Below are positions 1 through 64,000 of a DNA stretch of 64,000 nucleotides, piece by piece. Origin of the DNA: Arenicella xantha. Lineage in GTDB: Bacteria; Pseudomonadota; Gammaproteobacteria; Arenicellales; Arenicellaceae. The stretch is from NCBI RefSeq assembly GCF_003315245.1, contig NZ_QNRT01000005.1:1-64000 (forward strand). Direction: 5' to 3'. Every line of letters begins with the position of its first letter. Positions within the stretch are counted from its first letter, which is position 1. The position numbers were made by a program, and so were the translations under genes. The notes under the pieces are model-generated. The model saw only the letters and a program-made list of their open reading frames with translations, was not told where the DNA came from and made no database searches.

Positions 1-40
1 GGAGCTGCTCAATCTGAGCAGAGAGTTTGTTCTTAGTCAT
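1..40 (-). CDS. N-terminus of an unidentified protein, cut by the window edge
   Basis: Only the first 13 codons are present (MTKNKLSAQIEQL), reading leftward out of the window. An AAGG element lies about 8 nt before the ATG, and a 6-bp inverted repeat (CTTAAC at 50-55, GTTAAG at 63-68) lies just upstream and could be an operator. The peptide looks like the start of a helical or coiled-coil protein. The family cannot be told from 13 residues. Confidence 0.45.
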   Translation of the reverse strand, partial: MTKNKLSAQIEQL

Positions 41-174
41 AGTATCTACCTTAACAAGTTGCGTTAAGCAGATACACAGTTCAGTTTACAGTCTCCCTCT
101 TAATTTGATCATTCATAAATACACAACTTATCAACATCACTATCTTTATTAAAATATAGATAAATGTGTAAAAA

Positions 175-204
175 AGGTCGCAGGTTCAGGTCCTGCCACC
201 GTAT
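175..204 (+). other. tRNA 3'-end fragment, possible attachment site
   Basis: The sequence has the geometry of the 3' part of a tRNA: a 5-nt variable loop (AGGTC, 175-179), a perfect 5-bp T stem (GCAGG 180-184 with CCTGC 192-196), a 7-nt loop starting TTC, seven acceptor-strand bases (197-203) and a discriminator base. Loop position 58 is G instead of the usual A. No D arm, anticodon arm or 5' acceptor strand is found upstream, so this is not a working tRNA. Isolated tRNA 3' ends usually mark integrated elements, and an integrase gene lies 5.2 kb downstream. I did not find a second copy in the window. Confidence 0.5.
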
Positions 205-289
205 GATTTTTTTTACGGCTCTGGTGGTTTATAGTATTGATCTGATTGGGATCTTTTCTCATATCTGTTTATATCGCGGGAGGTTGTTT

Positions 290-469
290 ATGTTTGGACT
301 CGGTAAAAGAAGAGAACATGTAGATCTTATTGGCGTGAAAATTGATATTACTGTAAATCTCGTTAACGTAGAGAGTGTTGTGTCCGAGCGTAAGGCGCCA
401 ACAATAGACTGCTTGGCGAATGATTGGTTGCCCGAAAATAGCGCTTCTTACCGAAATGGAGTGACTTGA
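290..469 (+). CDS. small hypothetical protein, 59 aa
   Basis: This 59-codon frame starts at an ATG with a good ribosome site (GGGAGG, 6 nt spacing). That is why I prefer it to a longer reading starting at 164, which would run through the tRNA fragment. The product is soluble with a basic N-terminus (GLGKRREH) and no motif I recognise. It ends just before a second short open frame (483-731) that lacks a start, so both may be remnants of one locus. Confidence 0.4.
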   Translation: MFGLGKRREHVDLIGVKIDITVNLVNVESVVSERKAPTIDCLANDWLPENSASYRNGVT

Positions 470-482
470 TTAGCTGCAGTAA

Positions 483-731
483 ACGGGGAGAGTTTTTTTT
501 ATAACCGATAAAAATGGTCGTTTCCGTATAGATACTCCTATCGGGCTCCACCTTCCTAAGCACTTAACAGGTAAGCTGGTATTAACGGCGATACAAGGCT
601 TATTATTACTTGAGTACGATGGTTGTGTTATCGCTGATATCCCTATCGAATACTGGAACAAAATAGTTTCAAGGACGAAGCTACTGAGTTCATACGATCC
701 CCCGCGAGAATTTACGTGGCAAAAGGTTTGA
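483..731 (+). pseudogene. open frame without a usable start codon, probably a gene remnant
   Basis: An 83-codon open frame on the plus strand reads like real protein: after a run of eight T it continues ITDKNGRFRIDTP and later VLTAIQGLLLLEYDG and IPIEYW. Between the preceding in-frame stop (480-482) and this conserved-looking part there is no ATG, GTG or TTG. The pattern GRFRI, then VLT, a central Gly-rich turn and a late Trp is faintly like MraZ/AbrB-type beta folds, but this is weak. Possible explanations are a damaged 5' end, a slip at the T run or a rare start codon. The opposite strand is also open (470-781), but its translation is less protein-like. Confidence 0.3.
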
Positions 732-771
732 GGACAATTATCCAGTGTTCTATTATGGAGAGGAAGTATCA

Positions 772-876
772 GTGCAGACAATAAAGACTCTTCGACCAGA
801 TTCGTACTCTTTGGAGAACTCGGTTGTTAAAGTGAACTGCAAGCCGGTTCTGAGAGTTTCTGAACTTTTAGGCTAG
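772..876 (+). CDS. very small hypothetical protein, 34 aa
   Basis: A GTG-started 34-codon frame (VQTIKTLRPDSYSLENSV...) is preceded by GGAGAGGAAG with about 5 nt spacing, which makes translation plausible. It follows the open frame ending at 731 by 40 nt. No family is recognised. It may be a small orphan gene or the tail of a decayed one. Confidence 0.3.
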   Translation: MQTIKTLRPDSYSLENSVVKVNCKPVLRVSELLG

Positions 877-945
877 CTTTTAGCAGCCATATTCAAATTA
901 GTTTGTACTTCAGCGTATAGAAAATGCTAAGCAATGGAGAAGATT

Positions 946-1077
946 ATGGGAATTAAACCAGGACCCAAAAGAACGGCTAAATCAACCGGAAAACCAGATA
1001 GGCGGCAACGCGATAATAAAAAAACTCCGGGAAATACACCGTCACTTAAGCCCCACAAGCACAAGAAAGGCGATTAA
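946..1077 (+). CDS. small, very basic hypothetical protein, 43 aa
   Basis: The frame starts at the ATG at 946, which has GGAGA five bases upstream. An ATG at 934 in the same frame has no such site. The 43-residue product (MGIKPGPKRTAKSTGKP...) is rich in Lys, Arg and Pro, lacks hydrophobic segments and ends in a His/Lys-rich tail (PHKHKKGD). It is probably unstructured and may bind nucleic acid. No homologous family comes to mind. Confidence 0.45.
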   Translation: MGIKPGPKRTAKSTGKPDRRQRDNKKTPGNTPSLKPHKHKKGD

Positions 1078-1162
1078 TAAAAGAAGTTTTGCTCTGCGAA
1101 TTGGCTACGGACGGCTTTATATCCGTTTGGGGTCTCGCTGTTATAAATGAATTGGTGATGTA

Positions 1163-1564
1163 TTGGATACAATTGTTAAAGTTGCACTGGGTGTTTTTTT
1201 GGGGGCTTTACTCATATTTCTGTTTCGCATCGCCTATATCCACTATGTTTTTAAGGAGGTCACAGAGATGATCTCTGAAACAAACCAAGCCATCCTTCAA
1301 AGCGGTCGAGATAGCATCAAGCTTCAGAGAGAAAAAATAGAGGCTCAAAGGCAGGCGGTGATTTTACAAAATAAAATAGAAGAAAGAAAAGTCGAGCTTA
1401 AACGAGCAAATCGGGAGAATAAGGAAAAAGCTTGGAGAGCGTATTTCAAAACCCCAGAGGATTGTCTTTCCTACAAATCCGACAAGCACATGGTTGAATG
1501 CGCTAACATGAGAATTCGAGCAAAAAAGGAGTTTGAGGAAAAATGGTTAGAGAACCAACAATAA
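1163..1564 (+). CDS. membrane-anchored coiled-coil hypothetical protein
   Basis: The protein has 133 aa and starts at TTG, with GGTGAT just upstream. One N-terminal membrane helix (about residues 6-27, VALGVFLGALLIFLF) is followed by a long charged helix rich in Glu, Lys, Arg and Gln (about 35-100), which should form a coiled coil. A short C-terminal part has two Cys (EDCLSY and VECANM). No catalytic motif is visible. It belongs to the run of orphan genes in the accessory region, and its function is unknown. Confidence 0.6.
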   Translation: MDTIVKVALGVFLGALLIFLFRIAYIHYVFKEVTEMISETNQAILQSGRDSIKLQREKIEAQRQAVILQNKIEERKVELKRANRENKEKAWRAYFKTPEDCLSYKSDKHMVECANMRIRAKKEFEEKWLENQQ

Positions 1565-1634
1565 ATATACACAACAAGTTAAAGGCTTTTTCTGTTCGAC
1601 TATCGCGTTTCCACAACTTTATCAGGAGAAATAC

Positions 1635-2129
1635 ATGAAACCCGGAATTCACCCATTACAGTCCGAGTCATTTGACCTGATCGAGAAGCTGTACTCCCAA
1701 CTAGCACTTCCAATGACCAAGGCAATGATTGACGTGCAAAGGCGATATTACCCTTCGATTGGAAGCATTCTCAAGACTCTTGATTATTACTCAGAGCACG
1801 AGATCGTAATCGCATTTAGAGAAGAGCATAACTTACTAATAACTAAGACTCTGGAAGAGCTTAAAAAAGATGAAAGCAAGGCGAACGAAGATCCAGCTGA
1901 TGGTGTTTTTGGAGATATGTTCGCTGATATATTTGATCATGTAAATGTTGCGAAAATACTAAAAACGTTCTCGATTCAAGAGATCGAGAACGTTTTTAGT
2001 GAATCGCTTAGCAAACTATCTGGGGTGTCTTTAAAGGTTGGTATAATTCAAATTCAAAATTTCGACGATTACTGTTCTGGAGAAGTTGAGGTATCACTAA
2101 AGGTAGTTGAAGGTGAAAAGAAAAGTTAA
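1635..2129 (+). CDS. hypothetical soluble protein, 164 aa
   Basis: The start is well supported by AGGAGAA five to six bases before the ATG. The product is acidic and mostly helical in its N-terminal two thirds, ending in a short beta-rich part (SLKVGIIQIQNF...VEVSLKVVEG). No signal peptide or known motif is visible. Codons for residues 109-122 lie inside a perfect 17-bp inverted repeat (1959-1999), which is unusual in a coding sequence. Its C-terminus runs into a short motif repeated after the next gene. Confidence 0.6.
   Translation: MKPGIHPLQSESFDLIEKLYSQLALPMTKAMIDVQRRYYPSIGSILKTLDYYSEHEIVIAFREEHNLLITKTLEELKKDESKANEDPADGVFGDMFADIFDHVNVAKILKTFSIQEIENVFSESLSKLSGVSLKVGIIQIQNFDDYCSGEVEVSLKVVEGEKKS
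1959..1999. repeat. perfect 17-bp inverted repeat inside a coding sequence
   Basis: The arm CTAAAAACGTTCTCGAT (1959-1975) and its exact reverse complement (1983-1999) are separated by 7 nt. The right arm ends in five T followed by AG. The transcript would form a strong hairpin within the 1635-2129 gene. It might be an attenuator, a protein-binding site or a recombination scar. Confidence 0.8.
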
Positions 2130-2133
2130 GTTT

Positions 2134-2156
2134 AAAAACTGCCAGCCACTTCGTTC
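2134..2156 (+). repeat. motif following a stop codon, copy 1
   Basis: A 23-nt segment with the core AACTGCCA begins 4 nt after the stop codon ending at 2129. It matches the copy at 2683-2705 at 19 of 23 positions. GC-rich partial palindromes follow both copies. Confidence 0.5.
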
Positions 2157-2208
2157 CCTCGAACGCGCAGAAAACGCGCTCCTGTTTGTAAGGCGTTCAC
2201 CGTCTTTG

Positions 2209-2682
2209 GTGAGAAATTTATTTCTATTCTTTTTCATTCCCACAATTCTTGCATGTGCTCCTGCTGGGCCACCACAATTCCCAACTGATTCTGAAATGAT
2301 CAATCATTTAGAGAGTAATTTCTCTGAGTTCGAAAATTTACTTTTAATGTTTGAAAAGGACGGTATGAGTGTAGTTCATCCGAGCTGGGTACAACCAAAA
2401 AACAAAATATCTGAGGCCCGATTGGCTGAATATAGAGATATATTTGTGCGTTTAGAGTTAGACGGAGGTCTACGGAGTTGGGGTGGTGAATCTGTCAGGT
2501 TAATTAGTCACTCATCAGGGTTTGTTTTTGGCGGTTCAGAAAAAGGCTTCATGTATAAGCCTGAAAACCCCAGTCCATTGTACGAGTCATTGGACATACC
2601 TCCAGAGGACCTTTTATCTAATGTTAGTGCGTATCGTTACGTAAAAAAGAATTGGTATCTTGAATATAGATGGGATGATTAA
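2209..2682 (+). CDS. putative lipoprotein of unknown function
   Basis: The frame is open from about 2107, but starting at the GTG at 2209 gives an ideal short lipoprotein signal: MRNLFLFFFIPTILAC, with lipobox ILAC and Cys16. Upstream starts would give an improbable 37-residue charged leader. The mature part (about 140 aa) is soluble, with several Trp and Tyr and motifs such as GGLRSWGGESVRLI and YRYVKKNWYLEYRW. No family is recognised. An outer-membrane or periplasmic lipid-anchored location is inferred from the signal. The start has no strong ribosome site, so an upstream TTG (2107) or GTG (2113) cannot be excluded. Confidence 0.55.
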   Translation: MRNLFLFFFIPTILACAPAGPPQFPTDSEMINHLESNFSEFENLLLMFEKDGMSVVHPSWVQPKNKISEARLAEYRDIFVRLELDGGLRSWGGESVRLISHSSGFVFGGSEKGFMYKPENPSPLYESLDIPPEDLLSNVSAYRYVKKNWYLEYRWDD

Positions 2683-2705
2683 AAGAACTGCCATTCACTG
2701 CGTTC
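2683..2705 (+). repeat. motif following a stop codon, copy 2
   Basis: This is the second copy of the AACTGCCA motif seen at 2134, again immediately after the stop codon of a gene. A GC-rich stretch with partial dyad symmetry follows. The repetition at two consecutive gene ends suggests a shared 3' element or a boundary between cassettes. Confidence 0.5.
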
Positions 2706-3090
2706 ATACGCGCACGCAAAAGGTGCGGCTAAAGACTCAATTGTCTCCTTAGGGCAAATTAGCTGATGCACGTTTCTAGCTAATAGCATTGCAGCCCCAT
2801 CCAGCGAGCATGTGTCGCACGATATAAACAGTACACCCTGAATGTCCGTCAGGGTCAATCTGTCACTTGAATTCCATTTAGTTCGAGCCACGCCCAGTTG
2901 TGAAGGCACGACCCAAAAACGCTCTTGCTAGACATTATTCTACTTAATAGAAACAGATCTAGATCATTTTTGAATATTGCACCTACTAATTGAAAATTGA
3001 CATTTGTATACTGAAAAAGGGGGGCAAGATGGGAATTCACACTGTTCATCTTGGCCATCAGCCTTAATCATTGGAAATGGAGAACAGGAA
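2706..3090. other. intergenic stretch without a convincing gene
   Basis: No plus-strand gene is supported in these 385 bases. A minus-strand frame (2679-2909) exists but has no ribosome site and reads through the repeated motif. A 7-bp hairpin (ACCCTGA 2835-2841 with TCAGGGT 2849-2855) is visible. The promoter of the Trypco2-protease pair should lie in the AT-rich part around 2940-3020. Confidence 0.4.
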
Positions 3091-3654
3091 ATGAATCTCA
3101 TTAAGTTAAGTACACTAGTTTTCGCGATCATGTTATCAGCCAGCACCAAAGCAAGTGATGCACAGGAAAGCGAAATAGAAATAGCCAGCGTCGTTGAACA
3201 AATTCAGAACGGAATAGATATTGCAAAAAAAGGATTGGCAGCAGACAGTCTCCCTAACCTACAGTCCGTCACACTGAACTTGAACACGGCTGTCAAACGC
3301 GATGGTGGTCCAAAGTTTAAATTCTTGATATTTTCTTTCGGGAAAAAATGGACTAGCGAAGCCTCTCAGACTACTACGATTACATTGGTTCCTAAAGTGC
3401 CAAGAGTCACTCCAACCAGTGCGGAGGAGATCTCTGATAGTATTGCTAAAATGATTATTGCCGCAGCTGACGGTGTATCAAAAGCCAGCGCACACGCCAG
3501 CGTGCCATTGGAGTTAGGTAGCTTATCAATTCAACAGAAATTTATAGTAAAGAATGAGACCTCTGGAGGTTTCTCTATCGAGCTCCTATCCATAGAGGCA
3601 AGCGGCAGTTACTCTGAAGCAAACGTTCAAACGATGACTATCACATTCAAATAG
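3091..3654 (+). CDS. secreted Trypco2-like protein, partner of the adjacent protease
   Basis: The start is chosen at 3091 because it has GGAG eight bases upstream and gives a clean signal peptide (MNLIKLSTLVFAIMLSASTKAS). The next roughly 80 residues (IEIASVVEQIQNGIDIAKKGL, then LQSVTLNLNTAVKRDGG, then ITLVPK) match my memory of the trypsin-co-occurring domain Trypco2: a helix, then beta strands, then a charged turn and a KLTLTP-like strand. A second region (about 110-187) repeats a similar helix-plus-strands order and may be a diverged second copy. The trypsin-like gene begins 19 nt downstream, so the two are probably cotranscribed. Trypco domains are known from conflict-system loci, where they sit beside proteases, usually inside the cell. 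Export here is unusual. The role is inferred; it may regulate or present substrate to the protease. Confidence 0.6.
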   Translation: MNLIKLSTLVFAIMLSASTKASDAQESEIEIASVVEQIQNGIDIAKKGLAADSLPNLQSVTLNLNTAVKRDGGPKFKFLIFSFGKKWTSEASQTTTITLVPKVPRVTPTSAEEISDSIAKMIIAAADGVSKASAHASVPLELGSLSIQQKFIVKNETSGGFSIELLSIEASGSYSEANVQTMTITFK

Positions 3655-3673
3655 TCAACCGTCAGAGCAGATC

Positions 3674-5125
3674 ATGCTTCACAAAAGCATTAGGTTGGTT
3701 TTTTTGGGGTTAAGTTCTATGTGTAGCGTCGCATTGGCTCAGTTGCCGGGTGTGTCTCCTGACATTGGGGCTCAATGCGATGTTACTAACGTATCCTTAG
3801 ATAACCCGATCACCGAGAGAGCTGCTAGAACAAAGTACGACAGGTCAGTTGTGAAACTCAATGTCTATCTCGAAGATGGGCGTCTCCGCTCAGGCACTGC
3901 TTTTTTGATAGACATTGAGAGAGGATTGTTTTTGACCGCACTCCACGTTGTTGATGGTAACAACTTAAAAATCAGGGGGTACCGACCTGAATCAAAGGAT
4001 GTTATAGATAGGTTTGAGTTCATACTCGTTGCGGGAGTAAACCATGGGTATTCTGAGAGGGACCAACATGAAAATAGTGTAGCCCCCATCGATGCTGCGA
4101 TACTGGAAATCACAGACAAGAGCCTCATGGAACTCGCATTTCGCCGGTCAAATGAGTTCGATCTTAATTTCAAGCTCGAAGACAGCGGTAAGCCCGTTAT
4201 TACTCTTGGTTACCCAGGTAGCAATATCACCTTAACAGGTGAAGACTATGAATCCTGGCCAGGGAATATCGGAGCGCGAACACGAGAAAAATTCGCATCT
4301 AGCTACCAAGTGTATTACAAATTAAACCGAGCAACTCAGGCAGGTGAAAGTGGCGGCCCAATGTTGAATCAGGTGGGAAAAGTCATAGGTATTGGTTCGA
4401 GCACTTCGAACCTCGCGCGGGGCTACAGTTTTTTTACCACATCTGCTGACTTGTTCCAGATGATTACCGAATTACCCGTAAGTCGTAAAGCGCAAGAAAT
4501 AGAAAAGTTACTAAGGGATAAATCAGTCTCTAGCGGTCAACTATTAAGTGAACTAAAGGATCGTGGTTCAAACAGTTTTAGGAACATCGACATATTTGAA
4601 TGGGCGACAAAAGTTGCACCATCAAACGAATACTCAGATATTGACATATCGAAGAGATGCATACTCCTTGCTCTTATGGAGCGACGAGATATGTGGTCTG
4701 AGAGGAGGATGTATGTGTATATGGACAAATTCTTGGACAAGCCGCTTTTAGCTGGACATCTAAATCGAAGTAGGGAGAAAGCATTGATAGAGGGAGATAT
4801 ACATTCAGCCCAAATTTACTCAGAGCTTAGTAAGAATTTAAGCGCCATAACTGACAAGTGCAGATGGTTTACTGATTGCAGAAGCCATCTAAACGCGGGA
4901 AAACTCATGTCAGTCTTTGCTCAACGAGAACTTGAGATAATGATCGAAGATACTGTGGATGTAGCAATGGAAGCAGCAACAGCTGAAGCTGAAGTAATGG
5001 ATGAAGCAATGGAAGCAGCAGCTGAAGCAATGGTGGATGAAGCAATGGAAGCAGCTGCTGAAGCAATGGATGCAGAGGATGCTGAAGTGATACTGCTTGA
5101 AGAATTAGAGGAAAATCAATTCTAG
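3674..5125 (+). CDS. secreted trypsin-like serine protease with acidic repeat tail
   Basis: The protein has 483 aa. A signal peptide (residues 1-22, cleavage after ALA) is followed by a chymotrypsin-fold domain (about 55-270) with a full triad: His91 in LTALHVV, Asp140 in PIDAAIL and Ser226 in GESGGP. A helical region without known motifs (about 275-430) follows, containing two Cys-rich spots (DKCRWFTDCRSH). The C-terminal 55 residues are low-complexity Ala/Glu/Met with a 12-residue unit repeated in tandem. The gene lies 19 nt after the Trypco2-like gene. The protease presumably acts in the periplasm or outside the cell, and its substrate is unknown. The trypsin assignment is firm; the tail may be a linker, a binding surface or a recent repeat expansion. 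Confidence 0.85.
   Translation: MLHKSIRLVFLGLSSMCSVALAQLPGVSPDIGAQCDVTNVSLDNPITERAARTKYDRSVVKLNVYLEDGRLRSGTAFLIDIERGLFLTALHVVDGNNLKIRGYRPESKDVIDRFEFILVAGVNHGYSERDQHENSVAPIDAAILEITDKSLMELAFRRSNEFDLNFKLEDSGKPVITLGYPGSNITLTGEDYESWPGNIGARTREKFASSYQVYYKLNRATQAGESGGPMLNQVGKVIGIGSSTSNLARGYSFFTTSADLFQMITELPVSRKAQEIEKLLRDKSVSSGQLLSELKDRGSNSFRNIDIFEWATKVAPSNEYSDIDISKRCILLALMERRDMWSERRMYVYMDKFLDKPLLAGHLNRSREKALIEGDIHSAQIYSELSKNLSAITDKCRWFTDCRSHLNAGKLMSVFAQRELEIMIEDTVDVAMEAATAEAEVMDEAMEAAAEAMVDEAMEAAAEAMDAEDAEVILLEELEENQF
5000..5071 (+). repeat. 36-bp tandem repeat coding for the protease tail
   Basis: Two 36-bp units (5000-5035 and 5036-5071) are nearly identical and encode DEAMEAAAEAM followed by V or D. 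Weaker copies flank them from about 4958. The repeat keeps the reading frame, so unit number could change by slippage without breaking the gene. Confidence 0.8.
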
Positions 5126-5358
5126 CTAGAAATTATCTATTAAACGTAAAAAAAATAAGATTGGAAAATGTGAGTGATCACGCTAGTAGAGATATCTATA
5201 CACTTTCAAAGTCAGATTTAAATTGTGAATGTTCGAATTTCACCTGATACTTCAAAAGTAGAGATTCGATAAAATCTGACAATGGCTGCAAGATGCAACT
5301 TTCTGCCACACGACTCCATTTAATAGTCATGCAGTGGCTAAGCCGCGGTAGCCTGAAG

Positions 5359-5380
5359 GTCCCCTTCTGGGGGCTTTTTT
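5359..5380 (+). terminator. rho-independent terminator
   Basis: A 6-bp stem (GTCCCC 5359-5364 with GGGGGC 5369-5374, including one T-G pair), a TTCT loop and six T form a standard terminator on the plus strand. It follows the protease gene by 233 nt and precedes the integrase. Upstream, 5126-5358 holds no gene that I can support. Confidence 0.75.
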
Positions 5381-5414
5381 ATGACGTTTATGCACGACTT
5401 TGTATAGTCTTTCC

Positions 5415-6086
5415 ATGCGTGCCATAATTAGTCCCATGAATGCCCCTGTCGCGCCCGAGATGCGCATTTTTTCACCAAGCGGTGAGCCGCTTTATTTGAA
5501 CGCCGATGAGCGCGAACGTTTTTTAGCGGCCGTGCGTAAAGACACCGATCGCAACGCGGTGATCTTCGGTACCCTACTTCATTATACCGGTGCGCGTCCG
5601 ACTGAGCTTCGTGAGCTTACCGTCGACCGGGTAAACGTCGACGAGTCGATCATCAACTTGCGCACCATCAAAAAACGTCGTGTGGATAAAAAAGGCAATC
5701 TTAAGCAAGCCCAGTTTAGATCCATTCCGATCCCTGAGGAAGTGATGAACCTGGTCGTGTTGGCGTTCGATATACTCGCCAAGCAGAAAAAAGGCCGGAA
5801 CGCCCTACTCTGGCCGTCCGACGATAATCCTAAAATACCTGTCAATGAATCCACCGTCTATCGGTGGGTTAAGCGCAACATGGTGTCAGCCGGCATTACC
5901 GGCAAGAAAGCGACCTCTAAAGGGCTCCGGCATGGGTTTGGGGTTCATATGGTGTTGAATGGCGTGCCACTGGTTATGATTAAGGATTTAATGGGCCACA
6001 CGTCCACTCAGACGACCGAGATATATCTGCAGGTCATGGGCGGTGAGAAAAAAGAGATGGTGCTTAATACATGGAAGAATAATTAG
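5415..6086 (+). CDS. short tyrosine recombinase (integrase), catalytic domain only
   Basis: The product has 223 aa from the ATG at 5415; ATGs at 5436 and 5460 are alternatives, and none has a ribosome site. A TATAGT -10-like box lies only 7 nt before 5415, so a leaderless start is possible. It carries the phage-integrase catalytic core: the first Arg in TGARPTEL, the second in KGLRHGFG, then GHTST and the Tyr nucleophile in TTEIYLQ. The His of the usual HxxR motif is Lys here. The N-terminal SAM-like DNA-binding domain of full-length integrases is missing, since the protein is about 100 residues short. It may be a small integrase type or a truncated one. A decayed partial copy lies at 6735-6955. 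Confidence 0.85.
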   Translation: MRAIISPMNAPVAPEMRIFSPSGEPLYLNADERERFLAAVRKDTDRNAVIFGTLLHYTGARPTELRELTVDRVNVDESIINLRTIKKRRVDKKGNLKQAQFRSIPIPEEVMNLVVLAFDILAKQKKGRNALLWPSDDNPKIPVNESTVYRWVKRNMVSAGITGKKATSKGLRHGFGVHMVLNGVPLVMIKDLMGHTSTQTTEIYLQVMGGEKKEMVLNTWKNN

Positions 6087-6095
6087 CAAACAATC

Positions 6096-6112
6096 TTTAC
6101 GCAGTACGTAAA
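6096..6112. promoter_or_regulatory. candidate operator of the higBA operon
   Basis: The inverted repeat TTTACG-N5-CGTAAA lies 18 nt before the higB start and just upstream of a TATACT -10-like box (6124-6129). Its place and symmetry suit autoregulation by the HigA antitoxin. This is inferred from position only. Confidence 0.5.
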
Positions 6113-6129
6113 GCGTATTAAGCTATACT

Positions 6130-6408
6130 ATGATCAAAAGCTTTGCGAACAAAGATGCCAAACTTCTTTTCGAGCGTCGGCGTTCAAAGCGGTTTGCCAA
6201 CATTGAGCGAGCCGCGCTTAGAAAGCTTGTGATGTTGAATGCAGCCACTGAGCTGTGTGATTTAGAAGTGCCTCCTGGGAACCGTCTTGAGCCATTAAGA
6301 GGTGATCGTTTGGGGCAGCACTCTATCCGTATCAACCGCCAATGGCGGATTTGTTTTAACTGGAATAACGGAGATGTCGAAAATGTCGAAATCTGTGACT
6401 ACCATTAA
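6130..6408 (+). CDS. higB: HigB-type toxin, RelE/ParE superfamily
   Basis: The product has 92 aa with the hallmarks of the short HigB/GraT toxin family: an N-terminal IKSFANKDAKLLFE, the central LNAA.ELCDLEVPPGNRLEPL, GQHSIRINRQWRICF and a final EICDYH. Family members are mRNA-cutting, ribosome-dependent RNases or related poisons. The gene overlaps higA by 26 nt with the toxin first, the usual higBA order. The -10-like TATACT sits directly before the ATG and there is no ribosome site, so a leaderless message is possible. Confidence 0.93.
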   Translation: MIKSFANKDAKLLFERRRSKRFANIERAALRKLVMLNAATELCDLEVPPGNRLEPLRGDRLGQHSIRINRQWRICFNWNNGDVENVEICDYH

Positions 6409-6685
6409 GCCCATTCATCCGGGTGAAATTCTGTATGAAGAATTTTTAGAGCCTCTGGGGCTCAGTGCTAATAAGTTGGCTAAGCACATCGAGGTGCCGG
6501 CAAATCGAGTGACGGCCATCATTAATGGGCAGCGCGGCATTACCGGTGATACTGCGCTGCGCCTATCGAGTGCGTTTGGAACGACACCTGATTTTTGGCT
6601 TAACTTACAGAGCCACTACGAGCTTGAGTGTGCGAAAGATAGTACAGAGATCCGTTTTGGGGTTATCGATAAGCACGCAGCTTAA
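6383..6685 (+). CDS. higA: HigA antitoxin, XRE-family
   Basis: The product has 100 aa and starts at 6383 inside the end of higB, with GGAG nine bases upstream. It contains the HigA/VapI signature IHPGEILYEEFLEPLGLSANKLA and a helix-turn-helix (about residues 25-60, ending INGQRGITGDTALRL), then FGTTPDFWLNLQ. It should bind and neutralise HigB and repress the operon through the inverted repeat at 6096-6112. Earlier in-frame starts (6302, 6374) have no ribosome site at a proper distance. Confidence 0.93.
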   Translation: MSKSVTTIKPIHPGEILYEEFLEPLGLSANKLAKHIEVPANRVTAIINGQRGITGDTALRLSSAFGTTPDFWLNLQSHYELECAKDSTEIRFGVIDKHAA

Positions 6686-6734
6686 CTCTCCACTTAAAAC
6701 TTCGGTTATAAATGGGGGGATTACAGGGGGCTCA

Positions 6735-6955
6735 GCGCCTACTCTGGCCATTCGAGGATAATCCGAAAATCCTAGTGAATGAATCCACTGTCTATCGAGG
6801 GTTCAAGTGCAACATAGTCGCGCCGGCATCAATGACCTCTAAGGGGCTTCAGCATGGCTTTGGGGTCTGAACGGCGTGCCTCTTTGCCGTCTTCTGGTCA
6901 TGATTAAGGATTTAATGTCCACACGCCCACTCAGACGACAGATTTCATCTTCTAT
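6735..6955 (+). pseudogene. decayed partial copy of the integrase gene
   Basis: This stretch aligns along its length with bases 5801-6030 of the intact integrase, including the segments for LLWPSDDNPKI, NESTVYRWVK, TSKGLRHGFG and MIKDLMGHTSTQTT. Several small deletions and substitutions break the frame. The start and nucleophile regions are lost. It points to a tandem duplication or to two related elements that integrated side by side, with higBA left between them. Confidence 0.8.
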
Positions 6956-6989
6956 GAAGTTACTTAGTTGTTCTCTTGTGTCGCAATTA

Positions 6990-8195
6990 TTATTCTGCTT
7001 TCTCATGGTCAACTATTTCACGTAAGCTTTTTTCAGCCTCATTTAATAGCCGTTTTCCACTTTCTATCTCAGCGATGAATTTTTCAACTGTTGTGATTGA
7101 AAGGCGTTTTGCTTTATTAAAGATGACTGTCAGTCGAGGCAAGGCACTAATTGAATCACGAAATTTTACTTGTGCGTCCTTTGCACTTTCCATATTTTGT
7201 TTAAGATCAGTGACGGTTGTAAGAGCTGACTTGGCTCGCTCGATTGAATTATCATCAGACTCAAAATCAGATAATAGTTGTATTGATTGTATGAATGCAT
7301 TCATGCCGGCATCCATTGCGTTATTAAACAGTGATACTTCAGTAGACACTCTTTCAGAAAAAATATTCATTTCCGCGGCGGAACGGTTCATTTTTTTCCG
7401 TACTAATTGGCGATCAACATTTCCGCTATCGTCTTTTGGTAGTGCATCTATCTCTTCTGTTTGACTAGTTATTTTGGTCGCAAGCTCACTAGTTGCTTCA
7501 GCAATTCGATTGGCTATATCTGTAAGCTCTTTGAATCGCTCTTCTATTATATCTTCTAAATCAAATAGACCTAATTCATCTTCGAATGCGGAATCTTCGT
7601 CATTTGTGTGTTGGGTTTGAGGTGCATTTGTACCCTCATCAGTATTTCGTTTGGTGTGGTTTGCTTGTCCCCATGCTTGCATCTGGCGATTCAGGTGAAG
7701 CCGAATATGTTTTTCAAAGTCATTTAAGCTATTAAATTTCCAGAAAAAACTCCCTTCTTCACCTAAACTATTTCTAAATTCGTTTACTTTAGCCATTTGG
7801 TTGGTGTCTAGCTGGCTAGGCGAAACAGGTTCATCTTTAAAATAAAACATTATTTTGATGCTTTCGCTATCTTCGTCAAACCTTGCTTTAGCACGCTCAA
7901 ACTCTTCTGCCGTGCCCGATTTAGATCGTTTGGTTGGTGTGCCAAATCTGTGCCACATGACGCCTATAAATATATCGATATCATCTGGGAGTTGATTGTT
8001 AATTACATCTTGCGCATCAACACCAATACCTGGATAGGTATAACTTTCCCATCGAACTAGTTCAAACCGCATCCCTCTCTCGCGAGCATGTGTTGAGTTA
8101 ATTTCATGAACCACTTCTTCGATCTTATCTCGCTCACTTGAAACATCAGATGGCGAAGCAATGAATATGCTGATAACTTGTTCTTGTCGAGGCAT
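6990..8195 (-). CDS. DUF4062-domain protein with helical C-terminus
   Basis: The product has 401 aa. The start has AGGA five bases upstream. Residues 7-115 match the DUF4062 family: IFIASPSDVSSERDKIEEVV, a DIDIFIGVMWHRFGTPT core and SGTAEEFERA. The family has a Rossmann-like fold that I recall being grouped with TIR/SEFIR-type domains and found in conflict and signalling proteins. After a polar linker (about 178-205) the rest is helical and acidic, probably a coiled coil, and may sense or oligomerise. No membrane segment is present. The gene lies alone between higBA and vapBC and reads opposite to both. A defence role is suggested by context only. Confidence 0.75.
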   Translation of the reverse strand: MPRQEQVISIFIASPSDVSSERDKIEEVVHEINSTHARERGMRFELVRWESYTYPGIGVDAQDVINNQLPDDIDIFIGVMWHRFGTPTKRSKSGTAEEFERAKARFDEDSESIKIMFYFKDEPVSPSQLDTNQMAKVNEFRNSLGEEGSFFWKFNSLNDFEKHIRLHLNRQMQAWGQANHTKRNTDEGTNAPQTQHTNDEDSAFEDELGLFDLEDIIEERFKELTDIANRIAEATSELATKITSQTEEIDALPKDDSGNVDRQLVRKKMNRSAAEMNIFSERVSTEVSLFNNAMDAGMNAFIQSIQLLSDFESDDNSIERAKSALTTVTDLKQNMESAKDAQVKFRDSISALPRLTVIFNKAKRLSITTVEKFIAEIESGKRLLNEAEKSLREIVDHEKAE

Positions 8196-8359
8196 GATTT
8201 CCTTTAAAAAGTATCCTTAGCTTGTTAAATTAAGTATAGCCAATGAAGTATATACGGTCGCCTATAATTACCCCATTTATACCTTTCTGTATTTCATATG
8301 AAAACCTGTTTGTCACACCGTTAGTCGGAATATGGTTTTTGTGGACGTATTAATTTTAT

Positions 8360-8380
8360 GTATATACAATAGGGATATAC
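8360..8380. promoter_or_regulatory. candidate vapBC operator
   Basis: GTATAT and ATATAC form an inverted repeat with 9 nt between the arms, 20 nt before the vapB start. VapB-family antitoxins bind such AT-rich dyads to repress their own operon. A strong ribosome site (GGGGAGG, 8388-8394) follows. Confidence 0.5.
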
Positions 8381-8399
8381 TTTATATGGGGAGGTTGCT

Positions 8400-8639
8400 A
8401 TGAAGACGACAACCAAAGTGTTTCAATCTAATAAGAGCCAGGCAGTTCGCTTGCCCAAGGCGGTTGCCTTCCCGCCTAATGTGAGCGAGGTATCCATTAC
8501 AACCGTTGGTGTTACCCGTGTTGTTGCACCGGTCAATCAGAGCTGGGACTCATGGTTTGATGCAGTTGCCGTGACCGATGATTTCATGGCCGATCGTAAA
8601 CAGTCCGCGATGCAAACGAGAGAAGCGTTTGATGATTAA
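8400..8639 (+). CDS. vapB: VapB antitoxin, AbrB/SpoVT type
   Basis: The product has 79 aa. The N-terminal half (TTTKVFQSNKSQAVRLPKAVAFP) is a swapped-hairpin AbrB DNA-binding motif and the C-terminal tail (SWDSWFDAVAV...) is the toxin-binding part. GGGGAGG lies 5 nt before the ATG. It overlaps vapC by 8 nt, which indicates translational coupling. Confidence 0.93.
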   Translation: MKTTTKVFQSNKSQAVRLPKAVAFPPNVSEVSITTVGVTRVVAPVNQSWDSWFDAVAVTDDFMADRKQSAMQTREAFDD

Positions 8640-9036
8640 ATACTTACTCGACACGGACATGTCGATTTACACCATCAAACGCAAACCACATGAGGTTCGG
8701 CGCATGTTTAATGTCCATGCTGGAGCGATGGCCATTTCGACGGTAACCCTAGGTGAGCTTCTGTTTGGCGCCGAGAACTCAAGCAATCCGCCTAAGAACA
8801 TAGAAATCGTGGATGGGTTTGCGAGCCGATTGCATGTGCTGGATTACGATGAAGAAGCCGCCAAACAATTTGCCCAGCTAAAGGCTGAGCTCAAAGATCA
8901 AATGATTGGGGCTTACGACATCATGATTGCCGCGCATGCGCGCAGTCGAGGGTTTATCCTAGTAACCAACAACACAAAGGAATTTGAGCGCGTACAGGGG
9001 CTTAGAATAGAGTCCTGGGTGCACGAAAATAGCTGA
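8632..9036 (+). CDS. vapC: VapC toxin, PIN-domain ribonuclease
   Basis: The product has 134 aa from the ATG overlapping the vapB end. The PIN active-site acids are visible: Asp7 in LLDTD, Glu in TLGELLFG and Asp in AYDIMIAAHA. The fourth position is the TNNTKEF motif common to this subgroup. VapC enzymes cut specific RNAs, often tRNAs, when VapB is lost. This pair ends the accessory region; the next gene reads in the opposite direction. Confidence 0.95.
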   Translation: MIKYLLDTDMSIYTIKRKPHEVRRMFNVHAGAMAISTVTLGELLFGAENSSNPPKNIEIVDGFASRLHVLDYDEEAAKQFAQLKAELKDQMIGAYDIMIAAHARSRGFILVTNNTKEFERVQGLRIESWVHENS

Positions 9037-9040
9037 GATG

Positions 9041-9072
9041 AAAAAAAAGCCGCGACGTTGTTACGCCGCGGC
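9041..9072 (-). terminator. terminator of the crystallin-like gene
   Basis: Read on the minus strand, GCCGCG and CGCGGC form a stem around a 12-nt loop, followed by eight T. It lies 29 nt past the end of the 9101-9850 gene. There is no T run on the plus strand, so it does not serve vapBC as a standard terminator. Confidence 0.85.
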
Positions 9073-9100
9073 CTGTTCTGCTTGGAAATCTTAGCTATGT

Positions 9101-9850
9101 TTATCGGCCAACACTTAGGCGAACATATTTTCGATACCAGCTGTTCTTTAACTCATCTTGCTGTTCATTTGACGCGAAGCGATAGCGTTTGCCGTCAAGC
9201 TCTACAATAACGTTTGTTGCGCGCTCGGTTTTGCCGATTTCCATTGTCAAGCTACCGTTATGGCAGATTCGTGAGCTAGCGGCTTTACGGTCAAATCGAT
9301 ATAGATCGCCCTTGCCGTGGAAGCGTAAGCTGCCGTTACCACCGTTGGTATAAGCCTTAAAGGTAAAACATTCGCTTTGAATTCTTCGGCTTGGTTCGTT
9401 GCTTGTGGTAACAGTGTCGTTACGTGGTTGATTATTGCGTTGCTGATTGTCGCGTCGACGGTCGTTTCGATCTCCGCGGTTATTGTTGTTATCGGCTAAC
9501 ACTCGCAGTGAGCTGACAGTATTGTCCCATTGGCGATCAAAACACGTTATATCGCGATCTATAGTGGCATAAGCACCACCGTAATTGTCGTCTTCGTAAA
9601 TCACTACAGTTAGGCCTGGCGGTACTTTGATCGACGACATGCGGTCGTTAGCAAAGCGAATGGTCTTAAGGCTGCGGTATTCGCCGATGGGTACGTTTCT
9701 GGCTGTGCCGTTAAAATTACAGTCTTCGTAAACAGTAACGAAGGCATTCTGTGCGCCATAGTTGCTTTGCGCTGTGGCGGTTGTGGAGAGGCCTAGCAGC
9801 GCAAACGCGATGCCTAAGCCAATCAGAGAATTATTCCATAAATTTTTCAT
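9101..9850 (-). CDS. secreted beta/gamma-crystallin-like protein
   Basis: The product has 249 aa. A signal peptide (about residues 1-28, ending TATA|QS) is followed by a crystallin-type module (about 35-118) with two Greek-key motifs: VTVYEDCNFNG...NDRMSSIKVPPG, then VVIYEDDNYGG...NTVSSLRV. An Asn/Arg/Asp/Gln-rich linker (about 120-150) leads to a C-terminal domain with two Cys (SECFTFKAY, SRICHNGS). Similar modules bind calcium or inhibit proteases. A periplasmic or extracellular site is inferred. It stands alone with its own terminator. Confidence 0.75.
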   Translation of the reverse strand: MKNLWNNSLIGLGIAFALLGLSTTATAQSNYGAQNAFVTVYEDCNFNGTARNVPIGEYRSLKTIRFANDRMSSIKVPPGLTVVIYEDDNYGGAYATIDRDITCFDRQWDNTVSSLRVLADNNNNRGDRNDRRRDNQQRNNQPRNDTVTTSNEPSRRIQSECFTFKAYTNGGNGSLRFHGKGDLYRFDRKAASSRICHNGSLTMEIGKTERATNVIVELDGKRYRFASNEQQDELKNSWYRKYVRLSVGR

Positions 9851-10040
9851 AAAACCCCCGTGTGGGTATCAGTTATGTCAGTTGTTGCTAGTGTAAACGA
9901 ACAGTTTAGCAGTTTATATTGCGCCTTTTACATCAAACACGATGATAAACTCACCGTACGAGATCACTATAGCTATGCAAGTATTAACGCAGGCTGAATG
10001 ATCGTAACCTATTGCTTTATTACCAACCTTACGATTGAAT

Positions 10041-11111
10041 ATGAGCCGTTTTTGGTCAGACATTGTGCACCAGTTGACACCCTATACGCCGGGCGAGCAA
10101 CCGAAAATCGACAACCTAGTTAAACTCAATACTAATGAGAATCCGTATGGGCCGTCGCCTAAAGTAATTGAGGCGATTGCGGCTGCCAACCATGATGGGT
10201 TGCGTAAATACCCAGATCCTAATGCTGGCGAGTTGAAGCAAACTATTGCGAACCACTTTGGGCTTTCGGTCGATAGTGTGTTTGTTGGAAATAGCTCTGA
10301 TGAAGTGCTTGCGCACGTCTTTCGTGGCTTGCTCAAGCAGGATCGACCGTTATTGTTTCCGGATATCACCTATAGCTTTTACCCTGTCTATTGTGCGCTC
10401 TTCGATATTGCGTATCAACAGGTTGCACTGCGTGACGATTTTAGCTTAAACATTGATGATTATAGTGCGGACAATGGCGGCATAATCTTCGCTAATCCAA
10501 ACGCGCCAACCGGTATTGCAGTTCCGCTTGCGGATATAAAGACATTGCTTGAGCGGCATTCATCGTCGGTCATAGTAGTAGATGAGGCGTATGTCGATTT
10601 CGGCGGTGAGAGCGCCGTGAGCCTCATTGTTGATTACCCGAATCTGGTGGTTACTCAAACTTTGTCGAAGTCGCGCGGTTTAGCGGGTTTACGGGTTGGA
10701 TTTGCTTTGGCAAACCCTGAGCTGATAGAAGGCTTAGAGCGCATCAAGAATAGCTTTCATCCATACACATTGGATGCTTTAGCCTTGGCGGGAGCGCAGG
10801 CGGCTTTTTTGGATGTTGACTATTTTGAGCAGAGTCGTCAGAAAGTGATCGATACTCGTGAGCGCACCACGGTTGGCTTGCAGAAGCTCGGCTTTACGGT
10901 ATTGCCATCGTCAGCTAACTTTGTGTTTGCTGCGCATCAAACATCCGATGCTGGCGCTTTGTTCATGAAGTTGCGTGAACGAGGCATTGTGGTGCGGTAC
11001 TTTGATAAAGAACGACTGAGTGATTTTTTGCGGATTTCTATTGGCACCGACACCGAAATGCAACAGCTGCTTAGCGTGCTTGCTGACATCCTAAGCGAGC
11101 CTGCGCAGTAA
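10041..11111 (+). CDS. hisC: histidinol-phosphate aminotransferase
   Basis: The product has 356 aa from the ATG at 10041, preferred over the TTG two codons earlier. It shows the fold-type I aminotransferase pattern: NTNENPYGPSP near the N-terminus, FANPNAPTG, the VVDEAYVDF Asp and the PLP lysine in TLSKSRGLAGLRVGFA. It converts histidinol phosphate and 2-oxoglutarate to imidazole-acetol phosphate and glutamate, or the reverse. It lies apart from, and convergent with, the hisBHAFIE cluster beyond folD. An upstream ribosome site is not obvious. Confidence 0.95.
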   Translation: MSRFWSDIVHQLTPYTPGEQPKIDNLVKLNTNENPYGPSPKVIEAIAAANHDGLRKYPDPNAGELKQTIANHFGLSVDSVFVGNSSDEVLAHVFRGLLKQDRPLLFPDITYSFYPVYCALFDIAYQQVALRDDFSLNIDDYSADNGGIIFANPNAPTGIAVPLADIKTLLERHSSSVIVVDEAYVDFGGESAVSLIVDYPNLVVTQTLSKSRGLAGLRVGFALANPELIEGLERIKNSFHPYTLDALALAGAQAAFLDVDYFEQSRQKVIDTRERTTVGLQKLGFTVLPSSANFVFAAHQTSDAGALFMKLRERGIVVRYFDKERLSDFLRISIGTDTEMQQLLSVLADILSEPAQ

Positions 11112-11131
11112 GCTTGAATCGCTGAGTTAGA

Positions 11132-11153
11132 GAGGCTCTTAATGAAGAGCCTC
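11132..11153. terminator. hairpin between convergent hisC and folD
   Basis: A perfect 9-bp stem (GAGGCTCTT with AAGAGCCTC) and AATG loop sits in the 61-nt gap between the two convergent genes. Neither strand has a T run after it, so it may act as an mRNA 3' end stabiliser or a weak two-way terminator. Confidence 0.5.
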
Positions 11154-11172
11154 GCCAAACAGCTAGTGTGGG

Positions 11173-12057
11173 CTAATGATTATGGATTAAACGAGCCGCT
11201 TTAGCGGTGTTTTTCATCAGCATAGCAACAGTCATTGGGCCGACTCCTCCGGGCACTGGCGTGATGGCTCCAGCGGTGTCTTTAACATCGTCGAAGTCCA
11301 CATCACCAACCAATCGGTAGCCGCGCGAATGGGCTGGGTCTTCAACGCGATTTATACCGACGTCAATAACGGTAGCGCCTTCTTTGACCATTTCTGATGT
11401 TACGAATTCTGGAACGCCGATCGCCGCGATTAAAATATCGGCTTGGCGAGTATAATTGGCTAAATGATCGGTGCCGCTATGGCAGCAAGTTACCGTGCAA
11501 TTAGCTTTTGCGCCTTTTTGTACCAAAATGTTCATCATCGGTTTGCCAACAATATTGCTTCTGCCGATAACCACTGCATGTTTGCCGGACATGCTAATTC
11601 CGCTACGGGTAATTAGTTCGGGAATGCCAGATGGCGTGCAAGGCGTCAAACAGTCGATTCCAATACTCAACTTGCCGACATTTTCAGGATGAAAACCATC
11701 GACATCTTTGGCTGGACTGATGCGTTCTGTTACGCGTTCTTCGTCCATGTGGTGCGGCAGCGGTAATTGCACCAGGATGCCATGTACGGTGTCATCGGCA
11801 TTGAGTCGATCAATTTCGTCCATCAATTCAGCCTCGCTCGCATTGCTTGCCATTTCGATTTTGAGTGACTTTATGCCAGTTTCTTGGCAGGCGCGTACCT
11901 TGCTGCCTACGTAGGCTTTTGATGCTGGGTTTTCACCGACCAAGATCACTACCAAGCATGGCTGAATGCCTTGTTTGACTAGCTCCGCGACTTCAAGCTT
12001 GGCTTCTTGGCGAATTTCTTCGGCAATCTTTTTGCCGTCTATGATTTTTGCAGTCAA
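11173..12057 (-). CDS. folD: bifunctional methylenetetrahydrofolate dehydrogenase/cyclohydrolase
   Basis: The product has 294 aa, a normal length. The family motifs are present: YVGSKVRACQETGI with the catalytic Lys, GILVQLPLP, the NADP-binding VIGRSNIVGKP and PGGVGPMTVAML near the end. It interconverts 5,10-methylene-THF and 10-formyl-THF in the cytoplasm. It begins 13 nt after tatC and may be the last gene of the his-tat transcript, supplying formyl-THF for purine synthesis. Confidence 0.97.
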   Translation of the reverse strand: MTAKIIDGKKIAEEIRQEAKLEVAELVKQGIQPCLVVILVGENPASKAYVGSKVRACQETGIKSLKIEMASNASEAELMDEIDRLNADDTVHGILVQLPLPHHMDEERVTERISPAKDVDGFHPENVGKLSIGIDCLTPCTPSGIPELITRSGISMSGKHAVVIGRSNIVGKPMMNILVQKGAKANCTVTCCHSGTDHLANYTRQADILIAAIGVPEFVTSEMVKEGATVIDVGINRVEDPAHSRGYRLVGDVDFDDVKDTAGAITPVPGGVGPMTVAMLMKNTAKAARLIHNH

Positions 12058-12070
12058 TTGATTAACTCCA

Positions 12071-12826
12071 TCAGGTTTCTTCTTGTGTTGTGGTAGCGCG
12101 GTTTTTCTCTAGGCGACGTGCAAAGAATAAGCCGATTTCAAACAACAGGCAGACTGGGACCGCTAACATTACTTGTGAAAAGGGGTCCGGCGGCGTCATT
12201 AACATGCCGATCACGAACGCGCCTAAAATGAAATATGGGCGCTGTTTAGCAATGCCTTCGGCAGAGATTACGCCCATGCGCGAAAGCAGAACAATAGCGA
12301 CTGGAACTTCGAACGCGATTCCGAATGCGAAGAACAGACTTAATGCAAAGCTCATGTAAGAGCCGATATCCGGCGTGAGCGCGACACCTTCGGGTGTCAT
12401 CTTAGCGAAAAAATCGAAAATCAGCGGGAATACTACGTAGTAGGCGAACAGCACGCCAAGGTAAAATAATAATGTGGACGAGACGATTAGAGGTACCACA
12501 ATGCGTTTCTCGTTTTTATACAGGCCCGGAGCCACAAACGCCCAGATCTGGTATAAAACCCACGGTACTGAAATAGCAAACGCACAAGCAAACGCTAACT
12601 TGAATGGTATGAAGAACGTGCCGTGTGGGTCGATGGCGATCATGTTGCCGCCTTCGGGTAAGCTTCTGAGTAGCGGTTCGGCAAACCAGTGATATAGCTC
12701 GCTGGCGAATGGTACGAGGCAAACGAATACCACTAACACTGCCCCGCTCGCCCACAGCAAACGGTTACGCAGCTCGACTAAGTGCGATACGAATGTCTCC
12801 TTTTGCTGTTCTAGTTGTTCACTCAT
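12071..12826 (-). CDS. tatC: Sec-independent protein translocase subunit TatC
   Basis: The product has 251 aa. It has six membrane helices and the TatC signature near the N-terminus (FVSHLVELRNRLLW), with FAEPL and PEG in the first periplasmic loop. TatC recognises twin-arginine signal peptides, such as that of the amidohydrolase at 48750. It follows tatB after a 96-nt gap with no gene in it. Confidence 0.97.
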   Translation of the reverse strand: MSEQLEQQKETFVSHLVELRNRLLWASGAVLVVFVCLVPFASELYHWFAEPLLRSLPEGGNMIAIDPHGTFFIPFKLAFACAFAISVPWVLYQIWAFVAPGLYKNEKRIVVPLIVSSTLLFYLGVLFAYYVVFPLIFDFFAKMTPEGVALTPDIGSYMSFALSLFFAFGIAFEVPVAIVLLSRMGVISAEGIAKQRPYFILGAFVIGMLMTPPDPFSQVMLAVPVCLLFEIGLFFARRLEKNRATTTQEET

Positions 12827-12922
12827 GATGTTGTGTCCGCGAGAGGCTAGCTTCTCGTGTTGAGGATCAGTATGCCGTGTTGGTCGCTGGAAGCCGAGCG
12901 CATTGGTAATGCGGCTTAGTCG

Positions 12923-13243
12923 TTAGCTATCGCCGGTTTTGTCTTGCTCTGACGACGGTTTTTCTACATCAATTTTGGTATCGGCTGAATCGGCCAGATC
13001 GCGACCAAATTGTTTTATATCATTCTTAAAGTCGGCCATTTCTTGTTTGGCCTTTTCGAGATCGCCGAACGGTGTGCCTTCGATCTCAGATTGCATTTCA
13101 TTGCGCAGGCGATACATGCCTTGGCGTGCTTTGCGAATGAAAAATGCGGCCTTTTTTGCGACTTCAGGTAGTCGCTCTGGCCCCATCACGACGATGAGAA
13201 CAAAGCCAACTACAAGTAATTCAAAAAAGCCGATATCTAACAT
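12923..13243 (-). CDS. tatB: Sec-independent protein translocase subunit TatB
   Basis: The product has 106 aa. An N-terminal membrane helix (MLDIGFFELLVVGFVLIVVMGPERLP) with the Pro-Glu-Arg hinge is followed by an amphipathic helix and a charged tail, as expected for TatB. It works with TatC as the receptor of folded cargo. It starts 9 nt after tatA. Confidence 0.96.
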   Translation of the reverse strand: MLDIGFFELLVVGFVLIVVMGPERLPEVAKKAAFFIRKARQGMYRLRNEMQSEIEGTPFGDLEKAKQEMADFKNDIKQFGRDLADSADTKIDVEKPSSEQDKTGDS

Positions 13244-13252
13244 GCGAGTTGC

Positions 13253-13456
13253 TTACTTGCTCTCAGTTTCAGCTTTTTCAGCTTCTTCGACAACGTCGTC
13301 GTTTTCCTTTTGATCGTCGTTAATAGCTTTTTTAAAGCCTTTGACTGCGCCGCCTAAATCGCTACCAACACCGCGTAACTTTTTAGTGCCGAAAATAAGC
13401 GCTACGATCACCAAGACAATCAAAAGTTGCCAAATTGAAATTCCACCGATACCCAT
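13253..13456 (-). CDS. tatA: Sec-independent protein translocase subunit TatA
   Basis: The product has 67 aa starting at MGIGGISIW, where AGAGGA lies about 8 nt upstream; a longer frame to 13486 has no support. One membrane helix is followed by the [23 protein letters not shown] hinge and amphipathic helix. TatA multimers form the pore. The tatABC genes follow hisE on the same strand, an arrangement known in several gammaproteobacteria. Confidence 0.96.
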
Positions 13457-13504
13457 TTTGTATTCCTCTAGGTCGGTCTCGCACAATGCACGAGACAGTT
13501 TAAA

Positions 13505-13831
13505 TTAGCTCTCGCTACGCGAGTTCTTTTCTGTTATTCCGCTGGTGCCCATCCGGCGTGCCAGTTCGTCGATCACTTGCTTGGGTTCCAAACCTTGCTG
13601 TGCAAGCAGCACCATGGTGTGAAACCATAGGTCGGCAACCTCATAAACAATTTTGTCGGTATCACCATCTTTAGCGGCCATGACAGTTTCGGTTGCTTCT
13701 TCCCCGATTTTTTTAAGGATAGCATCTAAACCCTTAGTATACAGCGAAGCGACGTATGACGATGTTGGGTCAGCGTCTAATCTTTCATGCAGAATCGCAT
13801 GAATTTGAGCCAGCGTATCGTTAGATGTCAT
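13505..13831 (-). CDS. hisE: phosphoribosyl-ATP diphosphatase
   Basis: The product has 108 aa when started at the ATG at 13831; an ATG three codons earlier (13840) is possible. It contains the MazG-like HisE core: [37 protein letters not shown] and [14 protein letters not shown]. It hydrolyses PR-ATP to PR-AMP, the second step of histidine synthesis. It is a separate gene here, not fused to hisI as in E. coli. A 14-bp tandem duplication lies before its start. Confidence 0.95.
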
Positions 13832-13832
13832 A

Positions 13833-13860
13833 GAAGCCATAAAAAGGAAGCCATAAAAAA
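13833..13860 (-). repeat. 14-bp tandem duplication between hisI and hisE
   Basis: The unit GAAGCCATAAAAA(G/A) occurs twice back to back in the gap between the hisI stop and the hisE start. On the coding strand each unit holds an ATG after a T run. The outer ATG leads to a stop after 8 codons and the inner one to hisE. It looks like a recent slippage event and could lower hisE translation. Confidence 0.7.
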
Positions 13861-14244
13861 CTAAGTGTAAATGTCGGAGGGGTCCTTTAGGACCGCATCG
13901 ACGGCCTGCCATTCGCCCTCATTATATACCCGATAAAAACAACTATGTCGGCCTGTATGACAAGCAATTCCGCCTTGTTGCTCCACAGTGAGCAAAATAA
14001 CATCGGCGTCACAATCGAGCCGAACCTCTTTGACATGCTGTTGGTGACCAGATTCTTCACCTTTGCGCCATAGACGCTGACGTGAGCGAGAGAAGTATAC
14101 GGCAAATCCGGAGGCGACGGTCTCACGCAAGGCCTCCTCATTCATCCAGGCTACCATCAAGTTGATGCCGGTTCCGGCTTCCTGAGCAATGGCGGGCACT
14201 AAGCCTTGCTCGTTCCACTTAATTTCTTTTAACCAATTACTCAT
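13861..14244 (-). CDS. hisI: phosphoribosyl-AMP cyclohydrolase
   Basis: The product has 127 aa. Family motifs are visible: [23 protein letters not shown], the metal-binding [11 protein letters not shown] and [11 protein letters not shown]. It opens the purine ring of PR-AMP, the third step of the pathway. It is a stand-alone cyclohydrolase following hisF, with a 26-nt gap. Confidence 0.97.
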
Positions 14245-14270
14245 TTCTGTAATCTGCTAATGGTTGTGAA

Positions 14271-15053
14271 TTAAAGTCGTACGTCGATGCCGGCCTCGCG
14301 CATTGCGAGCTTGGCTTCTTCGATGGTGTATTCACTGAAATGGAAAATACTAGCTGCTAGTACGGCATCAGCTTTGCCTTTTAGAACGCCGTCGACTAAG
14401 TGCTCTAGTGATCCCACACCACCGGAAGCAATCACTGGTATTGGTGTGCTTTCTGACACGGCGCGGGTTAGCGCGAGGTCGTAGCCCGCTTTAGTGCCGT
14501 CACCGTCCATGCTGGTGAGCAATATTTCACCGGCCCCGTAGTCAGCCATTTTGATCGACCATTCTACTGCGTCGATGCCCGTTTCGCGCCGGCCACCGTG
14601 GGTAAATATCTCCCATCGATCGGCGGTATCGCCGCGACTTTGCCAGCGCGTTTGTTTGGCGTCGATTGCGACCACAATGCATTGTGATCCGAAATGCTGA
14701 CTGGCTTGTTTTACGAAGTCCGGGTTAAATACCGCGGTGCTATTCACCGAAATTTTGTCAGCACCAGCATTAAGCAGGCGGTTAACGTCGTTCAACTCTC
14801 GAACGCCACCACCAACGGTTAGCGGAATAAATACTTCGTTGGCGACTTCTTCGACCACGTGCAGCAAGGTGTCACGGTTGTCGGAGGTCGCGGTGATGTC
14901 CAAAAAGGTGATTTCGTCAGCGCCTTGTTGGTTATAGCGCTTGGCAACCTCCACTGGATCACCGGCATCTCGAATGCCGACAAAATTGACGCCTTTGACA
15001 ACTCGTCCGTTGTCGACGTCTAAACATGGAATAATACGTTTTGCTAATGACAT
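14271..15053 (-). CDS. hisF: imidazole glycerol phosphate synthase, cyclase subunit
   Basis: The product has 260 aa. It is a TIM barrel with [15 protein letters not shown] at the N-terminus (Asp11 catalytic), the central AIDAKQ and the late phosphate-binding [10 protein letters not shown]. It uses ammonia from HisH to make imidazole glycerol phosphate and AICAR. It starts one base after the hisA stop, so it is translationally coupled. Confidence 0.98.
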
Positions 15054-15054
15054 G

Positions 15055-15795
15055 CTATTGATCTTGAAATTGATCGAGGTAGCGCTGGCCTTCAGCGAAG
15101 TCTAAGGTGCCTTCATAAATAGCACGGCCGGTGATTACTCCGGAAATGCCGCTGTCGGCGATGTCTTGCAGCGCGATAAGGTCTTGCATATTAGCGACGC
15201 CACCCGAAGCAATAATTGGAATGTTAACGGCCTCAGCTAAGGCTTTGGTTGCTTCCAAGTTGACGCCTTGCATCATTCCGTCACGCGCGATGTCGGTGTA
15301 GATGATGGCTTGTACGCCGTCGTTCTCGAATCGTTTAGCGAGGTCAATCACATGGTGCTCGGTTAACGTTGCCCATCCATCAACCGCCACCATGCCATCT
15401 TTTGCATCTAGGCCGATGATTAAGTGAGGACCGAACTGTGGTGCAATTCGACTAATGAACTCAGGTTCTTTAGCGGCTAGTGTGCCAATAATCACGTATT
15501 GCACACCAACATCCAAATAGGCTTGGATGGTTGCTTCGTCACGAATGCCGCCACCAATTTGGATCGGCACATTGGGGTATTTCTTGGCGATTTCGTTGAT
15601 TACTTTTGCGTTGCTTGGTGCGCCGGCAAATGCTCCATCGAGATCGACTAAATGGATGCGTTTCGCACCTAGCTCGACCCATTTATCTGCCATCGCCAGC
15701 GGGCTATCGCTGAAAACGGTTGAGTCTTTCATTAAGCCTTGGCGTAAACGGACGCATTTACCTTCTTTTATATCAATTGCTGGAATAAGTAGCAT
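15055..15795 (-). CDS. hisA: ProFAR isomerase
   Basis: The product has 246 aa. It is a half-barrel homologue of His[18 protein letters not shown] with catalytic Asp8, [22 protein letters not shown] with the second acid, and [10 protein letters not shown]. It isomerises ProFAR to PRFAR. It lies between hisH and hisF with gaps of 1-3 nt. Confidence 0.98.
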
Positions 15796-15798
15796 GAG

Positions 15799-16455
15799 TT
15801 AGTGCTCGCGGTGTGTCGGGTTCCACAGAGTGAAGTTCTTTAAGAGTCGCAGTCCGTCGTTATGGCTTTTTTCAGGGTGAAACTGTACGGCGAAAATGTT
15901 GTCACGCCCTACTGCAGCAATAAAGTGATGTCCGTAATCGGCCTCACCTTGCACCACCTCTTGGTTGGCGTTTTGCGCAAGGTTGGCGCAGTAGCTGTGC
16001 ACAAAATAGAAATGGCTCTGGTCGTCAATGCCATGCCACAAAGCATGCGGCTGGGTCTGCTGTACTTGATTCCAGCCCATTTGCGGGATTTTCAGTTTTT
16101 GTTTGGAGTCGTCATGGAAGTTTGAAAAATGTCGTACCTGGCCTTCGAATAGGTCGAAACCAGCTTGGCCGCCGTGCTCGTCGCTATGGCTAAACATGGC
16201 TTGCATGCCAACGCAGACACCGAGCACCGGCTTCTCTGTCAGCGCCTTTTTAACGGCGAGTTCCAGTGACTTTTCGTGTAACGATTTAAACCAAGTGCCG
16301 ATAGCCCCTTGACCGGGCAGTACAATACGGTCGGCATCGTCGATTATTGATGCCTGATCGGTAATATCTATTTGTGCGTTAGGTGCAACTGCATGCAGTG
16401 CTTGGCGCACTGAGCGTAAGTTGCCAATACCTAGGTCTATAACAGCGATGCGCAT
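15799..16455 (-). CDS. hisH: imidazole glycerol phosphate synthase, glutamine amidotransferase subunit
   Basis: The product has 218 aa. It is a class I amidotransferase with the nucleophile Cys in VLGVCVGMQAMF and the His/Glu pair in QFHPEKSHNDG. It supplies ammonia to HisF. It follows hisB by 9 nt. Confidence 0.98.
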   Translation of the reverse strand: MRIAVIDLGIGNLRSVRQALHAVAPNAQIDITDQASIIDDADRIVLPGQGAIGTWFKSLHEKSLELAVKKALTEKPVLGVCVGMQAMFSHSDEHGGQAGFDLFEGQVRHFSNFHDDSKQKLKIPQMGWNQVQQTQPHALWHGIDDQSHFYFVHSYCANLAQNANQEVVQGEADYGHHFIAAVGRDNIFAVQFHPEKSHNDGLRLLKNFTLWNPTHREH

Positions 16456-16464
16456 GGTGACGTG

Positions 16465-17067
16465 TTACAAGCTGCCTTTGGTGGAAGGAATGACTCCGGC
16501 TGAGCGGTCGTCATACTCGAGTGCCATACGCAGTGCGCGACCAAATGCTTTGAAAATAGTTTCAGCGATATGGTGGGCATTTTTGCCTCGGATGCTGTCA
16601 ATGTGAACTGTCATGCGAGCATGATTGACAAACCCATGGAAGAACTCATCGAACAAGTCGACGTCGAAGCCGCCAATTCTGGCGCGACGATAATCTACGC
16701 TATGCATTAAGGTTGGGCGGCCAGAGAAGTCGACGACGACTCTGCTCAAGGCTTCGTCTAACGGCACATAAGCGTGGCCATATCGCCGAATTCCTTTTTT
16801 ATCGCCAATCGCCTTGTAAAAGGCTTGGCCTAAGGTGATGCCGATATCTTCGACAGTGTGATGGTCGTCTATATGTAAGTCGCCTTCGCATTCGATATCG
16901 AGGTCGATCAAGCCATGGCGACCGATTTGATCCATCATATGCTCGAGAAAAGGCACGCCTGTAGCGAAGCGGGTTTTACCCGAGCCATCTAGGTTTAGTT
17001 TTACCGCGATCTTAGTTTCGCTGGTATTGCGGACGATGTTGGCGGTACGATCTGCTGATGAGCTCAT
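16465..17067 (-). CDS. hisB: imidazoleglycerol-phosphate dehydratase
   Basis: The product has 200 aa when started at [11 protein letters not shown] (17067); a longer frame to 17154 adds an unlikely leader. The two metal-binding motifs DDHHTVED and NAHHIAET are present. It is the single-domain enzyme, without the histidinol-phosphatase part found in enterobacteria. It leads the hisBHAFIE-tatABC run. The promoter should lie in 17068-17240, shared with the divergent gene. Confidence 0.97.
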
Positions 17068-17247
17068 AATTACGAAGTCTTGCAATTCCGAGATTCGGAC
17101 GCAAATGAATATAAAGTCTAGGCGCCGAATTCTAACAAAGTTAGCCGCTGCCACCTACACTTAATAAGCATCGTTAGGTCATAATCAAGGTTTCTAGCAA
17201 GTTTTTATGCTTTCAACAAGGTGCGGTTTACACTACTCCAATACAAA

Positions 17248-17511
17248 ATGAAAAATGCTGTCACGGTAAAACACATGAATCCGATTAGGTCTATTAGCAA
17301 TGTACCCTCTAAGTATCGTGGTTATATTCGCGAAAAGGCGATTGATCGTGCACGCACCAGAATTATTGTGGCGGGCAATGATCCGCGTAAAATGAGCGTT
17401 GAAGACCTTGAAGTAGTGGTACGTGAAGAAGAAGATAAAATCAGGCATTCGATTCGCGACAAAGGTCTATTGGCGGTATTAGCACTGCTAGGTCTCAACC
17501 TGTTCGGGTAG
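17248..17511 (+). CDS. conserved-looking small protein, divergent from hisB
   Basis: The product has 87 aa from the ATG at 17248; 17275 (MNPIRS) and a GTG at 17221 are alternatives, and none has a good ribosome site. It is charged and helical (YRGYIREKAIDRARTRIIV, MSVEDLEVVVREEEDKIRHSI) with a short hydrophobic end (LLAVLALLGLNLFG) that could anchor it to the membrane. It precedes a membrane protein by 16 nt, so the two may form an operon. I do not recognise the family. Confidence 0.65.
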   Translation: MKNAVTVKHMNPIRSISNVPSKYRGYIREKAIDRARTRIIVAGNDPRKMSVEDLEVVVREEEDKIRHSIRDKGLLAVLALLGLNLFG

Positions 17512-17527
17512 GCTGGGAGGCATTGTC

Positions 17528-17920
17528 ATGATTTTTAAACAGGTTTTTAGAATTGCGTTCGTTACGCTTATTTGGAAGCAGTACAAACACATTATTGTGT
17601 CGACATTTTTGCTGTTTGCGTACCTATTTCTGGTTAGCAGTATTCATTCTGATTTCTTGACTCACACTGTACTAAAGGAAGATAAGTCGGGTAGTGGTCT
17701 AAGTTTTGTCTACAAGTGGCTGGCTTTTGCGGCTGGCATCGGTGCTTATTTTTTCTATCATAGTTTGCGATCGCGTTTAACCAAACAAACTAAGCCGCCG
17801 GCTGCTGTAAAAGAGACGAGCGTGAACGCGCCAACCGTTGACCCAGATGATCCATTCAATGCAATACGTGCGCGTAAAAAATTACGCAGTCGGGCCGACT
17901 TCTTGGATGGCAAAGATTAG
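17528..17920 (+). CDS. small membrane protein of unknown function
   Basis: The product has 130 aa with two membrane helices (about residues 22-38 and 62-82) and a cytoplasmic tail containing VDPDDPFNAIRARKKLRSRADFLDGKD. GGGAGG lies upstream at a suitable distance. It probably forms an operon with the preceding small gene. No domain is recognised. Confidence 0.75.
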   Translation: MIFKQVFRIAFVTLIWKQYKHIIVSTFLLFAYLFLVSSIHSDFLTHTVLKEDKSGSGLSFVYKWLAFAAGIGAYFFYHSLRSRLTKQTKPPAAVKETSVNAPTVDPDDPFNAIRARKKLRSRADFLDGKD

Positions 17921-18135
17921 CGAGACCTTTCGTGTGTTGCTAGGTTCGTTGTTAAGGCGCCGGCTTATCTTTGCGTACATAGCTGGGTTTGCCTAAAGGC
18001 TTGCCTCAATAGCTGAGCTAACTCTGGGTTCACCGCTTTCGCTAAAGCGGCTCATTACCTTTGGAGCATTGTGAATCAATGCTGGTTGCTGGCAATGTGG
18101 AGCCGTGCTGAAGGTTGGGCTAAAAGCAATAGGCA

Positions 18136-18173
18136 ATAAAAAACCCGCTGGAGGGGTTGGGAGCTCCAGCGGG
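18136..18173 (-). terminator. strong rho-independent terminator, minus strand
   Basis: CTCCAGCGGG and CCCGCTGGAG form a perfect 10-bp stem around a 10-nt loop. On the minus strand it is followed by TTTTTTATT. It lies more than 300 nt past the fructosamine kinase stop, so it may end either a long 3' untranslated region or a separate small RNA. Confidence 0.85.
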
Positions 18174-18210
18174 CGGTGTGCAAAAAAAGGGTTACCCTCC
18201 GAAAGGCTCA

Positions 18211-18227
18211 AGAAACACGGGTTGGGT
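18211..18227 (+). repeat. 17-nt direct repeat, copy 1
   Basis: AGAAACACGGGTTGGGT recurs at 18299-18315 with one change (A to G). Both contain GGGTTGGG, which also appears in the nearby terminator loop region. Confidence 0.6.
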
Positions 18228-18298
18228 TGCTTGCCTGAGCATATTCGATATTCCCTAGGAGGGTAAGTACTTTAGACCTTTCCATTGACAATGTGTCC

Positions 18299-18315
18299 AG
18301 AAGCACGGGTTGGGT
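18299..18315 (+). repeat. 17-nt direct repeat, copy 2
   Basis: This is the partner of the repeat at 18211-18227, starting 88 nt further on, with 16 of 17 bases identical. It lies outside the stem-enclosed segment. Confidence 0.6.
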
Positions 18316-18463
18316 GGATGCTAATGGTGTCAAATTGGGCCGGTAGGATTCCCCTTGGAATTCACCCAGACGTAATCTTGCGAGAACACTGGATGCATTT
18401 ACACAATTTCAGGGTACGCTTGTCAGTTAACGCCGTCAAGCGCATATTTGCAAATATCGTCAC

Positions 18464-18485
18464 CATTTTAAACTAGTTTAAAATG
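18464..18485. promoter_or_regulatory. perfect 22-bp palindrome with TTTAAAC-TA-GTTTAAA core
   Basis: The 11-bp half CATTTTAAACT is followed directly by its reverse complement, just past the fructosamine kinase stop (18492). The same 16-bp core form, with TG at the centre, occurs at 39292-39307. It may be a dimeric regulator's binding site. Confidence 0.5.
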
Positions 18486-18491
18486 CGTGTC

Positions 18492-19352
18492 TTATTCCAG
18501 ACACTGTGCTACCAAGCCAGTATATATGCGGCCAAACAGATTAAAGTGGTTTAAAGCATGGTATAGCTTGTAAATCGCTCGGCGTTCCTCGTTGCCGTGT
18601 CTTAATGGCACCAACTCGTGGTATGCAGCATAAAATTCTGGGCAAAAACCACCAAATAAATATGTCATTGCGAGGTCGGCCTCTGGGTCTCCATAGTAGG
18701 GAGCTGGGTCAAACAAAAAGGCTTGGTTATGCAAAACGTCAAACCCGACATTTCCGGTCCACAGATCGCCATGAAGTAACGCAGGCTGCAACTTAGAATA
18801 ATCCAAAATTTCGTCCAGATGAAATATTCGATGTTCAATGCGCCGGAGCAATTCGGAATCGAGGTCATTTTGTATCGCTTGCTGCAGTTGTGGTACTAGG
18901 CGTTTTTCTCGATAGAAGTCCAACCATGAGCTGCTCCAGCCGTTGATCTGAGGTGATAAGCCTATGTGGTTATCGTGCGACCATCCGAATTCAGGACTAG
19001 TTAAGCGGTGTTGACGTGCTAACAAGCAGCCTAATTCGGCTGATGTTTTTGGCGTAATTTCAGTGAGTTCTCGATAGTCTAGTATTAACGCTGAACCTTG
19101 CGCTGACTGGTGTTGTGCCAGTACCTGGGGGTACCAATCTGCTCCAACAGCACGCAAGGTGAGCAATGACTCGGCTTCGGTTGCTAGTGTATCCGCTCTG
19201 TTCGCACTATTAAGCTTTGCAAATACACTGCCGCCGTCAAATAACTCTACGCGGTAGCAACGATGAGTATCGCCACCACTAAGCGCGGAAACTTGGCGGA
19301 CGTTTCCACTAAGGCAATCATGGATAACTGGGCGGTCTTGGTCGCCGCTCAT
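18492..19352 (-). CDS. fructosamine kinase family protein
   Basis: The product has 286 aa. It has an aminoglycoside-kinase-like fold: an N-terminal GGDTHRCYRV loop, FAKLN with the ATP-binding Lys, the catalytic LLHGDLWTGNVGF and the metal-binding FDPAPYYGDPEADLAMT. Bacterial members phosphorylate ribulosamines or similar glycated amines so that they break down, a form of protein repair. It overlaps the upstream gluQ end by 4 nt, so the two are cotranscribed. Confidence 0.93.
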   Translation of the reverse strand: MSGDQDRPVIHDCLSGNVRQVSALSGGDTHRCYRVELFDGGSVFAKLNSANRADTLATEAESLLTLRAVGADWYPQVLAQHQSAQGSALILDYRELTEITPKTSAELGCLLARQHRLTSPEFGWSHDNHIGLSPQINGWSSSWLDFYREKRLVPQLQQAIQNDLDSELLRRIEHRIFHLDEILDYSKLQPALLHGDLWTGNVGFDVLHNQAFLFDPAPYYGDPEADLAMTYLFGGFCPEFYAAYHELVPLRHGNEERRAIYKLYHALNHFNLFGRIYTGLVAQCLE

Positions 19353-20218
19353 GTTAATTGAGCGGTTAAGGCCGCTATCGATACTTTGCTACGTAAGGTG
19401 TCGAGGCTGATTGCAGTCGGCGAGTTAATTAGTTTGAGCTCGAACATGAGTTGTCCGATCAACTCGGCCGCCGTAATATTTTGCTCTCGTATCGTATCTA
19501 AGGAATCCGAGCCATCACGCTTAGCGAGCTTGTTACCGTCGGAATCCAACATTAGCGGCGCATGAAGATAAGTAATAGGAGCCCGATTGGGGGCTAATAG
19601 GCTGGCTAAGTACTGCTGTCGCTCGGCGCTGTCGGCTAAATCGTTGCCGCGCACAACGTGGGTAATGCCTTGCGCTAAATCATCGACAACTACAGCTAAT
19701 TGATAGGCGAAAAGCCCGTCTGCCCGTTTTACTACAAAATCGCCAACTGAATCTTGCAGTGACGCCTTTACTCGGACGCGGTAAGCCGGTGTTTTGCTCT
19801 TTTGTCGTTGTTGGATTTCATCCCGAGTCAAATTGGCGCATGTACCAGGGTAGACGCCAGCAGTGACATGCGGTGCGCTGGCGGCCTGTTGTATATCTTT
19901 GCGCGAACAGAAGCAGGGGTAGATGAGGCCTTGCTGTTTGAGCGTGGCTAGGGCGGAGTCATACAGGGTGTCGCGTTGCGATTGATAGATTATGTCTGAA
20001 TCCCAATCGAGTCCCAGCCATTGTAGATCGCTAACAATTGCCGCTGCGCTCCCCGCTACCGTTCGAGGGGTATCTAAGTCTTCCATTCTCAAATAGAACA
20101 CGCCGTGTTGTAGTCGAGCATGCAGCCAAGCAAGAATCGCGGTACGCAAATTACCTAAGTGCAGTGTGCCCGTGGGGCTAGGTGCATACCGTCCGACAAT
20201 TATAGTGTTCTCAGCCAT
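19349..20218 (-). CDS. gluQ: tRNA glutamyl-Q(34) synthetase
   Basis: The product has 289 aa and is a truncated GluRS paralogue without the anticodon-binding domain. It has RYAPSPTGTLHLGN (HIGH-type motif), a zinc site (CFCSRKDI...YPGTC) and KLAKRDG in place of KMSKS. It attaches glutamate to queuosine at position 34 of tRNA-Asp. It is the first gene of a two-gene unit with the fructosamine kinase. Confidence 0.95.
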   Translation of the reverse strand: MAENTIIVGRYAPSPTGTLHLGNLRTAILAWLHARLQHGVFYLRMEDLDTPRTVAGSAAAIVSDLQWLGLDWDSDIIYQSQRDTLYDSALATLKQQGLIYPCFCSRKDIQQAASAPHVTAGVYPGTCANLTRDEIQQRQKSKTPAYRVRVKASLQDSVGDFVVKRADGLFAYQLAVVVDDLAQGITHVVRGNDLADSAERQQYLASLLAPNRAPITYLHAPLMLDSDGNKLAKRDGSDSLDTIREQNITAAELIGQLMFELKLINSPTAISLDTLRSKVSIAALTAQLT

Positions 20219-20265
20219 GTGTGAAGCATAGCAAACTGTGCGTTCGACGCTACTGTCGCGGCCGA

Positions 20266-21903
20266 TTAGTCAGCCATGTCTTCGGAGGTAATTACCAAAA
20301 TTCGACGTTCCAATATTTGCGCCAAGGCCGATGACAGTTGCGTTGGCGGTATCACGCCCTCAACCGCGCTGATTGCTTGCAACAAGCTGTTGGAATCCTG
20401 AATCGCGGTCAATAAAACAGTGCTGGCGCTGTCGAGTAGCCAAGATTCAACCGCATGGTTTTGCTTGTAGATCAACAGCGCGTCTTGGCTTTGATCGAGT
20501 CTTATCGAGACCTCGCCAACAAAGCCGGGCAGTGATTGTCGATGGATCTGGTAAATGGGGTAGTCTGATACCATCATCCTTGCATCTTTGCGAAAGGCGA
20601 TGGGTTCTGTCAGGAGTGCGTCTTGACTAATGCTGCTGGGGTCGAGCTCCGTTGATTGCTCTTGGAAGTAAACCGAATGTAAGGCCCACTCAAATGCCAT
20701 TAGATCAGTTAGGTACGGTAGTTTTTGATCGAGGCCTTCGAATTCATCCAAAACGGTGGCCAGATCACCGCCGTAATTATGAATATTCCCGTCGGTCGGC
20801 GGTGTTGATTGAGTCGCGAGCTGCACTATTTGACGAAAATAGTCGTGGCCAACTACGCCTTCTGTGGCCGGGTAGATATCAGCTAAATAGCGGTGCAATG
20901 CACCGCTTACGTTGTTCCGGTAAATGCGAATGCGCGATTGATGCGCCGCTTGAATTTCTGCGAGATCGGATTCGCTGCCGAGAATATTGTTCAGAAATTG
21001 CTGCTGTTGCTGCGCTAGCGGCAAGTTGTTGGCGCCACTACCACTATGTTGGTGTGTGGCGGACTGGGTTTTTACAATTGGCGATGCATTGGCAAGTCGC
21101 TGGTTGGCTTGTTCGCATTCATTCAGTAAAACGTCGAAGGCTGGGAAGTCTGAGTCCCATTCAATCAGTGTGGGCCGACTCCCATGTCGCGCTAGGGTTT
21201 TTTCAAAGAGACCCCAGGCAGCGGCAGATACTGGTTGATTGTGAGTGTCGATTAGTAACTCTTCTTGCCCCGCTTCGGTTTGATACACCACCGGTGTGTG
21301 ACCGGCTAAGTGATACTGATGGATCGCCGCACTAGATAAGTCGTTAATAAACTTCATCGGGTCGCGATCTAGGTTTTGAGCACTAACATACACGTTGTTA
21401 ATATCCACCAATAAGCCGCAACCGGTGGTGCTAGCCAGGTGGTTTAGGAAGTCGGCTTCGGGTATCTGCAGTTGATCGAACAGTAAGTAATTAGATGGGT
21501 TTTCAATAAGTATTTGCCGACCTAAAAACGATTGCATTTGATCGATATGCTCACACATTATGGTGAGTGACTCTGGGGTCAATGGCAGCGGTAGTAAATC
21601 CGGAACATGGTGGTGCTGGTAAGCACTCCATGCTAAATGTTCTGACACGAATGTTGGCTGAATATCGTCAACCAAAGACTTTAATGCATTTAGGTGCGCC
21701 ACACTCAGCTTGTCCGCGCGACCGAGCGACAGACCAACCCCGTGCAACGAGATAGGATACTGTTCACGCAAGTCTAGTAGCTTGGCGCGCAACAATGAGG
21801 CGCCGAAGTAATTTTCCGAGTGGGCTTCTAAGAATCCGAAATCAGGTTTAGTGTGAGCGACTTGTTGGAAAAGCTCGGAGCGAATCCCTAAACCCGATTT
21901 CAT
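20266..21903 (-). CDS. fusion of MNIO (DUF692) RiPP-maturation enzyme and DUF2063 partner
   Basis: The product has 545 aa from the ATG at 21903. Residues about 1-275 form the DUF692/MNIO iron oxidative enzyme: FLEAHSENYFG, SLHGVGLSLG, SEHLAWS, IENPSNY, LVDINNVYVSAQN, YHLAGH and LIEWDSDFP, which include the usual metal ligands. A Gln-rich linker (about 300-312) leads to a DUF2063 partner domain (HQSRIRIYRNNVSGALHRYLADIYP) and a C-terminal extension. In most bufferin operons these are two proteins, BufB and BufC. BufC recruits the precursor and BufB modifies its cysteines. The gene follows the precursor gene by 20 nt. The long frame further upstream overlaps the precursor and is not used. No DoxX-type bufD is adjacent. 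Confidence 0.9.
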   Translation of the reverse strand: MKSGLGIRSELFQQVAHTKPDFGFLEAHSENYFGASLLRAKLLDLREQYPISLHGVGLSLGRADKLSVAHLNALKSLVDDIQPTFVSEHLAWSAYQHHHVPDLLPLPLTPESLTIMCEHIDQMQSFLGRQILIENPSNYLLFDQLQIPEADFLNHLASTTGCGLLVDINNVYVSAQNLDRDPMKFINDLSSAAIHQYHLAGHTPVVYQTEAGQEELLIDTHNQPVSAAAWGLFEKTLARHGSRPTLIEWDSDFPAFDVLLNECEQANQRLANASPIVKTQSATHQHSGSGANNLPLAQQQQQFLNNILGSESDLAEIQAAHQSRIRIYRNNVSGALHRYLADIYPATEGVVGHDYFRQIVQLATQSTPPTDGNIHNYGGDLATVLDEFEGLDQKLPYLTDLMAFEWALHSVYFQEQSTELDPSSISQDALLTEPIAFRKDARMMVSDYPIYQIHRQSLPGFVGEVSIRLDQSQDALLIYKQNHAVESWLLDSASTVLLTAIQDSNSLLQAISAVEGVIPPTQLSSALAQILERRILVITSEDMAD

Positions 21904-21923
21904 GCCGTGCGTGCGGTTTGGAA

Positions 21924-22208
21924 CTAAGAGTCTGATTTCTCTTTCGGTTTTGGTGCTTTTACCACGCCGCCTACGATTTTCGCACAAGTGCCTTTGGGTA
22001 GATAAATCCATTCATTTGCATCCCCGTCTGTTGCAGCCAAGCCCGCGCAACCGTGGCCATTAGCGCCACAGTCATTCATGCCGGTTTTGGCAACGCCTTG
22101 GCACTTTTCATAACCCTCTTTGCCGGCGTGCGCGAGAGATGCGTTCGACATTAGGGCGGCGGCCAAGATTGATGCGGCGGTGGTGGCGGTCTTTTTGTTG
22201 TTGTTCAT
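21924..22208 (-). CDS. bufA1: bufferin-type precursor, DUF2282/BufA1 family
   Basis: The product has 94 aa with AAGGAGAAG before the ATG. A signal peptide (residues 1-28, ending LAHA) is followed by a core with four spaced cysteines, Cys36 (EKCQG), Cys47 (NDCGANGHG), Cys54 (GCAGLAA) and Cys75 (PKGTC), and a Lys/Pro tail. This is the DUF2282 pattern of bufferin precursors, which are exported copper-binding RiPPs whose cysteines are modified by an MNIO enzyme. The fused MNIO-DUF2063 gene follows at once. Copper protection is inferred from the family. A single-gene promoter in 22209-22300 is likely. Confidence 0.92.
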
Positions 22209-22503
22209 AAGGCTTCTCCTTGGTGAATTAATCGGGTGTTTAGCAGTTCACAGCCTAAATTTATTGCTTGCATTTGTCCACTAATCTAAGCCGGTGTGAG
22301 TTGCGCAAAGCTTATCAGAGCGGCTGCCGGCCATTGTCACATTTAATGATTTAGAAACATGCTTAATAATTTTCAATTTTTACGTGAAATGCCATGCATT
22401 AATAATTGGATTTCAAATGTTACACTTTCACAACAAGCCTCGACGCTGCATTAGCTTACAACTAATCTCGTTATAACTAATCAAAACACCGCACTGAGAT
22501 CGA

Positions 22504-23451
22504 ATGCCTAATTATCAGCCAAACTCTGACATCATTACATTAGACGCGTTATATCACGAGCCTGAGCTCGCCTCGATTCACCTGTTGTTGTCGAATAATC
22601 GAGTGGCCATCGTCGACACTGGCACGGTGTTTTCAGTGCCTCATGTGGTTGCCAAATTGTCGGAGCTTGGACTCGGCGTTGAGGCAGTTGATCTAATTAT
22701 TTTGACGCATATTCATTTGGATCATGCCGGCGGTGCTGGCGAGCTTATGCGTTTATGTGACAATGCCACACTGGTGGTGCATCCACGCGGTGCCCGACAT
22801 ATGGTAGACCCCAGTAAACTGATCGCAGGCGCGAGTGCGGTGTACGGCGAGTCGGAGTTCAATGCGCTATATGGCACTATTGTGCCTATCGACGCAGACC
22901 GCATTTTACAACCCCAGGATGGCGATGCGCTCGATTTTGCCGGTCGCGAATTACGGTTTTTTGATACCCCAGGGCATGCCAGTCATCATCATTGTATTTT
23001 AGACACTCAGACAAACAGTGTGTTTACCGGCGATACCTTGGGTATTGCGTATCGGGCTCTTCGCAATGGCGAGCAGTCGTTTCTTATGCCAACTACCACG
23101 CCTGTTCAATTCGACCCGCAGGCGCTACACAGTTCCATCGATAAGGTGATGAGCCTCCAGCCAGAAACACTGTATCTGACGCACTATGGCGCGATACAAC
23201 CGACGTCTGCGCAGATAGCCGGTTTGCATGAGCAGATCGATGATTACGTTATGTTGACGCAGCAAGCTGCGGATGCCGGAGACGACTTTGAGCATGCATT
23301 GGCTGACTCACTAAAAGACTATTTAGTACAACGCTGCATGAATCAAGTAGCGGGTCTTGATGAGGCCGTGGTTCGGCATTGGGTCAAGCTGGATGCCGAA
23401 CTAAACGCGCAAGGTCTGCACTTTTGGTGGCATCACCGACGTGTAGCCTGA
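22504..23451 (+). CDS. metallo-beta-lactamase-fold hydrolase
   Basis: The product has 315 aa. It has the MBL zinc motif LTHIHLDHAGG, the later ligand HASHHH and the TGDTLG Asp, followed by a helical C-terminal half. The substrate cannot be told; similar proteins are esterases or glyoxalase-like thioesterases. It is divergent from the bufferin operon and shares a 295-nt upstream region with it, but a functional link is not shown. Confidence 0.9.
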   Translation: MPNYQPNSDIITLDALYHEPELASIHLLLSNNRVAIVDTGTVFSVPHVVAKLSELGLGVEAVDLIILTHIHLDHAGGAGELMRLCDNATLVVHPRGARHMVDPSKLIAGASAVYGESEFNALYGTIVPIDADRILQPQDGDALDFAGRELRFFDTPGHASHHHCILDTQTNSVFTGDTLGIAYRALRNGEQSFLMPTTTPVQFDPQALHSSIDKVMSLQPETLYLTHYGAIQPTSAQIAGLHEQIDDYVMLTQQAADAGDDFEHALADSLKDYLVQRCMNQVAGLDEAVVRHWVKLDAELNAQGLHFWWHHRRVA

Positions 23452-23556
23452 TTCCTTGCTCAAGAAGTCTATTTTATCTGGAAATAACGCGCTAAAATCC
23501 AGCTCCAGAAATTCCAGGCCCGCTACTAACGGCATATGGCCGATTGAGAGAACCCC

Positions 23557-25299
23557 GTGAAAGACCAATTACAAGCATTGTTTGCCCAAGCCCTTGATCA
23601 ACTCAAACATGATGAGGTAATTCCGGCTGAGCATGCAGTAAATTTGCAGTTTGAGCGAACCCGGCAACGTGAGCATGGTGACTTTGCGACTAATGTTGCC
23701 ATGACCTTAGCCAAACCGGCTAAACGAAACCCGCGAGAATTAGCAGAGCTGATAGTTGCCGCATTGCCGAGCGACCCATTGATTACGCAAGTGGATATTG
23801 CCGGGCCGGGATTTATTAATGTGTTTCTTGCCTCAGATGTTCGCTATGCCGTGCTAGACAAAGTTTTTGCCGCAGCGGATCGCTACGGACTGGCAGCTGC
23901 TGATTCTGGTCAGCGGATTATGGTGGAATTTGTCTCGGCGAACCCGACTGGCCCTCTACATGTGGGCCATGGTCGTGGAGCGGCGTACGGTGATGCGCTT
24001 GCACGCGTATTGACTGCCGCCGGTCACTCGGTCGAACGAGAGTATTATGTTAATGATGCGGGTCGGCAAATGGATATCTTGGCGGTTAGCGTTTGGATTC
24101 GCTACTTACAAGCCAGCGGCGTAGAAGTCGCGCTGCCAGAAAATGGTTACCAAGGTGACTATGTAGCAGAGATGGGGCAACAGTTAGCGCAACAGCACGC
24201 GAGTAAATACTGCTTAGCGGCCGACGATATCGAGTCGGCACGGGCCGATTTGGACTTGGAAGCCGCCTTAGACGCCACGATTGAACTTGCTAAGAGGCAA
24301 TTGGGCGAAGCCGGTTTTGCGATTTTCTTCAATTTGGCGTTGGACACAATTTTAGCCGATATCCGCGATGATCTGAGTCGCTTCGGAGTGGACTACGACA
24401 CCTGGTTTTCAGAGCGCTCTTTGTTCACCGACGGCAAGATTCAGGCCGCGATAGAGCAGTTACAGGAGTCCGGCGACATCTATGAAAAAGGTGGTGCGCT
24501 ATGGTTTCGAACCACGGCCTATGGCGATGAGAAAGATCGTGTGGTGGTACGTGAAAATGGTCAGCCAACTTACTTTGCCTCTGACATTGCTTACCACGCT
24601 GACAAGCTAGCACGCGGCTTTGATTTGGCGATTAATGTGTGGGGCTCCGATCACCATGGTTACATACCTCGTGTTAAGGCCGCCTTGCAGGCGATGAATC
24701 TCGACCCAGAAAAGCTGAAAGTACTGTTGGTGCAATTTGCCGTGTTGTATCGCGGTGAAGAGAAAGTGCCAATGTCCACGCGTAGTGGAAAATTCGTTAC
24801 GCTAAGTGATTTGCAAACCGAGATTGGGTCGGATGCGGCTCGCTTCTTTTATGCGCAGCGTAAGTCTGAGCAACACATGGATTTCGATCTAGATTTAGCC
24901 AAGTCGCAAAGCAACGAGAACCCAATGTATTATGTGCAGTATGCACATGCTCGAATTTGTCGAATTTTTGAAACTGCTAAGCAACGTGAGATTGTCTGTG
25001 ACCAGCTAGATAACGCTGATTTTAGTCTATTAAGCAGTGAGCATGAGATTGCACTACTCACTTTAATTGAACGCTTTCCTGAAGTAATCCAAAGTGCCGC
25101 TGCAAATTATGAGCCACATCAGGTGAGTTACTACTTGCGTGAACTTGCCACAGCGTTTCATGCGTACTACAACGCTTGTAAGATTTTGGACGCTGATCCA
25201 GCGCCACGCTCAGCGATGCTGGCATTGAGTTCGGCGACCCGACAAGTGCTCAAAAATGGTTTGAATATCATCGGCGTCGGTGCCCCGGAATCAATGTGA
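23557..25299 (+). CDS. argS: arginyl-tRNA synthetase
   Basis: The product has 580 aa and starts at GTG with GAGAGAA upstream. It shows the class I signature SANPTGPLHVGHGRGAAYGDAL, an N-terminal Add1 domain, and VPMSTRSGKFV near the usual KMSKS position. The C-terminal DALR anticodon domain contains YYVQYAHARICRIF. It charges tRNA-Arg. The SPOR-domain gene follows 33 nt later. Confidence 0.98.
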   Translation: MKDQLQALFAQALDQLKHDEVIPAEHAVNLQFERTRQREHGDFATNVAMTLAKPAKRNPRELAELIVAALPSDPLITQVDIAGPGFINVFLASDVRYAVLDKVFAAADRYGLAAADSGQRIMVEFVSANPTGPLHVGHGRGAAYGDALARVLTAAGHSVEREYYVNDAGRQMDILAVSVWIRYLQASGVEVALPENGYQGDYVAEMGQQLAQQHASKYCLAADDIESARADLDLEAALDATIELAKRQLGEAGFAIFFNLALDTILADIRDDLSRFGVDYDTWFSERSLFTDGKIQAAIEQLQESGDIYEKGGALWFRTTAYGDEKDRVVVRENGQPTYFASDIAYHADKLARGFDLAINVWGSDHHGYIPRVKAALQAMNLDPEKLKVLLVQFAVLYRGEEKVPMSTRSGKFVTLSDLQTEIGSDAARFFYAQRKSEQHMDFDLDLAKSQSNENPMYYVQYAHARICRIFETAKQREIVCDQLDNADFSLLSSEHEIALLTLIERFPEVIQSAAANYEPHQVSYYLRELATAFHAYYNACKILDADPAPRSAMLALSSATRQVLKNGLNIIGVGAPESM

Positions 25300-25332
25300 T
25301 TCTAGCGCTACTAACGAATTAGGTGAGTGAAA

Positions 25333-25923
25333 ATGGCGCAAGCACGTCGAATTAAAAAGAAACCGCCGGCCAAGTCTAAAAAAAACCGTCGAGCAGGCAG
25401 TATTCCTTGGGGTTTGCTGCTCGTGGTGCTGGTGACAGGCATTATTTTGGGTAAGCTAATTGCCGGTGCGCAACATGACGGCGACGGATTAGGCTCTGGT
25501 TTGCGAGCGCTTATCGATAATATTGGTTCCGAGCCGATTGATGATGATGAAGCCATTGCTGAGTTGATCGAAGAGAAGAGCACTGAGAAAGAATTTGATT
25601 TTTATTTGGTATTACCTGATATCGAACAGGTAATGCCCGATGACTTACCGGAAGCCGCGCCGTCGCGTAAAGACGACAGTCTGGTCTATTACGTGCAGGC
25701 GGCATCGTTTCGGCAGCAGGCCGATGCTGAAAAATTGCGCGCACGGTTAGCGTTAAAAGGGTTTAAATCGATTACTCAAGCACGAACATCTGTTGAAACC
25801 GGCACATTCTATCGGGTGCGCCTTGGCCCGTATGAGGATCGGCGGAAGGCTAAAACGGCGAAAAATAAACTGCAGCATGTGGGCGTACGCCCGATGGTCT
25901 ACTCGGTAAAAAAAGAAAGTTAA
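25333..25923 (+). CDS. SPOR-domain cell-division-type protein
   Basis: The product has 196 aa from the ATG at 25333, with AGGTGAG 5 nt upstream. A basic cytoplasmic head (RRIKKKPPAKSKKNRR), one membrane helix (about 24-42), a periplasmic linker and a C-terminal SPOR domain (about 115-194, YYVQAASFRQQADAEKLRARLALKG...YRVRLGPYEDRRKA) are visible. SPOR domains bind denuded glycan at the septum. An FtsN-like role next to argS is a common arrangement, but the FtsN essential segment is not clearly seen. Confidence 0.9.
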   Translation: MAQARRIKKKPPAKSKKNRRAGSIPWGLLLVVLVTGIILGKLIAGAQHDGDGLGSGLRALIDNIGSEPIDDDEAIAELIEEKSTEKEFDFYLVLPDIEQVMPDDLPEAAPSRKDDSLVYYVQAASFRQQADAEKLRARLALKGFKSITQARTSVETGTFYRVRLGPYEDRRKAKTAKNKLQHVGVRPMVYSVKKES

Positions 25924-25980
25924 TTGACCCGCGGTTAGCGCCTTACTAATTATTGCTTTGGTCGGATACGACCATTTGGA

Positions 25981-26640
25981 TTAGCTGTTTGCAGCGCGTT
26001 TCAGTTTGTTTACATTTTCCATCATGGCCGACTGAACCAGCTCAGCTACTTGTTCAGGGTGTTGTTTGAATTGCGCGCGATCAATATAGGTTGGCGTACC
26101 GATGCCAATATGGATAGTCGAGAACGGTTTTGGAAAGCGGTGGTTGTCCCAGCTATTCAAAACCCATTGCCGGCTTGCTTCGATATGAAATGGCACGATC
26201 GGTGCCCGACCGACAGCTGCCAACCACAGTACGCCATGTTGAACCTGATATTTTGGTCCTCGCGGACCGTCAGGTGTCAACGCAACGGCATTTCCGCTTT
26301 TTAATAGCTTTAATACGGCGCGCGTTGCTGAAGAAGATCCTTTGGAACTTGAACCTCTTACTGTCTTGTTGCCAAATAGTGCCCCTAGGCGTGCTACATA
26401 TTCTCCGTCGCGACTAGCGCTAACCATGCAGGTCATGCCGCGATTACGCATAGCCCATGGCGCAAAGGTCGAGCAGTTGTGCCACATGCTAAGAATCCAC
26501 GCGCGATCTGAGTGTGTTAGCTCGTCTAATGTTGTCTTGTTGTGCCAACGAACGCGGCAGGTCATGGTTATCAGGGTCATGACCAGTTTGATCAATCTGG
26601 GTATCAGAATGAATTTTAATTCAGTTTTTTTGTTCGGCAT
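25981..26640 (-). CDS. DUF374 lysophospholipid acyltransferase family protein
   Basis: The product has 219 aa. An N-terminal hydrophobic segment is followed by ILSMWHN in place of the HX4D motif, SASRDGEYVARL and TPDGPRGPKYQVQHG, the DUF374 signature. It is related to the LpxL-type acyltransferases and may acylate lipid A or another lipid at the inner membrane. Its start abuts the end of the LpxD-like gene with no spacer, so the two are coupled. Confidence 0.9.
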   Translation of the reverse strand: MPNKKTELKFILIPRLIKLVMTLITMTCRVRWHNKTTLDELTHSDRAWILSMWHNCSTFAPWAMRNRGMTCMVSASRDGEYVARLGALFGNKTVRGSSSKGSSSATRAVLKLLKSGNAVALTPDGPRGPKYQVQHGVLWLAAVGRAPIVPFHIEASRQWVLNSWDNHRFPKPFSTIHIGIGTPTYIDRAQFKQHPEQVAELVQSAMMENVNKLKRAANS

Positions 26641-27678
26641 CTAACTGTCGTCGTCGAGGCGAGCCTGCAATGTTTTGAGCGTTTTTTCCAACCGAGCGAC
26701 TTTTTTCCCCAAGGCTAAATTGCGTACGTATTCCTTCAGCGGGCGAGCTGGTGTTCCTGCCCACATTCCCGCGCTGGGTATGTCTTCGGTAACGCCGCAA
26801 CGATGTAATAAAATCGCGCCGTCCGCAACATTCTTGTGATCTAACACGCCGGTTTGCCCTGAGGCTATGACTTGTTTGCCAATTTTTGATGAGCCCGCTA
26901 CTGCGGTTTGCGCTGTGAGTACGGTGTTTTCACCGACCTCAACGTTGTGGGCTATATGTACTAAGTTGTCAATCTTAACGCCTCGACGCAATCGCGTTTC
27001 ACCGAATGTTCCTCGGTCAATGCAGCTGTTGGCGCCGACGTGCACATCATCTTCTAATACCACTACCCCGGTATGCGGAATAGGATGGTATTGACCGCTA
27101 GCATCTGGTGCAAAGCCAAACCCTTCGCTGGCTATAACGCTGCCGGATTGCACTACGCATCGCTTACCAATGTGCGTGCCGTAGCCCAAATTAACGCCGC
27201 TATGGATGACACTGTCGTCACCAATGACGACCTGGTGTTCAAGCACTGAAGTCGCTCGAACAATAACTCTATCGCCTAATATGCAGTCACTGCCTATCAC
27301 TGCATTTGGGCCTATCCGGCAGCCCGTGCCGAGCCGCGCTGAAGCATGGATTACTGCGCTAGGATGAATCGCATCCCACTCGAGATCGGCATTGAGGTAT
27401 GGATCATAGCGGCGTTTAATTGCCGATTGCGCTAGTCTGAGATCAGCTACGCAGACGATGAAGCTGTCGGTGTGGTCTAGAATTTTATTGGCAACTTCAA
27501 CTGAGGTAATAATGACCGCGGCGCTAGGAGGCAACAGTTCGGCACTCTGCAGAAATATTAAACAGCTGGCGCTAGCTTGGTCAGGGCTGGCAGATCGGTC
27601 AAACTGAGTATGTTTGCCGTGGGTTTGTAGCACCACATCAGCAAATTCAGTGACTAATTCTTGGGTAGTAAATATCAT
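26641..27678 (-). CDS. lpxD: LpxD-type UDP-acylglucosamine N-acyltransferase
   Basis: The product has 345 aa. An N-terminal uridine-binding domain (about 1-100) precedes a left-handed hexapeptide beta helix with the LpxD core SVIASEGFGFAPD, HTGVVVLEDDVHVGANSCIDRGTFGET and KIDNLVHIAHNVEVGENTVLTAQTAVAGS. A C-terminal helical tail follows. It transfers a 3-hydroxyacyl chain in lipid A synthesis. It is not in the bam-lpxD-fabZ-lpxA cluster but next to a DUF374 acyltransferase, so it may be a second, specialised copy. The symbol names the family. Confidence 0.88.
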   Translation of the reverse strand: MIFTTQELVTEFADVVLQTHGKHTQFDRSASPDQASASCLIFLQSAELLPPSAAVIITSVEVANKILDHTDSFIVCVADLRLAQSAIKRRYDPYLNADLEWDAIHPSAVIHASARLGTGCRIGPNAVIGSDCILGDRVIVRATSVLEHQVVIGDDSVIHSGVNLGYGTHIGKRCVVQSGSVIASEGFGFAPDASGQYHPIPHTGVVVLEDDVHVGANSCIDRGTFGETRLRRGVKIDNLVHIAHNVEVGENTVLTAQTAVAGSSKIGKQVIASGQTGVLDHKNVADGAILLHRCGVTEDIPSAGMWAGTPARPLKEYVRNLALGKKVARLEKTLKTLQARLDDDS

Positions 27679-27788
27679 GCCTTACATGATACGTCACCGT
27701 GATTACCATCGTCCATCCTAGAGTTAGTTGGAGAAGTTGTTTATAGTACGCAGATCGTCCGTCATCGAACTTAACGCCACTCACAAAT

Positions 27789-28820
27789 ATGTCGAGATTT
27801 CTCAAACTTGTGCATTTGTCTTGCTTCGTCAGCCTGCTGGCTGCCTGTGGTGAGTCGACTGAGAGCATTGCGCCGATTGGCTTAGAGAACGTTGTTGAGC
27901 CGGCGCCGACAGTCGACAACAAAAATACGCATTTGTTTATTGGAACCGGTAGTGTACAGGGTGTCTACTTTCCCATAGGGGGCGTGATTTGTCGCTTGCT
28001 TAATCGAGACAAAGTTCGACATCGTATTCGCTGTTCACTGGAGAGCACAGGTGGCTCGGTTTATAATCTGAAAGAACTTCGCGCCGGTAACTTTGACCTA
28101 GTCTTTGCTCAATCAGACTGGCAATTCCATGCTTACCACGGCACCAGCGTGTTTGAAAAAGATGGGCCGAACTCAGACTTGCGTGCGGTGTTTGCTTTAG
28201 AAGCCGACCCGATCATTTTGCTGGTGAAGCAAGACAGCTCAGTCGAAGAATTTGATGAGTTAGCTGGCAAAACCGTGAGTTTCGGTTATACGCGATCACT
28301 GCAACATCGGATCATGGATGATTTTCTCGCGGTCAAACAATGGAGCAGTGAGAATTTTAAAGAAGTTCGCCCAATGAGCGATTCTAAGCAGCTGGTTCAG
28401 TTATGCGACGGTTTAATCGATGCTGGATTATTGTTGTCGAGTGGTTTAAATGATTATTTAGCTGAATTACCATCTGACTGCGCTTTGCGCATGGTGTCCA
28501 TTAGCGGGCATAGTGTCGATGAGGTGATACAGCGACATCCATATTACCGAACCGGTAGAATTCCTAAGGGTATGTATTTGAATGCAGCGGACGACACCGA
28601 ATCATTTGGCTTAGGCGCTACTTTTGTTGCGTCAGAATCGACCTCGCCTAAGGCGATTTATCACGTCGTTAAAGAGGTCGTCGAAAATTTTCGTGATTTT
28701 AAATCACTTCATCCTTCGTTGTCTGAGCTTGATCAACATGAGCTTTCGAACGCTGGTATCTCAATCCCACTACATCCTGGTGCCATCCGTTACTACAAGG
28801 AAGCTAGGTTACTAAAATAA
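27789..28820 (+). CDS. TAXI-family solute-binding lipoprotein
   Basis: The product has 343 aa. It has a lipoprotein signal with Cys20 (SLLAAC). The TAXI TRAP-binding pattern follows: FIGTGSVQGVYFPIGGVICRLLNR, CSLESTGGSVYNLKELRAGNFDLVFAQSDWQ and GLIDAGLLLSSG. It probably binds a small carboxylate such as glutamate in the periplasm. No TRAP membrane subunits are adjacent, so it is either an orphan binder or paired with distant genes. Carbonic anhydrase follows after 4 nt. Confidence 0.92.
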   Translation: MSRFLKLVHLSCFVSLLAACGESTESIAPIGLENVVEPAPTVDNKNTHLFIGTGSVQGVYFPIGGVICRLLNRDKVRHRIRCSLESTGGSVYNLKELRAGNFDLVFAQSDWQFHAYHGTSVFEKDGPNSDLRAVFALEADPIILLVKQDSSVEEFDELAGKTVSFGYTRSLQHRIMDDFLAVKQWSSENFKEVRPMSDSKQLVQLCDGLIDAGLLLSSGLNDYLAELPSDCALRMVSISGHSVDEVIQRHPYYRTGRIPKGMYLNAADDTESFGLGATFVASESTSPKAIYHVVKEVVENFRDFKSLHPSLSELDQHELSNAGISIPLHPGAIRYYKEARLLK

Positions 28821-28824
28821 TATT

Positions 28825-29439
28825 ATGCAAGCAGATCAAGCCCTACAAAAGTTGATTGATGGTAATCAGCATTTTATCAGTGCCACCGCCGCTAATTCGG
28901 AAATTACTACGCACCTCAAGCCAGTGAATCTTGGCGAGAAACAAAAGCCCTTCGCGGTTATTTTGGGCTGTTCTGACTCCCGTGTGCCGGCCGAGCTAGT
29001 GTTTCATTGCGGTCTTGGCGATTTGTTCGTGATTCGAGTCGCCGGAAACATAGTGGCGCCGTCGCAAATTGGTAGCATTGAGTTTGCTTGTCAACAATTC
29101 GATGTTCAGTTGGTGGTGGTATTAGGTCATTCTCACTGTGGTGCGATTAACGCTACGGTGGATGCTTTAACGGTCGATCAAGATACTATTTCACCAAACA
29201 TTGCGTCGATTGTTGACCGCGTGACTCCAGCCGTATTACCGATTGTCAACGCAGGTAATTACGGCGACCGCACTGACCTTATTCATCAAGCTATGCGCGC
29301 TAATGTTGAGCAATCTGTTAATGGCTTGCAAATGCGCTCCAGGCAATTGCGCCAGTTGGTACGTAAGGGTAAATTAAAAATCGTTGGTGCGGAATATTCG
29401 ATTGAGAGTGGCCGAGTCGATTTTTACAATCAAGATTAG
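28825..29439 (+). CDS. beta-type carbonic anhydrase
   Basis: The product has 204 aa. The zinc ligands are seen in GCSDSRVPAE (Cys, with the Asp-Arg dyad) and VLGHSHCGAI (His and Cys). It converts CO2 and bicarbonate. No signal peptide is visible, so it is cytoplasmic. It lies 4 nt after the TAXI gene, so they are likely cotranscribed. Confidence 0.95.
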   Translation: MQADQALQKLIDGNQHFISATAANSEITTHLKPVNLGEKQKPFAVILGCSDSRVPAELVFHCGLGDLFVIRVAGNIVAPSQIGSIEFACQQFDVQLVVVLGHSHCGAINATVDALTVDQDTISPNIASIVDRVTPAVLPIVNAGNYGDRTDLIHQAMRANVEQSVNGLQMRSRQLRQLVRKGKLKIVGAEYSIESGRVDFYNQD

Positions 29440-29506
29440 CGCGGCGTAAGAATGCGCATCGGCAGTGTCGAACTTTGTGATATGAACTTATGATTAGGAA
29501 ATCAAT

Positions 29507-30184
29507 ATGGTAAGCAGCCCCTTTAGTAATTTATTCGGCCAGTCGCCGATTCGTCCAATTCAGACACATATTGGGTTAGCCCACCAATGCGCGGAGCTGT
29601 TGCAACCGTTTATGGAAGCGGCCATGGTGAATGACTGGGACACAGCAAAAGACCTGTACCAGCAAATAGCTAAGTTGGAGCATGATGCTGATGATGCCAA
29701 GACTCAGCTTCGTACCAATTTACCGAGCAGTTTGATGATGCCGGTCGACCGCGGCGACTTGCTATTAATGATTAGCAAACAAGATAAGATCGCGAACTGT
29801 ACCAAAGACATCGCCGGTATCATGGTGGGTCGTAAAATGGCGATTCCGGTTGAAATCAGTGAGTTGATGCGTAAGTTTGTTAGCCTCGCAATCGAAACGT
29901 CAGCCCAAGCAGTTAAAGCCGTTAATGAAATGGATGAACTGCTGGAGCTGGGTTTTAAAGGACGCGTTCTGGATGTGGTTGAGACCTTAATTGAAGAGTT
30001 GAATCGACTGGAACATGAGAATGACGAGTTGCAAATAAAAGTCCGAGCTCAGCTATTTGAGATCGAAGAGTCTCTCTCACCTATCAATGTTATTTTTCTA
30101 TATAAAGTCATTGAATGGGTCGGCGCTCTGGCGGATGCGGCGCAAAGTGCTGGTGGCAAATTACAATTATTGATCGCGCGTTAA
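29507..30184 (+). CDS. DUF47/TIGR00153 phosphate-transport accessory protein
   Basis: The product has 225 aa. It is a PhoU-like all-helical protein with HDADDAKTQLRTNLPSSLMMPVDRGDLL and a final EWVGALADAAQSAGGKL, typical of the family found before Pit transporters. It probably controls the adjacent transporter, which starts 39 nt later. Confidence 0.95.
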   Translation: MVSSPFSNLFGQSPIRPIQTHIGLAHQCAELLQPFMEAAMVNDWDTAKDLYQQIAKLEHDADDAKTQLRTNLPSSLMMPVDRGDLLLMISKQDKIANCTKDIAGIMVGRKMAIPVEISELMRKFVSLAIETSAQAVKAVNEMDELLELGFKGRVLDVVETLIEELNRLEHENDELQIKVRAQLFEIEESLSPINVIFLYKVIEWVGALADAAQSAGGKLQLLIAR

Positions 30185-30223
30185 TCAACGTGGCTCAAAC
30201 AATTTAGATAAAGGGGCATACTA

Positions 30224-31507
30224 ATGGAAATTATCGCGCAACACGGTCATATGTTGTTAATCCTCGGCTGTATCTTCGCCTTTTTCATGGCTTGGGGAAT
30301 TGGCGCTAATGACGTGGCTAATGCGATGGGAACGTCCGTCGGTTCCCGCGCATTAACGGTAAAACAAGCTATTTTTATCGCGATCATATTCGAGTTTGCT
30401 GGGGCTTATTTGGCCGGTGGTGAAGTTACTTCGACGATCCGCAAAGGCATTCTTGATCCGGCATTAATAAATGATCAACCTGATTTGTTGGTGTTTGGCA
30501 TGATGTCAGCTTTGCTGGCAGCCGGTTGTTGGTTACTTATTGCTAGCATGAAAGGCTGGCCAGTCTCTACTACTCACTCGATTGTTGGTGCGTTGGTTGG
30601 TTTTGCTGCGGTGGGTATTTCTGTCGATGCGGTCAATTGGGGAAAAATAGGAACCATTGTCGCCAGTTGGGTTGTCTCTCCGTTATTGGCGGGCACCATT
30701 TCTTATGCTTTATTTACCAGCGTGCAACGACTGGTATTGGACACCGAAGACCCGTTTAAAAACGCCAAACGTTATGTGCCCCTGTATATGTTTTTCGTGG
30801 GTTTTATGATCGCCATGGTGACTGTTCTCAAAGGGCTTAAAAATACTGCGCTAGACTTAGATTTTGGCCTCGGTAGTAAGTTTCTGAATGGACTGCCGTT
30901 GGCGATTATCGCAGGTTTGATTGTGTCGGCAATTGGTGCGCTGATGCTTCGACGTGTTAAGGATACAGCGGTTGAGGGCAAAGCTAATCGCTTCGCCAAC
31001 GTCGAGAATTTGTTTGCCATATTAATGATATTTACGGCGGCGGCGATGGCCTTTGCGCACGGTTCAAATGACGTCGCAAATGCAGTAGGACCATTGGCAG
31101 CGATTGCTAGCGTAATTGAGTCGGGCGGGCAAGTTGCAACTAAATCAGCTCTTCCTGGATGGATTTTGGTGCTTGGTGGCCTGGGTATTGTGGTGGGTCT
31201 TGCCACATACGGTTTCAAGGTGATGGCAACCATTGGGCGAAAAATCACTGAGTTAACGCCAAGTCGGGGTTTCGCTGCTGAGCTCGGAGCTGCCACGACG
31301 GTCGTATTTGCCTCAACTTGGGGTTTGCCGGTTTCGACTACGCATACCTTGGTTGGCGCCGTGTTAGGCGTTGGTTTGGCACGCGGTATTGGGGCACTAA
31401 ACCTCAAAGTAGTTGGTAATATTTTTATGTCTTGGATCGTAACATTGCCTGCTGGTGCCGGCTTTTCGATAATTATTTTCTTTACTCTCAAAGGTATATT
31501 CGGTTAG
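30224..31507 (+). CDS. PiT-family inorganic phosphate transporter
   Basis: The product has 427 aa and about ten or eleven membrane helices. Both copies of the family signature are present: WGIGANDVANAMGTSVG near the N-terminus and AHGSNDVANAVGPLAA in the second half, plus two PVSTTHS/T-type loops. It imports phosphate with a cation. GGGG lies upstream of the ATG. It forms an operon with the DUF47 gene. Confidence 0.97.
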   Translation: MEIIAQHGHMLLILGCIFAFFMAWGIGANDVANAMGTSVGSRALTVKQAIFIAIIFEFAGAYLAGGEVTSTIRKGILDPALINDQPDLLVFGMMSALLAAGCWLLIASMKGWPVSTTHSIVGALVGFAAVGISVDAVNWGKIGTIVASWVVSPLLAGTISYALFTSVQRLVLDTEDPFKNAKRYVPLYMFFVGFMIAMVTVLKGLKNTALDLDFGLGSKFLNGLPLAIIAGLIVSAIGALMLRRVKDTAVEGKANRFANVENLFAILMIFTAAAMAFAHGSNDVANAVGPLAAIASVIESGGQVATKSALPGWILVLGGLGIVVGLATYGFKVMATIGRKITELTPSRGFAAELGAATTVVFASTWGLPVSTTHTLVGAVLGVGLARGIGALNLKVVGNIFMSWIVTLPAGAGFSIIIFFTLKGIFG

Positions 31508-31568
31508 CCGAAAAAACCTCACACAATTACGTATTTGCTGCGTGTCGCGGCACACTAGGATTAAATAA

Positions 31569-32288
31569 ATGTCTTTCCTCGACCCGTATCACTCATCCAT
31601 TAGCGCAAACCAAATTCAGGTGAGCGCCGATCAAGGTAGTCAGTTCGCCAAACAAGTGGCCGGTGACTACAACCCGATTCATGATCCCGACTCGTCGCGG
31701 TTCTGTGTGCCTGGTGACTTATTGTTTGCGCTAACGCTACAGAAATACGGGATTCATACCAGCATGGGGTTTCAGTTTCTAGAGCTGGTAGCCGGTGATG
31801 CAATCCTTAATTTTCCTGAGGTTGAGCCCTCAGATGAGGTCTCTTTTGCCGTAGAGAATGAGCGTGCTAAGCCGGTAATGGCGGTGCAATATCAAGGTGA
31901 TGCTGGTCATCAACAAGCGCAAATCGAATCGGTGATACGCGAGTATGTGGCGTTTTCGGGGCGCAATTTTCCACATATATTGTTGCCACTGATCAAGCAG
32001 CACGACGTGATGGTAAACCCCAAGCGGCCATTGGTTATCTATGAGCGAATGTCATTTGAATTGGACCACTTGGATTTTGACCATGTGGAGCTTGAATTGT
32101 CCGGCACCGAGCTTGAAGTCACCGGTAAGCGTGGTCGTGCAATTTTGGAGTTTGTTTTTAAACATCAAGGGGCGGAAATCGGAACGGGGTCTAAAGTGTT
32201 GGTGCTAAGTGGCTTGAGGCCCTATGAAGAAGCGGTGATGAATCAAGTCAGAGATGATTATTTGGCACGAGTAAACGCTGAGCAATAA
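31569..32288 (+). CDS. DUF3581 family protein
   Basis: The product has 239 aa and is soluble. It contains FAKQVAGDYNPIHDPDSSRFCVPGDLLFALTLQKYG, a hotdog-like MaoC-type stretch, then LSGTELEVTGKRGRAILEF. This matches the gammaproteobacterial DUF3581 group. Its reaction is unknown; the hotdog-like start suggests acyl-CoA-type ligands. Confidence 0.88.
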   Translation: MSFLDPYHSSISANQIQVSADQGSQFAKQVAGDYNPIHDPDSSRFCVPGDLLFALTLQKYGIHTSMGFQFLELVAGDAILNFPEVEPSDEVSFAVENERAKPVMAVQYQGDAGHQQAQIESVIREYVAFSGRNFPHILLPLIKQHDVMVNPKRPLVIYERMSFELDHLDFDHVELELSGTELEVTGKRGRAILEFVFKHQGAEIGTGSKVLVLSGLRPYEEAVMNQVRDDYLARVNAEQ

Positions 32289-32339
32289 CTCAAACGGGTG
32301 GGCATCTGTGCGGTCAAGCCGTGTTACCGCGCTGCGGCA

Positions 32340-32654
32340 TTATTGAATATTCAGCGTGCGACTGTTGAGTTTCAAGGTAGAACGCGCGAATTCGGCAATT
32401 GACGATGGCTGGAAGGTGCGTACCTCGTCTTCTAATGCGAGAAGAAATAATTGGCGTATAAATTCCCGACATTGCGAGCCTGAGTCAAAACATAATGCGT
32501 TGGCATCGAGCTTTTGGTGTTGGATTAGAAGCTTAACCAGTTCGCATTGGCATGGAATGACCCAGCAATCGCGTCGTGTTCTAAACACCAGCTCTGATCG
32601 CTTTTGACTATGTAAATTGTTTGCGCTGTTGGATGCGCCGTGTTGTCTGGTCAC
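32340..32654 (-). CDS. small protein behind a Fur-like box
   Basis: The product has 104 aa and starts at GTG with GGAGGG six bases upstream, a strong site. It has no signal peptide or membrane helix and four Cys (RRDCWVIPCQCELVK and ALCFDSGSQC). The middle looks helical (LVKLLIQHQK, CREFIRQLFLLALEDEV). A near-ideal Fur box overlaps the expected promoter (32674-32706), so the gene should be turned on by iron shortage. The family is unknown; the Cys set might bind metal or a cluster. Confidence 0.7.
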   Translation of the reverse strand: MTRQHGASNSANNLHSQKRSELVFRTRRDCWVIPCQCELVKLLIQHQKLDANALCFDSGSQCREFIRQLFLLALEDEVRTFQPSSIAEFARSTLKLNSRTLNIQ

Positions 32655-32673
32655 GCTGAACCCTCCAATAGAT

Positions 32674-32706
32674 AACCTTAAATGAGAATCATTCTCATTT
32701 AAGGTT
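32674..32706. promoter_or_regulatory. 33-bp perfect palindrome containing a Fur box
   Basis: Sixteen bases on each side of one central C (32690) are exact reverse complements. The core AATGAGAATCATTCTCATT closely matches the gammaproteobacterial Fur operator. It lies 20 nt before the start of the 32654 gene on the minus strand and 31 nt past the end of the GMC gene. Confidence 0.85.
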
Positions 32707-32737
32707 CGGCGTTTGTCAACTAATCTAACCGCGAATG

Positions 32738-34354
32738 TTACTGATTATCGGCTTTTATTAGGTCGGCGGCTTTCTCGGCAATCATGATGGTCGGCGCATT
32801 AGTATTTCCAGATACCAAGGTTGGCATTATTGATGCATCCACCACACGCAAATTTTTAATTCCATGTACGCGCAAACGAGAATCCACTACCGCCATTGCA
32901 TCGTGGCCCATTTTACAGGTGCCGACTGGATGGTACACCGTGTCGCAACGAGCCCGGATGTCCGCTTTGAATAGGGTGTCGTCGTCTTCGTCGCTGGCGT
33001 ATAAAGGTTTGCCGCGAATATCATCAAATGCCGTTTGTCGGAACACGGTTTGGGCGAGCCTAGAAGCTTTGTAGAGAACCTCAAAGTCACGCGGGTCTTG
33101 CAAAAAAGCGACATCGATATCGGGGTCATCATGTGGATTTGCGCTGTGCAATGTCACTTGGCCGCGACTTTTAGGTCGTAAGACGCAGACGTGAAAGCTG
33201 TAGCCGTGGCCCCAGTAAAGCTTTCGTCCATGATCGTCAACCAATGCGCGAACTAGATGGAACTGGGTATCCGGTGACGGGGCGTCATCTTCAACGCGTA
33301 AAAATGCGCCAGATTCGGCGTAGTTTGTGGCTAATAGGCCGCGGCGCTTTGTGAAGTAGCGAACCATCTCCGCGAAAAACTTTAAACCACCGCGGATCGA
33401 AAATCCGACAGTTTCTAACGATGAAGATTTAAAACTGAGTAAGTAATCAGGGTGATCTTGTAGATTCTTGCCAACGCCGGGTAAGTCTTTTATCAGCTTG
33501 ATTCCATGCTCTGACAGTTGCTGTTTATCGCCGATGCCGGACAACATAAGTTGTTGAGGCGAGCCAAAAGCGCCCGCGCTCAGAATTACTTCACGGTTCG
33601 CGCTAATGGTGTGCGACTTGCCTTTAATGCGTACGCGTACTCCAGTGGCGGTTGTTTCATCAACTTGTCCGTCAGTGGTTACTGAGTCAAATAATATCTG
33701 TTCGACATGTGCGTGGGTAAATACCGTGACATTGCCTCTTGCGATAGCTGGCTCAAGGTAGGCACGAGCAGCGGACCAGCGTTCCCCGTTTTTCTGCGTC
33801 ACTTCAAAATAGCCTACACCTTCTTGGCTGGCGCCATTGAAGTCCTGATTACGTGGTAAACCGATCGCTTCGGCAGCGTTAAATAGCCGATCGTTTAGTG
33901 GGCTGGGGTCAGTAACGGCGGCCACATTGAGTGGCCCACCTTGACCGCGCAAGGCTGTTGCACCAGCTTCACAATGTTCGGACTTCTTAAAGTATGGCAG
34001 CACATCATCAAAGCCCCAGCCTTCGCAGCCTTGGTCGCGCCAAGCATCGTAATCTTGAGGTACACCTCTAATATAGATCATCGCGTTGATAGCCGATGAG
34101 CCGCCCAAAGCTTTGCCACGAGGTTGGTAGCAGACTCGGTTGTTTAATGCGGACTGCGGCGTTGTGTTAAATGCCCAGTTCTTGATCTTCTTGGGCAACA
34201 AGGCAATTACGCCTGCGGGTATCCATACCAATGGATTCTTGTGGGAGCCACCTGCCTCCAGAACGCAGACACTCACATTCGGGTCTTCACCTAATCGATA
34301 TGCGAGGGCGCATCCGGCCGATCCTGCGCCGATTATGACGTAGTCAAATTTCAT
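32738..34354 (-). CDS. GMC-family FAD oxidoreductase, choline dehydrogenase-like
   Basis: The product has 538 aa. The N-terminal dinucleotide motif [34 protein letters not shown] and [17 protein letters not shown] are the GMC signatures. The C-terminus holds [10 protein letters not shown] with catalytic His and a late Asn ([15 protein letters not shown]). It oxidises an alcohol, perhaps an alkanol or choline, and is likely membrane-associated. The substrate is not set by sequence. Confidence 0.93.
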
Positions 34355-34554
34355 TGAGAAATAGTTGCCTTAACTTGAGGATTCTTGACTTTCTCGGTAG
34401 CAAGTGTGAATGTGAGTCGTTACATAATCTATGCATTCAAATATAACGCTGCCGAGACAAAAGCACAATGACTTGCGCTGTCATTCCGAGGGCAAGCGAA
34501 GTCCCTATTAAAGTGTTAACGATATTGCGAGTGAATAGAGCTAAATTACTTCAG

Positions 34555-35088
34555 CTATTGAATTCCTAGCATTCGCTTCAGGGTATTATCTTTGTCGAGA
34601 AAGTGATGCTTTAATGCCGCCACTATATGTAAACTCAATAGAGTAATAATTAGGTAGCCGATAATCTCATGAGCTTGATAGCCAAAATCCATTAACGTGA
34701 CATCAAAGGGCATTGCTTGCCCCTTTTCATCATAGTTGCTTGGAATCAGTTGCAAACTAAATAACGCAATACCGTGACCACCAAAACCACTTGCTAACAT
34801 GCCAGCCATAGGCATTAAGGTAAGTAACCCAAGCAAGCATCGGTGCGCCCACTTTACGATTTTTTCACGCTTAGAACCTTTTGTTGATGACTCCCAAGGA
34901 TAAAGCATTCGCCAGATCAACCTTAAAAATATTGCCAAAATCGCTAGCACACCTAATGATTTATGCAGGGCATAGTAGTCATACCATTGATTGCTTTTCA
35001 TCGACAACCCCAGGGCTAGCAAAGTCACTATGAGAATGGCCATTGTCCAATGGATAACTCTTGTAATACGTTGATTGTGTATGTTCAA
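34555..35088 (-). CDS. cytochrome b561
   Basis: The product has 177 aa. Four membrane helices carry heme-ligand histidines: RVIHWTMAILIV, YALHKSLGVLAI and the two in QAHEIIGYLIITLLSLHIVAALKHH. It is a di-heme electron carrier in the inner membrane. It lies 145 nt after the LytTR gene on the same strand and is that regulator's likely target. Confidence 0.93.
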   Translation of the reverse strand: MNIHNQRITRVIHWTMAILIVTLLALGLSMKSNQWYDYYALHKSLGVLAILAIFLRLIWRMLYPWESSTKGSKREKIVKWAHRCLLGLLTLMPMAGMLASGFGGHGIALFSLQLIPSNYDEKGQAMPFDVTLMDFGYQAHEIIGYLIITLLSLHIVAALKHHFLDKDNTLKRMLGIQ

Positions 35089-35233
35089 TTTACGTCTCCT
35101 ATATTGTTCGTGCTTGCATCCTAAAAGGTGCGAAGCTCTACAAACAAGGGCCTAGGGACGAGAGAACATTTTTTGGGGCGAACGACTATTGGTTATCTAT
35201 AGAGTCCTATTTCGACCCTATATCTCTAATGTG

Positions 35234-36049
35234 TTATGCGGCAGAAATGATCGAAATAGATTTGACGTTGGCCTTATATTTTTTACTAACAACAATTTTT
35301 TGTTGGTTCGATAGAGTCGCTAAAGCGTTGCCATTTGCTAGGTTGGTTAATTTGACCAGTTTGTTCAGATTAATTGCATGACTACGGTGTATTTGTAAAA
35401 AACTTCCTTCAGGTAATTTCTTGAGTAATTCTCTAAGAGTGGTGCGTTTCAAATAGTGAGAGTTCTCGCAACCTATTTCAACGTAGTTTCCTGATGCTTT
35501 CAGGCTATAAATTTGCTTCGGGATTAAAACTAAGCTCAAGCCTTGGTGTTCGACACTAATACTAGTTTGGTCTTCGATATGCTTATTCTTTTTCGATGGC
35601 TTTTCAGTTAGTGATCTGACCTGACGGTTGTTATAAATGTACCAAACGCTCGCAATAGTCACATAGGCCGGTAGATATTTGGGCAACATAATAATGGTGG
35701 TTGCTATCCAAGAAGGTGGATATTCACCAAAATTGAGCTGAATCCTTACTAAACAAGTAAAAGTAAGGCAAATAATACCCGCGGATAATAGTGCCACTGG
35801 CAGTGAATATCTTAGTTGTAGTCTCTCTAGTAGCCATATTATAGTTGGGCTAATGATTAGCCAGATTCCCCACTCTTTAGAAAACCAAGCTAAAGAATCC
35901 ACATAACTGTAGTCAGTCTCTGTTGCGTATCCACGCCAAAATAAGCTGTAACAGTTGTAAAGAATGAAATAAACCAACCAACTCAGGTAGTTTATTTTAA
36001 CTAATTGAATAAAGTCTGGTGAAAAACTATGTCCTTTAAGAGTCGTCAT
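35234..36049 (-). CDS. membrane-bound LytTR transcriptional regulator
   Basis: The product has 271 aa. Four membrane helices (about residues 15-150) precede a linker and a C-terminal LytTR DNA-binding domain (about 165-270; IYSLKASGNYVEIGCENSHYLKRTTLRELLKKLP, FLQIHRSHAINLNKL). It has no receiver domain, so it must sense through the membrane part. The b561 gene just downstream suggests control of that electron carrier. Confidence 0.9.
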   Translation of the reverse strand: MTTLKGHSFSPDFIQLVKINYLSWLVYFILYNCYSLFWRGYATETDYSYVDSLAWFSKEWGIWLIISPTIIWLLERLQLRYSLPVALLSAGIICLTFTCLVRIQLNFGEYPPSWIATTIIMLPKYLPAYVTIASVWYIYNNRQVRSLTEKPSKKNKHIEDQTSISVEHQGLSLVLIPKQIYSLKASGNYVEIGCENSHYLKRTTLRELLKKLPEGSFLQIHRSHAINLNKLVKLTNLANGNALATLSNQQKIVVSKKYKANVKSISIISAA

Positions 36050-36120
36050 TTTGGTATTTCAATCATATGAAAATAACTTTGCCTCAGATTAGGTAGGTGA
36101 ACGGTTAGATTCCGTGTGAC

Positions 36121-36570
36121 CTAATCTCCATTGTTTATTTTCACCTCTTTCTTAACTTGGCCAAATAATTTCAAACAAATATAGGTCATAAAGCTTAGTG
36201 CTATGGCGATTTCGATACGACCTAGCCCCACCGCGATACCGACTGCGCCAGTCGACCATATGGCTGCGGCGGTTGATGTTCCACTGACGTCTGAATCACG
36301 TTTGAGGATTGCGCCACCGCCAATAAAGCCAATGCCGGTAACAATGCCCCCAACGATCCGACCCTGCGCGCCGGCGTCGGTAAACATGGTCATCGCCAAT
36401 ATAGTAAAGCTACAGGCTGCCATTGATACTAGCGGAAAGGTACGCAGCCCAGCGGTGTGTGATTCGCTCTCTCGTTCCCAAGCGGTAAACAGCGGTAAGA
36501 CAAAGGCTATCAGTAGCTGTAGCAGGTTGGTTGCCAACAAAGCAGGGTCAATAGTAAACAACGACATCAT
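36121..36570 (-). CDS. MgtC/SapB family membrane protein
   Basis: The product has 149 aa and about four membrane helices. It has the MgtC stretch FVLPLFTAWERESESHTAGLRTFPLVSMAACSF and GRIVGGIVTGIGFIGGGAILKRDSDVSGTSTAAAIWSTGAVGIAVG. It lacks the C-terminal ACT-like part of long MgtC. It is linked to magnesium or acid stress in other bacteria. It is divergent from the antiporter gene, with 100 nt between them. Confidence 0.92.
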   Translation of the reverse strand: MMSLFTIDPALLATNLLQLLIAFVLPLFTAWERESESHTAGLRTFPLVSMAACSFTILAMTMFTDAGAQGRIVGGIVTGIGFIGGGAILKRDSDVSGTSTAAAIWSTGAVGIAVGLGRIEIAIALSFMTYICLKLFGQVKKEVKINNGD

Positions 36571-36670
36571 GGCAGAGGCTATAAGAATAGTTCGAAACCC
36601 TTACATTGTGTCAGAAACAAGGCTTGAGTGCAGCGACGCTTAGCGTTTACCATGAGAGTCCGCTCTTTTA

Positions 36671-38515
36671 ATGTGTGTTACTTGGATGTCGTCATTACTA
36701 CTACTTGGTTTAATCGGTTTCGTCGGCTTTCTTTGCCAATGGTTTTCGCACCGCGTTAAATTGCCCGCAATCCTGTTTTTATTGATTGCCGGAATCTTAT
36801 TGGGTCCGGTGTTCTCAATATTGGATCCGAATGCCCTGTTTGGTGACTTACTGTTTCCGTATATTTCTCTGTCGGTGGCGGTGATCCTCTTTGAAGGCGC
36901 GCTGACACTAAAGCGCAGTGAACTAAACGAAATTGGTCGTCCAGTGCGCCGAATGGTAACCGTGGGCGTGGCGGTCAACGGCTCTCTCATGACTCTCGCT
37001 ACGCATTACTTGATGGGCCTGAGCTGGGAGCTGTCTGCGCTCTTTGGTGCGATCATGGTCGTCACCGGCCCGACTGTGATTATGCCGATGCTGAGAACCG
37101 TTCGGCCTAAGCCTAAAATCGCCGACGTACTGCGCTGGGAAGGAATAGTTATTGACCCCATAGGCGCATTGATTGCGGTATTGGTGTTCGAGTGGATTGT
37201 GGTCCAACAATCGACCGCAGAAATCAGCGAAATTTTCTATGTGTTTGGTGGCACGGTTCTGGTTGGTCTGGTTGTTGGATTAGTCGCCGGCTATTTATTC
37301 GGCCTGCTACTACGTAATCATTTCATTCCTGAACGGCTACAGAACTTCGGCTCGTTGGCAGCCGTGTGCTTGGTGTTTGCGTTATCCGATAGCCTGATGC
37401 ATGAATCCGGTTTACTGGCGGTGACGGTAATGGGTATGTTGCTGGCCAATATGCGCGACGTGCACATTGACTCGATTTTGGAATTCAAGGAAGACCTCAC
37501 TGTGGTCTTTGTGTCGGCATTATTCATTGTGTTGGCTGCGAGGCTCGATGTTGCTGGGTTTGTGGCGCTGGGATGGAGTGCCCTACTGTTGCTGATTGTT
37601 ATGCAATTCATTGCGCGGCCACTCAAAGTAGCCGTTAGCTTTTTGCGCTCGGACTTCACTTGGCGTGAGCGCGCGCTGGTGGCTTGGATTGGGCCGCGCG
37701 GAATCGTGGCAGCGGCAGTCTCGGCGGTGTTTGCCCTTCGTTTAGAGGATTTAGGGGTTGTCGGGGCTGAGAAGCTGGTGCCGTTGGCATTTATGATCAT
37801 TATTGGCACGGTAGTGTTTCAAAGTTTAACCGCTCGCCCGGTGGCACGGCTCTTAAAGGTTGCGCTGCCAAAGACTCATGGTGTGCTGATTGTTGGCGCA
37901 AACCCGCTGTCAATTGCCATTGCTAAGGCGTTCGAAAGAGCTGAAGTTGACACCATTATTTGTGATACCAATTGGGACCAGCTGCGCAACGCGCGAATTT
38001 CCGGCATCAAGACTTATTACGGTAACCCGAGCTCTGATCATGGTCTGATGCATCTAAATACGTCGACCTATGGCTATATGATGGGGCTCTCGAATCACTT
38101 CGAATACAATCTAACGCAAGCAAGTAGTTTTCGTGAAGAGTTTGGCGCGCGCAACGTGTTTGTGCTGCCCCCGAATCAATCATCAGAGCGCTTCAAGCGA
38201 CATGTATCAAGTGCCAAAAATAGTGGCCGTATATTGTGGGAAGAAGGTACCGCTTATACCAAATTGAAAAAACGGTTGAACGATGGCGAGCAGATCCGGA
38301 TTACTGATTTAAGTGATGCGTATTCGTACGCAGAGTGGCGCCAAGACAATGAAAGCGCGCTAATGCTGTTTGCACTGAAGCCAAACGGCGACATATTGTT
38401 TAACACCACTGAGGGGCGTTTTATCGTCGAGTCGGGTTATAAATTATTCTATTTGAGTAATAAGCCCGATCGCGCAAACAAGCCTGAGCGATTAGAGCAA
38501 AGTTCTAATGCGTGA
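36671..38515 (+). CDS. CPA1-type sodium/proton antiporter with Rossmann C-domain
   Basis: The product has 614 aa. Residues about 6-395 form 12 or so membrane helices with IAGILLGPVFSI, GPTVIMPMLRTVRP and WIGPRGIVAAAVSAVFALRL. A TrkA-N-like nucleotide domain follows (about 410-520; GVLIVGANPLSIAIAKAFERAEVDTIICD), then a short C-terminal domain. It exchanges Na+ or K+ for protons and is probably gated by a nucleotide. The next gene, a Crp/Fnr regulator, overlaps its end by 8 nt. Confidence 0.93.
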   Translation: MCVTWMSSLLLLGLIGFVGFLCQWFSHRVKLPAILFLLIAGILLGPVFSILDPNALFGDLLFPYISLSVAVILFEGALTLKRSELNEIGRPVRRMVTVGVAVNGSLMTLATHYLMGLSWELSALFGAIMVVTGPTVIMPMLRTVRPKPKIADVLRWEGIVIDPIGALIAVLVFEWIVVQQSTAEISEIFYVFGGTVLVGLVVGLVAGYLFGLLLRNHFIPERLQNFGSLAAVCLVFALSDSLMHESGLLAVTVMGMLLANMRDVHIDSILEFKEDLTVVFVSALFIVLAARLDVAGFVALGWSALLLLIVMQFIARPLKVAVSFLRSDFTWRERALVAWIGPRGIVAAAVSAVFALRLEDLGVVGAEKLVPLAFMIIIGTVVFQSLTARPVARLLKVALPKTHGVLIVGANPLSIAIAKAFERAEVDTIICDTNWDQLRNARISGIKTYYGNPSSDHGLMHLNTSTYGYMMGLSNHFEYNLTQASSFREEFGARNVFVLPPNQSSERFKRHVSSAKNSGRILWEEGTAYTKLKKRLNDGEQIRITDLSDAYSYAEWRQDNESALMLFALKPNGDILFNTTEGRFIVESGYKLFYLSNKPDRANKPERLEQSSNA

Positions 38516-39251
38516 CACCGGTAAAAGCTGTTTAGTTGAAAAGCTGAGTGCATTTATTGAGTTAGGTGAGGTCGATGCTGGCTTGCTCGCAGACCTTGAA
38601 AAAGATACGCAAACGATAGCGCGGAACACGTTAGTCTGGAGCGTTAAAGATGAAATTAAGAACCTCTATGTGGTAAGAAAAGGTTGGTTAATTACCTATG
38701 CGATTTTGCAAGACGGGCGCCGTCAGCTACTAGAATTGCATTACCCCGGTGACGTGATTGGTGCGTCGGACATACCGTTTGAGCACGCGACCAGTAACTT
38801 AATGGCAATTGAAAGTTGTGAACTTTGTCCTTTTCCGAAGCGCTCTATGGACGTTATTTTCAGGCAGTCGCCAACATTAACCGCGTTGTTGTATACCCTT
38901 GCGATGATCGATAAATCTGTGATTCTTGATCGTTTAAGTGTGCTCGGCCGGATGAGTGCCCGTGAGCGGATCGCGCACCTGCTGCTTGAGATTCATTCGC
39001 GGTTACAGATTACTAAGGGCGTCGTTAATAATCGATTTAGGCTCCCGCTCTCTCAGTTTGATATTGGTGACGCGGTCGGTTTGACTAATGTGTCGGTTAG
39101 CAACGGGTTAGCTAAGCTTGAGGACGACGGGCTCATTCGGCGCGATCGAGGCCATATCACATTACTTGACTGCGAAAAATTGACCCAGCTAAGCGACTTT
39201 ATCAACCGTTATTCAGAAGTTGATGTAAGTTGGTTTCCCCGTGCACATTAA
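38508..39251 (+). CDS. Crp/Fnr-family transcriptional regulator
   Basis: The product has 247 aa. A cyclic-nucleotide-type beta roll (about 45-130; LYVVRKGWLITYAILQDGRRQLLELHYPGDVIG) is joined to a winged helix (about 165-240; LPLSQFDIGDAVGLTNVSVSNGLAKLEDDGLIRRDRGHITLLD). The N-terminus has no FNR Cys cluster. It overlaps the antiporter gene by 8 nt, so it may sense a state linked to ion balance. Confidence 0.93.
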   Translation: MRDTGKSCLVEKLSAFIELGEVDAGLLADLEKDTQTIARNTLVWSVKDEIKNLYVVRKGWLITYAILQDGRRQLLELHYPGDVIGASDIPFEHATSNLMAIESCELCPFPKRSMDVIFRQSPTLTALLYTLAMIDKSVILDRLSVLGRMSARERIAHLLLEIHSRLQITKGVVNNRFRLPLSQFDIGDAVGLTNVSVSNGLAKLEDDGLIRRDRGHITLLDCEKLTQLSDFINRYSEVDVSWFPRAH

Positions 39252-39291
39252 TCTCATGCAAAATTTGGCATAGTCACGTGAAAGCGTCGGT

Positions 39292-39307
39292 TTTAAACTG
39301 GTTTAAA
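39292..39307. promoter_or_regulatory. TTTAAAC-TG-GTTTAAA dyad
   Basis: This 16-bp dyad matches the core of the palindrome at 18464-18485 except in the two central bases. It lies 172 nt before the sigma-54 activator gene. A shared regulator is possible. Confidence 0.35.
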
Positions 39308-39478
39308 TCCCGATACGTGGTCCAAATGATATTGTGCGGATCAAGTTTGTAGGCGGTTTTCGTTGCAGTAAATTGATCCACGCCTACCTCTCCAATCTCA
39401 TACTGGTCTCAAGCTAGCTTTATTGCTTAGTGAGTCAGCAATTCAGTGCTAATATGAGCAGCTGACCCCCGAGAAAAG

Positions 39479-40963
39479 ATGAAACACATGGCCAGTAGTC
39501 TTCTTTATATTCACCAAGCGGATTCCAATCAAAGCAACTTGCAAACGTATTTGGAAGATCTGCCTTATCGACTTAGTCACGCAAATAGCGTTGACGATGC
39601 GGTTCATTTAATCGATGAAAAAGGCTCAAAGCCCGACGTAATATTGGTCGATATTGAACAGCTCAGTGAAACGCATATTATTCAACTCGAGGGTATTAAG
39701 GACTCATTGGGTGTGCACGAGTGGGTTTTTCTGTTGTACAAGGTTAGCGATGAGTTGGCTGACCGGATTGATGACCTTAGTTATCGTGAGCTAAGCCAGC
39801 CATGCTCCCCTAAACGTGTCTCAACGGCCATTCGTAATGCGATGCGGTCGACAAAAGTACGCCGACGCCTAGCCGACTACGCAGCCGATAGTTTAAAGAA
39901 GCATAGTTTTGACTCCATAGTGGGTTCCAGTGATGTCACAGTGGAACATCGTCGCGTGCTTGAAGAATTGAGCCAAGTGCCAATGAGTACGTTAATGATT
40001 CAAGGTGAGACTGGTTCAGGTAAAGGTCATGCGGCTGGAATCCTACACAGTAATGGCTTGCGACAAGAGTACCCGTTTATTGAAATGAATTGCGCGGCGA
40101 TTCCGAAAGACTTAGTCGAATCCCAATTATTTGGGCACGAAGCGGGTTCTTTTACCGGCGCCAAACGCCGTCACCGCGGCCTTCTAGAGCAAGCAAACGA
40201 TGGCACTTTGTTTCTCGATGAGATTGGTGAAATGCCGTTGGATGTACAATCCAAATTGCTAAAAGCGATAGAAGAGCAATCATTTCGCCGAGTTGGTGGT
40301 GAGCAAGAAATCTCTGTTGATGTGCAAATTTTTGCAGCGAGTAATCAAGATTTAGAGACTATGGTGGTCGACGGTACGTTTCGCGAAGATTTGTATCACC
40401 GACTCAATGTATTTGAGATTACCATACCGGCCTTGCGTGAATATAAATCCGATTTGACTGAATTGGTGCCGATGTTAGTGGCTGAATACAGCGCTCGATC
40501 GGGTAAACATATTACTGAAATACCGAATGAAGCCTGGAGCGAGATGTTAAGTTACAACTGGCCAGGCAACGTTCGAGAGCTTCGAAATGCCATTGAACGT
40601 TCAGTATTACTGTCTCGTGATGGTGTGCTCAATTCGAATTGGCTAAATCTCAATAATACCTTACTTGAAGATCAGCTTGACGATGTCGAGAGTGAGGAAG
40701 AACAATCTGCCGCGCCCGACAGCCTCGAGGCTGACAGCCATGATAATGTCGCGACTCTCAATGTGGTCAAATCAAACCAGCTAACCTTTGTCGTTGATGG
40801 CAGCATTAGCTTAGAGGAAATGGATCGCCAAATTATTCAGAAGGCCTTGGAAGTTAGTCAGAATAATATTACTCAAGCAGCTCAATTGCTCGGTGCCACG
40901 CGTGAAACCTTGCGTTACCGAATTCAAAAATACGAGTTGGAGGTTGGTTCTGAATCAGCCTAG
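39479..40963 (+). CDS. sigma-54-dependent transcriptional activator, NtrC-like
   Basis: The product has 494 aa; an ATG at 39488 is an alternative. The N-terminal domain (about 1-120) resembles a receiver with VILVDIEQL at the phospho-Asp strand but lacks several usual acidic residues. The AAA+ domain (about 145-380) has Walker A GETGSGKGHAAG, a GSFTGA loop (Ser replaces the usual Ala in GAFTGA) and Walker B GTLFLDEIGEM. A Fis-type helix-turn-helix ends the protein (NITQAAQLLGATRETLRYRI). It opens sigma-54 promoters. Two such promoter candidates lie at 41115 and 52359. Confidence 0.95.
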   Translation: MKHMASSLLYIHQADSNQSNLQTYLEDLPYRLSHANSVDDAVHLIDEKGSKPDVILVDIEQLSETHIIQLEGIKDSLGVHEWVFLLYKVSDELADRIDDLSYRELSQPCSPKRVSTAIRNAMRSTKVRRRLADYAADSLKKHSFDSIVGSSDVTVEHRRVLEELSQVPMSTLMIQGETGSGKGHAAGILHSNGLRQEYPFIEMNCAAIPKDLVESQLFGHEAGSFTGAKRRHRGLLEQANDGTLFLDEIGEMPLDVQSKLLKAIEEQSFRRVGGEQEISVDVQIFAASNQDLETMVVDGTFREDLYHRLNVFEITIPALREYKSDLTELVPMLVAEYSARSGKHITEIPNEAWSEMLSYNWPGNVRELRNAIERSVLLSRDGVLNSNWLNLNNTLLEDQLDDVESEEEQSAAPDSLEADSHDNVATLNVVKSNQLTFVVDGSISLEEMDRQIIQKALEVSQNNITQAAQLLGATRETLRYRIQKYELEVGSESA

Positions 40964-40969
40964 TGCATT

Positions 40970-40986
40970 ACCACCTACCGGGTGGT
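40970..40986 (+). other. hairpin after the sigma-54 activator gene
   Basis: ACCACC and GGTGGT pair around a 5-nt loop 6 nt past the stop codon. No T run follows, so it is only a possible terminator or stabiliser. Confidence 0.4.
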
Positions 40987-41038
40987 GAAAACAACCAACC
41001 ACACAGTTGGGGATGATATTTGTGCGTTTTTAACAGTC

Positions 41039-41065
41039 AGGTAAAGTAATATTATTCCCTTACCT
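41039..41065. promoter_or_regulatory. possible upstream activator site
   Basis: AGGTAA and TTACCT form a dyad with 15 nt between the arms, ending 50 nt before the -24 element at 41115. Its spacing would suit an activator site for the adjacent sigma-54 activator. No second copy was found upstream of csbD. Confidence 0.3.
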
Positions 41066-41114
41066 TCTTGTTTTTATTAAATTATTTTAGATATTTCGGC
41101 CAAGCGCAGCAAGT

Positions 41115-41130
41115 TGGCATTGAAATTGCT
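41115..41130 (+). promoter_or_regulatory. sigma-54 promoter (-24/-12)
   Basis: TGGCAT-N5-TTGCT matches the -24/-12 consensus TGGCAC-N5-TTGCW at all but one base, with the exact GG and GC spacing. It lies 70 nt before the 41200 gene and directly downstream of a sigma-54 activator gene. Confidence 0.75.
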
Positions 41131-41199
41131 TTTCCTAGTGACAAGGTCGCGAATCAGTTGTGTTAGCGACGTCCATTCACTGATGTAATTAGGAGAAGC

Positions 41200-41631
41200 A
41201 TGAATACTTTTGACAAATCGAATCCACAAACTTCGTTCGGCGCGTTCAAACCGGTCGGTAATTTAGTGGCCGTATTTGACGATCCTGACAGCGCGGCGCG
41301 CGCTCGAGCAGATCTAACCAGCGGCGGGTATACTAGCGATGAATTGACACTGATGCGCAGTGCTGAATTCATTCAATTGTTAGATAAAATGCGTGAAGAC
41401 GAAAACGCGATTGCTGTGCTTGGGTCTGAAATGAAAAAGACCGACCAGTTCCGAGAAGTGGCTGAACAAGGCGCGAGCTTTCTAATTATTTTTGCGCCGA
41501 GTGAGCAAGAGACCAATCGTGCAATGCAAGTTGTGATGCGCTACAACTACCAGTTTGCCCTGAAATACGGCCGAATGCTTATCGAACGATTTGATCCAGA
41601 GCATCCAGCTACCGGAGCTAATAGTAACTAG
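41200..41631 (+). CDS. soluble protein, likely sigma-54 controlled
   Basis: The product has 143 aa with AGGAGAAGC before the ATG. The body has an alpha/beta pattern (VGNLVAVFDDPDSAARARADLTSGGYTSDELTLMRSAEF, then FREVAEQGASFLIIFAPSEQET) like small ferredoxin-fold stress or heavy-metal-type domains, but I cannot name the family. The sigma-54 promoter upstream and the activator gene before it suggest a stress role. The MscS-like gene follows after 34 nt. Confidence 0.85.
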   Translation: MNTFDKSNPQTSFGAFKPVGNLVAVFDDPDSAARARADLTSGGYTSDELTLMRSAEFIQLLDKMREDENAIAVLGSEMKKTDQFREVAEQGASFLIIFAPSEQETNRAMQVVMRYNYQFALKYGRMLIERFDPEHPATGANSN

Positions 41632-41665
41632 GCTATTTTGGCCGTCACACACAAAACAATCACCA

Positions 41666-43429
41666 ATGATCAAACTCACATACTCTTTTGTTTGCGCATT
41701 AGTCTTCAGCACTGTTGTGCTGGCGGCTTCGGCGCAATCGGTCGAAAGCACGCAGACGCCTAAAGTTGATGAGGCGGTAAAAGATCTACCGCCGGTAGTG
41801 CTGTCTGACCAAGAACGACAAGAGAAGATCGAAGCCGAGCTGAGTGCTGAAGCCGTTGCGCAGTTGGCCGACATTCAAGAATCTCTAAAGCTGAAGATTG
41901 CTGAGCGCAAGAATCTTCGTGCCGCAGTGAGAGCGGCTGGTGACACGGTTTCGGATGAATTAGCCAACGCGCTCGCCGCAATTGATAGCGAGATATCTTT
42001 GCTCGAAGAAACGTTCGAACAAATAGCCATTGGCGGGGTCGATTTATCGGCGTTTGGTGTTCAAGAAGAAAAGTTTGATTGGCGCGAAGAGCTCGTTACG
42101 ATCGTTAAACCTTTACTCGAAAACATTAAAGACCTCACTGAGAAGCCGCGAAAAATTGAGAATCTTCGACGTATTATTGAAGAAAAAGAAGCGGCCGCTG
42201 TTGCATCGGAAGAAGCATTGGCCTCAATTGAGCGTCTACAGGCCAAGGCAGAGTCAAAGTCTGTTCTTGCTGAACTAGCAAAGATTGAGAAAGATTGGGC
42301 CAGTCGCCGCGACGACTTACATCGAGCGGTCCAGCTCGCCGAATACCAGCTTAATAATCTTGAAGGTAAAGATGTTAACTGGTTTGAGTTGGTGCAATCT
42401 GCGGCCTCCGACTTTGTTAGTGGTCGGGGCTTGACGTTATTGCTGGTGCTGATTGTGGCGGTAATTATTTGGGCCGTGATGCGCTTTTTGTTGTGGTTGG
42501 TCCGAGCGCGCACAGTTGGCAAAGCTGACCGTAGCACCAAAACCCACTATCGCTTGGCCGCCTACGGCTACAAAATATTTACCGTTATCCTGATTGCTGT
42601 CGGGTCGATGATGGTGCTGTACTTTCGTCAAGACCTGTTGCTTCTGGCGATTGTGGTGGTGGTATTTATTGGTGCCGCACTAGCACTCAAGAATCTATTG
42701 CCGCGTTATGTTGCCGAGAGTCGATTATTATTAAATATTGGCAGCGTGCGCGAGCGCGAGCGGCTCATGTACGAAGGCGTTCCTTACCAAGTACTCAATA
42801 TCAATATGTACACCAGGCTGGCGAATCCCGAGATTAAGGGTGCATTGCGCCTACCTTTGTACCGATTGCACGACATGGTGTCGCGACCGGTTATCGGCGA
42901 CACCTCATGGTTTCCGAGCAGTCAAGGTGATTGGGTTCTCGACGATGACGACGACCCACTGCAGGTGGTAGAGCAAACTATTGAAACAGTCAAACTACGC
43001 GACATGAATGCGACCACGTTCTTGATGCCGACCGCGGAGTATTACGCGGCAAAATATCGGAACCTGAGTAAACCCGATGGGTTTCGTGTCGCGATTGTTT
43101 TTGGCGTCGACTATGAATTGCAATCGACGTCGAGTGATGAGATCAGCGAGTTATTTCGAGCTGGGGTAGAAGGTTCGGTAGCAGGCAAAAAGTTCGAAGC
43201 CGACATGATCAACGTTGATGCTGATTTTCATTCCGCTGGAGACTCATCACTAAACTACGTTGTGTTCGCCTGGTTTAAACCTGAATCCGCGCGGTACTAC
43301 AACCGAATTAAGCGACACCTCTGGAAATCCTGTGTTGACGTATGCAATCAGCAGGGCTGGAGCATTCCGTTTCCGCAGCTCACCGTGCACCAACCGAATT
43401 TGCGATCACACCAGACGCACAACGATTAA
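41666..43429 (+). CDS. MscS-like mechanosensitive channel with periplasmic coiled coil
   Basis: The product has 587 aa starting at MIKLTYSF, which gives a signal peptide (about 1-23). Residues 40-240 are long charged helices (EAVAQLADIQESLKLKIAERKNLRA and similar). Membrane helices follow, about 255-275 and two to three more up to about 355, with ALALKNLLPRYVAESRLLLN resembling the MscS pore and linker. The C-terminal cytoplasmic part ends GWSIPFPQLTVHQP, much like the MscS IPFPQ motif. It probably opens on membrane tension to release solutes. It may share the sigma-54 promoter of the gene before it. Confidence 0.82.
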   Translation: MIKLTYSFVCALVFSTVVLAASAQSVESTQTPKVDEAVKDLPPVVLSDQERQEKIEAELSAEAVAQLADIQESLKLKIAERKNLRAAVRAAGDTVSDELANALAAIDSEISLLEETFEQIAIGGVDLSAFGVQEEKFDWREELVTIVKPLLENIKDLTEKPRKIENLRRIIEEKEAAAVASEEALASIERLQAKAESKSVLAELAKIEKDWASRRDDLHRAVQLAEYQLNNLEGKDVNWFELVQSAASDFVSGRGLTLLLVLIVAVIIWAVMRFLLWLVRARTVGKADRSTKTHYRLAAYGYKIFTVILIAVGSMMVLYFRQDLLLLAIVVVVFIGAALALKNLLPRYVAESRLLLNIGSVRERERLMYEGVPYQVLNINMYTRLANPEIKGALRLPLYRLHDMVSRPVIGDTSWFPSSQGDWVLDDDDDPLQVVEQTIETVKLRDMNATTFLMPTAEYYAAKYRNLSKPDGFRVAIVFGVDYELQSTSSDEISELFRAGVEGSVAGKKFEADMINVDADFHSAGDSSLNYVVFAWFKPESARYYNRIKRHLWKSCVDVCNQQGWSIPFPQLTVHQPNLRSHQTHND

Positions 43430-43501
43430 CCTATTTTTGCTGCTAGTACATTCGCGCTTGTTTGCGAGTGGGGCGAAATTTAAAGAACCGCAGGAAATTT
43501 G

Positions 43502-45874
43502 ATGAAAAACTGGCTCTTAGTCACGACCATAACATGCAGTCTATTACTTGGCTGTAGTGGCCCAAGTTCTGAGGTACAGCAGCTGGGTAGTCTTGATGCT
43601 TCCAATCAAGCTGCGCCGGAGGTTAGCTTTACTGATGACGTACGCCCCGTATTAGAGTCGCGCTGCATTAGTTGTCATGCCTGTTACGATGCGCCGTGCC
43701 AGCTAAAACTAACTGCCTATGATGGCGTTACCCGCGGCGCAACCAAGGACAAAGTTTACCAACACAAAAGTTTGCGTGAAGGTCGCTTAACACGATTGTT
43801 CTTTGACGCAGAGAGTACTCTTGAGTGGCGTACTAAGGGGTTTCATTCGGTACTAAGTGAGCCACTAGAAACAGATCAAGAGGCAGCTACACAAGCCTCA
43901 ATCTTGACCGGCATGATTGATCTTAAAACAGCACATGATCTAAGTGATGGATCCCATCAGCCGGATTCTGATTTGCCTATTGATGATGCCAGTAGCTGGC
44001 AATGTGCCAGCAATCGCGCTGAATTTTTAGACTACGCTGAAGACTACCCACAACGTGGTATGCCTTATGGTTTACCGGGCTTGACCGAAGCTGAGCGTGG
44101 GCTTATCAAGTCTTGGGTAGCGAACGGTGCAGCAGATGACTCAGATTACACTTTGAGCGAGCGTGAGCAACGCGAAGTTGCCCGCTGGGAAACTTGGTTT
44201 AATGGTGAGTCGCTCAAGCAGCGTTTGGTGTCACGCTATATTTATGAGCATCTATTTCTCGCGGACCTATATTTTGGTGAGTCAGGCATTGGTCGCTACT
44301 TTGAGTTGGTAAGATCCACCACGGCTCCAGGCGAGTCTGTTGACGTAATCGCGACGCGGCGTCCGTTTGATGATCCAGGTCAAGACCGTGTGTTTTACCG
44401 TTTACGGCTGAATAAAGAAACACCGGTCGCCAAAACCCATATGCCCTATCCCTTAGATGAGCGCAAAATGCGACTTTGGAATGAATGGTTTTTGGGCGAT
44501 GACTATTCGGTGGAGGAGCTGCCTGGTTATGCCATTAAAACCGCATCGAACCCCTTTATTACATTCAAAGATTTGCCGGCCGAGGCTCGCTATCGTTTTA
44601 TGCTCGAGGAGGCTAACTTCACCGTTCGTGGATTTATTAAAGGGCCGGTTTGCAAAGGACAAGCAGCGGTAAATGTTATTAATGAACACTTTTGGGTTGC
44701 TTTTGTTGATCCCGAAATTCAGGCTGGTGACGCTATGCAACACTATTTGGCCGACGTACAAAGCCAATTAGACCTGCCGGCCGAAAAGGAAGACACATTA
44801 AGATTGCTTACCTCTTGGGAGGAGTTCGCGGGCAAGGAAAAAGAATTTTTGAAGCAGCGCCGAACTTACATACAAGCGCACATGACCGATGACGGTGTGC
44901 TGGATAGTCAAAAAATCTGGGACGGTGATGGTGACAATCCGAATGCTGCGCTGACCATCTTTCGGCACTTTGATCACGCAAGCGTACATCAAGGGTTTAA
45001 TGGTCAAGCGCCCAAAACCGCATGGGTTATTGACTACCCGTTGTTGGAGCGTATTCATTATTTGTTGGTGGCTGGCTATGATGTATACGGTAATGTGAGT
45101 CATCAAATGCTGTCCCGAATTTATATGGACTTTCTACGCATGGAAGGTGAATCTCTGTTTCTATTGATGCTACCCGAAGAGGCCAGGCAAGACACGTTGA
45201 GCTATTGGTATCGAGGTGCAGATGATCGGATAAGCGAGTTTATGACGCTGACATTTCCGAGTTTAAATGCCGAACCAAAGACCTTTCTCGGAAAGTCGCG
45301 TGACGACGCCGAGCGACCAAATGAAAAACCGAAGCTTGCCGCGTATCAATCGATTAAAAGTCGACTAGGTAAGGCGTTGTCGCACCAATACGACATTGAC
45401 AAGACCGATGTGGAGCAGGATAAGCGATTACTCGACAATGTAAAAAAACTGCATTCGATCAGTAGTAGATCTTTTCAATTTTTGCCGGAGGTGAGTTTTG
45501 TTGAGGTCACCGCCAGTGACCGCGTTCAATATTTCACACTGATAAAGAATCGTGGGCTTAAAAATAACACCTCGATCTTGCTTGAAAAACTCAATGCCGT
45601 ACCTGAAGAAACATCGGTGTCGGTGGTGCCGGGATTCATTGGCTCGCGCCCCAACAGTTTTCTGCGCTTGCCGATCGACGAAATCGACACCTTCACTGAA
45701 AGCATGCTGACCATTCAAGATGATGAAGCTTACCAAGTGTTTGTGAATCAGTATGTGGTGCGTCGCGGCGACCCACAGTTTTGGCAGCACTATGATACGT
45801 TCCAGCAAGGTTTTAAAAAGGCCAGTCCGATTGATTACGGATTGCTTGACCTGAATAAATTGGAGAACCGTTAA
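43502..45874 (+). CDS. cti: fatty acid cis/trans isomerase, heme-binding
   Basis: The product has 790 aa from the ATG at 43502 (AGGAA five bases upstream). A lipoprotein-like signal (LLLGCSGPSS, Cys at about 18) is followed by a cytochrome c motif CISCH (ESRCISCHACYDAPC) and then the long CTI domain up to the end. CTI turns cis-unsaturated membrane phospholipid acyl chains to trans in the periplasm, stiffening the membrane under solvent or heat stress. Its neighbours are a mechanosensitive channel and an aldehyde dehydrogenase. Confidence 0.93.
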   Translation: MKNWLLVTTITCSLLLGCSGPSSEVQQLGSLDASNQAAPEVSFTDDVRPVLESRCISCHACYDAPCQLKLTAYDGVTRGATKDKVYQHKSLREGRLTRLFFDAESTLEWRTKGFHSVLSEPLETDQEAATQASILTGMIDLKTAHDLSDGSHQPDSDLPIDDASSWQCASNRAEFLDYAEDYPQRGMPYGLPGLTEAERGLIKSWVANGAADDSDYTLSEREQREVARWETWFNGESLKQRLVSRYIYEHLFLADLYFGESGIGRYFELVRSTTAPGESVDVIATRRPFDDPGQDRVFYRLRLNKETPVAKTHMPYPLDERKMRLWNEWFLGDDYSVEELPGYAIKTASNPFITFKDLPAEARYRFMLEEANFTVRGFIKGPVCKGQAAVNVINEHFWVAFVDPEIQAGDAMQHYLADVQSQLDLPAEKEDTLRLLTSWEEFAGKEKEFLKQRRTYIQAHMTDDGVLDSQKIWDGDGDNPNAALTIFRHFDHASVHQGFNGQAPKTAWVIDYPLLERIHYLLVAGYDVYGNVSHQMLSRIYMDFLRMEGESLFLLMLPEEARQDTLSYWYRGADDRISEFMTLTFPSLNAEPKTFLGKSRDDAERPNEKPKLAAYQSIKSRLGKALSHQYDIDKTDVEQDKRLLDNVKKLHSISSRSFQFLPEVSFVEVTASDRVQYFTLIKNRGLKNNTSILLEKLNAVPEETSVSVVPGFIGSRPNSFLRLPIDEIDTFTESMLTIQDDEAYQVFVNQYVVRRGDPQFWQHYDTFQQGFKKASPIDYGLLDLNKLENR

Positions 45875-45908
45875 GCCGTTATTACGATGATCTAGAGGAG
45901 AAGTTACC

Positions 45909-47288
45909 ATGCAATCCGTTAACCCAAAAAACAATCAAGTCATTGCTCAATATGACGAGCTAACCGAGCCTGAAATCGAGCTGGCTGTAGAGCAGTCGCA
46001 CCAGGCCTTTCTAGAATGGCGCACAAGCACCTTTGAGGCTCGTGCGGCTATTCTAAAGCGTGCCGCGGATGAGTTAGAGCAGCGCAAGTCAGAGCTTGCG
46101 AAATTGATGGCGGATGAAATGGGTAAACCGCTTGCCGAAGGTGTATCGGAGGTTGAGAAATGTGCTTGGGTATGTCGTTACTATGCGGAGCACGGTGCGC
46201 AGCAGTTGGCCGATAAGCCGATCAAAACTGAATTTTCCGTGAGCAAAATCAGTTTTCAACCGATTGGCTGTGTGTTTGCTGTAATGCCGTGGAATTATCC
46301 ATTCTGGCAGGTGTTTCGATTTGCTGCGCCGACGTTAATGGCGGGTAACACAGCGTTACTGAAGCACGCTGGTAATGTTAGCGGTTGTGCGCTTGAGATC
46401 GCTTCAATTTTTGCCGCTGCCGGTTTGCCAGAGCATTGTTTTAGCACGCTGCTGATCGGCCAGAAGGCTGCTAAAGCGGTGATTGAAAATCCTCTCGTTC
46501 GTGCTGTTACGCTAACTGGCAGTACCGGTGCTGGCAAGTCAGTTGCGGCGACCGCCGGCGGTGTGCTTAAGAAGTGTGTATTAGAACTGGGTGGCAGCGA
46601 TGCGTATTTAGTGCTGGCCGATGCGAATGTTGATCAAGCGGTTGAAAAATGTGCACAAAGTCGTTTATTAAATGGCGGCCAAAGTTGTATTTCGGCCAAA
46701 CGCTTTCTAGTGCATGAAAGCCTTGTCGCTGACTTTACCAGCAAGTTGCTGGCGTATTTCGACCAGCAAGTATTGGGCGATCCGCTAGATGATGCGACGA
46801 CCATCGGGCCCATGGCAAGGAGTGATCTGCGCGATGAACTGCATGATCAGGTATTGCGATCCATCGATGCGGGCGCTGAATGTTTGCTCGGTGGCCAAAT
46901 CCCTGACCGAGAAGGTGCATATTATCCGCCAACTATTTTAAGTAGCGTGACGCCCGGAATGCCCGCGTTTGATGAGGAGCTGTTTGGTCCGGTTGCCGCA
47001 ATTATTTCAGTGAAGTCTACCGAGCAAGCGGTGCAATGGGCAAATCAATCGAATTTCGGCTTGGGCGGTGCTATTTTTAGTGCCGATATTGAACAGGCTG
47101 AACGCATTGCAACTCAACAAATAGATGCCGGTGCGTGTTTTGTTAATGACTTCGTGAAATCTGACCCTAGGCTACCGTTTGGTGGTGTTAAAGATAGTGG
47201 TTATGGTCGTGAACTGCGTGAGTTTGGTATTCATGAGTTTGTGAACATCAAATCTGTATGCGTACAGGCAAGCGCATCTGAACGTTAA
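45909..47288 (+). CDS. NAD(P)-dependent succinate-semialdehyde-type dehydrogenase
   Basis: The product has 459 aa with a GAGGAGAAG ribosome site. Aldehyde dehydrogenase motifs are seen: VMPWNYPFWQVFRFAAPTLMAGN, TLTGSTGAGKSVA, the catalytic Glu in LELGGSDAYLV and the Cys in NGGQSCISAKR. The length and N-terminal ERAAxL-type start resemble the Sad/YneI subgroup, which oxidises succinate semialdehyde. Other aldehydes are possible. It follows cti by 34 nt. Confidence 0.92.
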   Translation: MQSVNPKNNQVIAQYDELTEPEIELAVEQSHQAFLEWRTSTFEARAAILKRAADELEQRKSELAKLMADEMGKPLAEGVSEVEKCAWVCRYYAEHGAQQLADKPIKTEFSVSKISFQPIGCVFAVMPWNYPFWQVFRFAAPTLMAGNTALLKHAGNVSGCALEIASIFAAAGLPEHCFSTLLIGQKAAKAVIENPLVRAVTLTGSTGAGKSVAATAGGVLKKCVLELGGSDAYLVLADANVDQAVEKCAQSRLLNGGQSCISAKRFLVHESLVADFTSKLLAYFDQQVLGDPLDDATTIGPMARSDLRDELHDQVLRSIDAGAECLLGGQIPDREGAYYPPTILSSVTPGMPAFDEELFGPVAAIISVKSTEQAVQWANQSNFGLGGAIFSADIEQAERIATQQIDAGACFVNDFVKSDPRLPFGGVKDSGYGRELREFGIHEFVNIKSVCVQASASER

Positions 47289-47347
47289 TGCAGTCTAGGT
47301 GAATTCGCTTAGTCATATGTGAGTGATCTGTGGTTGTTTCGGCGGCA

Positions 47348-47770
47348 CTAAAAAACTTGCAGTACGGTTAGTATCACAACGGCGTAGCGCAACGATTTTC
47401 CTAAGCCAACCAATAGCACGAATAACCACAGCGGCACGCGCATGACTCCGGCAATAAAGGTCAGTACGTCGCCGCCGATTGGTAACCACGCTAGTAACAG
47501 CGTCCACACTCCGTAGCGATTGAACCACGCTTGCCCACGACCGAGTTGATTCGGTTTAAATGGAAACCATCGTCGATCTTGAAAGTGGATAAGGTAGCGT
47601 CCCAATAACCAGTTAACCACCGCGCCCAAAGTATTGCCTAGCGAGGCTATAGCCCAAATCCACAGTGGTGACGCCTCGGTTTGCAAAGCTGCAGCGACTG
47701 CGAATTCGGAGTAGAACGGTAACAGTGTGGCAGCGCCAAAGGCGCTGATAAAGATTAGCCAATAAGTCAA
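47348..47770 (-). CDS. YqaA/DedA-like small membrane protein
   Basis: The product has 140 aa and three to four membrane helices. The stretch FGAATLLPFYSEFAVAAAL...GNTLGAVVNWLLGRYL and LLAWLPIGGDVLTFIAGVMRVP is typical of the YqaA subgroup of VTT-domain proteins. A role in lipid or ion transport is possible. It ends 59 nt from the convergent dehydrogenase gene. Confidence 0.9.
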   Translation of the reverse strand: MTYWLIFISAFGAATLLPFYSEFAVAAALQTEASPLWIWAIASLGNTLGAVVNWLLGRYLIHFQDRRWFPFKPNQLGRGQAWFNRYGVWTLLLAWLPIGGDVLTFIAGVMRVPLWLFVLLVGLGKSLRYAVVILTVLQVF

Positions 47771-47949
47771 AAGTGTAATGTGGGTATGTCGGTGTTTGGA
47801 TAAAGCTATGCGTCAAACTAGCTGCGAAATGGTAGTTCTAGGCGCAGAAGCTAGCATGTTTGTGTCAACAGCGTGCGTATAACAAAAACCGTGAACCTTA
47901 CGGTGCTAAGAGTATGATACGGGCATCGTAAGCCGGAACTGAGTATTTT

Positions 47950-48702
47950 ATGCTAGAACTCTTCTCTTATAGTCTGTCTTGGGTCGATATTTTAATGCTT
48001 ATCGGCGTTGCCATGCTGGTGGGAATGGCCAAAACGGGTGTACACGGAACCGGCATGATAGCGGTTCCGCTAATGGCGATTGCATTTGGTGGCAAGGAAT
48101 CAACGGGGTTGCTACTCACTATTCTTATCTTTGCCGACGTGTTTGGTGTCAAACATTACCATCGACATGCTAATTGGCAGCATTTGGTGCGCCTACTGCC
48201 GTTTGCTCTAGTTGGTGTATTGCTTGGCACTGTAGTCGGGGAGTTTATCAACGACACCTGGTTTCGCTGGGTCATGGCGGTGATTATTTTCGCATCACTC
48301 GGCATTATGGTTTGGCAAGAACGGCAAGTTGACAAGGCCGTGCCTACGTCGCGATGGTTTGTCGCTACTATCGGTGTGCTAGGCGGTTTTACTACCATGG
48401 TCGGTAATTTAGCCGGTCCTGTGATGGCGCTCTACCTGCTCGCTATGCGTTTTCCGAAAAACCAATTTATTGGTACCGCAGCTTGGTTCTTCCTATGTAT
48501 CAATTTGTTTAAAGTGCCGTTTCATATTTGGGTATGGGAGACTGTTTCATGGAATAGCTTTGGACTGACCGCCTTGCTGATTCCGGCGATTGCGCTGGGC
48601 GCGGTGATTGGTGTGTGGTTGATCAAGAAGATTGATGAAGTCTTGTTTCGACGGTTTATTTTGGGGATGACAGCCGTAGCCGCGGTGGCTATGTTGTTTT
48701 AG
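47950..48702 (+). CDS. TauE/SafE-family sulfite or organic anion exporter
   Basis: The product has 250 aa and about seven or eight membrane helices. Repeated half motifs are visible (VAMLVGMAKTGVHGTGMIAVPLMA and VLGGFTTMVGNLAGPVMALYLLAM). It probably exports small sulfur-containing anions. The Tat-dependent amidohydrolase gene follows 47 nt later on the same strand. Confidence 0.93.
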   Translation: MLELFSYSLSWVDILMLIGVAMLVGMAKTGVHGTGMIAVPLMAIAFGGKESTGLLLTILIFADVFGVKHYHRHANWQHLVRLLPFALVGVLLGTVVGEFINDTWFRWVMAVIIFASLGIMVWQERQVDKAVPTSRWFVATIGVLGGFTTMVGNLAGPVMALYLLAMRFPKNQFIGTAAWFFLCINLFKVPFHIWVWETVSWNSFGLTALLIPAIALGAVIGVWLIKKIDEVLFRRFILGMTAVAAVAMLF

Positions 48703-48749
48703 GCCGAACGCGGTAAACTGGGCAGCTCAGTAACCCAATCGAGAAGACA

Positions 48750-49967
48750 ATGAATCGACGGCGCTTTTTACAATCCATTGGGGCGGGTAGTACCGCATTG
48801 TATTTGTCGGCGTGTTCTGATGATGTTCCAGCAACTCGCTATAATCAACAGGACAAAGATCAGCTGGCACAGCAACGACTCGATGAGGCACGTTTGGCCG
48901 GTAGCGGTGAGTATGGAGCCCAACGCTATCAAGGTTATCGAGGACTTTCGAGGTTGCCGTGGTTTGATTTGAATGATCAAGGACGTTTGATATGCACTGA
49001 CGCTACAATCCCCAGAGCGATCGATATACATAGCCATTTGGGCATGTCCGTCTTGTTTAGCCCCAATATTGATCTAAATCAGCCATCAAAACGTGTGAAG
49101 CATTTACTGGATTGCGATGATCCTGCAGCAGCCTGTGAGCTTGATTTAGATGTATACGCCAATGGTAATTTTACCCAAGACCGCTTGGCCACTATGCAAT
49201 CAGAAGTTCGAGCTCAAGGGCTCTGGGGTAGCGAATTTGCGCGCACACAAACAATACCCAATCTCCTTCAAGAAATGGACGATATGCGGGTCGAGCAAGC
49301 TGTGTTGCTGCCAATTAAAGTAGGGTTGTGGTTTGGTGATGACTTGACCGAGCAATGGCGAAAAGGGGTTGATCAGGCGCAGGCGCAACAACGTTTGCAT
49401 GTTGGGTTTTCGATCGACCCGACAGCGTCAAATCGGTTACAGCAGTTTGATCAATATGTAGCGAGTGGTGCGAAAATTGTTAAGCTGCATCCCACGGTGC
49501 AACGCTTTTACCCAGATGATTCGCGTGCCATGGAAATTTACCAGCGCGCTAAACAGCATAACGTGATTATATTTTTTCATGGCGGTCGTGCTGGTATTGA
49601 ACCTGAATCGTCACATCCGTATGCGATGCCAAGGCATTACCGTGCGCCGCTAGCTGAATTTCCTGAGGTGCAGTTTATTTTAGGCCACGCCGGCGCGCGT
49701 GACCATCATGCTATGTTCGCGCTCGCGCGTGACTATGACAACGCGTGGATCGGAACTCATGGGCAAAGCATTCAAAATTTGGAAAATATGATTGCCCAAA
49801 CCGGTGGTCAGCGTTTGTTATTCGGCACTGATTGGCCTTTTTACCATATCGGGATGTCGCTCGCTAAAGTGCTTATTACCACTCAAGGCGAGCGTAGACG
49901 TTCTATTCGACAGGCAATATTGCGCGATAATGCGGTTCAGCTCTTCGGTCGAGCCTTGACGGTTTAA
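48750..49967 (+). CDS. Tat-exported amidohydrolase (metal-dependent hydrolase)
   Basis: The product has 405 aa. The N-terminus MNRRRFLQSIGAGSTALYLSAC combines a twin-arginine motif with a lipobox-like SAC, so it may be a Tat-exported lipoprotein. The amidohydrolase_2-type barrel has IDIHSHLG (metal His pair), IIFFHGGRAG, FILGHAGARDHHAM and LLFGTDWPFY with the late Asp. The substrate is unknown; the family includes decarboxylases and lactonases. The tatABC genes are in this window. Confidence 0.9.
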   Translation: MNRRRFLQSIGAGSTALYLSACSDDVPATRYNQQDKDQLAQQRLDEARLAGSGEYGAQRYQGYRGLSRLPWFDLNDQGRLICTDATIPRAIDIHSHLGMSVLFSPNIDLNQPSKRVKHLLDCDDPAAACELDLDVYANGNFTQDRLATMQSEVRAQGLWGSEFARTQTIPNLLQEMDDMRVEQAVLLPIKVGLWFGDDLTEQWRKGVDQAQAQQRLHVGFSIDPTASNRLQQFDQYVASGAKIVKLHPTVQRFYPDDSRAMEIYQRAKQHNVIIFFHGGRAGIEPESSHPYAMPRHYRAPLAEFPEVQFILGHAGARDHHAMFALARDYDNAWIGTHGQSIQNLENMIAQTGGQRLLFGTDWPFYHIGMSLAKVLITTQGERRRSIRQAILRDNAVQLFGRALTV

Positions 49968-50034
49968 TAGATTTGACGTCGGCGTGGGGCTAGCTAATAA
50001 AGAAAAGTTTGCATGGCCGCATTTGTCTGGCAAA

Positions 50035-50736
50035 TTACGTGGTTTGAGTACTAGCCACGCATTGCTCGACCTGTTGCGCAAAGGCATTAAATAGTTTTCG
50101 TTGCTCGGGGCTGAAAAGTAGATATTCAGGATGCCATTGGACACCGATTAGAAAAGGTTTGTTGGGGTTTTCTATGGCTTGAATAAAACCATCTTTGTCT
50201 TGCGCTACAGCTTTAAGTCCTTCGCCTACGCGCTTCACTGCTTGGCTGTGTAAGCTATTAATTTTAAAAACTTTACTTTGGTAAATCTCGGCAAGCTTGG
50301 AGTCGGCGTTAAGGTAGGCCTGTTTTACCGGGAATAGGCTGTTTCGGTTTGGGGTTAATTTCCGCAGTGGTCTAATATCGGTGTGCAGGTCGCCACCGTG
50401 TACCACATTGATCAATTGTGCGCCGCGGCAAATTCCCAGCATTGGCCACTGGCGTTCTAGCGCAACTCGAATAGTTTCCATTTCGAGCTGGTCACGAGCA
50501 GCGTCATAGTTCACGCCAGCGGTGCCTGATACACCGTAGTGTTTGGGGTCGATGTCATCTCCGCCACCAATAATTACTCCGCATGCGTCGTCGGGTAACT
50601 CTGGGTTTTTAGCCGTCACGTAATGGCCGCGTAAGCCGGCCCGTTTAAGCTGTATGCGTGTCGCCCACCAACCAAACTTCAGTCGCTTAGCTGGGCCGGT
50701 AACTACTACCAGCGGACGTTTATCGGATTCGGCCAT
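50035..50736 (-). CDS. class-I glutamine-amidotransferase-like peptidase (C26 family)
   Basis: The product has 233 aa from the ATG at 50736. It contains GVIIGGGDDIDPKHYG, the nucleophile LGICRGAQLINV and GVQWHPEYL, the pattern of gamma-glutamyl-gamma-aminobutyrate hydrolases such as PuuD. It starts 5 nt after the amidoligase stop. The same pairing is known from predicted amide-ligase/peptidase operons, so the two may build and trim an amide-linked product. Confidence 0.9.
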   Translation of the reverse strand: MAESDKRPLVVVTGPAKRLKFGWWATRIQLKRAGLRGHYVTAKNPELPDDACGVIIGGGDDIDPKHYGVSGTAGVNYDAARDQLEMETIRVALERQWPMLGICRGAQLINVVHGGDLHTDIRPLRKLTPNRNSLFPVKQAYLNADSKLAEIYQSKVFKINSLHSQAVKRVGEGLKAVAQDKDGFIQAIENPNKPFLIGVQWHPEYLLFSPEQRKLFNAFAQQVEQCVASTQTT

Positions 50737-50741
50737 GTTGA

Positions 50742-51779
50742 CTAGACCGACTGCTGCCAACTAGTGGAACTAGGCAAGGGAAGCATTTCTTTCAAGCGTT
50801 CTGGCCATTTTTCACCTAAGCCAGACAGTACACTGCTAAGTTTATTGTGGTACTCATTGCAGACCGTTTGAAGTTGTTCATTCAGGGCTAATTCTTCCAC
50901 CGCCATCCAGATTTCAATAGACCTGTTTAGGTTCCAGTTGGGGTCATCAATTTCGCAGTTAGGTAATCGATAATGGAAAGTCGGGCGCGCATTGACTCGG
51001 TCATCATCAACCACGGCTTTTACTCGAGGTTCATCGATATGCGCAAACATTGGAAGCATATCAAGGCTGCGATTGCGGGTTGGGTTGAACTCAAGGTAGT
51101 CATCAATCAACTGATCCATGTCTGGATGATAATCTGCATCTAGTATTTTCAGTACATACTCGTTAGGAAAATGATTGATATACGGTGTGACGCGTCGTGA
51201 AAAATCGACGTCGCCTTCAATCAATATCCACTCGTACAAGCAGAAGAAGCTTTTAAGATGGAGTAGCAAATGTTCCGCTGAGAGCTCGCAAGGCTCGGGA
51301 TTCAAATGCACGCCGAAGGCGTAATACATCGCGGCTCGAGTTCCTTTTGCACCACTTTCACGCAATAGATCGACGAGTGGGAATAGCCGATGTAGCTCTG
51401 ATAACTCCATTGGTGGTGAAACAATTTCCCAAGGGACTAAGTTACCAGCGAGGCGTGATACGGTTTCAATATAAGTTTTTTCGAAGCTTGGTGCTGCTTC
51501 AGTTGGATTGCCTTGAATATTCGAACGATCGCCCAATTCCTTTATTTGCTTGGAGTCCATTTCAAGTTTAAAGGGGCCTAGTTCATCGCTTTCTACTATC
51601 AGGACGAATGGGGATTGCCAGTTGATTTTGCCGCCGAGAGTGGCTTGCATATGATCAGCAATTTGTTTTGCTTCGAGGCCAGCAAATTCGATTTCTATGC
51701 CCATACGTCGAGGGTTCCCTGCATAGTTTTTCGAGCGTTGGTAGCAGGCTTTGGCTAGTAGTGTGGCAGATGTCGACAT
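50742..51779 (-). CDS. amidoligase family protein
   Basis: The product has 345 aa. It resembles the predicted amidoligases of the COOH-NH2 ligase superfamily: an early MGIEIEFAGLEAKQIADHMQ strand-helix with the metal-binding Glu, VESDELGPFKLEMDS, IVSPPMEL and GVHLNPEPCELSAEHLLLHLKSFFCLYEWI. These enzymes should join carboxyl and amine groups using ATP, perhaps on a peptide or cell-wall piece. The partner hydrolase follows with a 5-nt gap. Confidence 0.88.
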   Translation of the reverse strand: MSTSATLLAKACYQRSKNYAGNPRRMGIEIEFAGLEAKQIADHMQATLGGKINWQSPFVLIVESDELGPFKLEMDSKQIKELGDRSNIQGNPTEAAPSFEKTYIETVSRLAGNLVPWEIVSPPMELSELHRLFPLVDLLRESGAKGTRAAMYYAFGVHLNPEPCELSAEHLLLHLKSFFCLYEWILIEGDVDFSRRVTPYINHFPNEYVLKILDADYHPDMDQLIDDYLEFNPTRNRSLDMLPMFAHIDEPRVKAVVDDDRVNARPTFHYRLPNCEIDDPNWNLNRSIEIWMAVEELALNEQLQTVCNEYHNKLSSVLSGLGEKWPERLKEMLPLPSSTSWQQSV

Positions 51780-51786
51780 AGTAATT
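51771..51786. repeat. 16-nt repeat at the amidoligase start
   Basis: TGTCGACATAGTAATT covers the amidoligase start codon and recurs exactly at 52076-52091. Exact identity over 16 nt within 300 bp is not expected by chance. Confidence 0.7.
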
Positions 51787-51947
51787 GGTGCGTTGTGTTG
51801 AAAACTCGCAGCGGCGTTATTCCGGCTCGCGTACGCAATTGAAGTTGGTGAGCAGATCAGTGTTGACTATGCAGCACTGGGCGCTCGCGTTCAAATGTTT
51901 AATTGTTGGAGATTCGTTGCGTAATCAGTAATGGGCTTATGTTGAGT

Positions 51948-52010
51948 GCTCTCTATAGTTTGGGGCTCTCAATAGTTAAGTTGACGACTCTTAATTAAGT
52001 TGATGACTCT
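51948..52010 (+). repeat. short tandem repeats
   Basis: GCTCTC(T/A)ATAGTT occurs at 51948-51960 and 51965-51977. TTAAGTTGA(C/T)GACTCT occurs at 51976-51991 and 51995-52010. Each pair differs at one base. Confidence 0.7.
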
Positions 52011-52075
52011 AGCTGTGTGGTTGTGACATTTAGGTAAACATGAGCTCGGTTTGTTTCAATTGCCTCTAAGCCTAG

Positions 52076-52091
52076 TGTCGACATAGTAATT
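52076..52091. repeat. 16-nt repeat, second copy
   Basis: This is an exact copy of the sequence at the amidoligase start (51771-51786), in the same orientation. Confidence 0.7.
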
Positions 52092-52358
52092 CATTGTCAG
52101 GCGTCCAGTGGCAGAAGCGAAGTTGCTGACCACTAACATTGATGCAACGAGTGTCTTGAGAGTTGCTATTCAGTGGTCGATCTAAAGTCATTTTTAATGT
52201 GTTGGTGGATTTGCCCAACCGGTCGGGGCATATCAACGATGCTAATCGGGCGAGTTCATTTTATCGCCTTCTGTAAATGCGGGTTGGATGTGTGATGAAT
52301 TAAATTTCTTTTCAAATACAATGAGATACGTTTTATTTGCTGTGCCGAATTTCAAACT

Positions 52359-52374
52359 TGGCACGATTGCTGCT
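52359..52374 (+). promoter_or_regulatory. sigma-54 promoter (-24/-12) for csbD
   Basis: TGGCAC-N5-CTGCT matches the -24/-12 consensus except for one C at the first -12 base, with the required GG to GC spacing. It lies 69 nt before the csbD start. Confidence 0.65.
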
Positions 52375-52442
52375 CAGCTAAGTTCAAGCGCCGGGAACTT
52401 AATCACGGCATTAATTTAACTCATCCAACATGGAGTCAAAAA

Positions 52443-52640
52443 ATGAATTTAGATCAACTAAAAGGTAACTGGAAGCAACTTACTGGCAATCTGAAAAGTG
52501 AGTTTGGTAAGTTAACTGATGACGAAATCAAGCAAGCCGAAGGCGAAGCTGATGTGCTGGCTGGAAAGATCCAAGAGAAGTATGGGATCACCAAAGAAGA
52601 AGCAAAAGACAAAATCAATGAGTTTCTTGCTAAGCACTAA
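52443..52640 (+). CDS. CsbD family stress protein
   Basis: The product has 65 aa: MNLDQLKGNWKQLTGNLKSEFGKLTDDE followed by QAEGEADVLAGKIQEKYGITKEEA, the full CsbD-like signature of small helical stress proteins. It probably responds to general stress through the sigma-54 promoter upstream. It is followed by dps and SOD genes. Confidence 0.95.
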   Translation: MNLDQLKGNWKQLTGNLKSEFGKLTDDEIKQAEGEADVLAGKIQEKYGITKEEAKDKINEFLAKH

Positions 52641-52812
52641 TTAGTCTGCGGAATCTTGAGTGTGACTGAGCGGTTTTTTGTTCGCAGAGATCCTGCTCAA
52701 GTCACCTTCTAAAAGACCACTAGTAGTGAATGACTAGTTATAAATTAGACGCCAACCAACAATTTTTTCATTGCCATCAACGCAGTGAAACAACCCAACA
52801 TGTGGAGAAAAA

Positions 52813-53319
52813 ATGAACAGCGAAGTGTTAGACATTAATTCGAAAGAGATGACCAATCATACCGGCATTGAGCGAGATCAACGCCTAGAGCTATCAAAAG
52901 AACTGGGACTGGTGCTTGCCAACTCCTACGCTTTGTATGCCGAGACGCAGGGCGTACATTGGAACATTGTCGGGCCTACTTTCTACAGTGTGCACAAGCT
53001 CACTGAAGCACAATACGAGGACCTAGCGATTTCAATCGATGACATAGCTGAGCGGATTAGAGCGCTTGGCTTCAAAGCCCCGGCTGGCTTAGGTGCGATG
53101 CGTGACCTAGCCTACATTAATAGCGACATAGACTACACCAACGCTCGCAAAATGCTCGAAGCTTTAATCGAAGACAATGAAACCTTGAGCCGTAAGATGC
53201 GCGACGTAATCAAAATTGCCGAGCAGTGTGATGATGTCAAAACGGCCGATCTATTGACCGATCGAATTGGACAGCTGGAAGAAAACGCTTGGATGTTGCG
53301 AGCTGTTGCAGCTGAATAA
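52813..53319 (+). CDS. Dps family DNA-protecting ferritin
   Basis: The product has 168 aa with GGAG before the ATG. The Dps ferroxidase motif is visible: AETQGVHWNIVGPTFYSVHKLTEAQYEDLAISIDDIAERIRALG, with conserved His, Asp and Glu. It binds iron and peroxide and shields DNA. A hairpin follows at 53362-53403. Confidence 0.95.
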   Translation: MNSEVLDINSKEMTNHTGIERDQRLELSKELGLVLANSYALYAETQGVHWNIVGPTFYSVHKLTEAQYEDLAISIDDIAERIRALGFKAPAGLGAMRDLAYINSDIDYTNARKMLEALIEDNETLSRKMRDVIKIAEQCDDVKTADLLTDRIGQLEENAWMLRAVAAE

Positions 53320-53361
53320 ACCCTTGCCGGTTGCGTCGTAGTTTGACCAATCGATTCACTA

Positions 53362-53403
53362 AGGCCGCGAGAGTTTCCCCACCGGTAACTCACATCGCGG
53401 CCT
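53362..53403 (+). terminator. hairpin terminator after dps
   Basis: AGGCCGCGA and TCGCGGCCT form a 9-bp stem around a 24-nt loop, 42 nt past dps. TTATTTTG follows after 9 nt, so the T run is weak. Confidence 0.5.
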
Positions 53404-53527
53404 CAGTGCCGTTATTTTGTGCGGCAGACCCCTATTTAGGTTTTAGCCAAGCCCACCTCCCAAATTGCTGATTAGCCATCAAAGGAGATCTAAACAACCA
53501 TCGACAATACGTTGCTTATACTCACCG

Positions 53528-54112
53528 ATGACCATTCAACTAAAAGCTCTACCCTATAAATATGATGAGCTTGAGCCGTTTGTTTCAGAAGAAACTTTGC
53601 TCCAGCATCATGCAATGCACCATCGTGACTATGTCGATTCACTCAACGCTGAGATCCGTGGAACACCGCATTCCAACAAAGGTTTGTCGGAAATAGTATT
53701 GTCGGCGGAGGGTCGAATTTATCAAAATGCAGCGCAAGTTTGGAATCACAACTTTTACTGGCAATGCCTTTCACCGTCGAGAGACCTACTGCCTAGCAGA
53801 GAATTACTAGAAGCGATAGAAGATAACTATGGCTCATTCGATTTGTTTAAGGTCGCCTTTGAAAACGCTGTCGTTCATCAGTTCAGCGCTGGATGGACAT
53901 GGCTGATTCGTTTAGCCAGCGGGCGCTTGAGAATTATCAATACTAAGGACGCTGACACGCCGGTGACTGATCCTAACAGCATGCCATTATTAGTGATCGA
54001 CGTCTGGGAGCATGCTTACTATATTGATTATCGGCATCGCAGAAAGAATTATGTGCGTCAGTTCTGGGGGCATGTGAATTGGCCGTTTGTGTCACAAAAC
54101 TATAGGAAATAG
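53528..54112 (+). CDS. iron/manganese superoxide dismutase
   Basis: The product has 194 aa from MTIQLKALPYKYDELEPF. The four metal ligands are present: LLQHHAMHHRDYV, VWNHNFYW and DVWEHAYYIDYRHRR. The QN at QNAAQVWNHNF and FSAGWTWLI lean to the Fe type, but the metal cannot be fixed from sequence. It removes superoxide in the cytoplasm and forms an oxidative stress group with Dps. Confidence 0.94.
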   Translation: MTIQLKALPYKYDELEPFVSEETLLQHHAMHHRDYVDSLNAEIRGTPHSNKGLSEIVLSAEGRIYQNAAQVWNHNFYWQCLSPSRDLLPSRELLEAIEDNYGSFDLFKVAFENAVVHQFSAGWTWLIRLASGRLRIINTKDADTPVTDPNSMPLLVIDVWEHAYYIDYRHRRKNYVRQFWGHVNWPFVSQNYRK

Positions 54113-54453
54113 CGCGACAACAAATATTGTCTATGAGAGAGCCGCGTTGCTGGTGATTAGGGGCATCAGTTTTTTAAGTCTGCAGTTAGAAAATGCGCTA
54201 CTAAATACCCTTATTGGTGTTCAGTTTTCACCAGCAAATTCACAGTCACAGTTAGTATTGGCCCTGGCAAATATGGTTGGTTGTGGAAAGAGCTAACATT
54301 AACAGTATTCGAACATCGCTAGATAAAAGCTGCCGGCTAATGTATAGAATATGGCAGCAGTGGCATCTTTCGTGACACGTCACTGTTTCTAACCGCAAGC
54401 TCCAATAGCGTCGTGCCGTCTTTCAATTAACAGGCTAGCCAGGTAATAACAGT
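54113..54453. other. intergenic, nothing recognised
   Basis: These 341 bases hold no supported gene. The promoter of the DUF2254 gene is probably within 54350-54440. Confidence 0.5.
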
Positions 54454-55755
54454 ATGAAATTATGGTTGTTCCAAGTGATGTTTAATATCCGTCACAGCTA
54501 CTGGTTCATTCCCAGCGCAATGGCCATAGCGGCAATTGCACTGGCGGTTATTATGGTGGCTGCCGATATCTATTTTCTGCCTGATATCCCGAGCGGTTAT
54601 GAGTGGTTGTTTAGTAGTCAGCCAGATGGCGCACGGGCTATTTTGTCGACTGTTGCAGGCTCAACCATTACCGTTGCCGGCGTAGTGTTTTCGATGACCA
54701 TTATGTCGGTTTCACACGCCACTGCGAATTACGGGTCTAGATTACTATTGCGCTTTCTTGATGATCGCCGTAACCAGTTTTCGTTAGGCACTTTCACCGC
54801 GACGTTCATTTATTGTTTGTTGGTGCTGCGCACGGTTAGCAATGCTGACAGCGGCGCAGATGGAACGGACTTTGTTCCGCATCTGGCTATCTTCGTCGCG
54901 CTGGGGCTGTCACTAATGAGCGTGGCAGTACTAATTGCCTTTATTCATCATGTTCCCGACACGATTCATATTGGTGGAATCACCGCTGACCGTGGCAGGG
55001 CGTTATCTGAGCGGTTAGACACTACATTCCCAGCCGAACCGTCTGACAGCGTCGATATTGCGTTTGATGATGCCAGCAGCCATACAGTTGCCAGTGAGAA
55101 TTCCGGGTACATGCAAGCGCTAGACATCGATGGATTGGTGAAATTTGCTCGTCAGCGTGATATTACATTGCAGGTATTGAAGATGCCGGGTCAGTTCATT
55201 ACGCATAACGCGCCGGTTTTCAAGGTGGCGGGGTCGCTCGATGATTTTTCAGATTGCGCTAACGAGATGCGTCAGTATTTCAGCTTGGGCCGACAACGTA
55301 CGCCGTCTCAAGATATTCTATTTCTGATTGAAGAGTTGGTTCAAATTGCCGCGCGTGCCCTATCGCCGGGTATCAATGACCCATTTACTGCTAATACCTG
55401 TATGGATTGGCTGGGAAATGGCGTTGCAACCGTGGCTAATCGGCCGCGCCGCGCCGGTGTAGTTCGCGACAGTGATGATGCCGCAAGGGTGTTTCTCACT
55501 GCGTTTGATTTCGATGATTTATGTGACGCTGTGTTTAGTTCACTGCGCAGTTACACCAGTCAGGACTATAATGCGTCGATGCACATGGCCAGTGTGTTTG
55601 AGCTTATTTTAAGCACTACCATTCCGGGCGCCAATCGCAATGCTGTGCAACGCCATGCTGAGCACTATCTCGAAGATTCACTTACTGCTTGTCGTAGCAC
55701 GGTCGACGCTGCGAAATTAAAAAGTGCCTACACTGCACTGTTGGAAACTCATTAA
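54454..55755 (+). CDS. DUF2254 membrane protein
   Basis: The product has 433 aa. Four membrane helices in the first 200 residues precede a large soluble C-terminus with LSPGINDPFTANTCMDWLGNG, the DUF2254 signature. A function in ion movement has been suggested but is not known. It precedes tamA by 29 nt on the same strand. Confidence 0.9.
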   Translation: MKLWLFQVMFNIRHSYWFIPSAMAIAAIALAVIMVAADIYFLPDIPSGYEWLFSSQPDGARAILSTVAGSTITVAGVVFSMTIMSVSHATANYGSRLLLRFLDDRRNQFSLGTFTATFIYCLLVLRTVSNADSGADGTDFVPHLAIFVALGLSLMSVAVLIAFIHHVPDTIHIGGITADRGRALSERLDTTFPAEPSDSVDIAFDDASSHTVASENSGYMQALDIDGLVKFARQRDITLQVLKMPGQFITHNAPVFKVAGSLDDFSDCANEMRQYFSLGRQRTPSQDILFLIEELVQIAARALSPGINDPFTANTCMDWLGNGVATVANRPRRAGVVRDSDDAARVFLTAFDFDDLCDAVFSSLRSYTSQDYNASMHMASVFELILSTTIPGANRNAVQRHAEHYLEDSLTACRSTVDAAKLKSAYTALLETH

Positions 55756-55784
55756 CCCATGCCCGATACCGCAATTTATCTGTT

Positions 55785-57572
55785 TTGAATATCACTCGTT
55801 TTTGTATTTTTTGCATTCTGACTTCTGGTCTGTTGCTGAGTAATTTGGCTTGGGCGCAGGAATCAAGTCGACCAGACATCGCTATCACTGGTCTAAGTGG
55901 TGAGTTGTTAGAAAACGTGAATCGCCACGTTCGTCTAATCGGCCGACTGCAGGACCCTAGTCCGCTGACGTCTGGTGAGCGTCGACGACTGTTGCGGCGT
56001 GTGGTTGGTGAGATTAAAGAGGCACTGCAACCTTATGGCTACTACCAAGTTACGGTGGTGGTAGACACCTCTCAAGCCCCTGATAAATTCACCTATAAGG
56101 TTAGCTTGAATGAACCTGTGAGAGTCGCCGATGTGGCTATTTTCCTTGACCAGGATGCCGAGCAAGAGCCGCGTTTCAAGCAATGGCGAAGCGATTACCC
56201 GTTAGCTAGCGGCGATATTCTTGAGCAAGCAAAGTATGAGGTCCAGAAAAAAATATTACTAGCCGCGGCATTACGGTTAGGTTATTTCGATGCGCAATTG
56301 ACTCGCCACGAAATTGTTATTGATGCGAGTCGCAGCAAGGCCGATATTTTGTTGCGCTTCGAAAGCGGTCCGCGTTACAAAATTGGCGATGTTGTTATTA
56401 CTTGGGAGGCCGACAACGACAGTGATAGTGACAAGATTAAACGCCGTGTTGAAGATGAGGTCCTGCAGCCGCTAATCACGATTAAGCCGAATGACTTATA
56501 CGATGCGGATGCCATCAGCAAAACTCAGCGCGAGTTAGCCGCGACTAGCTATTTCGCCAGTGTCGATGTGCAAACCGGTGAGCCGTTGGCAGAGACCGGC
56601 ACGGTGCCGGTTAATATTCTTGTCTCGCCTAGTAAGCGCAAGGTGTATCACGTTGAAGTTGGCGCTGGCACGGACACGGGTATTCGTGGTGGCATCGGTT
56701 ATGAGAATCGTCGAATCAACAAATATGGTCACACACTTAATGCACGATTAGGCGGATCTCAGATTAAGCGCTCGGCGATCCTCAATTACCGTATTCCTTT
56801 GCCACGAGATAAGCTCGACAGTCTCAATTTCTTTACGTCTTTGGAAGAAGAAATTGGCGATACACGTCGGTTTCAGGCGAGTAAAATTGGTACTGAGCTG
56901 TCAATGGGTTGGCGCCAAGCTATTGTGAAATTTGGCTTGACCGCTAGTCGGGAGAAATTCACTCGAGTTCGCGTAGACCTTAAGGATATTGAGCAAACCA
57001 CCGACTTATTAATGCCAAGTGTCGCGTGGGAGCGCACCGAGCGGGACGATTTATATTTTCCCACCAAAGGTTGGAGCGCCTCGGCGTTACTTAGGGTGGC
57101 CGATTCACGTGTTGCTTCGGACATCGATCTTGCCCAGTTTATTGTTGATGCCAAAGGCCTTTATCCGATAGGCAATGGCCGTGTTAAGGCTCGAGTAAAG
57201 CTCGCGGGCAGCGTCATTGATGAAGCCGTTCGTTTGCCAGAATCGCTTGGCTTTTTAACCGGTGGTGATGACACTGTTCGTGGCTACAGCTATGAGAGTA
57301 TCGGTGTGGAGCGCAACGGGGGCACTAGTGTCGGGAAAAACTTGGTGGTCGGCAGTATTGAGTATCAACATCCAATAAAAAATGATTTCTCATGGGCTAC
57401 TTTTATTGATGTAGGCGATGTATTTGATAGCAGCGCCAGCTACAAAAAAGGTGCTGGCGCCGGTTTGCGATGGCGGCTGCCGTTTGGCGCGCTGCGACTC
57501 GATGTGGCCTCAGCGCTGGATCGCGATGGCAATCCGTTACGCTTACATTTTAGCTTTGGTACCGACCTATGA
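55785..57572 (+). CDS. tamA: translocation and assembly module subunit TamA
   Basis: The product has 595 aa from a TTG start giving a signal peptide (about 1-25, LLSNLAWA). POTRA domains (about 30-290; SDYPLASGDILEQAKYEVQKKILLAAALRLGYFDAQL) precede a 16-strand Omp85 barrel with GFLTGGDDTVRGYSYE. The last strand ends RLHFSFGTDL. TamA sits in the outer membrane and helps insert autotransporters and other barrel proteins. It overlaps tamB by 4 nt. Confidence 0.95.
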   Translation: MNITRFCIFCILTSGLLLSNLAWAQESSRPDIAITGLSGELLENVNRHVRLIGRLQDPSPLTSGERRRLLRRVVGEIKEALQPYGYYQVTVVVDTSQAPDKFTYKVSLNEPVRVADVAIFLDQDAEQEPRFKQWRSDYPLASGDILEQAKYEVQKKILLAAALRLGYFDAQLTRHEIVIDASRSKADILLRFESGPRYKIGDVVITWEADNDSDSDKIKRRVEDEVLQPLITIKPNDLYDADAISKTQRELAATSYFASVDVQTGEPLAETGTVPVNILVSPSKRKVYHVEVGAGTDTGIRGGIGYENRRINKYGHTLNARLGGSQIKRSAILNYRIPLPRDKLDSLNFFTSLEEEIGDTRRFQASKIGTELSMGWRQAIVKFGLTASREKFTRVRVDLKDIEQTTDLLMPSVAWERTERDDLYFPTKGWSASALLRVADSRVASDIDLAQFIVDAKGLYPIGNGRVKARVKLAGSVIDEAVRLPESLGFLTGGDDTVRGYSYESIGVERNGGTSVGKNLVVGSIEYQHPIKNDFSWATFIDVGDVFDSSASYKKGAGAGLRWRLPFGALRLDVASALDRDGNPLRLHFSFGTDL

Positions 57573-60500
57573 AGGCTTGGATCAAACGCATTGGTGTTAG
57601 CTTGGTGGTGTTAGCACTGCTGGTTTCGCTGGCTCTATATTGGTTGTTAAATACTAATAGTGGCCTGCATTTCGTGGTTAACAACGTTCCACAAATAGTG
57701 CAGGTCGATGAGTTAGAGGGAACGTTGGGGCAATTCTCTGTAGAAAACCTAGCTATTGATTTTGCTACCGGTGAGGTGAAAATACGGCGTGCGGCATTAC
57801 AGTGGGACATCTGGAGTCTGCTTGAGCGTCGACTGCAAATAGACTCGATGTTGGTGGAAAATGTTGAGCTTAGCTTGCAAGCAAGTGCTCCCAACCCACG
57901 TTATCAGCCATGGCAAGGGATTGTGTTGCCACTCGATATTTCGATAGCCAACGCGACAGTGCGTCAGTTTAAAGCAAGTAATCCGGGCCAACCGAAAGCG
58001 TTGTTTGCGTTCGATCGAGCACAACTTGATGCTAATTATCGGAATAAGCTGCTAACCATTGGTTCGTTAACCCTTGAGGGCTTTGCCGAGCAAAAGAACA
58101 GTCAACTCGCTTTGCAGGGGCGGGTTGATCTGTCTGCACAGTCTAACGGCATCGTCGACATACAGCACCAACTTGATTGGCCGTTAGGGGATCAGACTAT
58201 TAGTACTAATGGCGCAATCGATGGTGTTTGGCGAGAGCTTACTATTACTCAAACGCTAAGCGCACCGTGGCAGGCTAAACTCGATGTTACAGTGACTGAT
58301 GCCTTGGCGCAGCAATTAACTTGGGATGGTTCGTTGACCACGGAACGTTTGGATCAGCAAACTATTTTGGGCGAGGATGTGTCATTGGGCGCCGGTGCAT
58401 TGCAGATCAGCGGACAGTTTCGACCTAACGATGGTCTCGCTGGGCTACGTGCCTCGCTTAATGGCGATTTGAGTGGCGGTAATCCACGAGTGTCTTATTG
58501 GCGTATTGAGGCCGACACACAGTACGCGGACGACTCCCTACAAGTAAATCGACTATCCGTGACTGAGTTGCCAAATGAGGTTAATGATACGCTGCCAGAT
58601 AAGGCGCAATTGGTGTCATTATCGGCGGTCGGAACGGTCGAGCAACTACAACGCTTTTTAACGATTAGCACGGCAGATGCCGAAACAGCGAATGACAACG
58701 GCGGTCAAAGTGGCACTGTTGAGTTGCAAGGCAGCTGGACATCATTACGCTGGCCTCTCACGCAAGCGGACACGCAGTTTATGGCGGACGGTAGCTTCAC
58801 CATCGCGGGCAGCAGTGAGTCATTTGCGGTAACGGCTAAGGCCGATGGGGTTGCTAAAAGTGCCGCCCGAGACAAAGCGCTGCAAGCGGAGCTCGCCGCA
58901 ACCGTCGAAGCTGAATCCATTGTGCTTGAGAAGCTGCAAATTAATAGTGGTCAATCAACTTTAGTGGCCAACGGCAAGATTGCTTCCCAAATGCAACTTA
59001 CTTGGAATTTGAAGTCGCCTAACTTAGGTGACTTAATACCCGCTGCCCGAGGCGAATTGTACAGCCAAGGAAGTTTGTCGGGCGCGCGCGATCGGCCTAA
59101 CATTATTGCGCAAGTTCAATCAGCTGGCCTGCAAGCGCTTGGTTTGAGTGTTGACGCTTTGTCGGTCAGTGTTGACGCTAATTTAGCTGGTACCGAGCAA
59201 TCTGTAGACGCAACACTGATGGGTAAAGCTGTTCGGTTTAATCAGGCATTGCTAGCGACTCAGCTTAATGCATCGATCAATGGTAATGAGCAGGCGCATC
59301 GCTTGCAGCTAGATGCTGATCTTGATCGTGGTGCTAGCTTAGCACTTGTCGCGACTGGCGCTCTGCAGGGCACTAGCTGGAGTGGCGTGTTATCGGAGCT
59401 TAGCTTGGTTGATCCAGTGTTAGATACCTGGGCACTGACACAGCCGGTCAAGCTTGAGTTTGGTCAACAGAAGGTGCAGATAGCGCAAGCTTGCCTCGCC
59501 AATCAGCAGCAGCGCCTGTGTGGTGAGTTGAATCAATCGTCACTTGGTGTGATGGCCAACGGTGAGGTTTCACAGCTCAACTTAAGCAATTTGAATCGTT
59601 TTATTGAGGTTTATGATCTATCAGCTAGCGGAGTTGCCAACGGGCAATTCGACTACCGCTGGTCGGATCCGGAAACGGTGGCGCAAATATCAGCGACATT
59701 AAAGTCTCGTGATGGCGTGATTAGTTGGCAGTCGATTAACGACGACATATTAGAAACTGAGGAATTAGTAATCCGCTCGTTTGAGCTAAACCTTGAACAA
59801 GCTGATCGGCTGGTAGTGGATGGCGTGCTCGACTTAGGTGAAGCAGATCAGGCGTGGTGGCAGATGGACGTAGACGCTCCGTTTGGTAGCGCAGAGTTCG
59901 AGCAAGCAGGGTTGCAAGGGCAAGCCAAATTGCGAATCAGTGATTTGTCGGTATTGCCTCCGTCGATTCTAAATGACATTAATTTGAATGGTCGCTTGGC
60001 GGCTCAGCTCGATTTAAGCGGTACGGTCCAGCAACCGGAGCTCAGCATGACGGCGGATGTCAGCGATTCAGTGGCCAAAATACCTGAGCTCGGTTTGACG
60101 CTCGAGTCGATTAACCTTGCGGCGCGCTCCAATGGTAGTCCTTTAGTCGAGTTGACTGGATCATTGCAGTCTGGCGCAGGCAGCATGAAGCTTGATGGGG
60201 CTCTCGATCTAACAGATTTAAAACAGGTGACGATAGACTTGTCAGTGGCTGGGGACGATCTGCAATTGGCCAATACCACCGATCTGATGGTGGTCGGTGA
60301 CTTGGATTTTACGACGCGCATCACGCCTAAGTTAATTGATGTCAACGGGCGGATTAATATCGATCGAGCTGAGCTCGATTTTAAATTGCCGGATAGCGCG
60401 CTACTCGAGTCAAGCGATGTTGTATTAGAGGGTACGGCGGTGCAGCCCAATGCGATGAAACAGCGGTTAGATCTGTTGATTGAATTGGGCGAAAACACAC

Positions 60501-61165
60501 ACATTCAAGCGCAAGGTTTGGACGCCAAGCTGTTTGGACGATTACGCGTTACCCAAGTGCCAAATGGAATCATTCGTGGTGAAGGACAGATCCAATTACA
60601 GGATGGGCGCTACACCGCCTATGGCCAAGACCTAAAGCTCGATAAAGGACGTCTTATCTTTAATGGTGGCAGCATCGATGATCCGACGCTCGATCTGCGC
60701 GCACAAAAAACCGTCGACGCGACGACTGCTGGCGTTGCGGTGAGTGGGCGAGCCAGTGCGCCGCGCTTGAGTTTGTACTCGACCCCATCTATGCCAGATC
60801 AAGATATTTTGTCGGTGTTGGTGTTTGATAAACCTATCAGCGAGCTAGGTTCGCAAGATGGGCTGACCTTACTGCGTATTGCTAGTTCCTTGCGTGGTGA
60901 TGGGCAAAGCACCATCGGTAAGACCACCGAGAAGATTCAAGAGACACTGGGCCTCACGGAGCTCGAGTTGCAACTCGCCGGTGAAGCGCCAAGCATTCAA
61001 GCAGGTAAACAACTCTCGTCAAAATTCTATGTTGGTTATGGTTACGGCCTGTTGGACGCTACACAATCGTTGATACTGAAATATAAGTTAAGCGAAGCTT
61101 GGTCGATCAAAGCGGATGTGGGAGCCGATAGTGGCGCTGACCTGCGCTATCAGGTCGAGCGTTAA
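57569..61165 (+). CDS. tamB: translocation and assembly module subunit TamB
   Basis: The product has 1198 aa. One N-terminal membrane helix (about 8-27) is followed by a very long beta-rich repeat region across the periplasm and a C-terminal TamB/DUF490 domain (about 850-1198) with QDGRYTAYGQDLKLDKGRLIFNGGSIDDPTLDLRA and PDQDILSVLVFDKPI. It bridges the inner membrane and TamA and carries phospholipids or barrel substrates. Its ATG overlaps the tamA stop. Confidence 0.95.
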   Translation: MKAWIKRIGVSLVVLALLVSLALYWLLNTNSGLHFVVNNVPQIVQVDELEGTLGQFSVENLAIDFATGEVKIRRAALQWDIWSLLERRLQIDSMLVENVELSLQASAPNPRYQPWQGIVLPLDISIANATVRQFKASNPGQPKALFAFDRAQLDANYRNKLLTIGSLTLEGFAEQKNSQLALQGRVDLSAQSNGIVDIQHQLDWPLGDQTISTNGAIDGVWRELTITQTLSAPWQAKLDVTVTDALAQQLTWDGSLTTERLDQQTILGEDVSLGAGALQISGQFRPNDGLAGLRASLNGDLSGGNPRVSYWRIEADTQYADDSLQVNRLSVTELPNEVNDTLPDKAQLVSLSAVGTVEQLQRFLTISTADAETANDNGGQSGTVELQGSWTSLRWPLTQADTQFMADGSFTIAGSSESFAVTAKADGVAKSAARDKALQAELAATVEAESIVLEKLQINSGQSTLVANGKIASQMQLTWNLKSPNLGDLIPAARGELYSQGSLSGARDRPNIIAQVQSAGLQALGLSVDALSVSVDANLAGTEQSVDATLMGKAVRFNQALLATQLNASINGNEQAHRLQLDADLDRGASLALVATGALQGTSWSGVLSELSLVDPVLDTWALTQPVKLEFGQQKVQIAQACLANQQQRLCGELNQSSLGVMANGEVSQLNLSNLNRFIEVYDLSASGVANGQFDYRWSDPETVAQISATLKSRDGVISWQSINDDILETEELVIRSFELNLEQADRLVVDGVLDLGEADQAWWQMDVDAPFGSAEFEQAGLQGQAKLRISDLSVLPPSILNDINLNGRLAAQLDLSGTVQQPELSMTADVSDSVAKIPELGLTLESINLAARSNGSPLVELTGSLQSGAGSMKLDGALDLTDLKQVTIDLSVAGDDLQLANTTDLMVVGDLDFTTRITPKLIDVNGRINIDRAELDFKLPDSALLESSDVVLEGTAVQPNAMKQRLDLLIELGENTHIQAQGLDAKLFGRLRVTQVPNGIIRGEGQIQLQDGRYTAYGQDLKLDKGRLIFNGGSIDDPTLDLRAQKTVDATTAGVAVSGRASAPRLSLYSTPSMPDQDILSVLVFDKPISELGSQDGLTLLRIASSLRGDGQSTIGKTTEKIQETLGLTELELQLAGEAPSIQAGKQLSSKFYVGYGYGLLDATQSLILKYKLSEAWSIKADVGADSGADLRYQVER

Positions 61166-61170
61166 TGGGC

Positions 61171-61208
61171 TGGTTTGCATTCATGGTGTTACGTTTGAAT
61201 GCAAACCA
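61171..61208. terminator. hairpin between convergent tamB and GH3 genes
   Basis: TGGTTTGCATTCA and TGAATGCAAACCA form a perfect 13-bp stem around a 12-nt loop, in the 72-nt gap between the two convergent genes. It could end both transcripts, though no T run follows. Confidence 0.6.
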
Positions 61209-61237
61209 TTGTTGGCTAAATACGTCGAGTGTGATGC

Positions 61238-63805
61238 TTAAGGGCAGGCCGTAGCGCTGTCCGACGGTGCAATAGTAATATCGGAAAACGACAGTTGTAG
61301 ATCCCCTTTGGTAGCGAGCTCAATGGGTCTTGTGACTGTAGCCAGTTGCACTCCAGCTTCAGCAAAACAACGTAAATTGATGCTCAACTCATGCCATTCG
61401 TTTAGTGGCATGGCCGTTAATGGGTCAGCGATATCAATCGCCCCAGCGCAATCGTCGCCGCATTGCATGGTTAATGTTACGGGCTCACTCGGTGGTTGCT
61501 CGAGCTTCACTTGTATGCGTAATGCCGTTTGGCTTGAAAAACCTGTTTGTAAGTCGATTGGGGTATTACTCGCGATGACATATATTGACTGACCGCCGGC
61601 GCTGAACTGCAATTGTCGGGCATCTTCTTGTACGTCTCGATCACGGGTTCGCACTTGCAAGCCGTCAACATTCAATACGTTGCTGGTCATTTCGAGTAAG
61701 GTGTCTGGAGCGCCAGCTAGTGCGCTAAAAGGCGCTTGTACAGACTTTCGAAAAATGACTCGCTCAGAGTCAGTATTTGCCGCCGCGGTAGTACTATTTT
61801 CCGGTAAGTTAGGGCTTAGCACGTCTTTGTCGCCATAGCTTAGTCCAAAGCCGTACGGCAGCAGTGCTTGAGTGTCTCGGTCGCCACGATTCACATTGCT
61901 CTGGGTCGGTAATGCTGGCCATGAATACGATAACTTACCAGTAAAATCGTAGGCGATATCGCCGTCAATGGTGCGCAATAGAACGTCACTGATGCCCACG
62001 CCCTCACTGCCTGGTAACCATGCTGCGACGAACGCATCAGACGCATTCAATTCAGCATTAACCCACATCGGACGACCCGAAATAAACACTGATACAACGG
62101 GTATGTTTTGTGCTTTTAGGGTTCGTAGTAGCTTGAGGTCGGATTTGATTCCGGCTTGATAGTCGAGGGTCTTAATGTCGCCATTGCCTTCGGCATAAGG
62201 TTCTTCGCCAAACACGACTATGGCGACATCGGGTCGTTGCTGATAGTTGCCATCTACTGCCAATTCAACCGAACCGCCGGCCGCCGAGACCGCATTCTCG
62301 ATTCCGTCATAGATAGACGTGCCGCCGGGGAAGTCGGCATTCTTATTGCCGGTGCCCTGCCAGGTGATGGTCCAACCTCCAGACTGCTTGCCAATATTAT
62401 GAGCCGCATCACCGGCAACCAAGATCCGCTGTTGCGGCTTTAGTGGCAATAACTGCTGATTGTTCTTCAACAATACCAATGACTCGCGCACCGCTTGCCG
62501 AGCGATAGCTCGATGCTCAGGGGCACCGATAATTTCCAGTCGACCCGATAGCGCACGGTTGGCCGGACTCGGTTTACTAAAAACGCCAGCGCGGACTTTT
62601 ACGCGCAAAATTCGGGTCACCGCGTCGTTAATGCGTGACATGGGTATTTCACCGCTTTGCGCCTGTTTGACGGTGTTGTGGAACAGTGGTTTCCAGGCAT
62701 CGGATGGTGCCATGAAAACATCTAGGCCAGCGTTTATCGCTTTACTGCAATCGGCATTGGTGCATCCGTCTATTTGTCCATGACCTAACCAATCACCGAC
62801 CACAAAGCCATCAAAGCCCATTTTATTTTTGAGAATGTCGGTGAGTAGATAGCGATGGCCATGCATCTTCTCGCCGTGCCAACTGTTGAATGAAGCCATT
62901 ACAGATTGTGCGCCAGCCGATAAGCCGCCGACATAGCCTTGCGCATGGAGATCAAACAGGGCTTGTTCGTTATCAATGTTGTTACCTTGATCGATGCCGT
63001 TTTGAGTACCGCCGTCACCTAAGAAATGCTTAACAGTAGCGATGACATGGTCATCGTTTAGAAAGGTGTCATCGATTGACCCTTGCAAGCCTCTGACGAT
63101 CGCGGTTGAGTAGGACCGCACGATTTCTGGGTCCTCAGAATAGCCCTCGTAAGTGCGCCCCCAGCGATCATCACGAACCACCGCAACGGTCGGTGCGAAT
63201 ACCCAATCAATGCCAGTTGCCATTACCTCACGGGCCGTGGCGGAAGCAATGCTTTCGATTAACGTAGGATTGTTGGCGGCACCGAGGCCAATGTTGTGAG
63301 GGAATAAGGTCGCGCCTATTACGTTGTTGTGGCCATGTACTGCGTCGGTGCCCCAGATAGTGGGTATGGTCGAGCCATCCAATGAGTCGTCAATCGAGGC
63401 TTGGTACATCGCTTCGGCCAAGTCGATCCAATCAGATGGTGTCGCGTGTTTATTATTATTCGGAAACGCGCCACCACCATTTAAGTACGAACCGAAGCCA
63501 TAACGACGCATATCCTCCACCGATACGTCACGTATTTCAGGTTGAATCATTTGCGCGACTTTTTGCTCTAACGTCATGTCAGCCAAGATGCGAGCGACCT
63601 GCGTTTCGACTGCGGGGTCTTTAATGGCGCTGAGATCGAGGCTTGGCCATATTGACGGATCTCTAGCGCTGCTTGTTGGTGGTTGGGGCGTTTGTTCTGC
63701 TAGCTCTTGCTGATTGCAGCTCGATAGTAGCAACATGCACGTAAACACGGCGGTCAAAGGGCGTGTTCTATTTAGTCGGGAGGTTTTTGTGGTGGAATTA
63801 GTCAT
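61238..63805 (-). CDS. GH3 family beta-glucosidase/glucan hydrolase lipoprotein
   Basis: The product has 855 aa. A lipoprotein signal has Cys30 (LLLSSCNQQ). The GH3 N-terminal barrel (about 55-400) carries ADMTLEQKVAQMIQPE, KHFLGDGGTQNGIDQG and GFDGFVVGDWLGHG with the nucleophile Asp. The GH3 C-domain (about 420-660) has REAVRESLVLLKNNQQLLPL, and a beta-sandwich carbohydrate-binding-like domain ends the protein. It resembles exo-1,3/1,4-beta-glucanases of marine bacteria and should act in the periplasm on beta-glucans such as laminarin fragments. Upstream, 63806-64000 holds no gene. Confidence 0.95.
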   Translation of the reverse strand: MTNSTTKTSRLNRTRPLTAVFTCMLLLSSCNQQELAEQTPQPPTSSARDPSIWPSLDLSAIKDPAVETQVARILADMTLEQKVAQMIQPEIRDVSVEDMRRYGFGSYLNGGGAFPNNNKHATPSDWIDLAEAMYQASIDDSLDGSTIPTIWGTDAVHGHNNVIGATLFPHNIGLGAANNPTLIESIASATAREVMATGIDWVFAPTVAVVRDDRWGRTYEGYSEDPEIVRSYSTAIVRGLQGSIDDTFLNDDHVIATVKHFLGDGGTQNGIDQGNNIDNEQALFDLHAQGYVGGLSAGAQSVMASFNSWHGEKMHGHRYLLTDILKNKMGFDGFVVGDWLGHGQIDGCTNADCSKAINAGLDVFMAPSDAWKPLFHNTVKQAQSGEIPMSRINDAVTRILRVKVRAGVFSKPSPANRALSGRLEIIGAPEHRAIARQAVRESLVLLKNNQQLLPLKPQQRILVAGDAAHNIGKQSGGWTITWQGTGNKNADFPGGTSIYDGIENAVSAAGGSVELAVDGNYQQRPDVAIVVFGEEPYAEGNGDIKTLDYQAGIKSDLKLLRTLKAQNIPVVSVFISGRPMWVNAELNASDAFVAAWLPGSEGVGISDVLLRTIDGDIAYDFTGKLSYSWPALPTQSNVNRGDRDTQALLPYGFGLSYGDKDVLSPNLPENSTTAAANTDSERVIFRKSVQAPFSALAGAPDTLLEMTSNVLNVDGLQVRTRDRDVQEDARQLQFSAGGQSIYVIASNTPIDLQTGFSSQTALRIQVKLEQPPSEPVTLTMQCGDDCAGAIDIADPLTAMPLNEWHELSINLRCFAEAGVQLATVTRPIELATKGDLQLSFSDITIAPSDSATACP

Positions 63806-64000
63806 TCTTATTCTTATGGTTGCGCAATCCGATTGCTAATTATTATGTTGGTAGCACGTTGTTGCGTGAGTGCAGTGCTCAACGCGACTCGTTAATAGTG
63901 CGTTACCATTTATTTTGCTTCGACCAAATTATCGAATATTCCTTAATTTGTACGACATTCTACTAGTCGTGTCGCGTCTGCCTAGTTCGCGGCGGCTATG

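Follow-up and report, generated by a model that had tools for sequence, protein, structure and literature searches.

Near one end of a contig of Arenicella xantha, a gene for a Trypco2 protein is followed closely by a gene for a trypsin-fold serine protease, and both products are predicted to be exported. This Trypco2-protease pair is genuine and rare, and it crosses phylum boundaries. It was found in three replicons from two phyla: in the window (the whole stretch of DNA analysed, 64 kb taken from the start of a 316.5-kb contig, with the pair 3.1 kb from the contig start), on a contig of the MAG G029, which belongs to the same order, and on a plasmid of Tunicatimonas pelagia (Bacteroidota). 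The profile E-values and the recurrence of the pair in two other lineages make a chance pairing very unlikely. In the window, the pair comprises the following features (a slash marks a putative cleavage site).

3091..3654, + strand: two-stretch Trypco2 protein, predicted exported, 187 aa (PF19631, 63.7 bits; relatives in T. pelagia and G029)
3091..3156 (end approximate), + strand: probable signal peptide of the Trypco2 protein (putative cleavage within TKASDA/Q; hydropathy peak 2.51)
3175..3393, + strand: Trypco2 domain 1 (profile positions 1-78 of 78; E 9.1e-10, 41 bits)
3478..3651, + strand: Trypco2 domain 2 (profile positions 18-77 of 78; E 3.9e-5, 26.1 bits)
3674..5125, + strand: trypsin-fold serine protease, predicted exported, 483 aa (Trypsin_2, 37 bits; Trypsin, 24 bits; relatives in other replicons)
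3674..3739, + strand: probable signal peptide of the protease (putative cleavage SVALA/Q; layout by eye; hydropathy 2.08)
3893..4393, + strand: catalytic domain with H91, D140 and S226 (codons 3944-3946, 4091-4093 and 4349-4351; Pfam, residues 74-240)
4955..5069, + strand: acidic Ala/Glu/Met-rich tail, imperfect 36-nt tandem repeat (TRF: period 36, 3.0 copies, 86% matches)

Two adjacent genes for proteins with export-type N-termini

The upstream gene runs from an ATG at 3091 to a stop codon ending at 3654 on the + strand. The initial annotation had likened its product to Trypco2, and the likeness is borne out by a significant match to the Pfam profile (PF19631, E 1.9e-17), the score of 63.7 bits, with a curated cut-off of 24.2, placing the protein in the family. 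The single domain proposed initially becomes two by profile, as both stretches separately exceed the cut-off in a PF19631 search of the A. xantha genome (4.4 Mb). The genome gave no further match to this profile and none to Trypco1 (PF19493). Profile comparison relates domain 1 to a set of 11 canonical Trypco2 proteins (probability 95.0, E 3.7e-8); the same 11-row profile gives 18.8 bits for the window protein and 13.2 bits for the first piece of the G029 protein. The second half of the window protein aligns with the second halves of the T. pelagia protein and of G348, a relative described below, above all 300 shuffles. When second halves were compared with first halves, one comparison in nine exceeded all 300 shuffles (the window protein against itself, 45, with a shuffle maximum of 44), and in the other eight 2 to 205 of the 300 shuffles scored equally high. 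With these half-against-half comparisons falling mostly inside the shuffled range, it is the Pfam profile that carries the two-domain reading. The canonical profile found no convincing match in the PDB (best E 0.011 over 22 positions), and neither PADLOC (E up to 0.1) nor PHROGs returned anything for the window Trypco2 protein. Single-chain structure models of the two pair proteins, with 3 and 2 aligned rows, reached a mean pLDDT of 32.7 each, too poor for use. We know of no biochemical role assigned to Trypco2.

The protease gene starts with an ATG at 3674, 19 nt downstream of the Trypco2 gene as initially annotated, and ends at 5125. Its product exceeds the Pfam cut-offs for Trypsin_2 (E 7e-9, 37 bits) and Trypsin (E 3.9e-5, 24 bits). 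The catalytic triad is complete, as the initial annotation had stated: H91, D140 and S226 lie in the usual motifs (LTALHV, IDAAIL and GESGGP), and all three residues are retained in the G029 and T. pelagia proteases. PADLOC matches (E up to 0.1) to RT-Protease_XI (39 and 38 bits), LmuA (29.1 bits) and PDC-M35A (20.8 bits) all cover the catalytic-domain stretch; PHROGs gave two weak matches.

Similarity among the three proteases diminishes toward the C-terminus. The Ala/Glu/Met-rich tail of the window protease sits where the relatives from G029 and T. pelagia have a longer C-terminal domain. The C-terminal regions of these two are homologous (E 2e-27), and the window region matches them over about 50 residues only, with a score of 53 against T. 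pelagia (3 of 300 shuffles as high) and of 40 against G029 (18 of 300). This partial match makes it less certain that the three proteases belong to one family from end to end. Phase variation of the tail, a separate idea, finds no support, the 36-nt repeat being in frame and imperfect.

Export was judged by a custom hydropathy scheme combined with inspection by eye of the n-/h-/c-region layout. Five exported Trypco2 proteins were scored (from the window, G029 (first piece), T. pelagia, G776 and Burkholderia vietnamiensis), and their hydropathy peaks of 2.42-2.72 stand apart from those of 18 other Trypco2 proteins, which reach at most 1.90. A sixth, G348, lies outside this scoring and has a lipobox-like N-terminus by reading. 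The proteases separate poorly: the three exported ones score 2.08, 2.34 and 2.30, and 10 VMAP-type trypsins go up to 2.06 (one protein), so that the export call for the proteases is based on layout by eye and on recurrence. Putative cleavage sites are SVALA/QLPG in the window protease, NINA/QNIC in G029 and FAVEG/QIPRLC in T. pelagia. Both window proteins thus show N-termini of the Sec type, with n-, h- and c-regions, and are predicted to be exported, in agreement with the signal peptides initially assigned to them. Cysteine residues would suit this location. C329 (window numbering) is aligned in all three proteases by MAFFT, and each has a second cysteine within about 13 residues of the putative cleavage site (C35 in the window, C25 in G029, C26 in T. 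pelagia), the latter not being superposed in the alignment. The cysteines of the mature proteins would be suited to an oxidising compartment, where a disulphide is possible.

The origin of the protease was addressed with a three-row profile and a tree of catalytic domains. The best 60 of the 96 PDB matches of the profile are HtrA-type. In the 24-row tree, the exported proteases and HtrA-type enzymes fall apart from the VMAP trypsins (99/99), at a point where long branches meet; the three exported domains do not form a common group, and a single origin for them is possible nonetheless. The grouping of the exported catalytic domain with HtrA-type enzymes is only suggestive, given the long branches. 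It does not favour descent from VMAP trypsins, and the initial proposal that export would move the known pairing outward finds no support in that form. The pair may instead be a second Trypco2-protease pairing rather than an exported version of the old one.

Occurrence of the pair and of Trypco2 in other genomes

The G029 pair lies on contig CAMYKK010000127 (8.65 kb). The Trypco2 gene there is broken into two overlapping reading frames. The first piece carries the signal peptide and scores 24.5 bits with PF19631, just over the cut-off, and the second piece holds the second domain with 16.4 bits, under the cut-off. The protease starts 8 nt past the Trypco2 gene. The T. pelagia pair is on plasmid NZ_CP120686 (9,458 bp). 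Its Trypco2 protein, already annotated as a "trypco2 family protein", is 30% identical to the window protein over 99% of the query and shows two stretches (60.3 bits). The annotated TTG start of the T. pelagia protease omits the signal peptide, which is included when translation starts at the upstream ATG (7845); with this start, the gap between the genes is 8 nt. The next two genes upstream encode a SieB-family protein (95.4 bits) and then a protein that reads as membrane-bound.

No other plasmid matched either window protein among 72,556 plasmid records, and no phage did in a tblastn search of 50,697 phage records. Viral contigs contained 84 and 230 pattern-matching stretches, none encoding a relative. 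A phage origin of the pair was dismissed on these grounds. The same type of scan over genome contigs gave 162 matching stretches and a single relative, the G029 contig.

Within the order, PF19631 matched 2 of 109 genomes; the counts were 7 of 369 in the class sample, 13 of 398 in the phylum sample, 6 of 250 in the G776 order sample, 7 of 48 in the G487 class and 1 of 3 in the G396 order, these sets overlapping one another. Four doubtful matches were removed: G725 (20.8 bits) and G415 (22.6 bits) score under the cut-off, and G933 and G984 exceed it only together with their neighbours and lie antisense to genes with Peptidase_M1 or LptD domains. This left 21 distinct Trypco2 genes over the cut-off. 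Eleven encode cytoplasmic-type proteins and have an adjacent trypsin-profile match, accompanied in nine cases by a MoxR match within the stretch covered. Two (window and G029) are exported and adjacent to an exported protease, one (G776) is exported with no adjacent protease, six are cytoplasmic-type with no adjacent trypsin and one (G539) is a fragment. Near one of these six, that of G396, the opposite strand carries an HtrA-type gene with PDZ domains at a distance of 1.2 kb. The T. pelagia pair, a B. vietnamiensis plasmid relative of G776 and G348 stand outside the count. Cytoplasmic homologues beside unrelated genes, which would have spoken against the initial reading, are absent from the two other pairs and present in part of the wider family (6 of 17 whole cytoplasmic-type genes).

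A profile of the exported Trypco2 proteins matched 2 of 369 genomes in the class sample (A. xantha and G348), and a four-row version matched A. xantha only among 341 phylum genomes. The three-row, full-length protease profile gave 655 and 835 bits in A. xantha and G029, the same two genomes of the order's 109 that have Trypco2; both are rows of the profile, so that their own scores prove nothing and only the gap to the rest counts. The other genomes of the order reach at most 39.6 bits, over the catalytic part only in the rows listed. Matches with E of 0.001 or less exist in 106 of the 109, as expected for HtrA-type enzymes.

Taken together, these searches returned the exported pair in G029 and T. 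pelagia and, besides, three exported Trypco2 proteins around which no trypsin-type gene turned up in the DNA searched: G776, B. vietnamiensis plasmid pBVIE01 and G348, the last known from an 11.5-kb contig. All three are lipoprotein-like, with a lipobox (by reading in G348, a 188-aa protein whose 22.1 bits with PF19631 are under the cut-off). The pBVIE01 protein is 64.6% identical to that of G776, and a Peptidase_A4 gene (97.8 bits) lies 1.3 kb from it on the other strand. Exported Trypco2 proteins are therefore soluble-type with a protease in 3 of 3 cases and lipoprotein-like with no trypsin-type gene in the DNA searched in 3 of 3, two of the latter being close relatives. With six sequences, this pattern does not amount to a rule.

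Genomic setting and possible roles of the pair

The initial annotation placed the pair in an island, and the surrounding DNA is indeed island-like. GC content is 0.39-0.49 in segments up to 9 kb and 0.44-0.52 from 10 to 20 kb, lower but overlapping. Four features follow the pair.

5400..6086, + strand: tyrosine recombinase/integrase, short form, 228 aa (PF00589, 81.1 bits)
6130..6685, + strand: HigB-HigA toxin-antitoxin pair (PF05015, 62.8 bits; TIGR02607, 111.6 bits)
6990..8195, - strand: DUF4062 protein, candidate antiphage gene (PF13271, 33 bits; PADLOC PDC-S60, 179.5 bits, residues 7-182)
8578..9036, + strand: VapC-type toxin (NF010285, 164.1 bits)

According to a 2026 preprint (PMC13174449), DUF4062 is a TIR-like family of NADases that has an antiphage system, Swarozyc; the window gene is of the Swarozyc type.

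We think it somewhat probable that the pair forms one exported unit, in which the two-domain Trypco2 protein is the dedicated partner of the neighbouring HtrA-like protease and no nucleotide-driven switch takes part. The Trypco2 protein would bind the protease encoded next door and serve as its adaptor or restraint, either holding it inactive or docking a substrate. Both would act in the periplasm or outside the cell, independently of ATP, and an event at the envelope (phage entry, attack by a rival, damage) would release the protease. The same gene order with short gaps (19, 8 and 8 nt) in three replicons is consistent with such a unit, as are the retained triad, the cysteines and the wide gap in protease profile scores between the two genomes of the order that have Trypco2 and the rest. 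There is no ATP in the periplasm, hence a MoxR switch would be useless there, which fits the absence of MoxR beside the pair in the stretches covered. Counting against the unit are the small number of instances (three) and the three exported Trypco2 proteins for which the searched DNA showed no trypsin-type gene, along with the partial C-terminal match, the ungrouped catalytic domains and the low scores with the canonical profile. The unit would be used in conflict and not in housekeeping, a suggestion that draws on the integrase, HigBA, DUF4062 and VapC genes of the window and on the SieB-family gene of the T. pelagia plasmid. A defence role is plausible from this neighbourhood; taken more broadly, the case for defence, competition or surveillance, the roles initially proposed, is circumstantial.

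A housekeeping role is a rather unlikely alternative. The protease would be an accessory HtrA/DegP-like enzyme that, with a small periplasmic regulator, deals with damaged envelope proteins, borne on an island without being a conflict system. The catalytic domain is indeed nearest to HtrA/DegP/MarP-type proteases, no defence gene common to the three loci was seen, and the G029 pair lies near frames resembling, by reading, cytochrome and two-component genes. However, the pattern is that of an accessory, mobile element: within the order only 2 of 109 genomes have it, in another phylum it sits on a small plasmid, and in the window its neighbours are toxin-antitoxin and DUF4062 genes. Moreover, the window protease shows no PDZ domain with the Pfam library, whereas the HtrA-like protein of G396 does with the same library.

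It is distinctly improbable that the exported two-domain Trypco2 protein is an independent envelope module, associated with proteases loosely or on occasion. In its favour, no trypsin-type gene turned up in the DNA searched around three of the six exported proteins, and pBVIE01 offers a peptidase of another kind; but these three are lipoprotein-like, whereas the three with a protease neighbour look soluble and keep the same order and short gaps across two phyla, and the data for G348 are limited to its one contig. Finally, a secreted protease weapon for competition between bacteria, with Trypco2 as the self-protecting immunity protein, would suit the predicted export of both proteins, the small partner gene coming first and the mobile setting, yet it is highly improbable, as Pfam and NCBIfam find no secretion-system or polymorphic-toxin domain in the protease and the G029 and T. 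pelagia enzymes can be aligned along 88% of the G029 sequence and show no C-terminal switch.

The reading as one exported unit can be carried further. In a bolder form, which we consider speculative and unlikely as it stands, Trypco2 would be an ATP-independent switch at the envelope: the soluble two-domain protein would restrain the exported protease and sense invaders or rivals from outside while they are still short of the cytoplasm, and the membrane-anchored Trypco2 lipoproteins would form a second branch of this exported family. Even in its simpler form, an exported two-gene unit would extend the conflict-type partnership of Trypco2 and protease to the envelope. With no MoxR or VMAP gene adjacent, it would also be the simplest system for studying how Trypco2 affects a protease.

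Comparison with known systems

In the literature searched, no exported Trypco2 pair is described, Trypco2 reports concerning conflict systems that are taken as intracellular, and no periplasmic anti-phage defense system with a secreted trypsin-like protease was found. Trypco2 was named from the neighbours of trypsin-type peptidases, and the MoxR-vWA-VMAP ternary systems likewise have Trypco2 closely beside a trypsin-fold protease gene; most of these systems, according to the authors, have no features of secretion of their primary effectors (eLife 2020, PMC7159879, in the part of the text available). The window pair has the same adjacency, its protease gene lying directly next to the Trypco2 gene. 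It differs from the ternary systems, as that part of the paper presents them, in the two domains of its Trypco2 protein, in the predicted export of both products, in the placement of its protease among HtrA-type enzymes and in the lack of an adjacent MoxR or VMAP-trypsin gene. Profiles for MoxR and VMAP trypsins found no match in window positions 1-12000, on the 8.65-kb G029 contig or on the whole T. pelagia plasmid; the search reached 3.1 kb upstream of the pair in the window, where the contig starts, and about 340 nt in G029, the plasmid being complete. The first AAA_5 match on the window contig is at 39,992, and no vWA domain was found by Pfam among eight neighbours (1163 to 9036), the contig end cutting the left side. 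In the stretches covered, two features of the ternary systems, a MoxR gene beside the pair and a VMAP-trypsin-type protease, are thus lacking, the second as judged by the profile and by a tree with long branches.

Near diversity-generating retroelement (DGR) loci, Trypco2 is presented as an adaptor domain in systems whose effectors are of the trypsin type (PNAS 2024, PMC10907252, likewise in the part available). No export is described there, unlike for the window protein, and the eight scanned neighbours of the window pair include no reverse transcriptase or other DGR part.

The lipoprotein-like Trypco2 proteins share the export-type N-terminus with the window protein, and those of G776 and pBVIE01 also have two Trypco2 stretches; G348 has one stretch, under the cut-off, and a similar second half. 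All three differ from the window in combining a lipobox with no trypsin-type gene found, whereas the window has a soluble-type signal peptide and a protease gene. HtrA/Do proteases (DegP, DegQ, DegS, MarP) resemble the window protease in their trypsin-fold domain, export-type N-terminus and triad. Membership in that family was taken as an HtrA-type score over the curated cut-off together with a PDZ domain; the window protease scores 11.9-30.8 bits with the NCBIfam HtrA-type models, far under cut-offs of 250 to 650, and differs further in lacking a PDZ match, in its own C-terminal region and in its Trypco2 neighbour. Judged by sequence, the pairing of Trypco2 with a trypsin is known, and what would be new here is a predicted exported two-domain Trypco2 protein with its protease, having no adjacent MoxR or VMAP-trypsin gene in the stretches covered.

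Relatives of the pair on other replicons

Two of the relatives stand out by a gene start or by the reading frame:
L043 (Tunicatimonas pelagia plasmid, NZ_CP120686) 7845-9419, serine protease gene, re-started at ATG 7845 in place of the annotated TTG 7953
L011 (contig of the gammaproteobacterial MAG G029) 7697-8310, (-), Trypco2 gene spread over two overlapping frames

Judging from the sequence, the annotated TTG of the T. pelagia protease seems to lie too far downstream; starting at the ATG endows the protein with a predicted signal peptide. The split of the G029 gene reflects either a frameshift or an error in the MAG assembly.

Trypco2 genes in other settings

L053 (Burkholderia vietnamiensis plasmid pBVIE01) 5974-6921, predicted Trypco2 lipoprotein with two Trypco2 stretches
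L053 8176-9246, Peptidase_A4 gene (97.8 bits), opposite strand, 1.3 kb from the Trypco2 gene
L016 8043-8657, L038 8098-8541 and L049 7898-8359, cytoplasmic-type Trypco2 proteins

Plasmid pBVIE01 provides a further exported-type Trypco2 close to a peptidase, but one of a different kind (Peptidase_A4). Alongside the three cytoplasmic-type genes, the trypsin profile found no match, and these trypsin-less forms possibly constitute a separate branch of the family. In the L016 and L038 proteins, the Trypco2 domain is followed by a Gly-rich stretch.

Window genes flanking the pair

1635-2129, reading frame containing a perfect inverted repeat (1958-2000), whose 18-nt arms enclose a loop of 7 nt
2107-2682, (+), reading frame 5′ of the pair, with a lipobox-like PTILAC when given a start after the first start codon
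6990-8195, (-), DUF4062 protein, 401 aa

A Pfam search with the product of 1635-2129 returned no match, and that of 2107-2682 gave none above the cut-off. On the 3′ side, three stretches of the integrase gene (5804-6019) recur directly behind HigBA (6738-6942) with 81-96% identity over 24-81 nt, as if a remnant of an older integrase copy had persisted there from an earlier insertion. The DUF4062 protein matches PADLOC PDC-S60 (179.5 bits, residues 7-182); a 2026 preprint (PMC13174449) describes DUF4062 proteins as TIR-like NADases belonging to the Swarozyc antiphage system.
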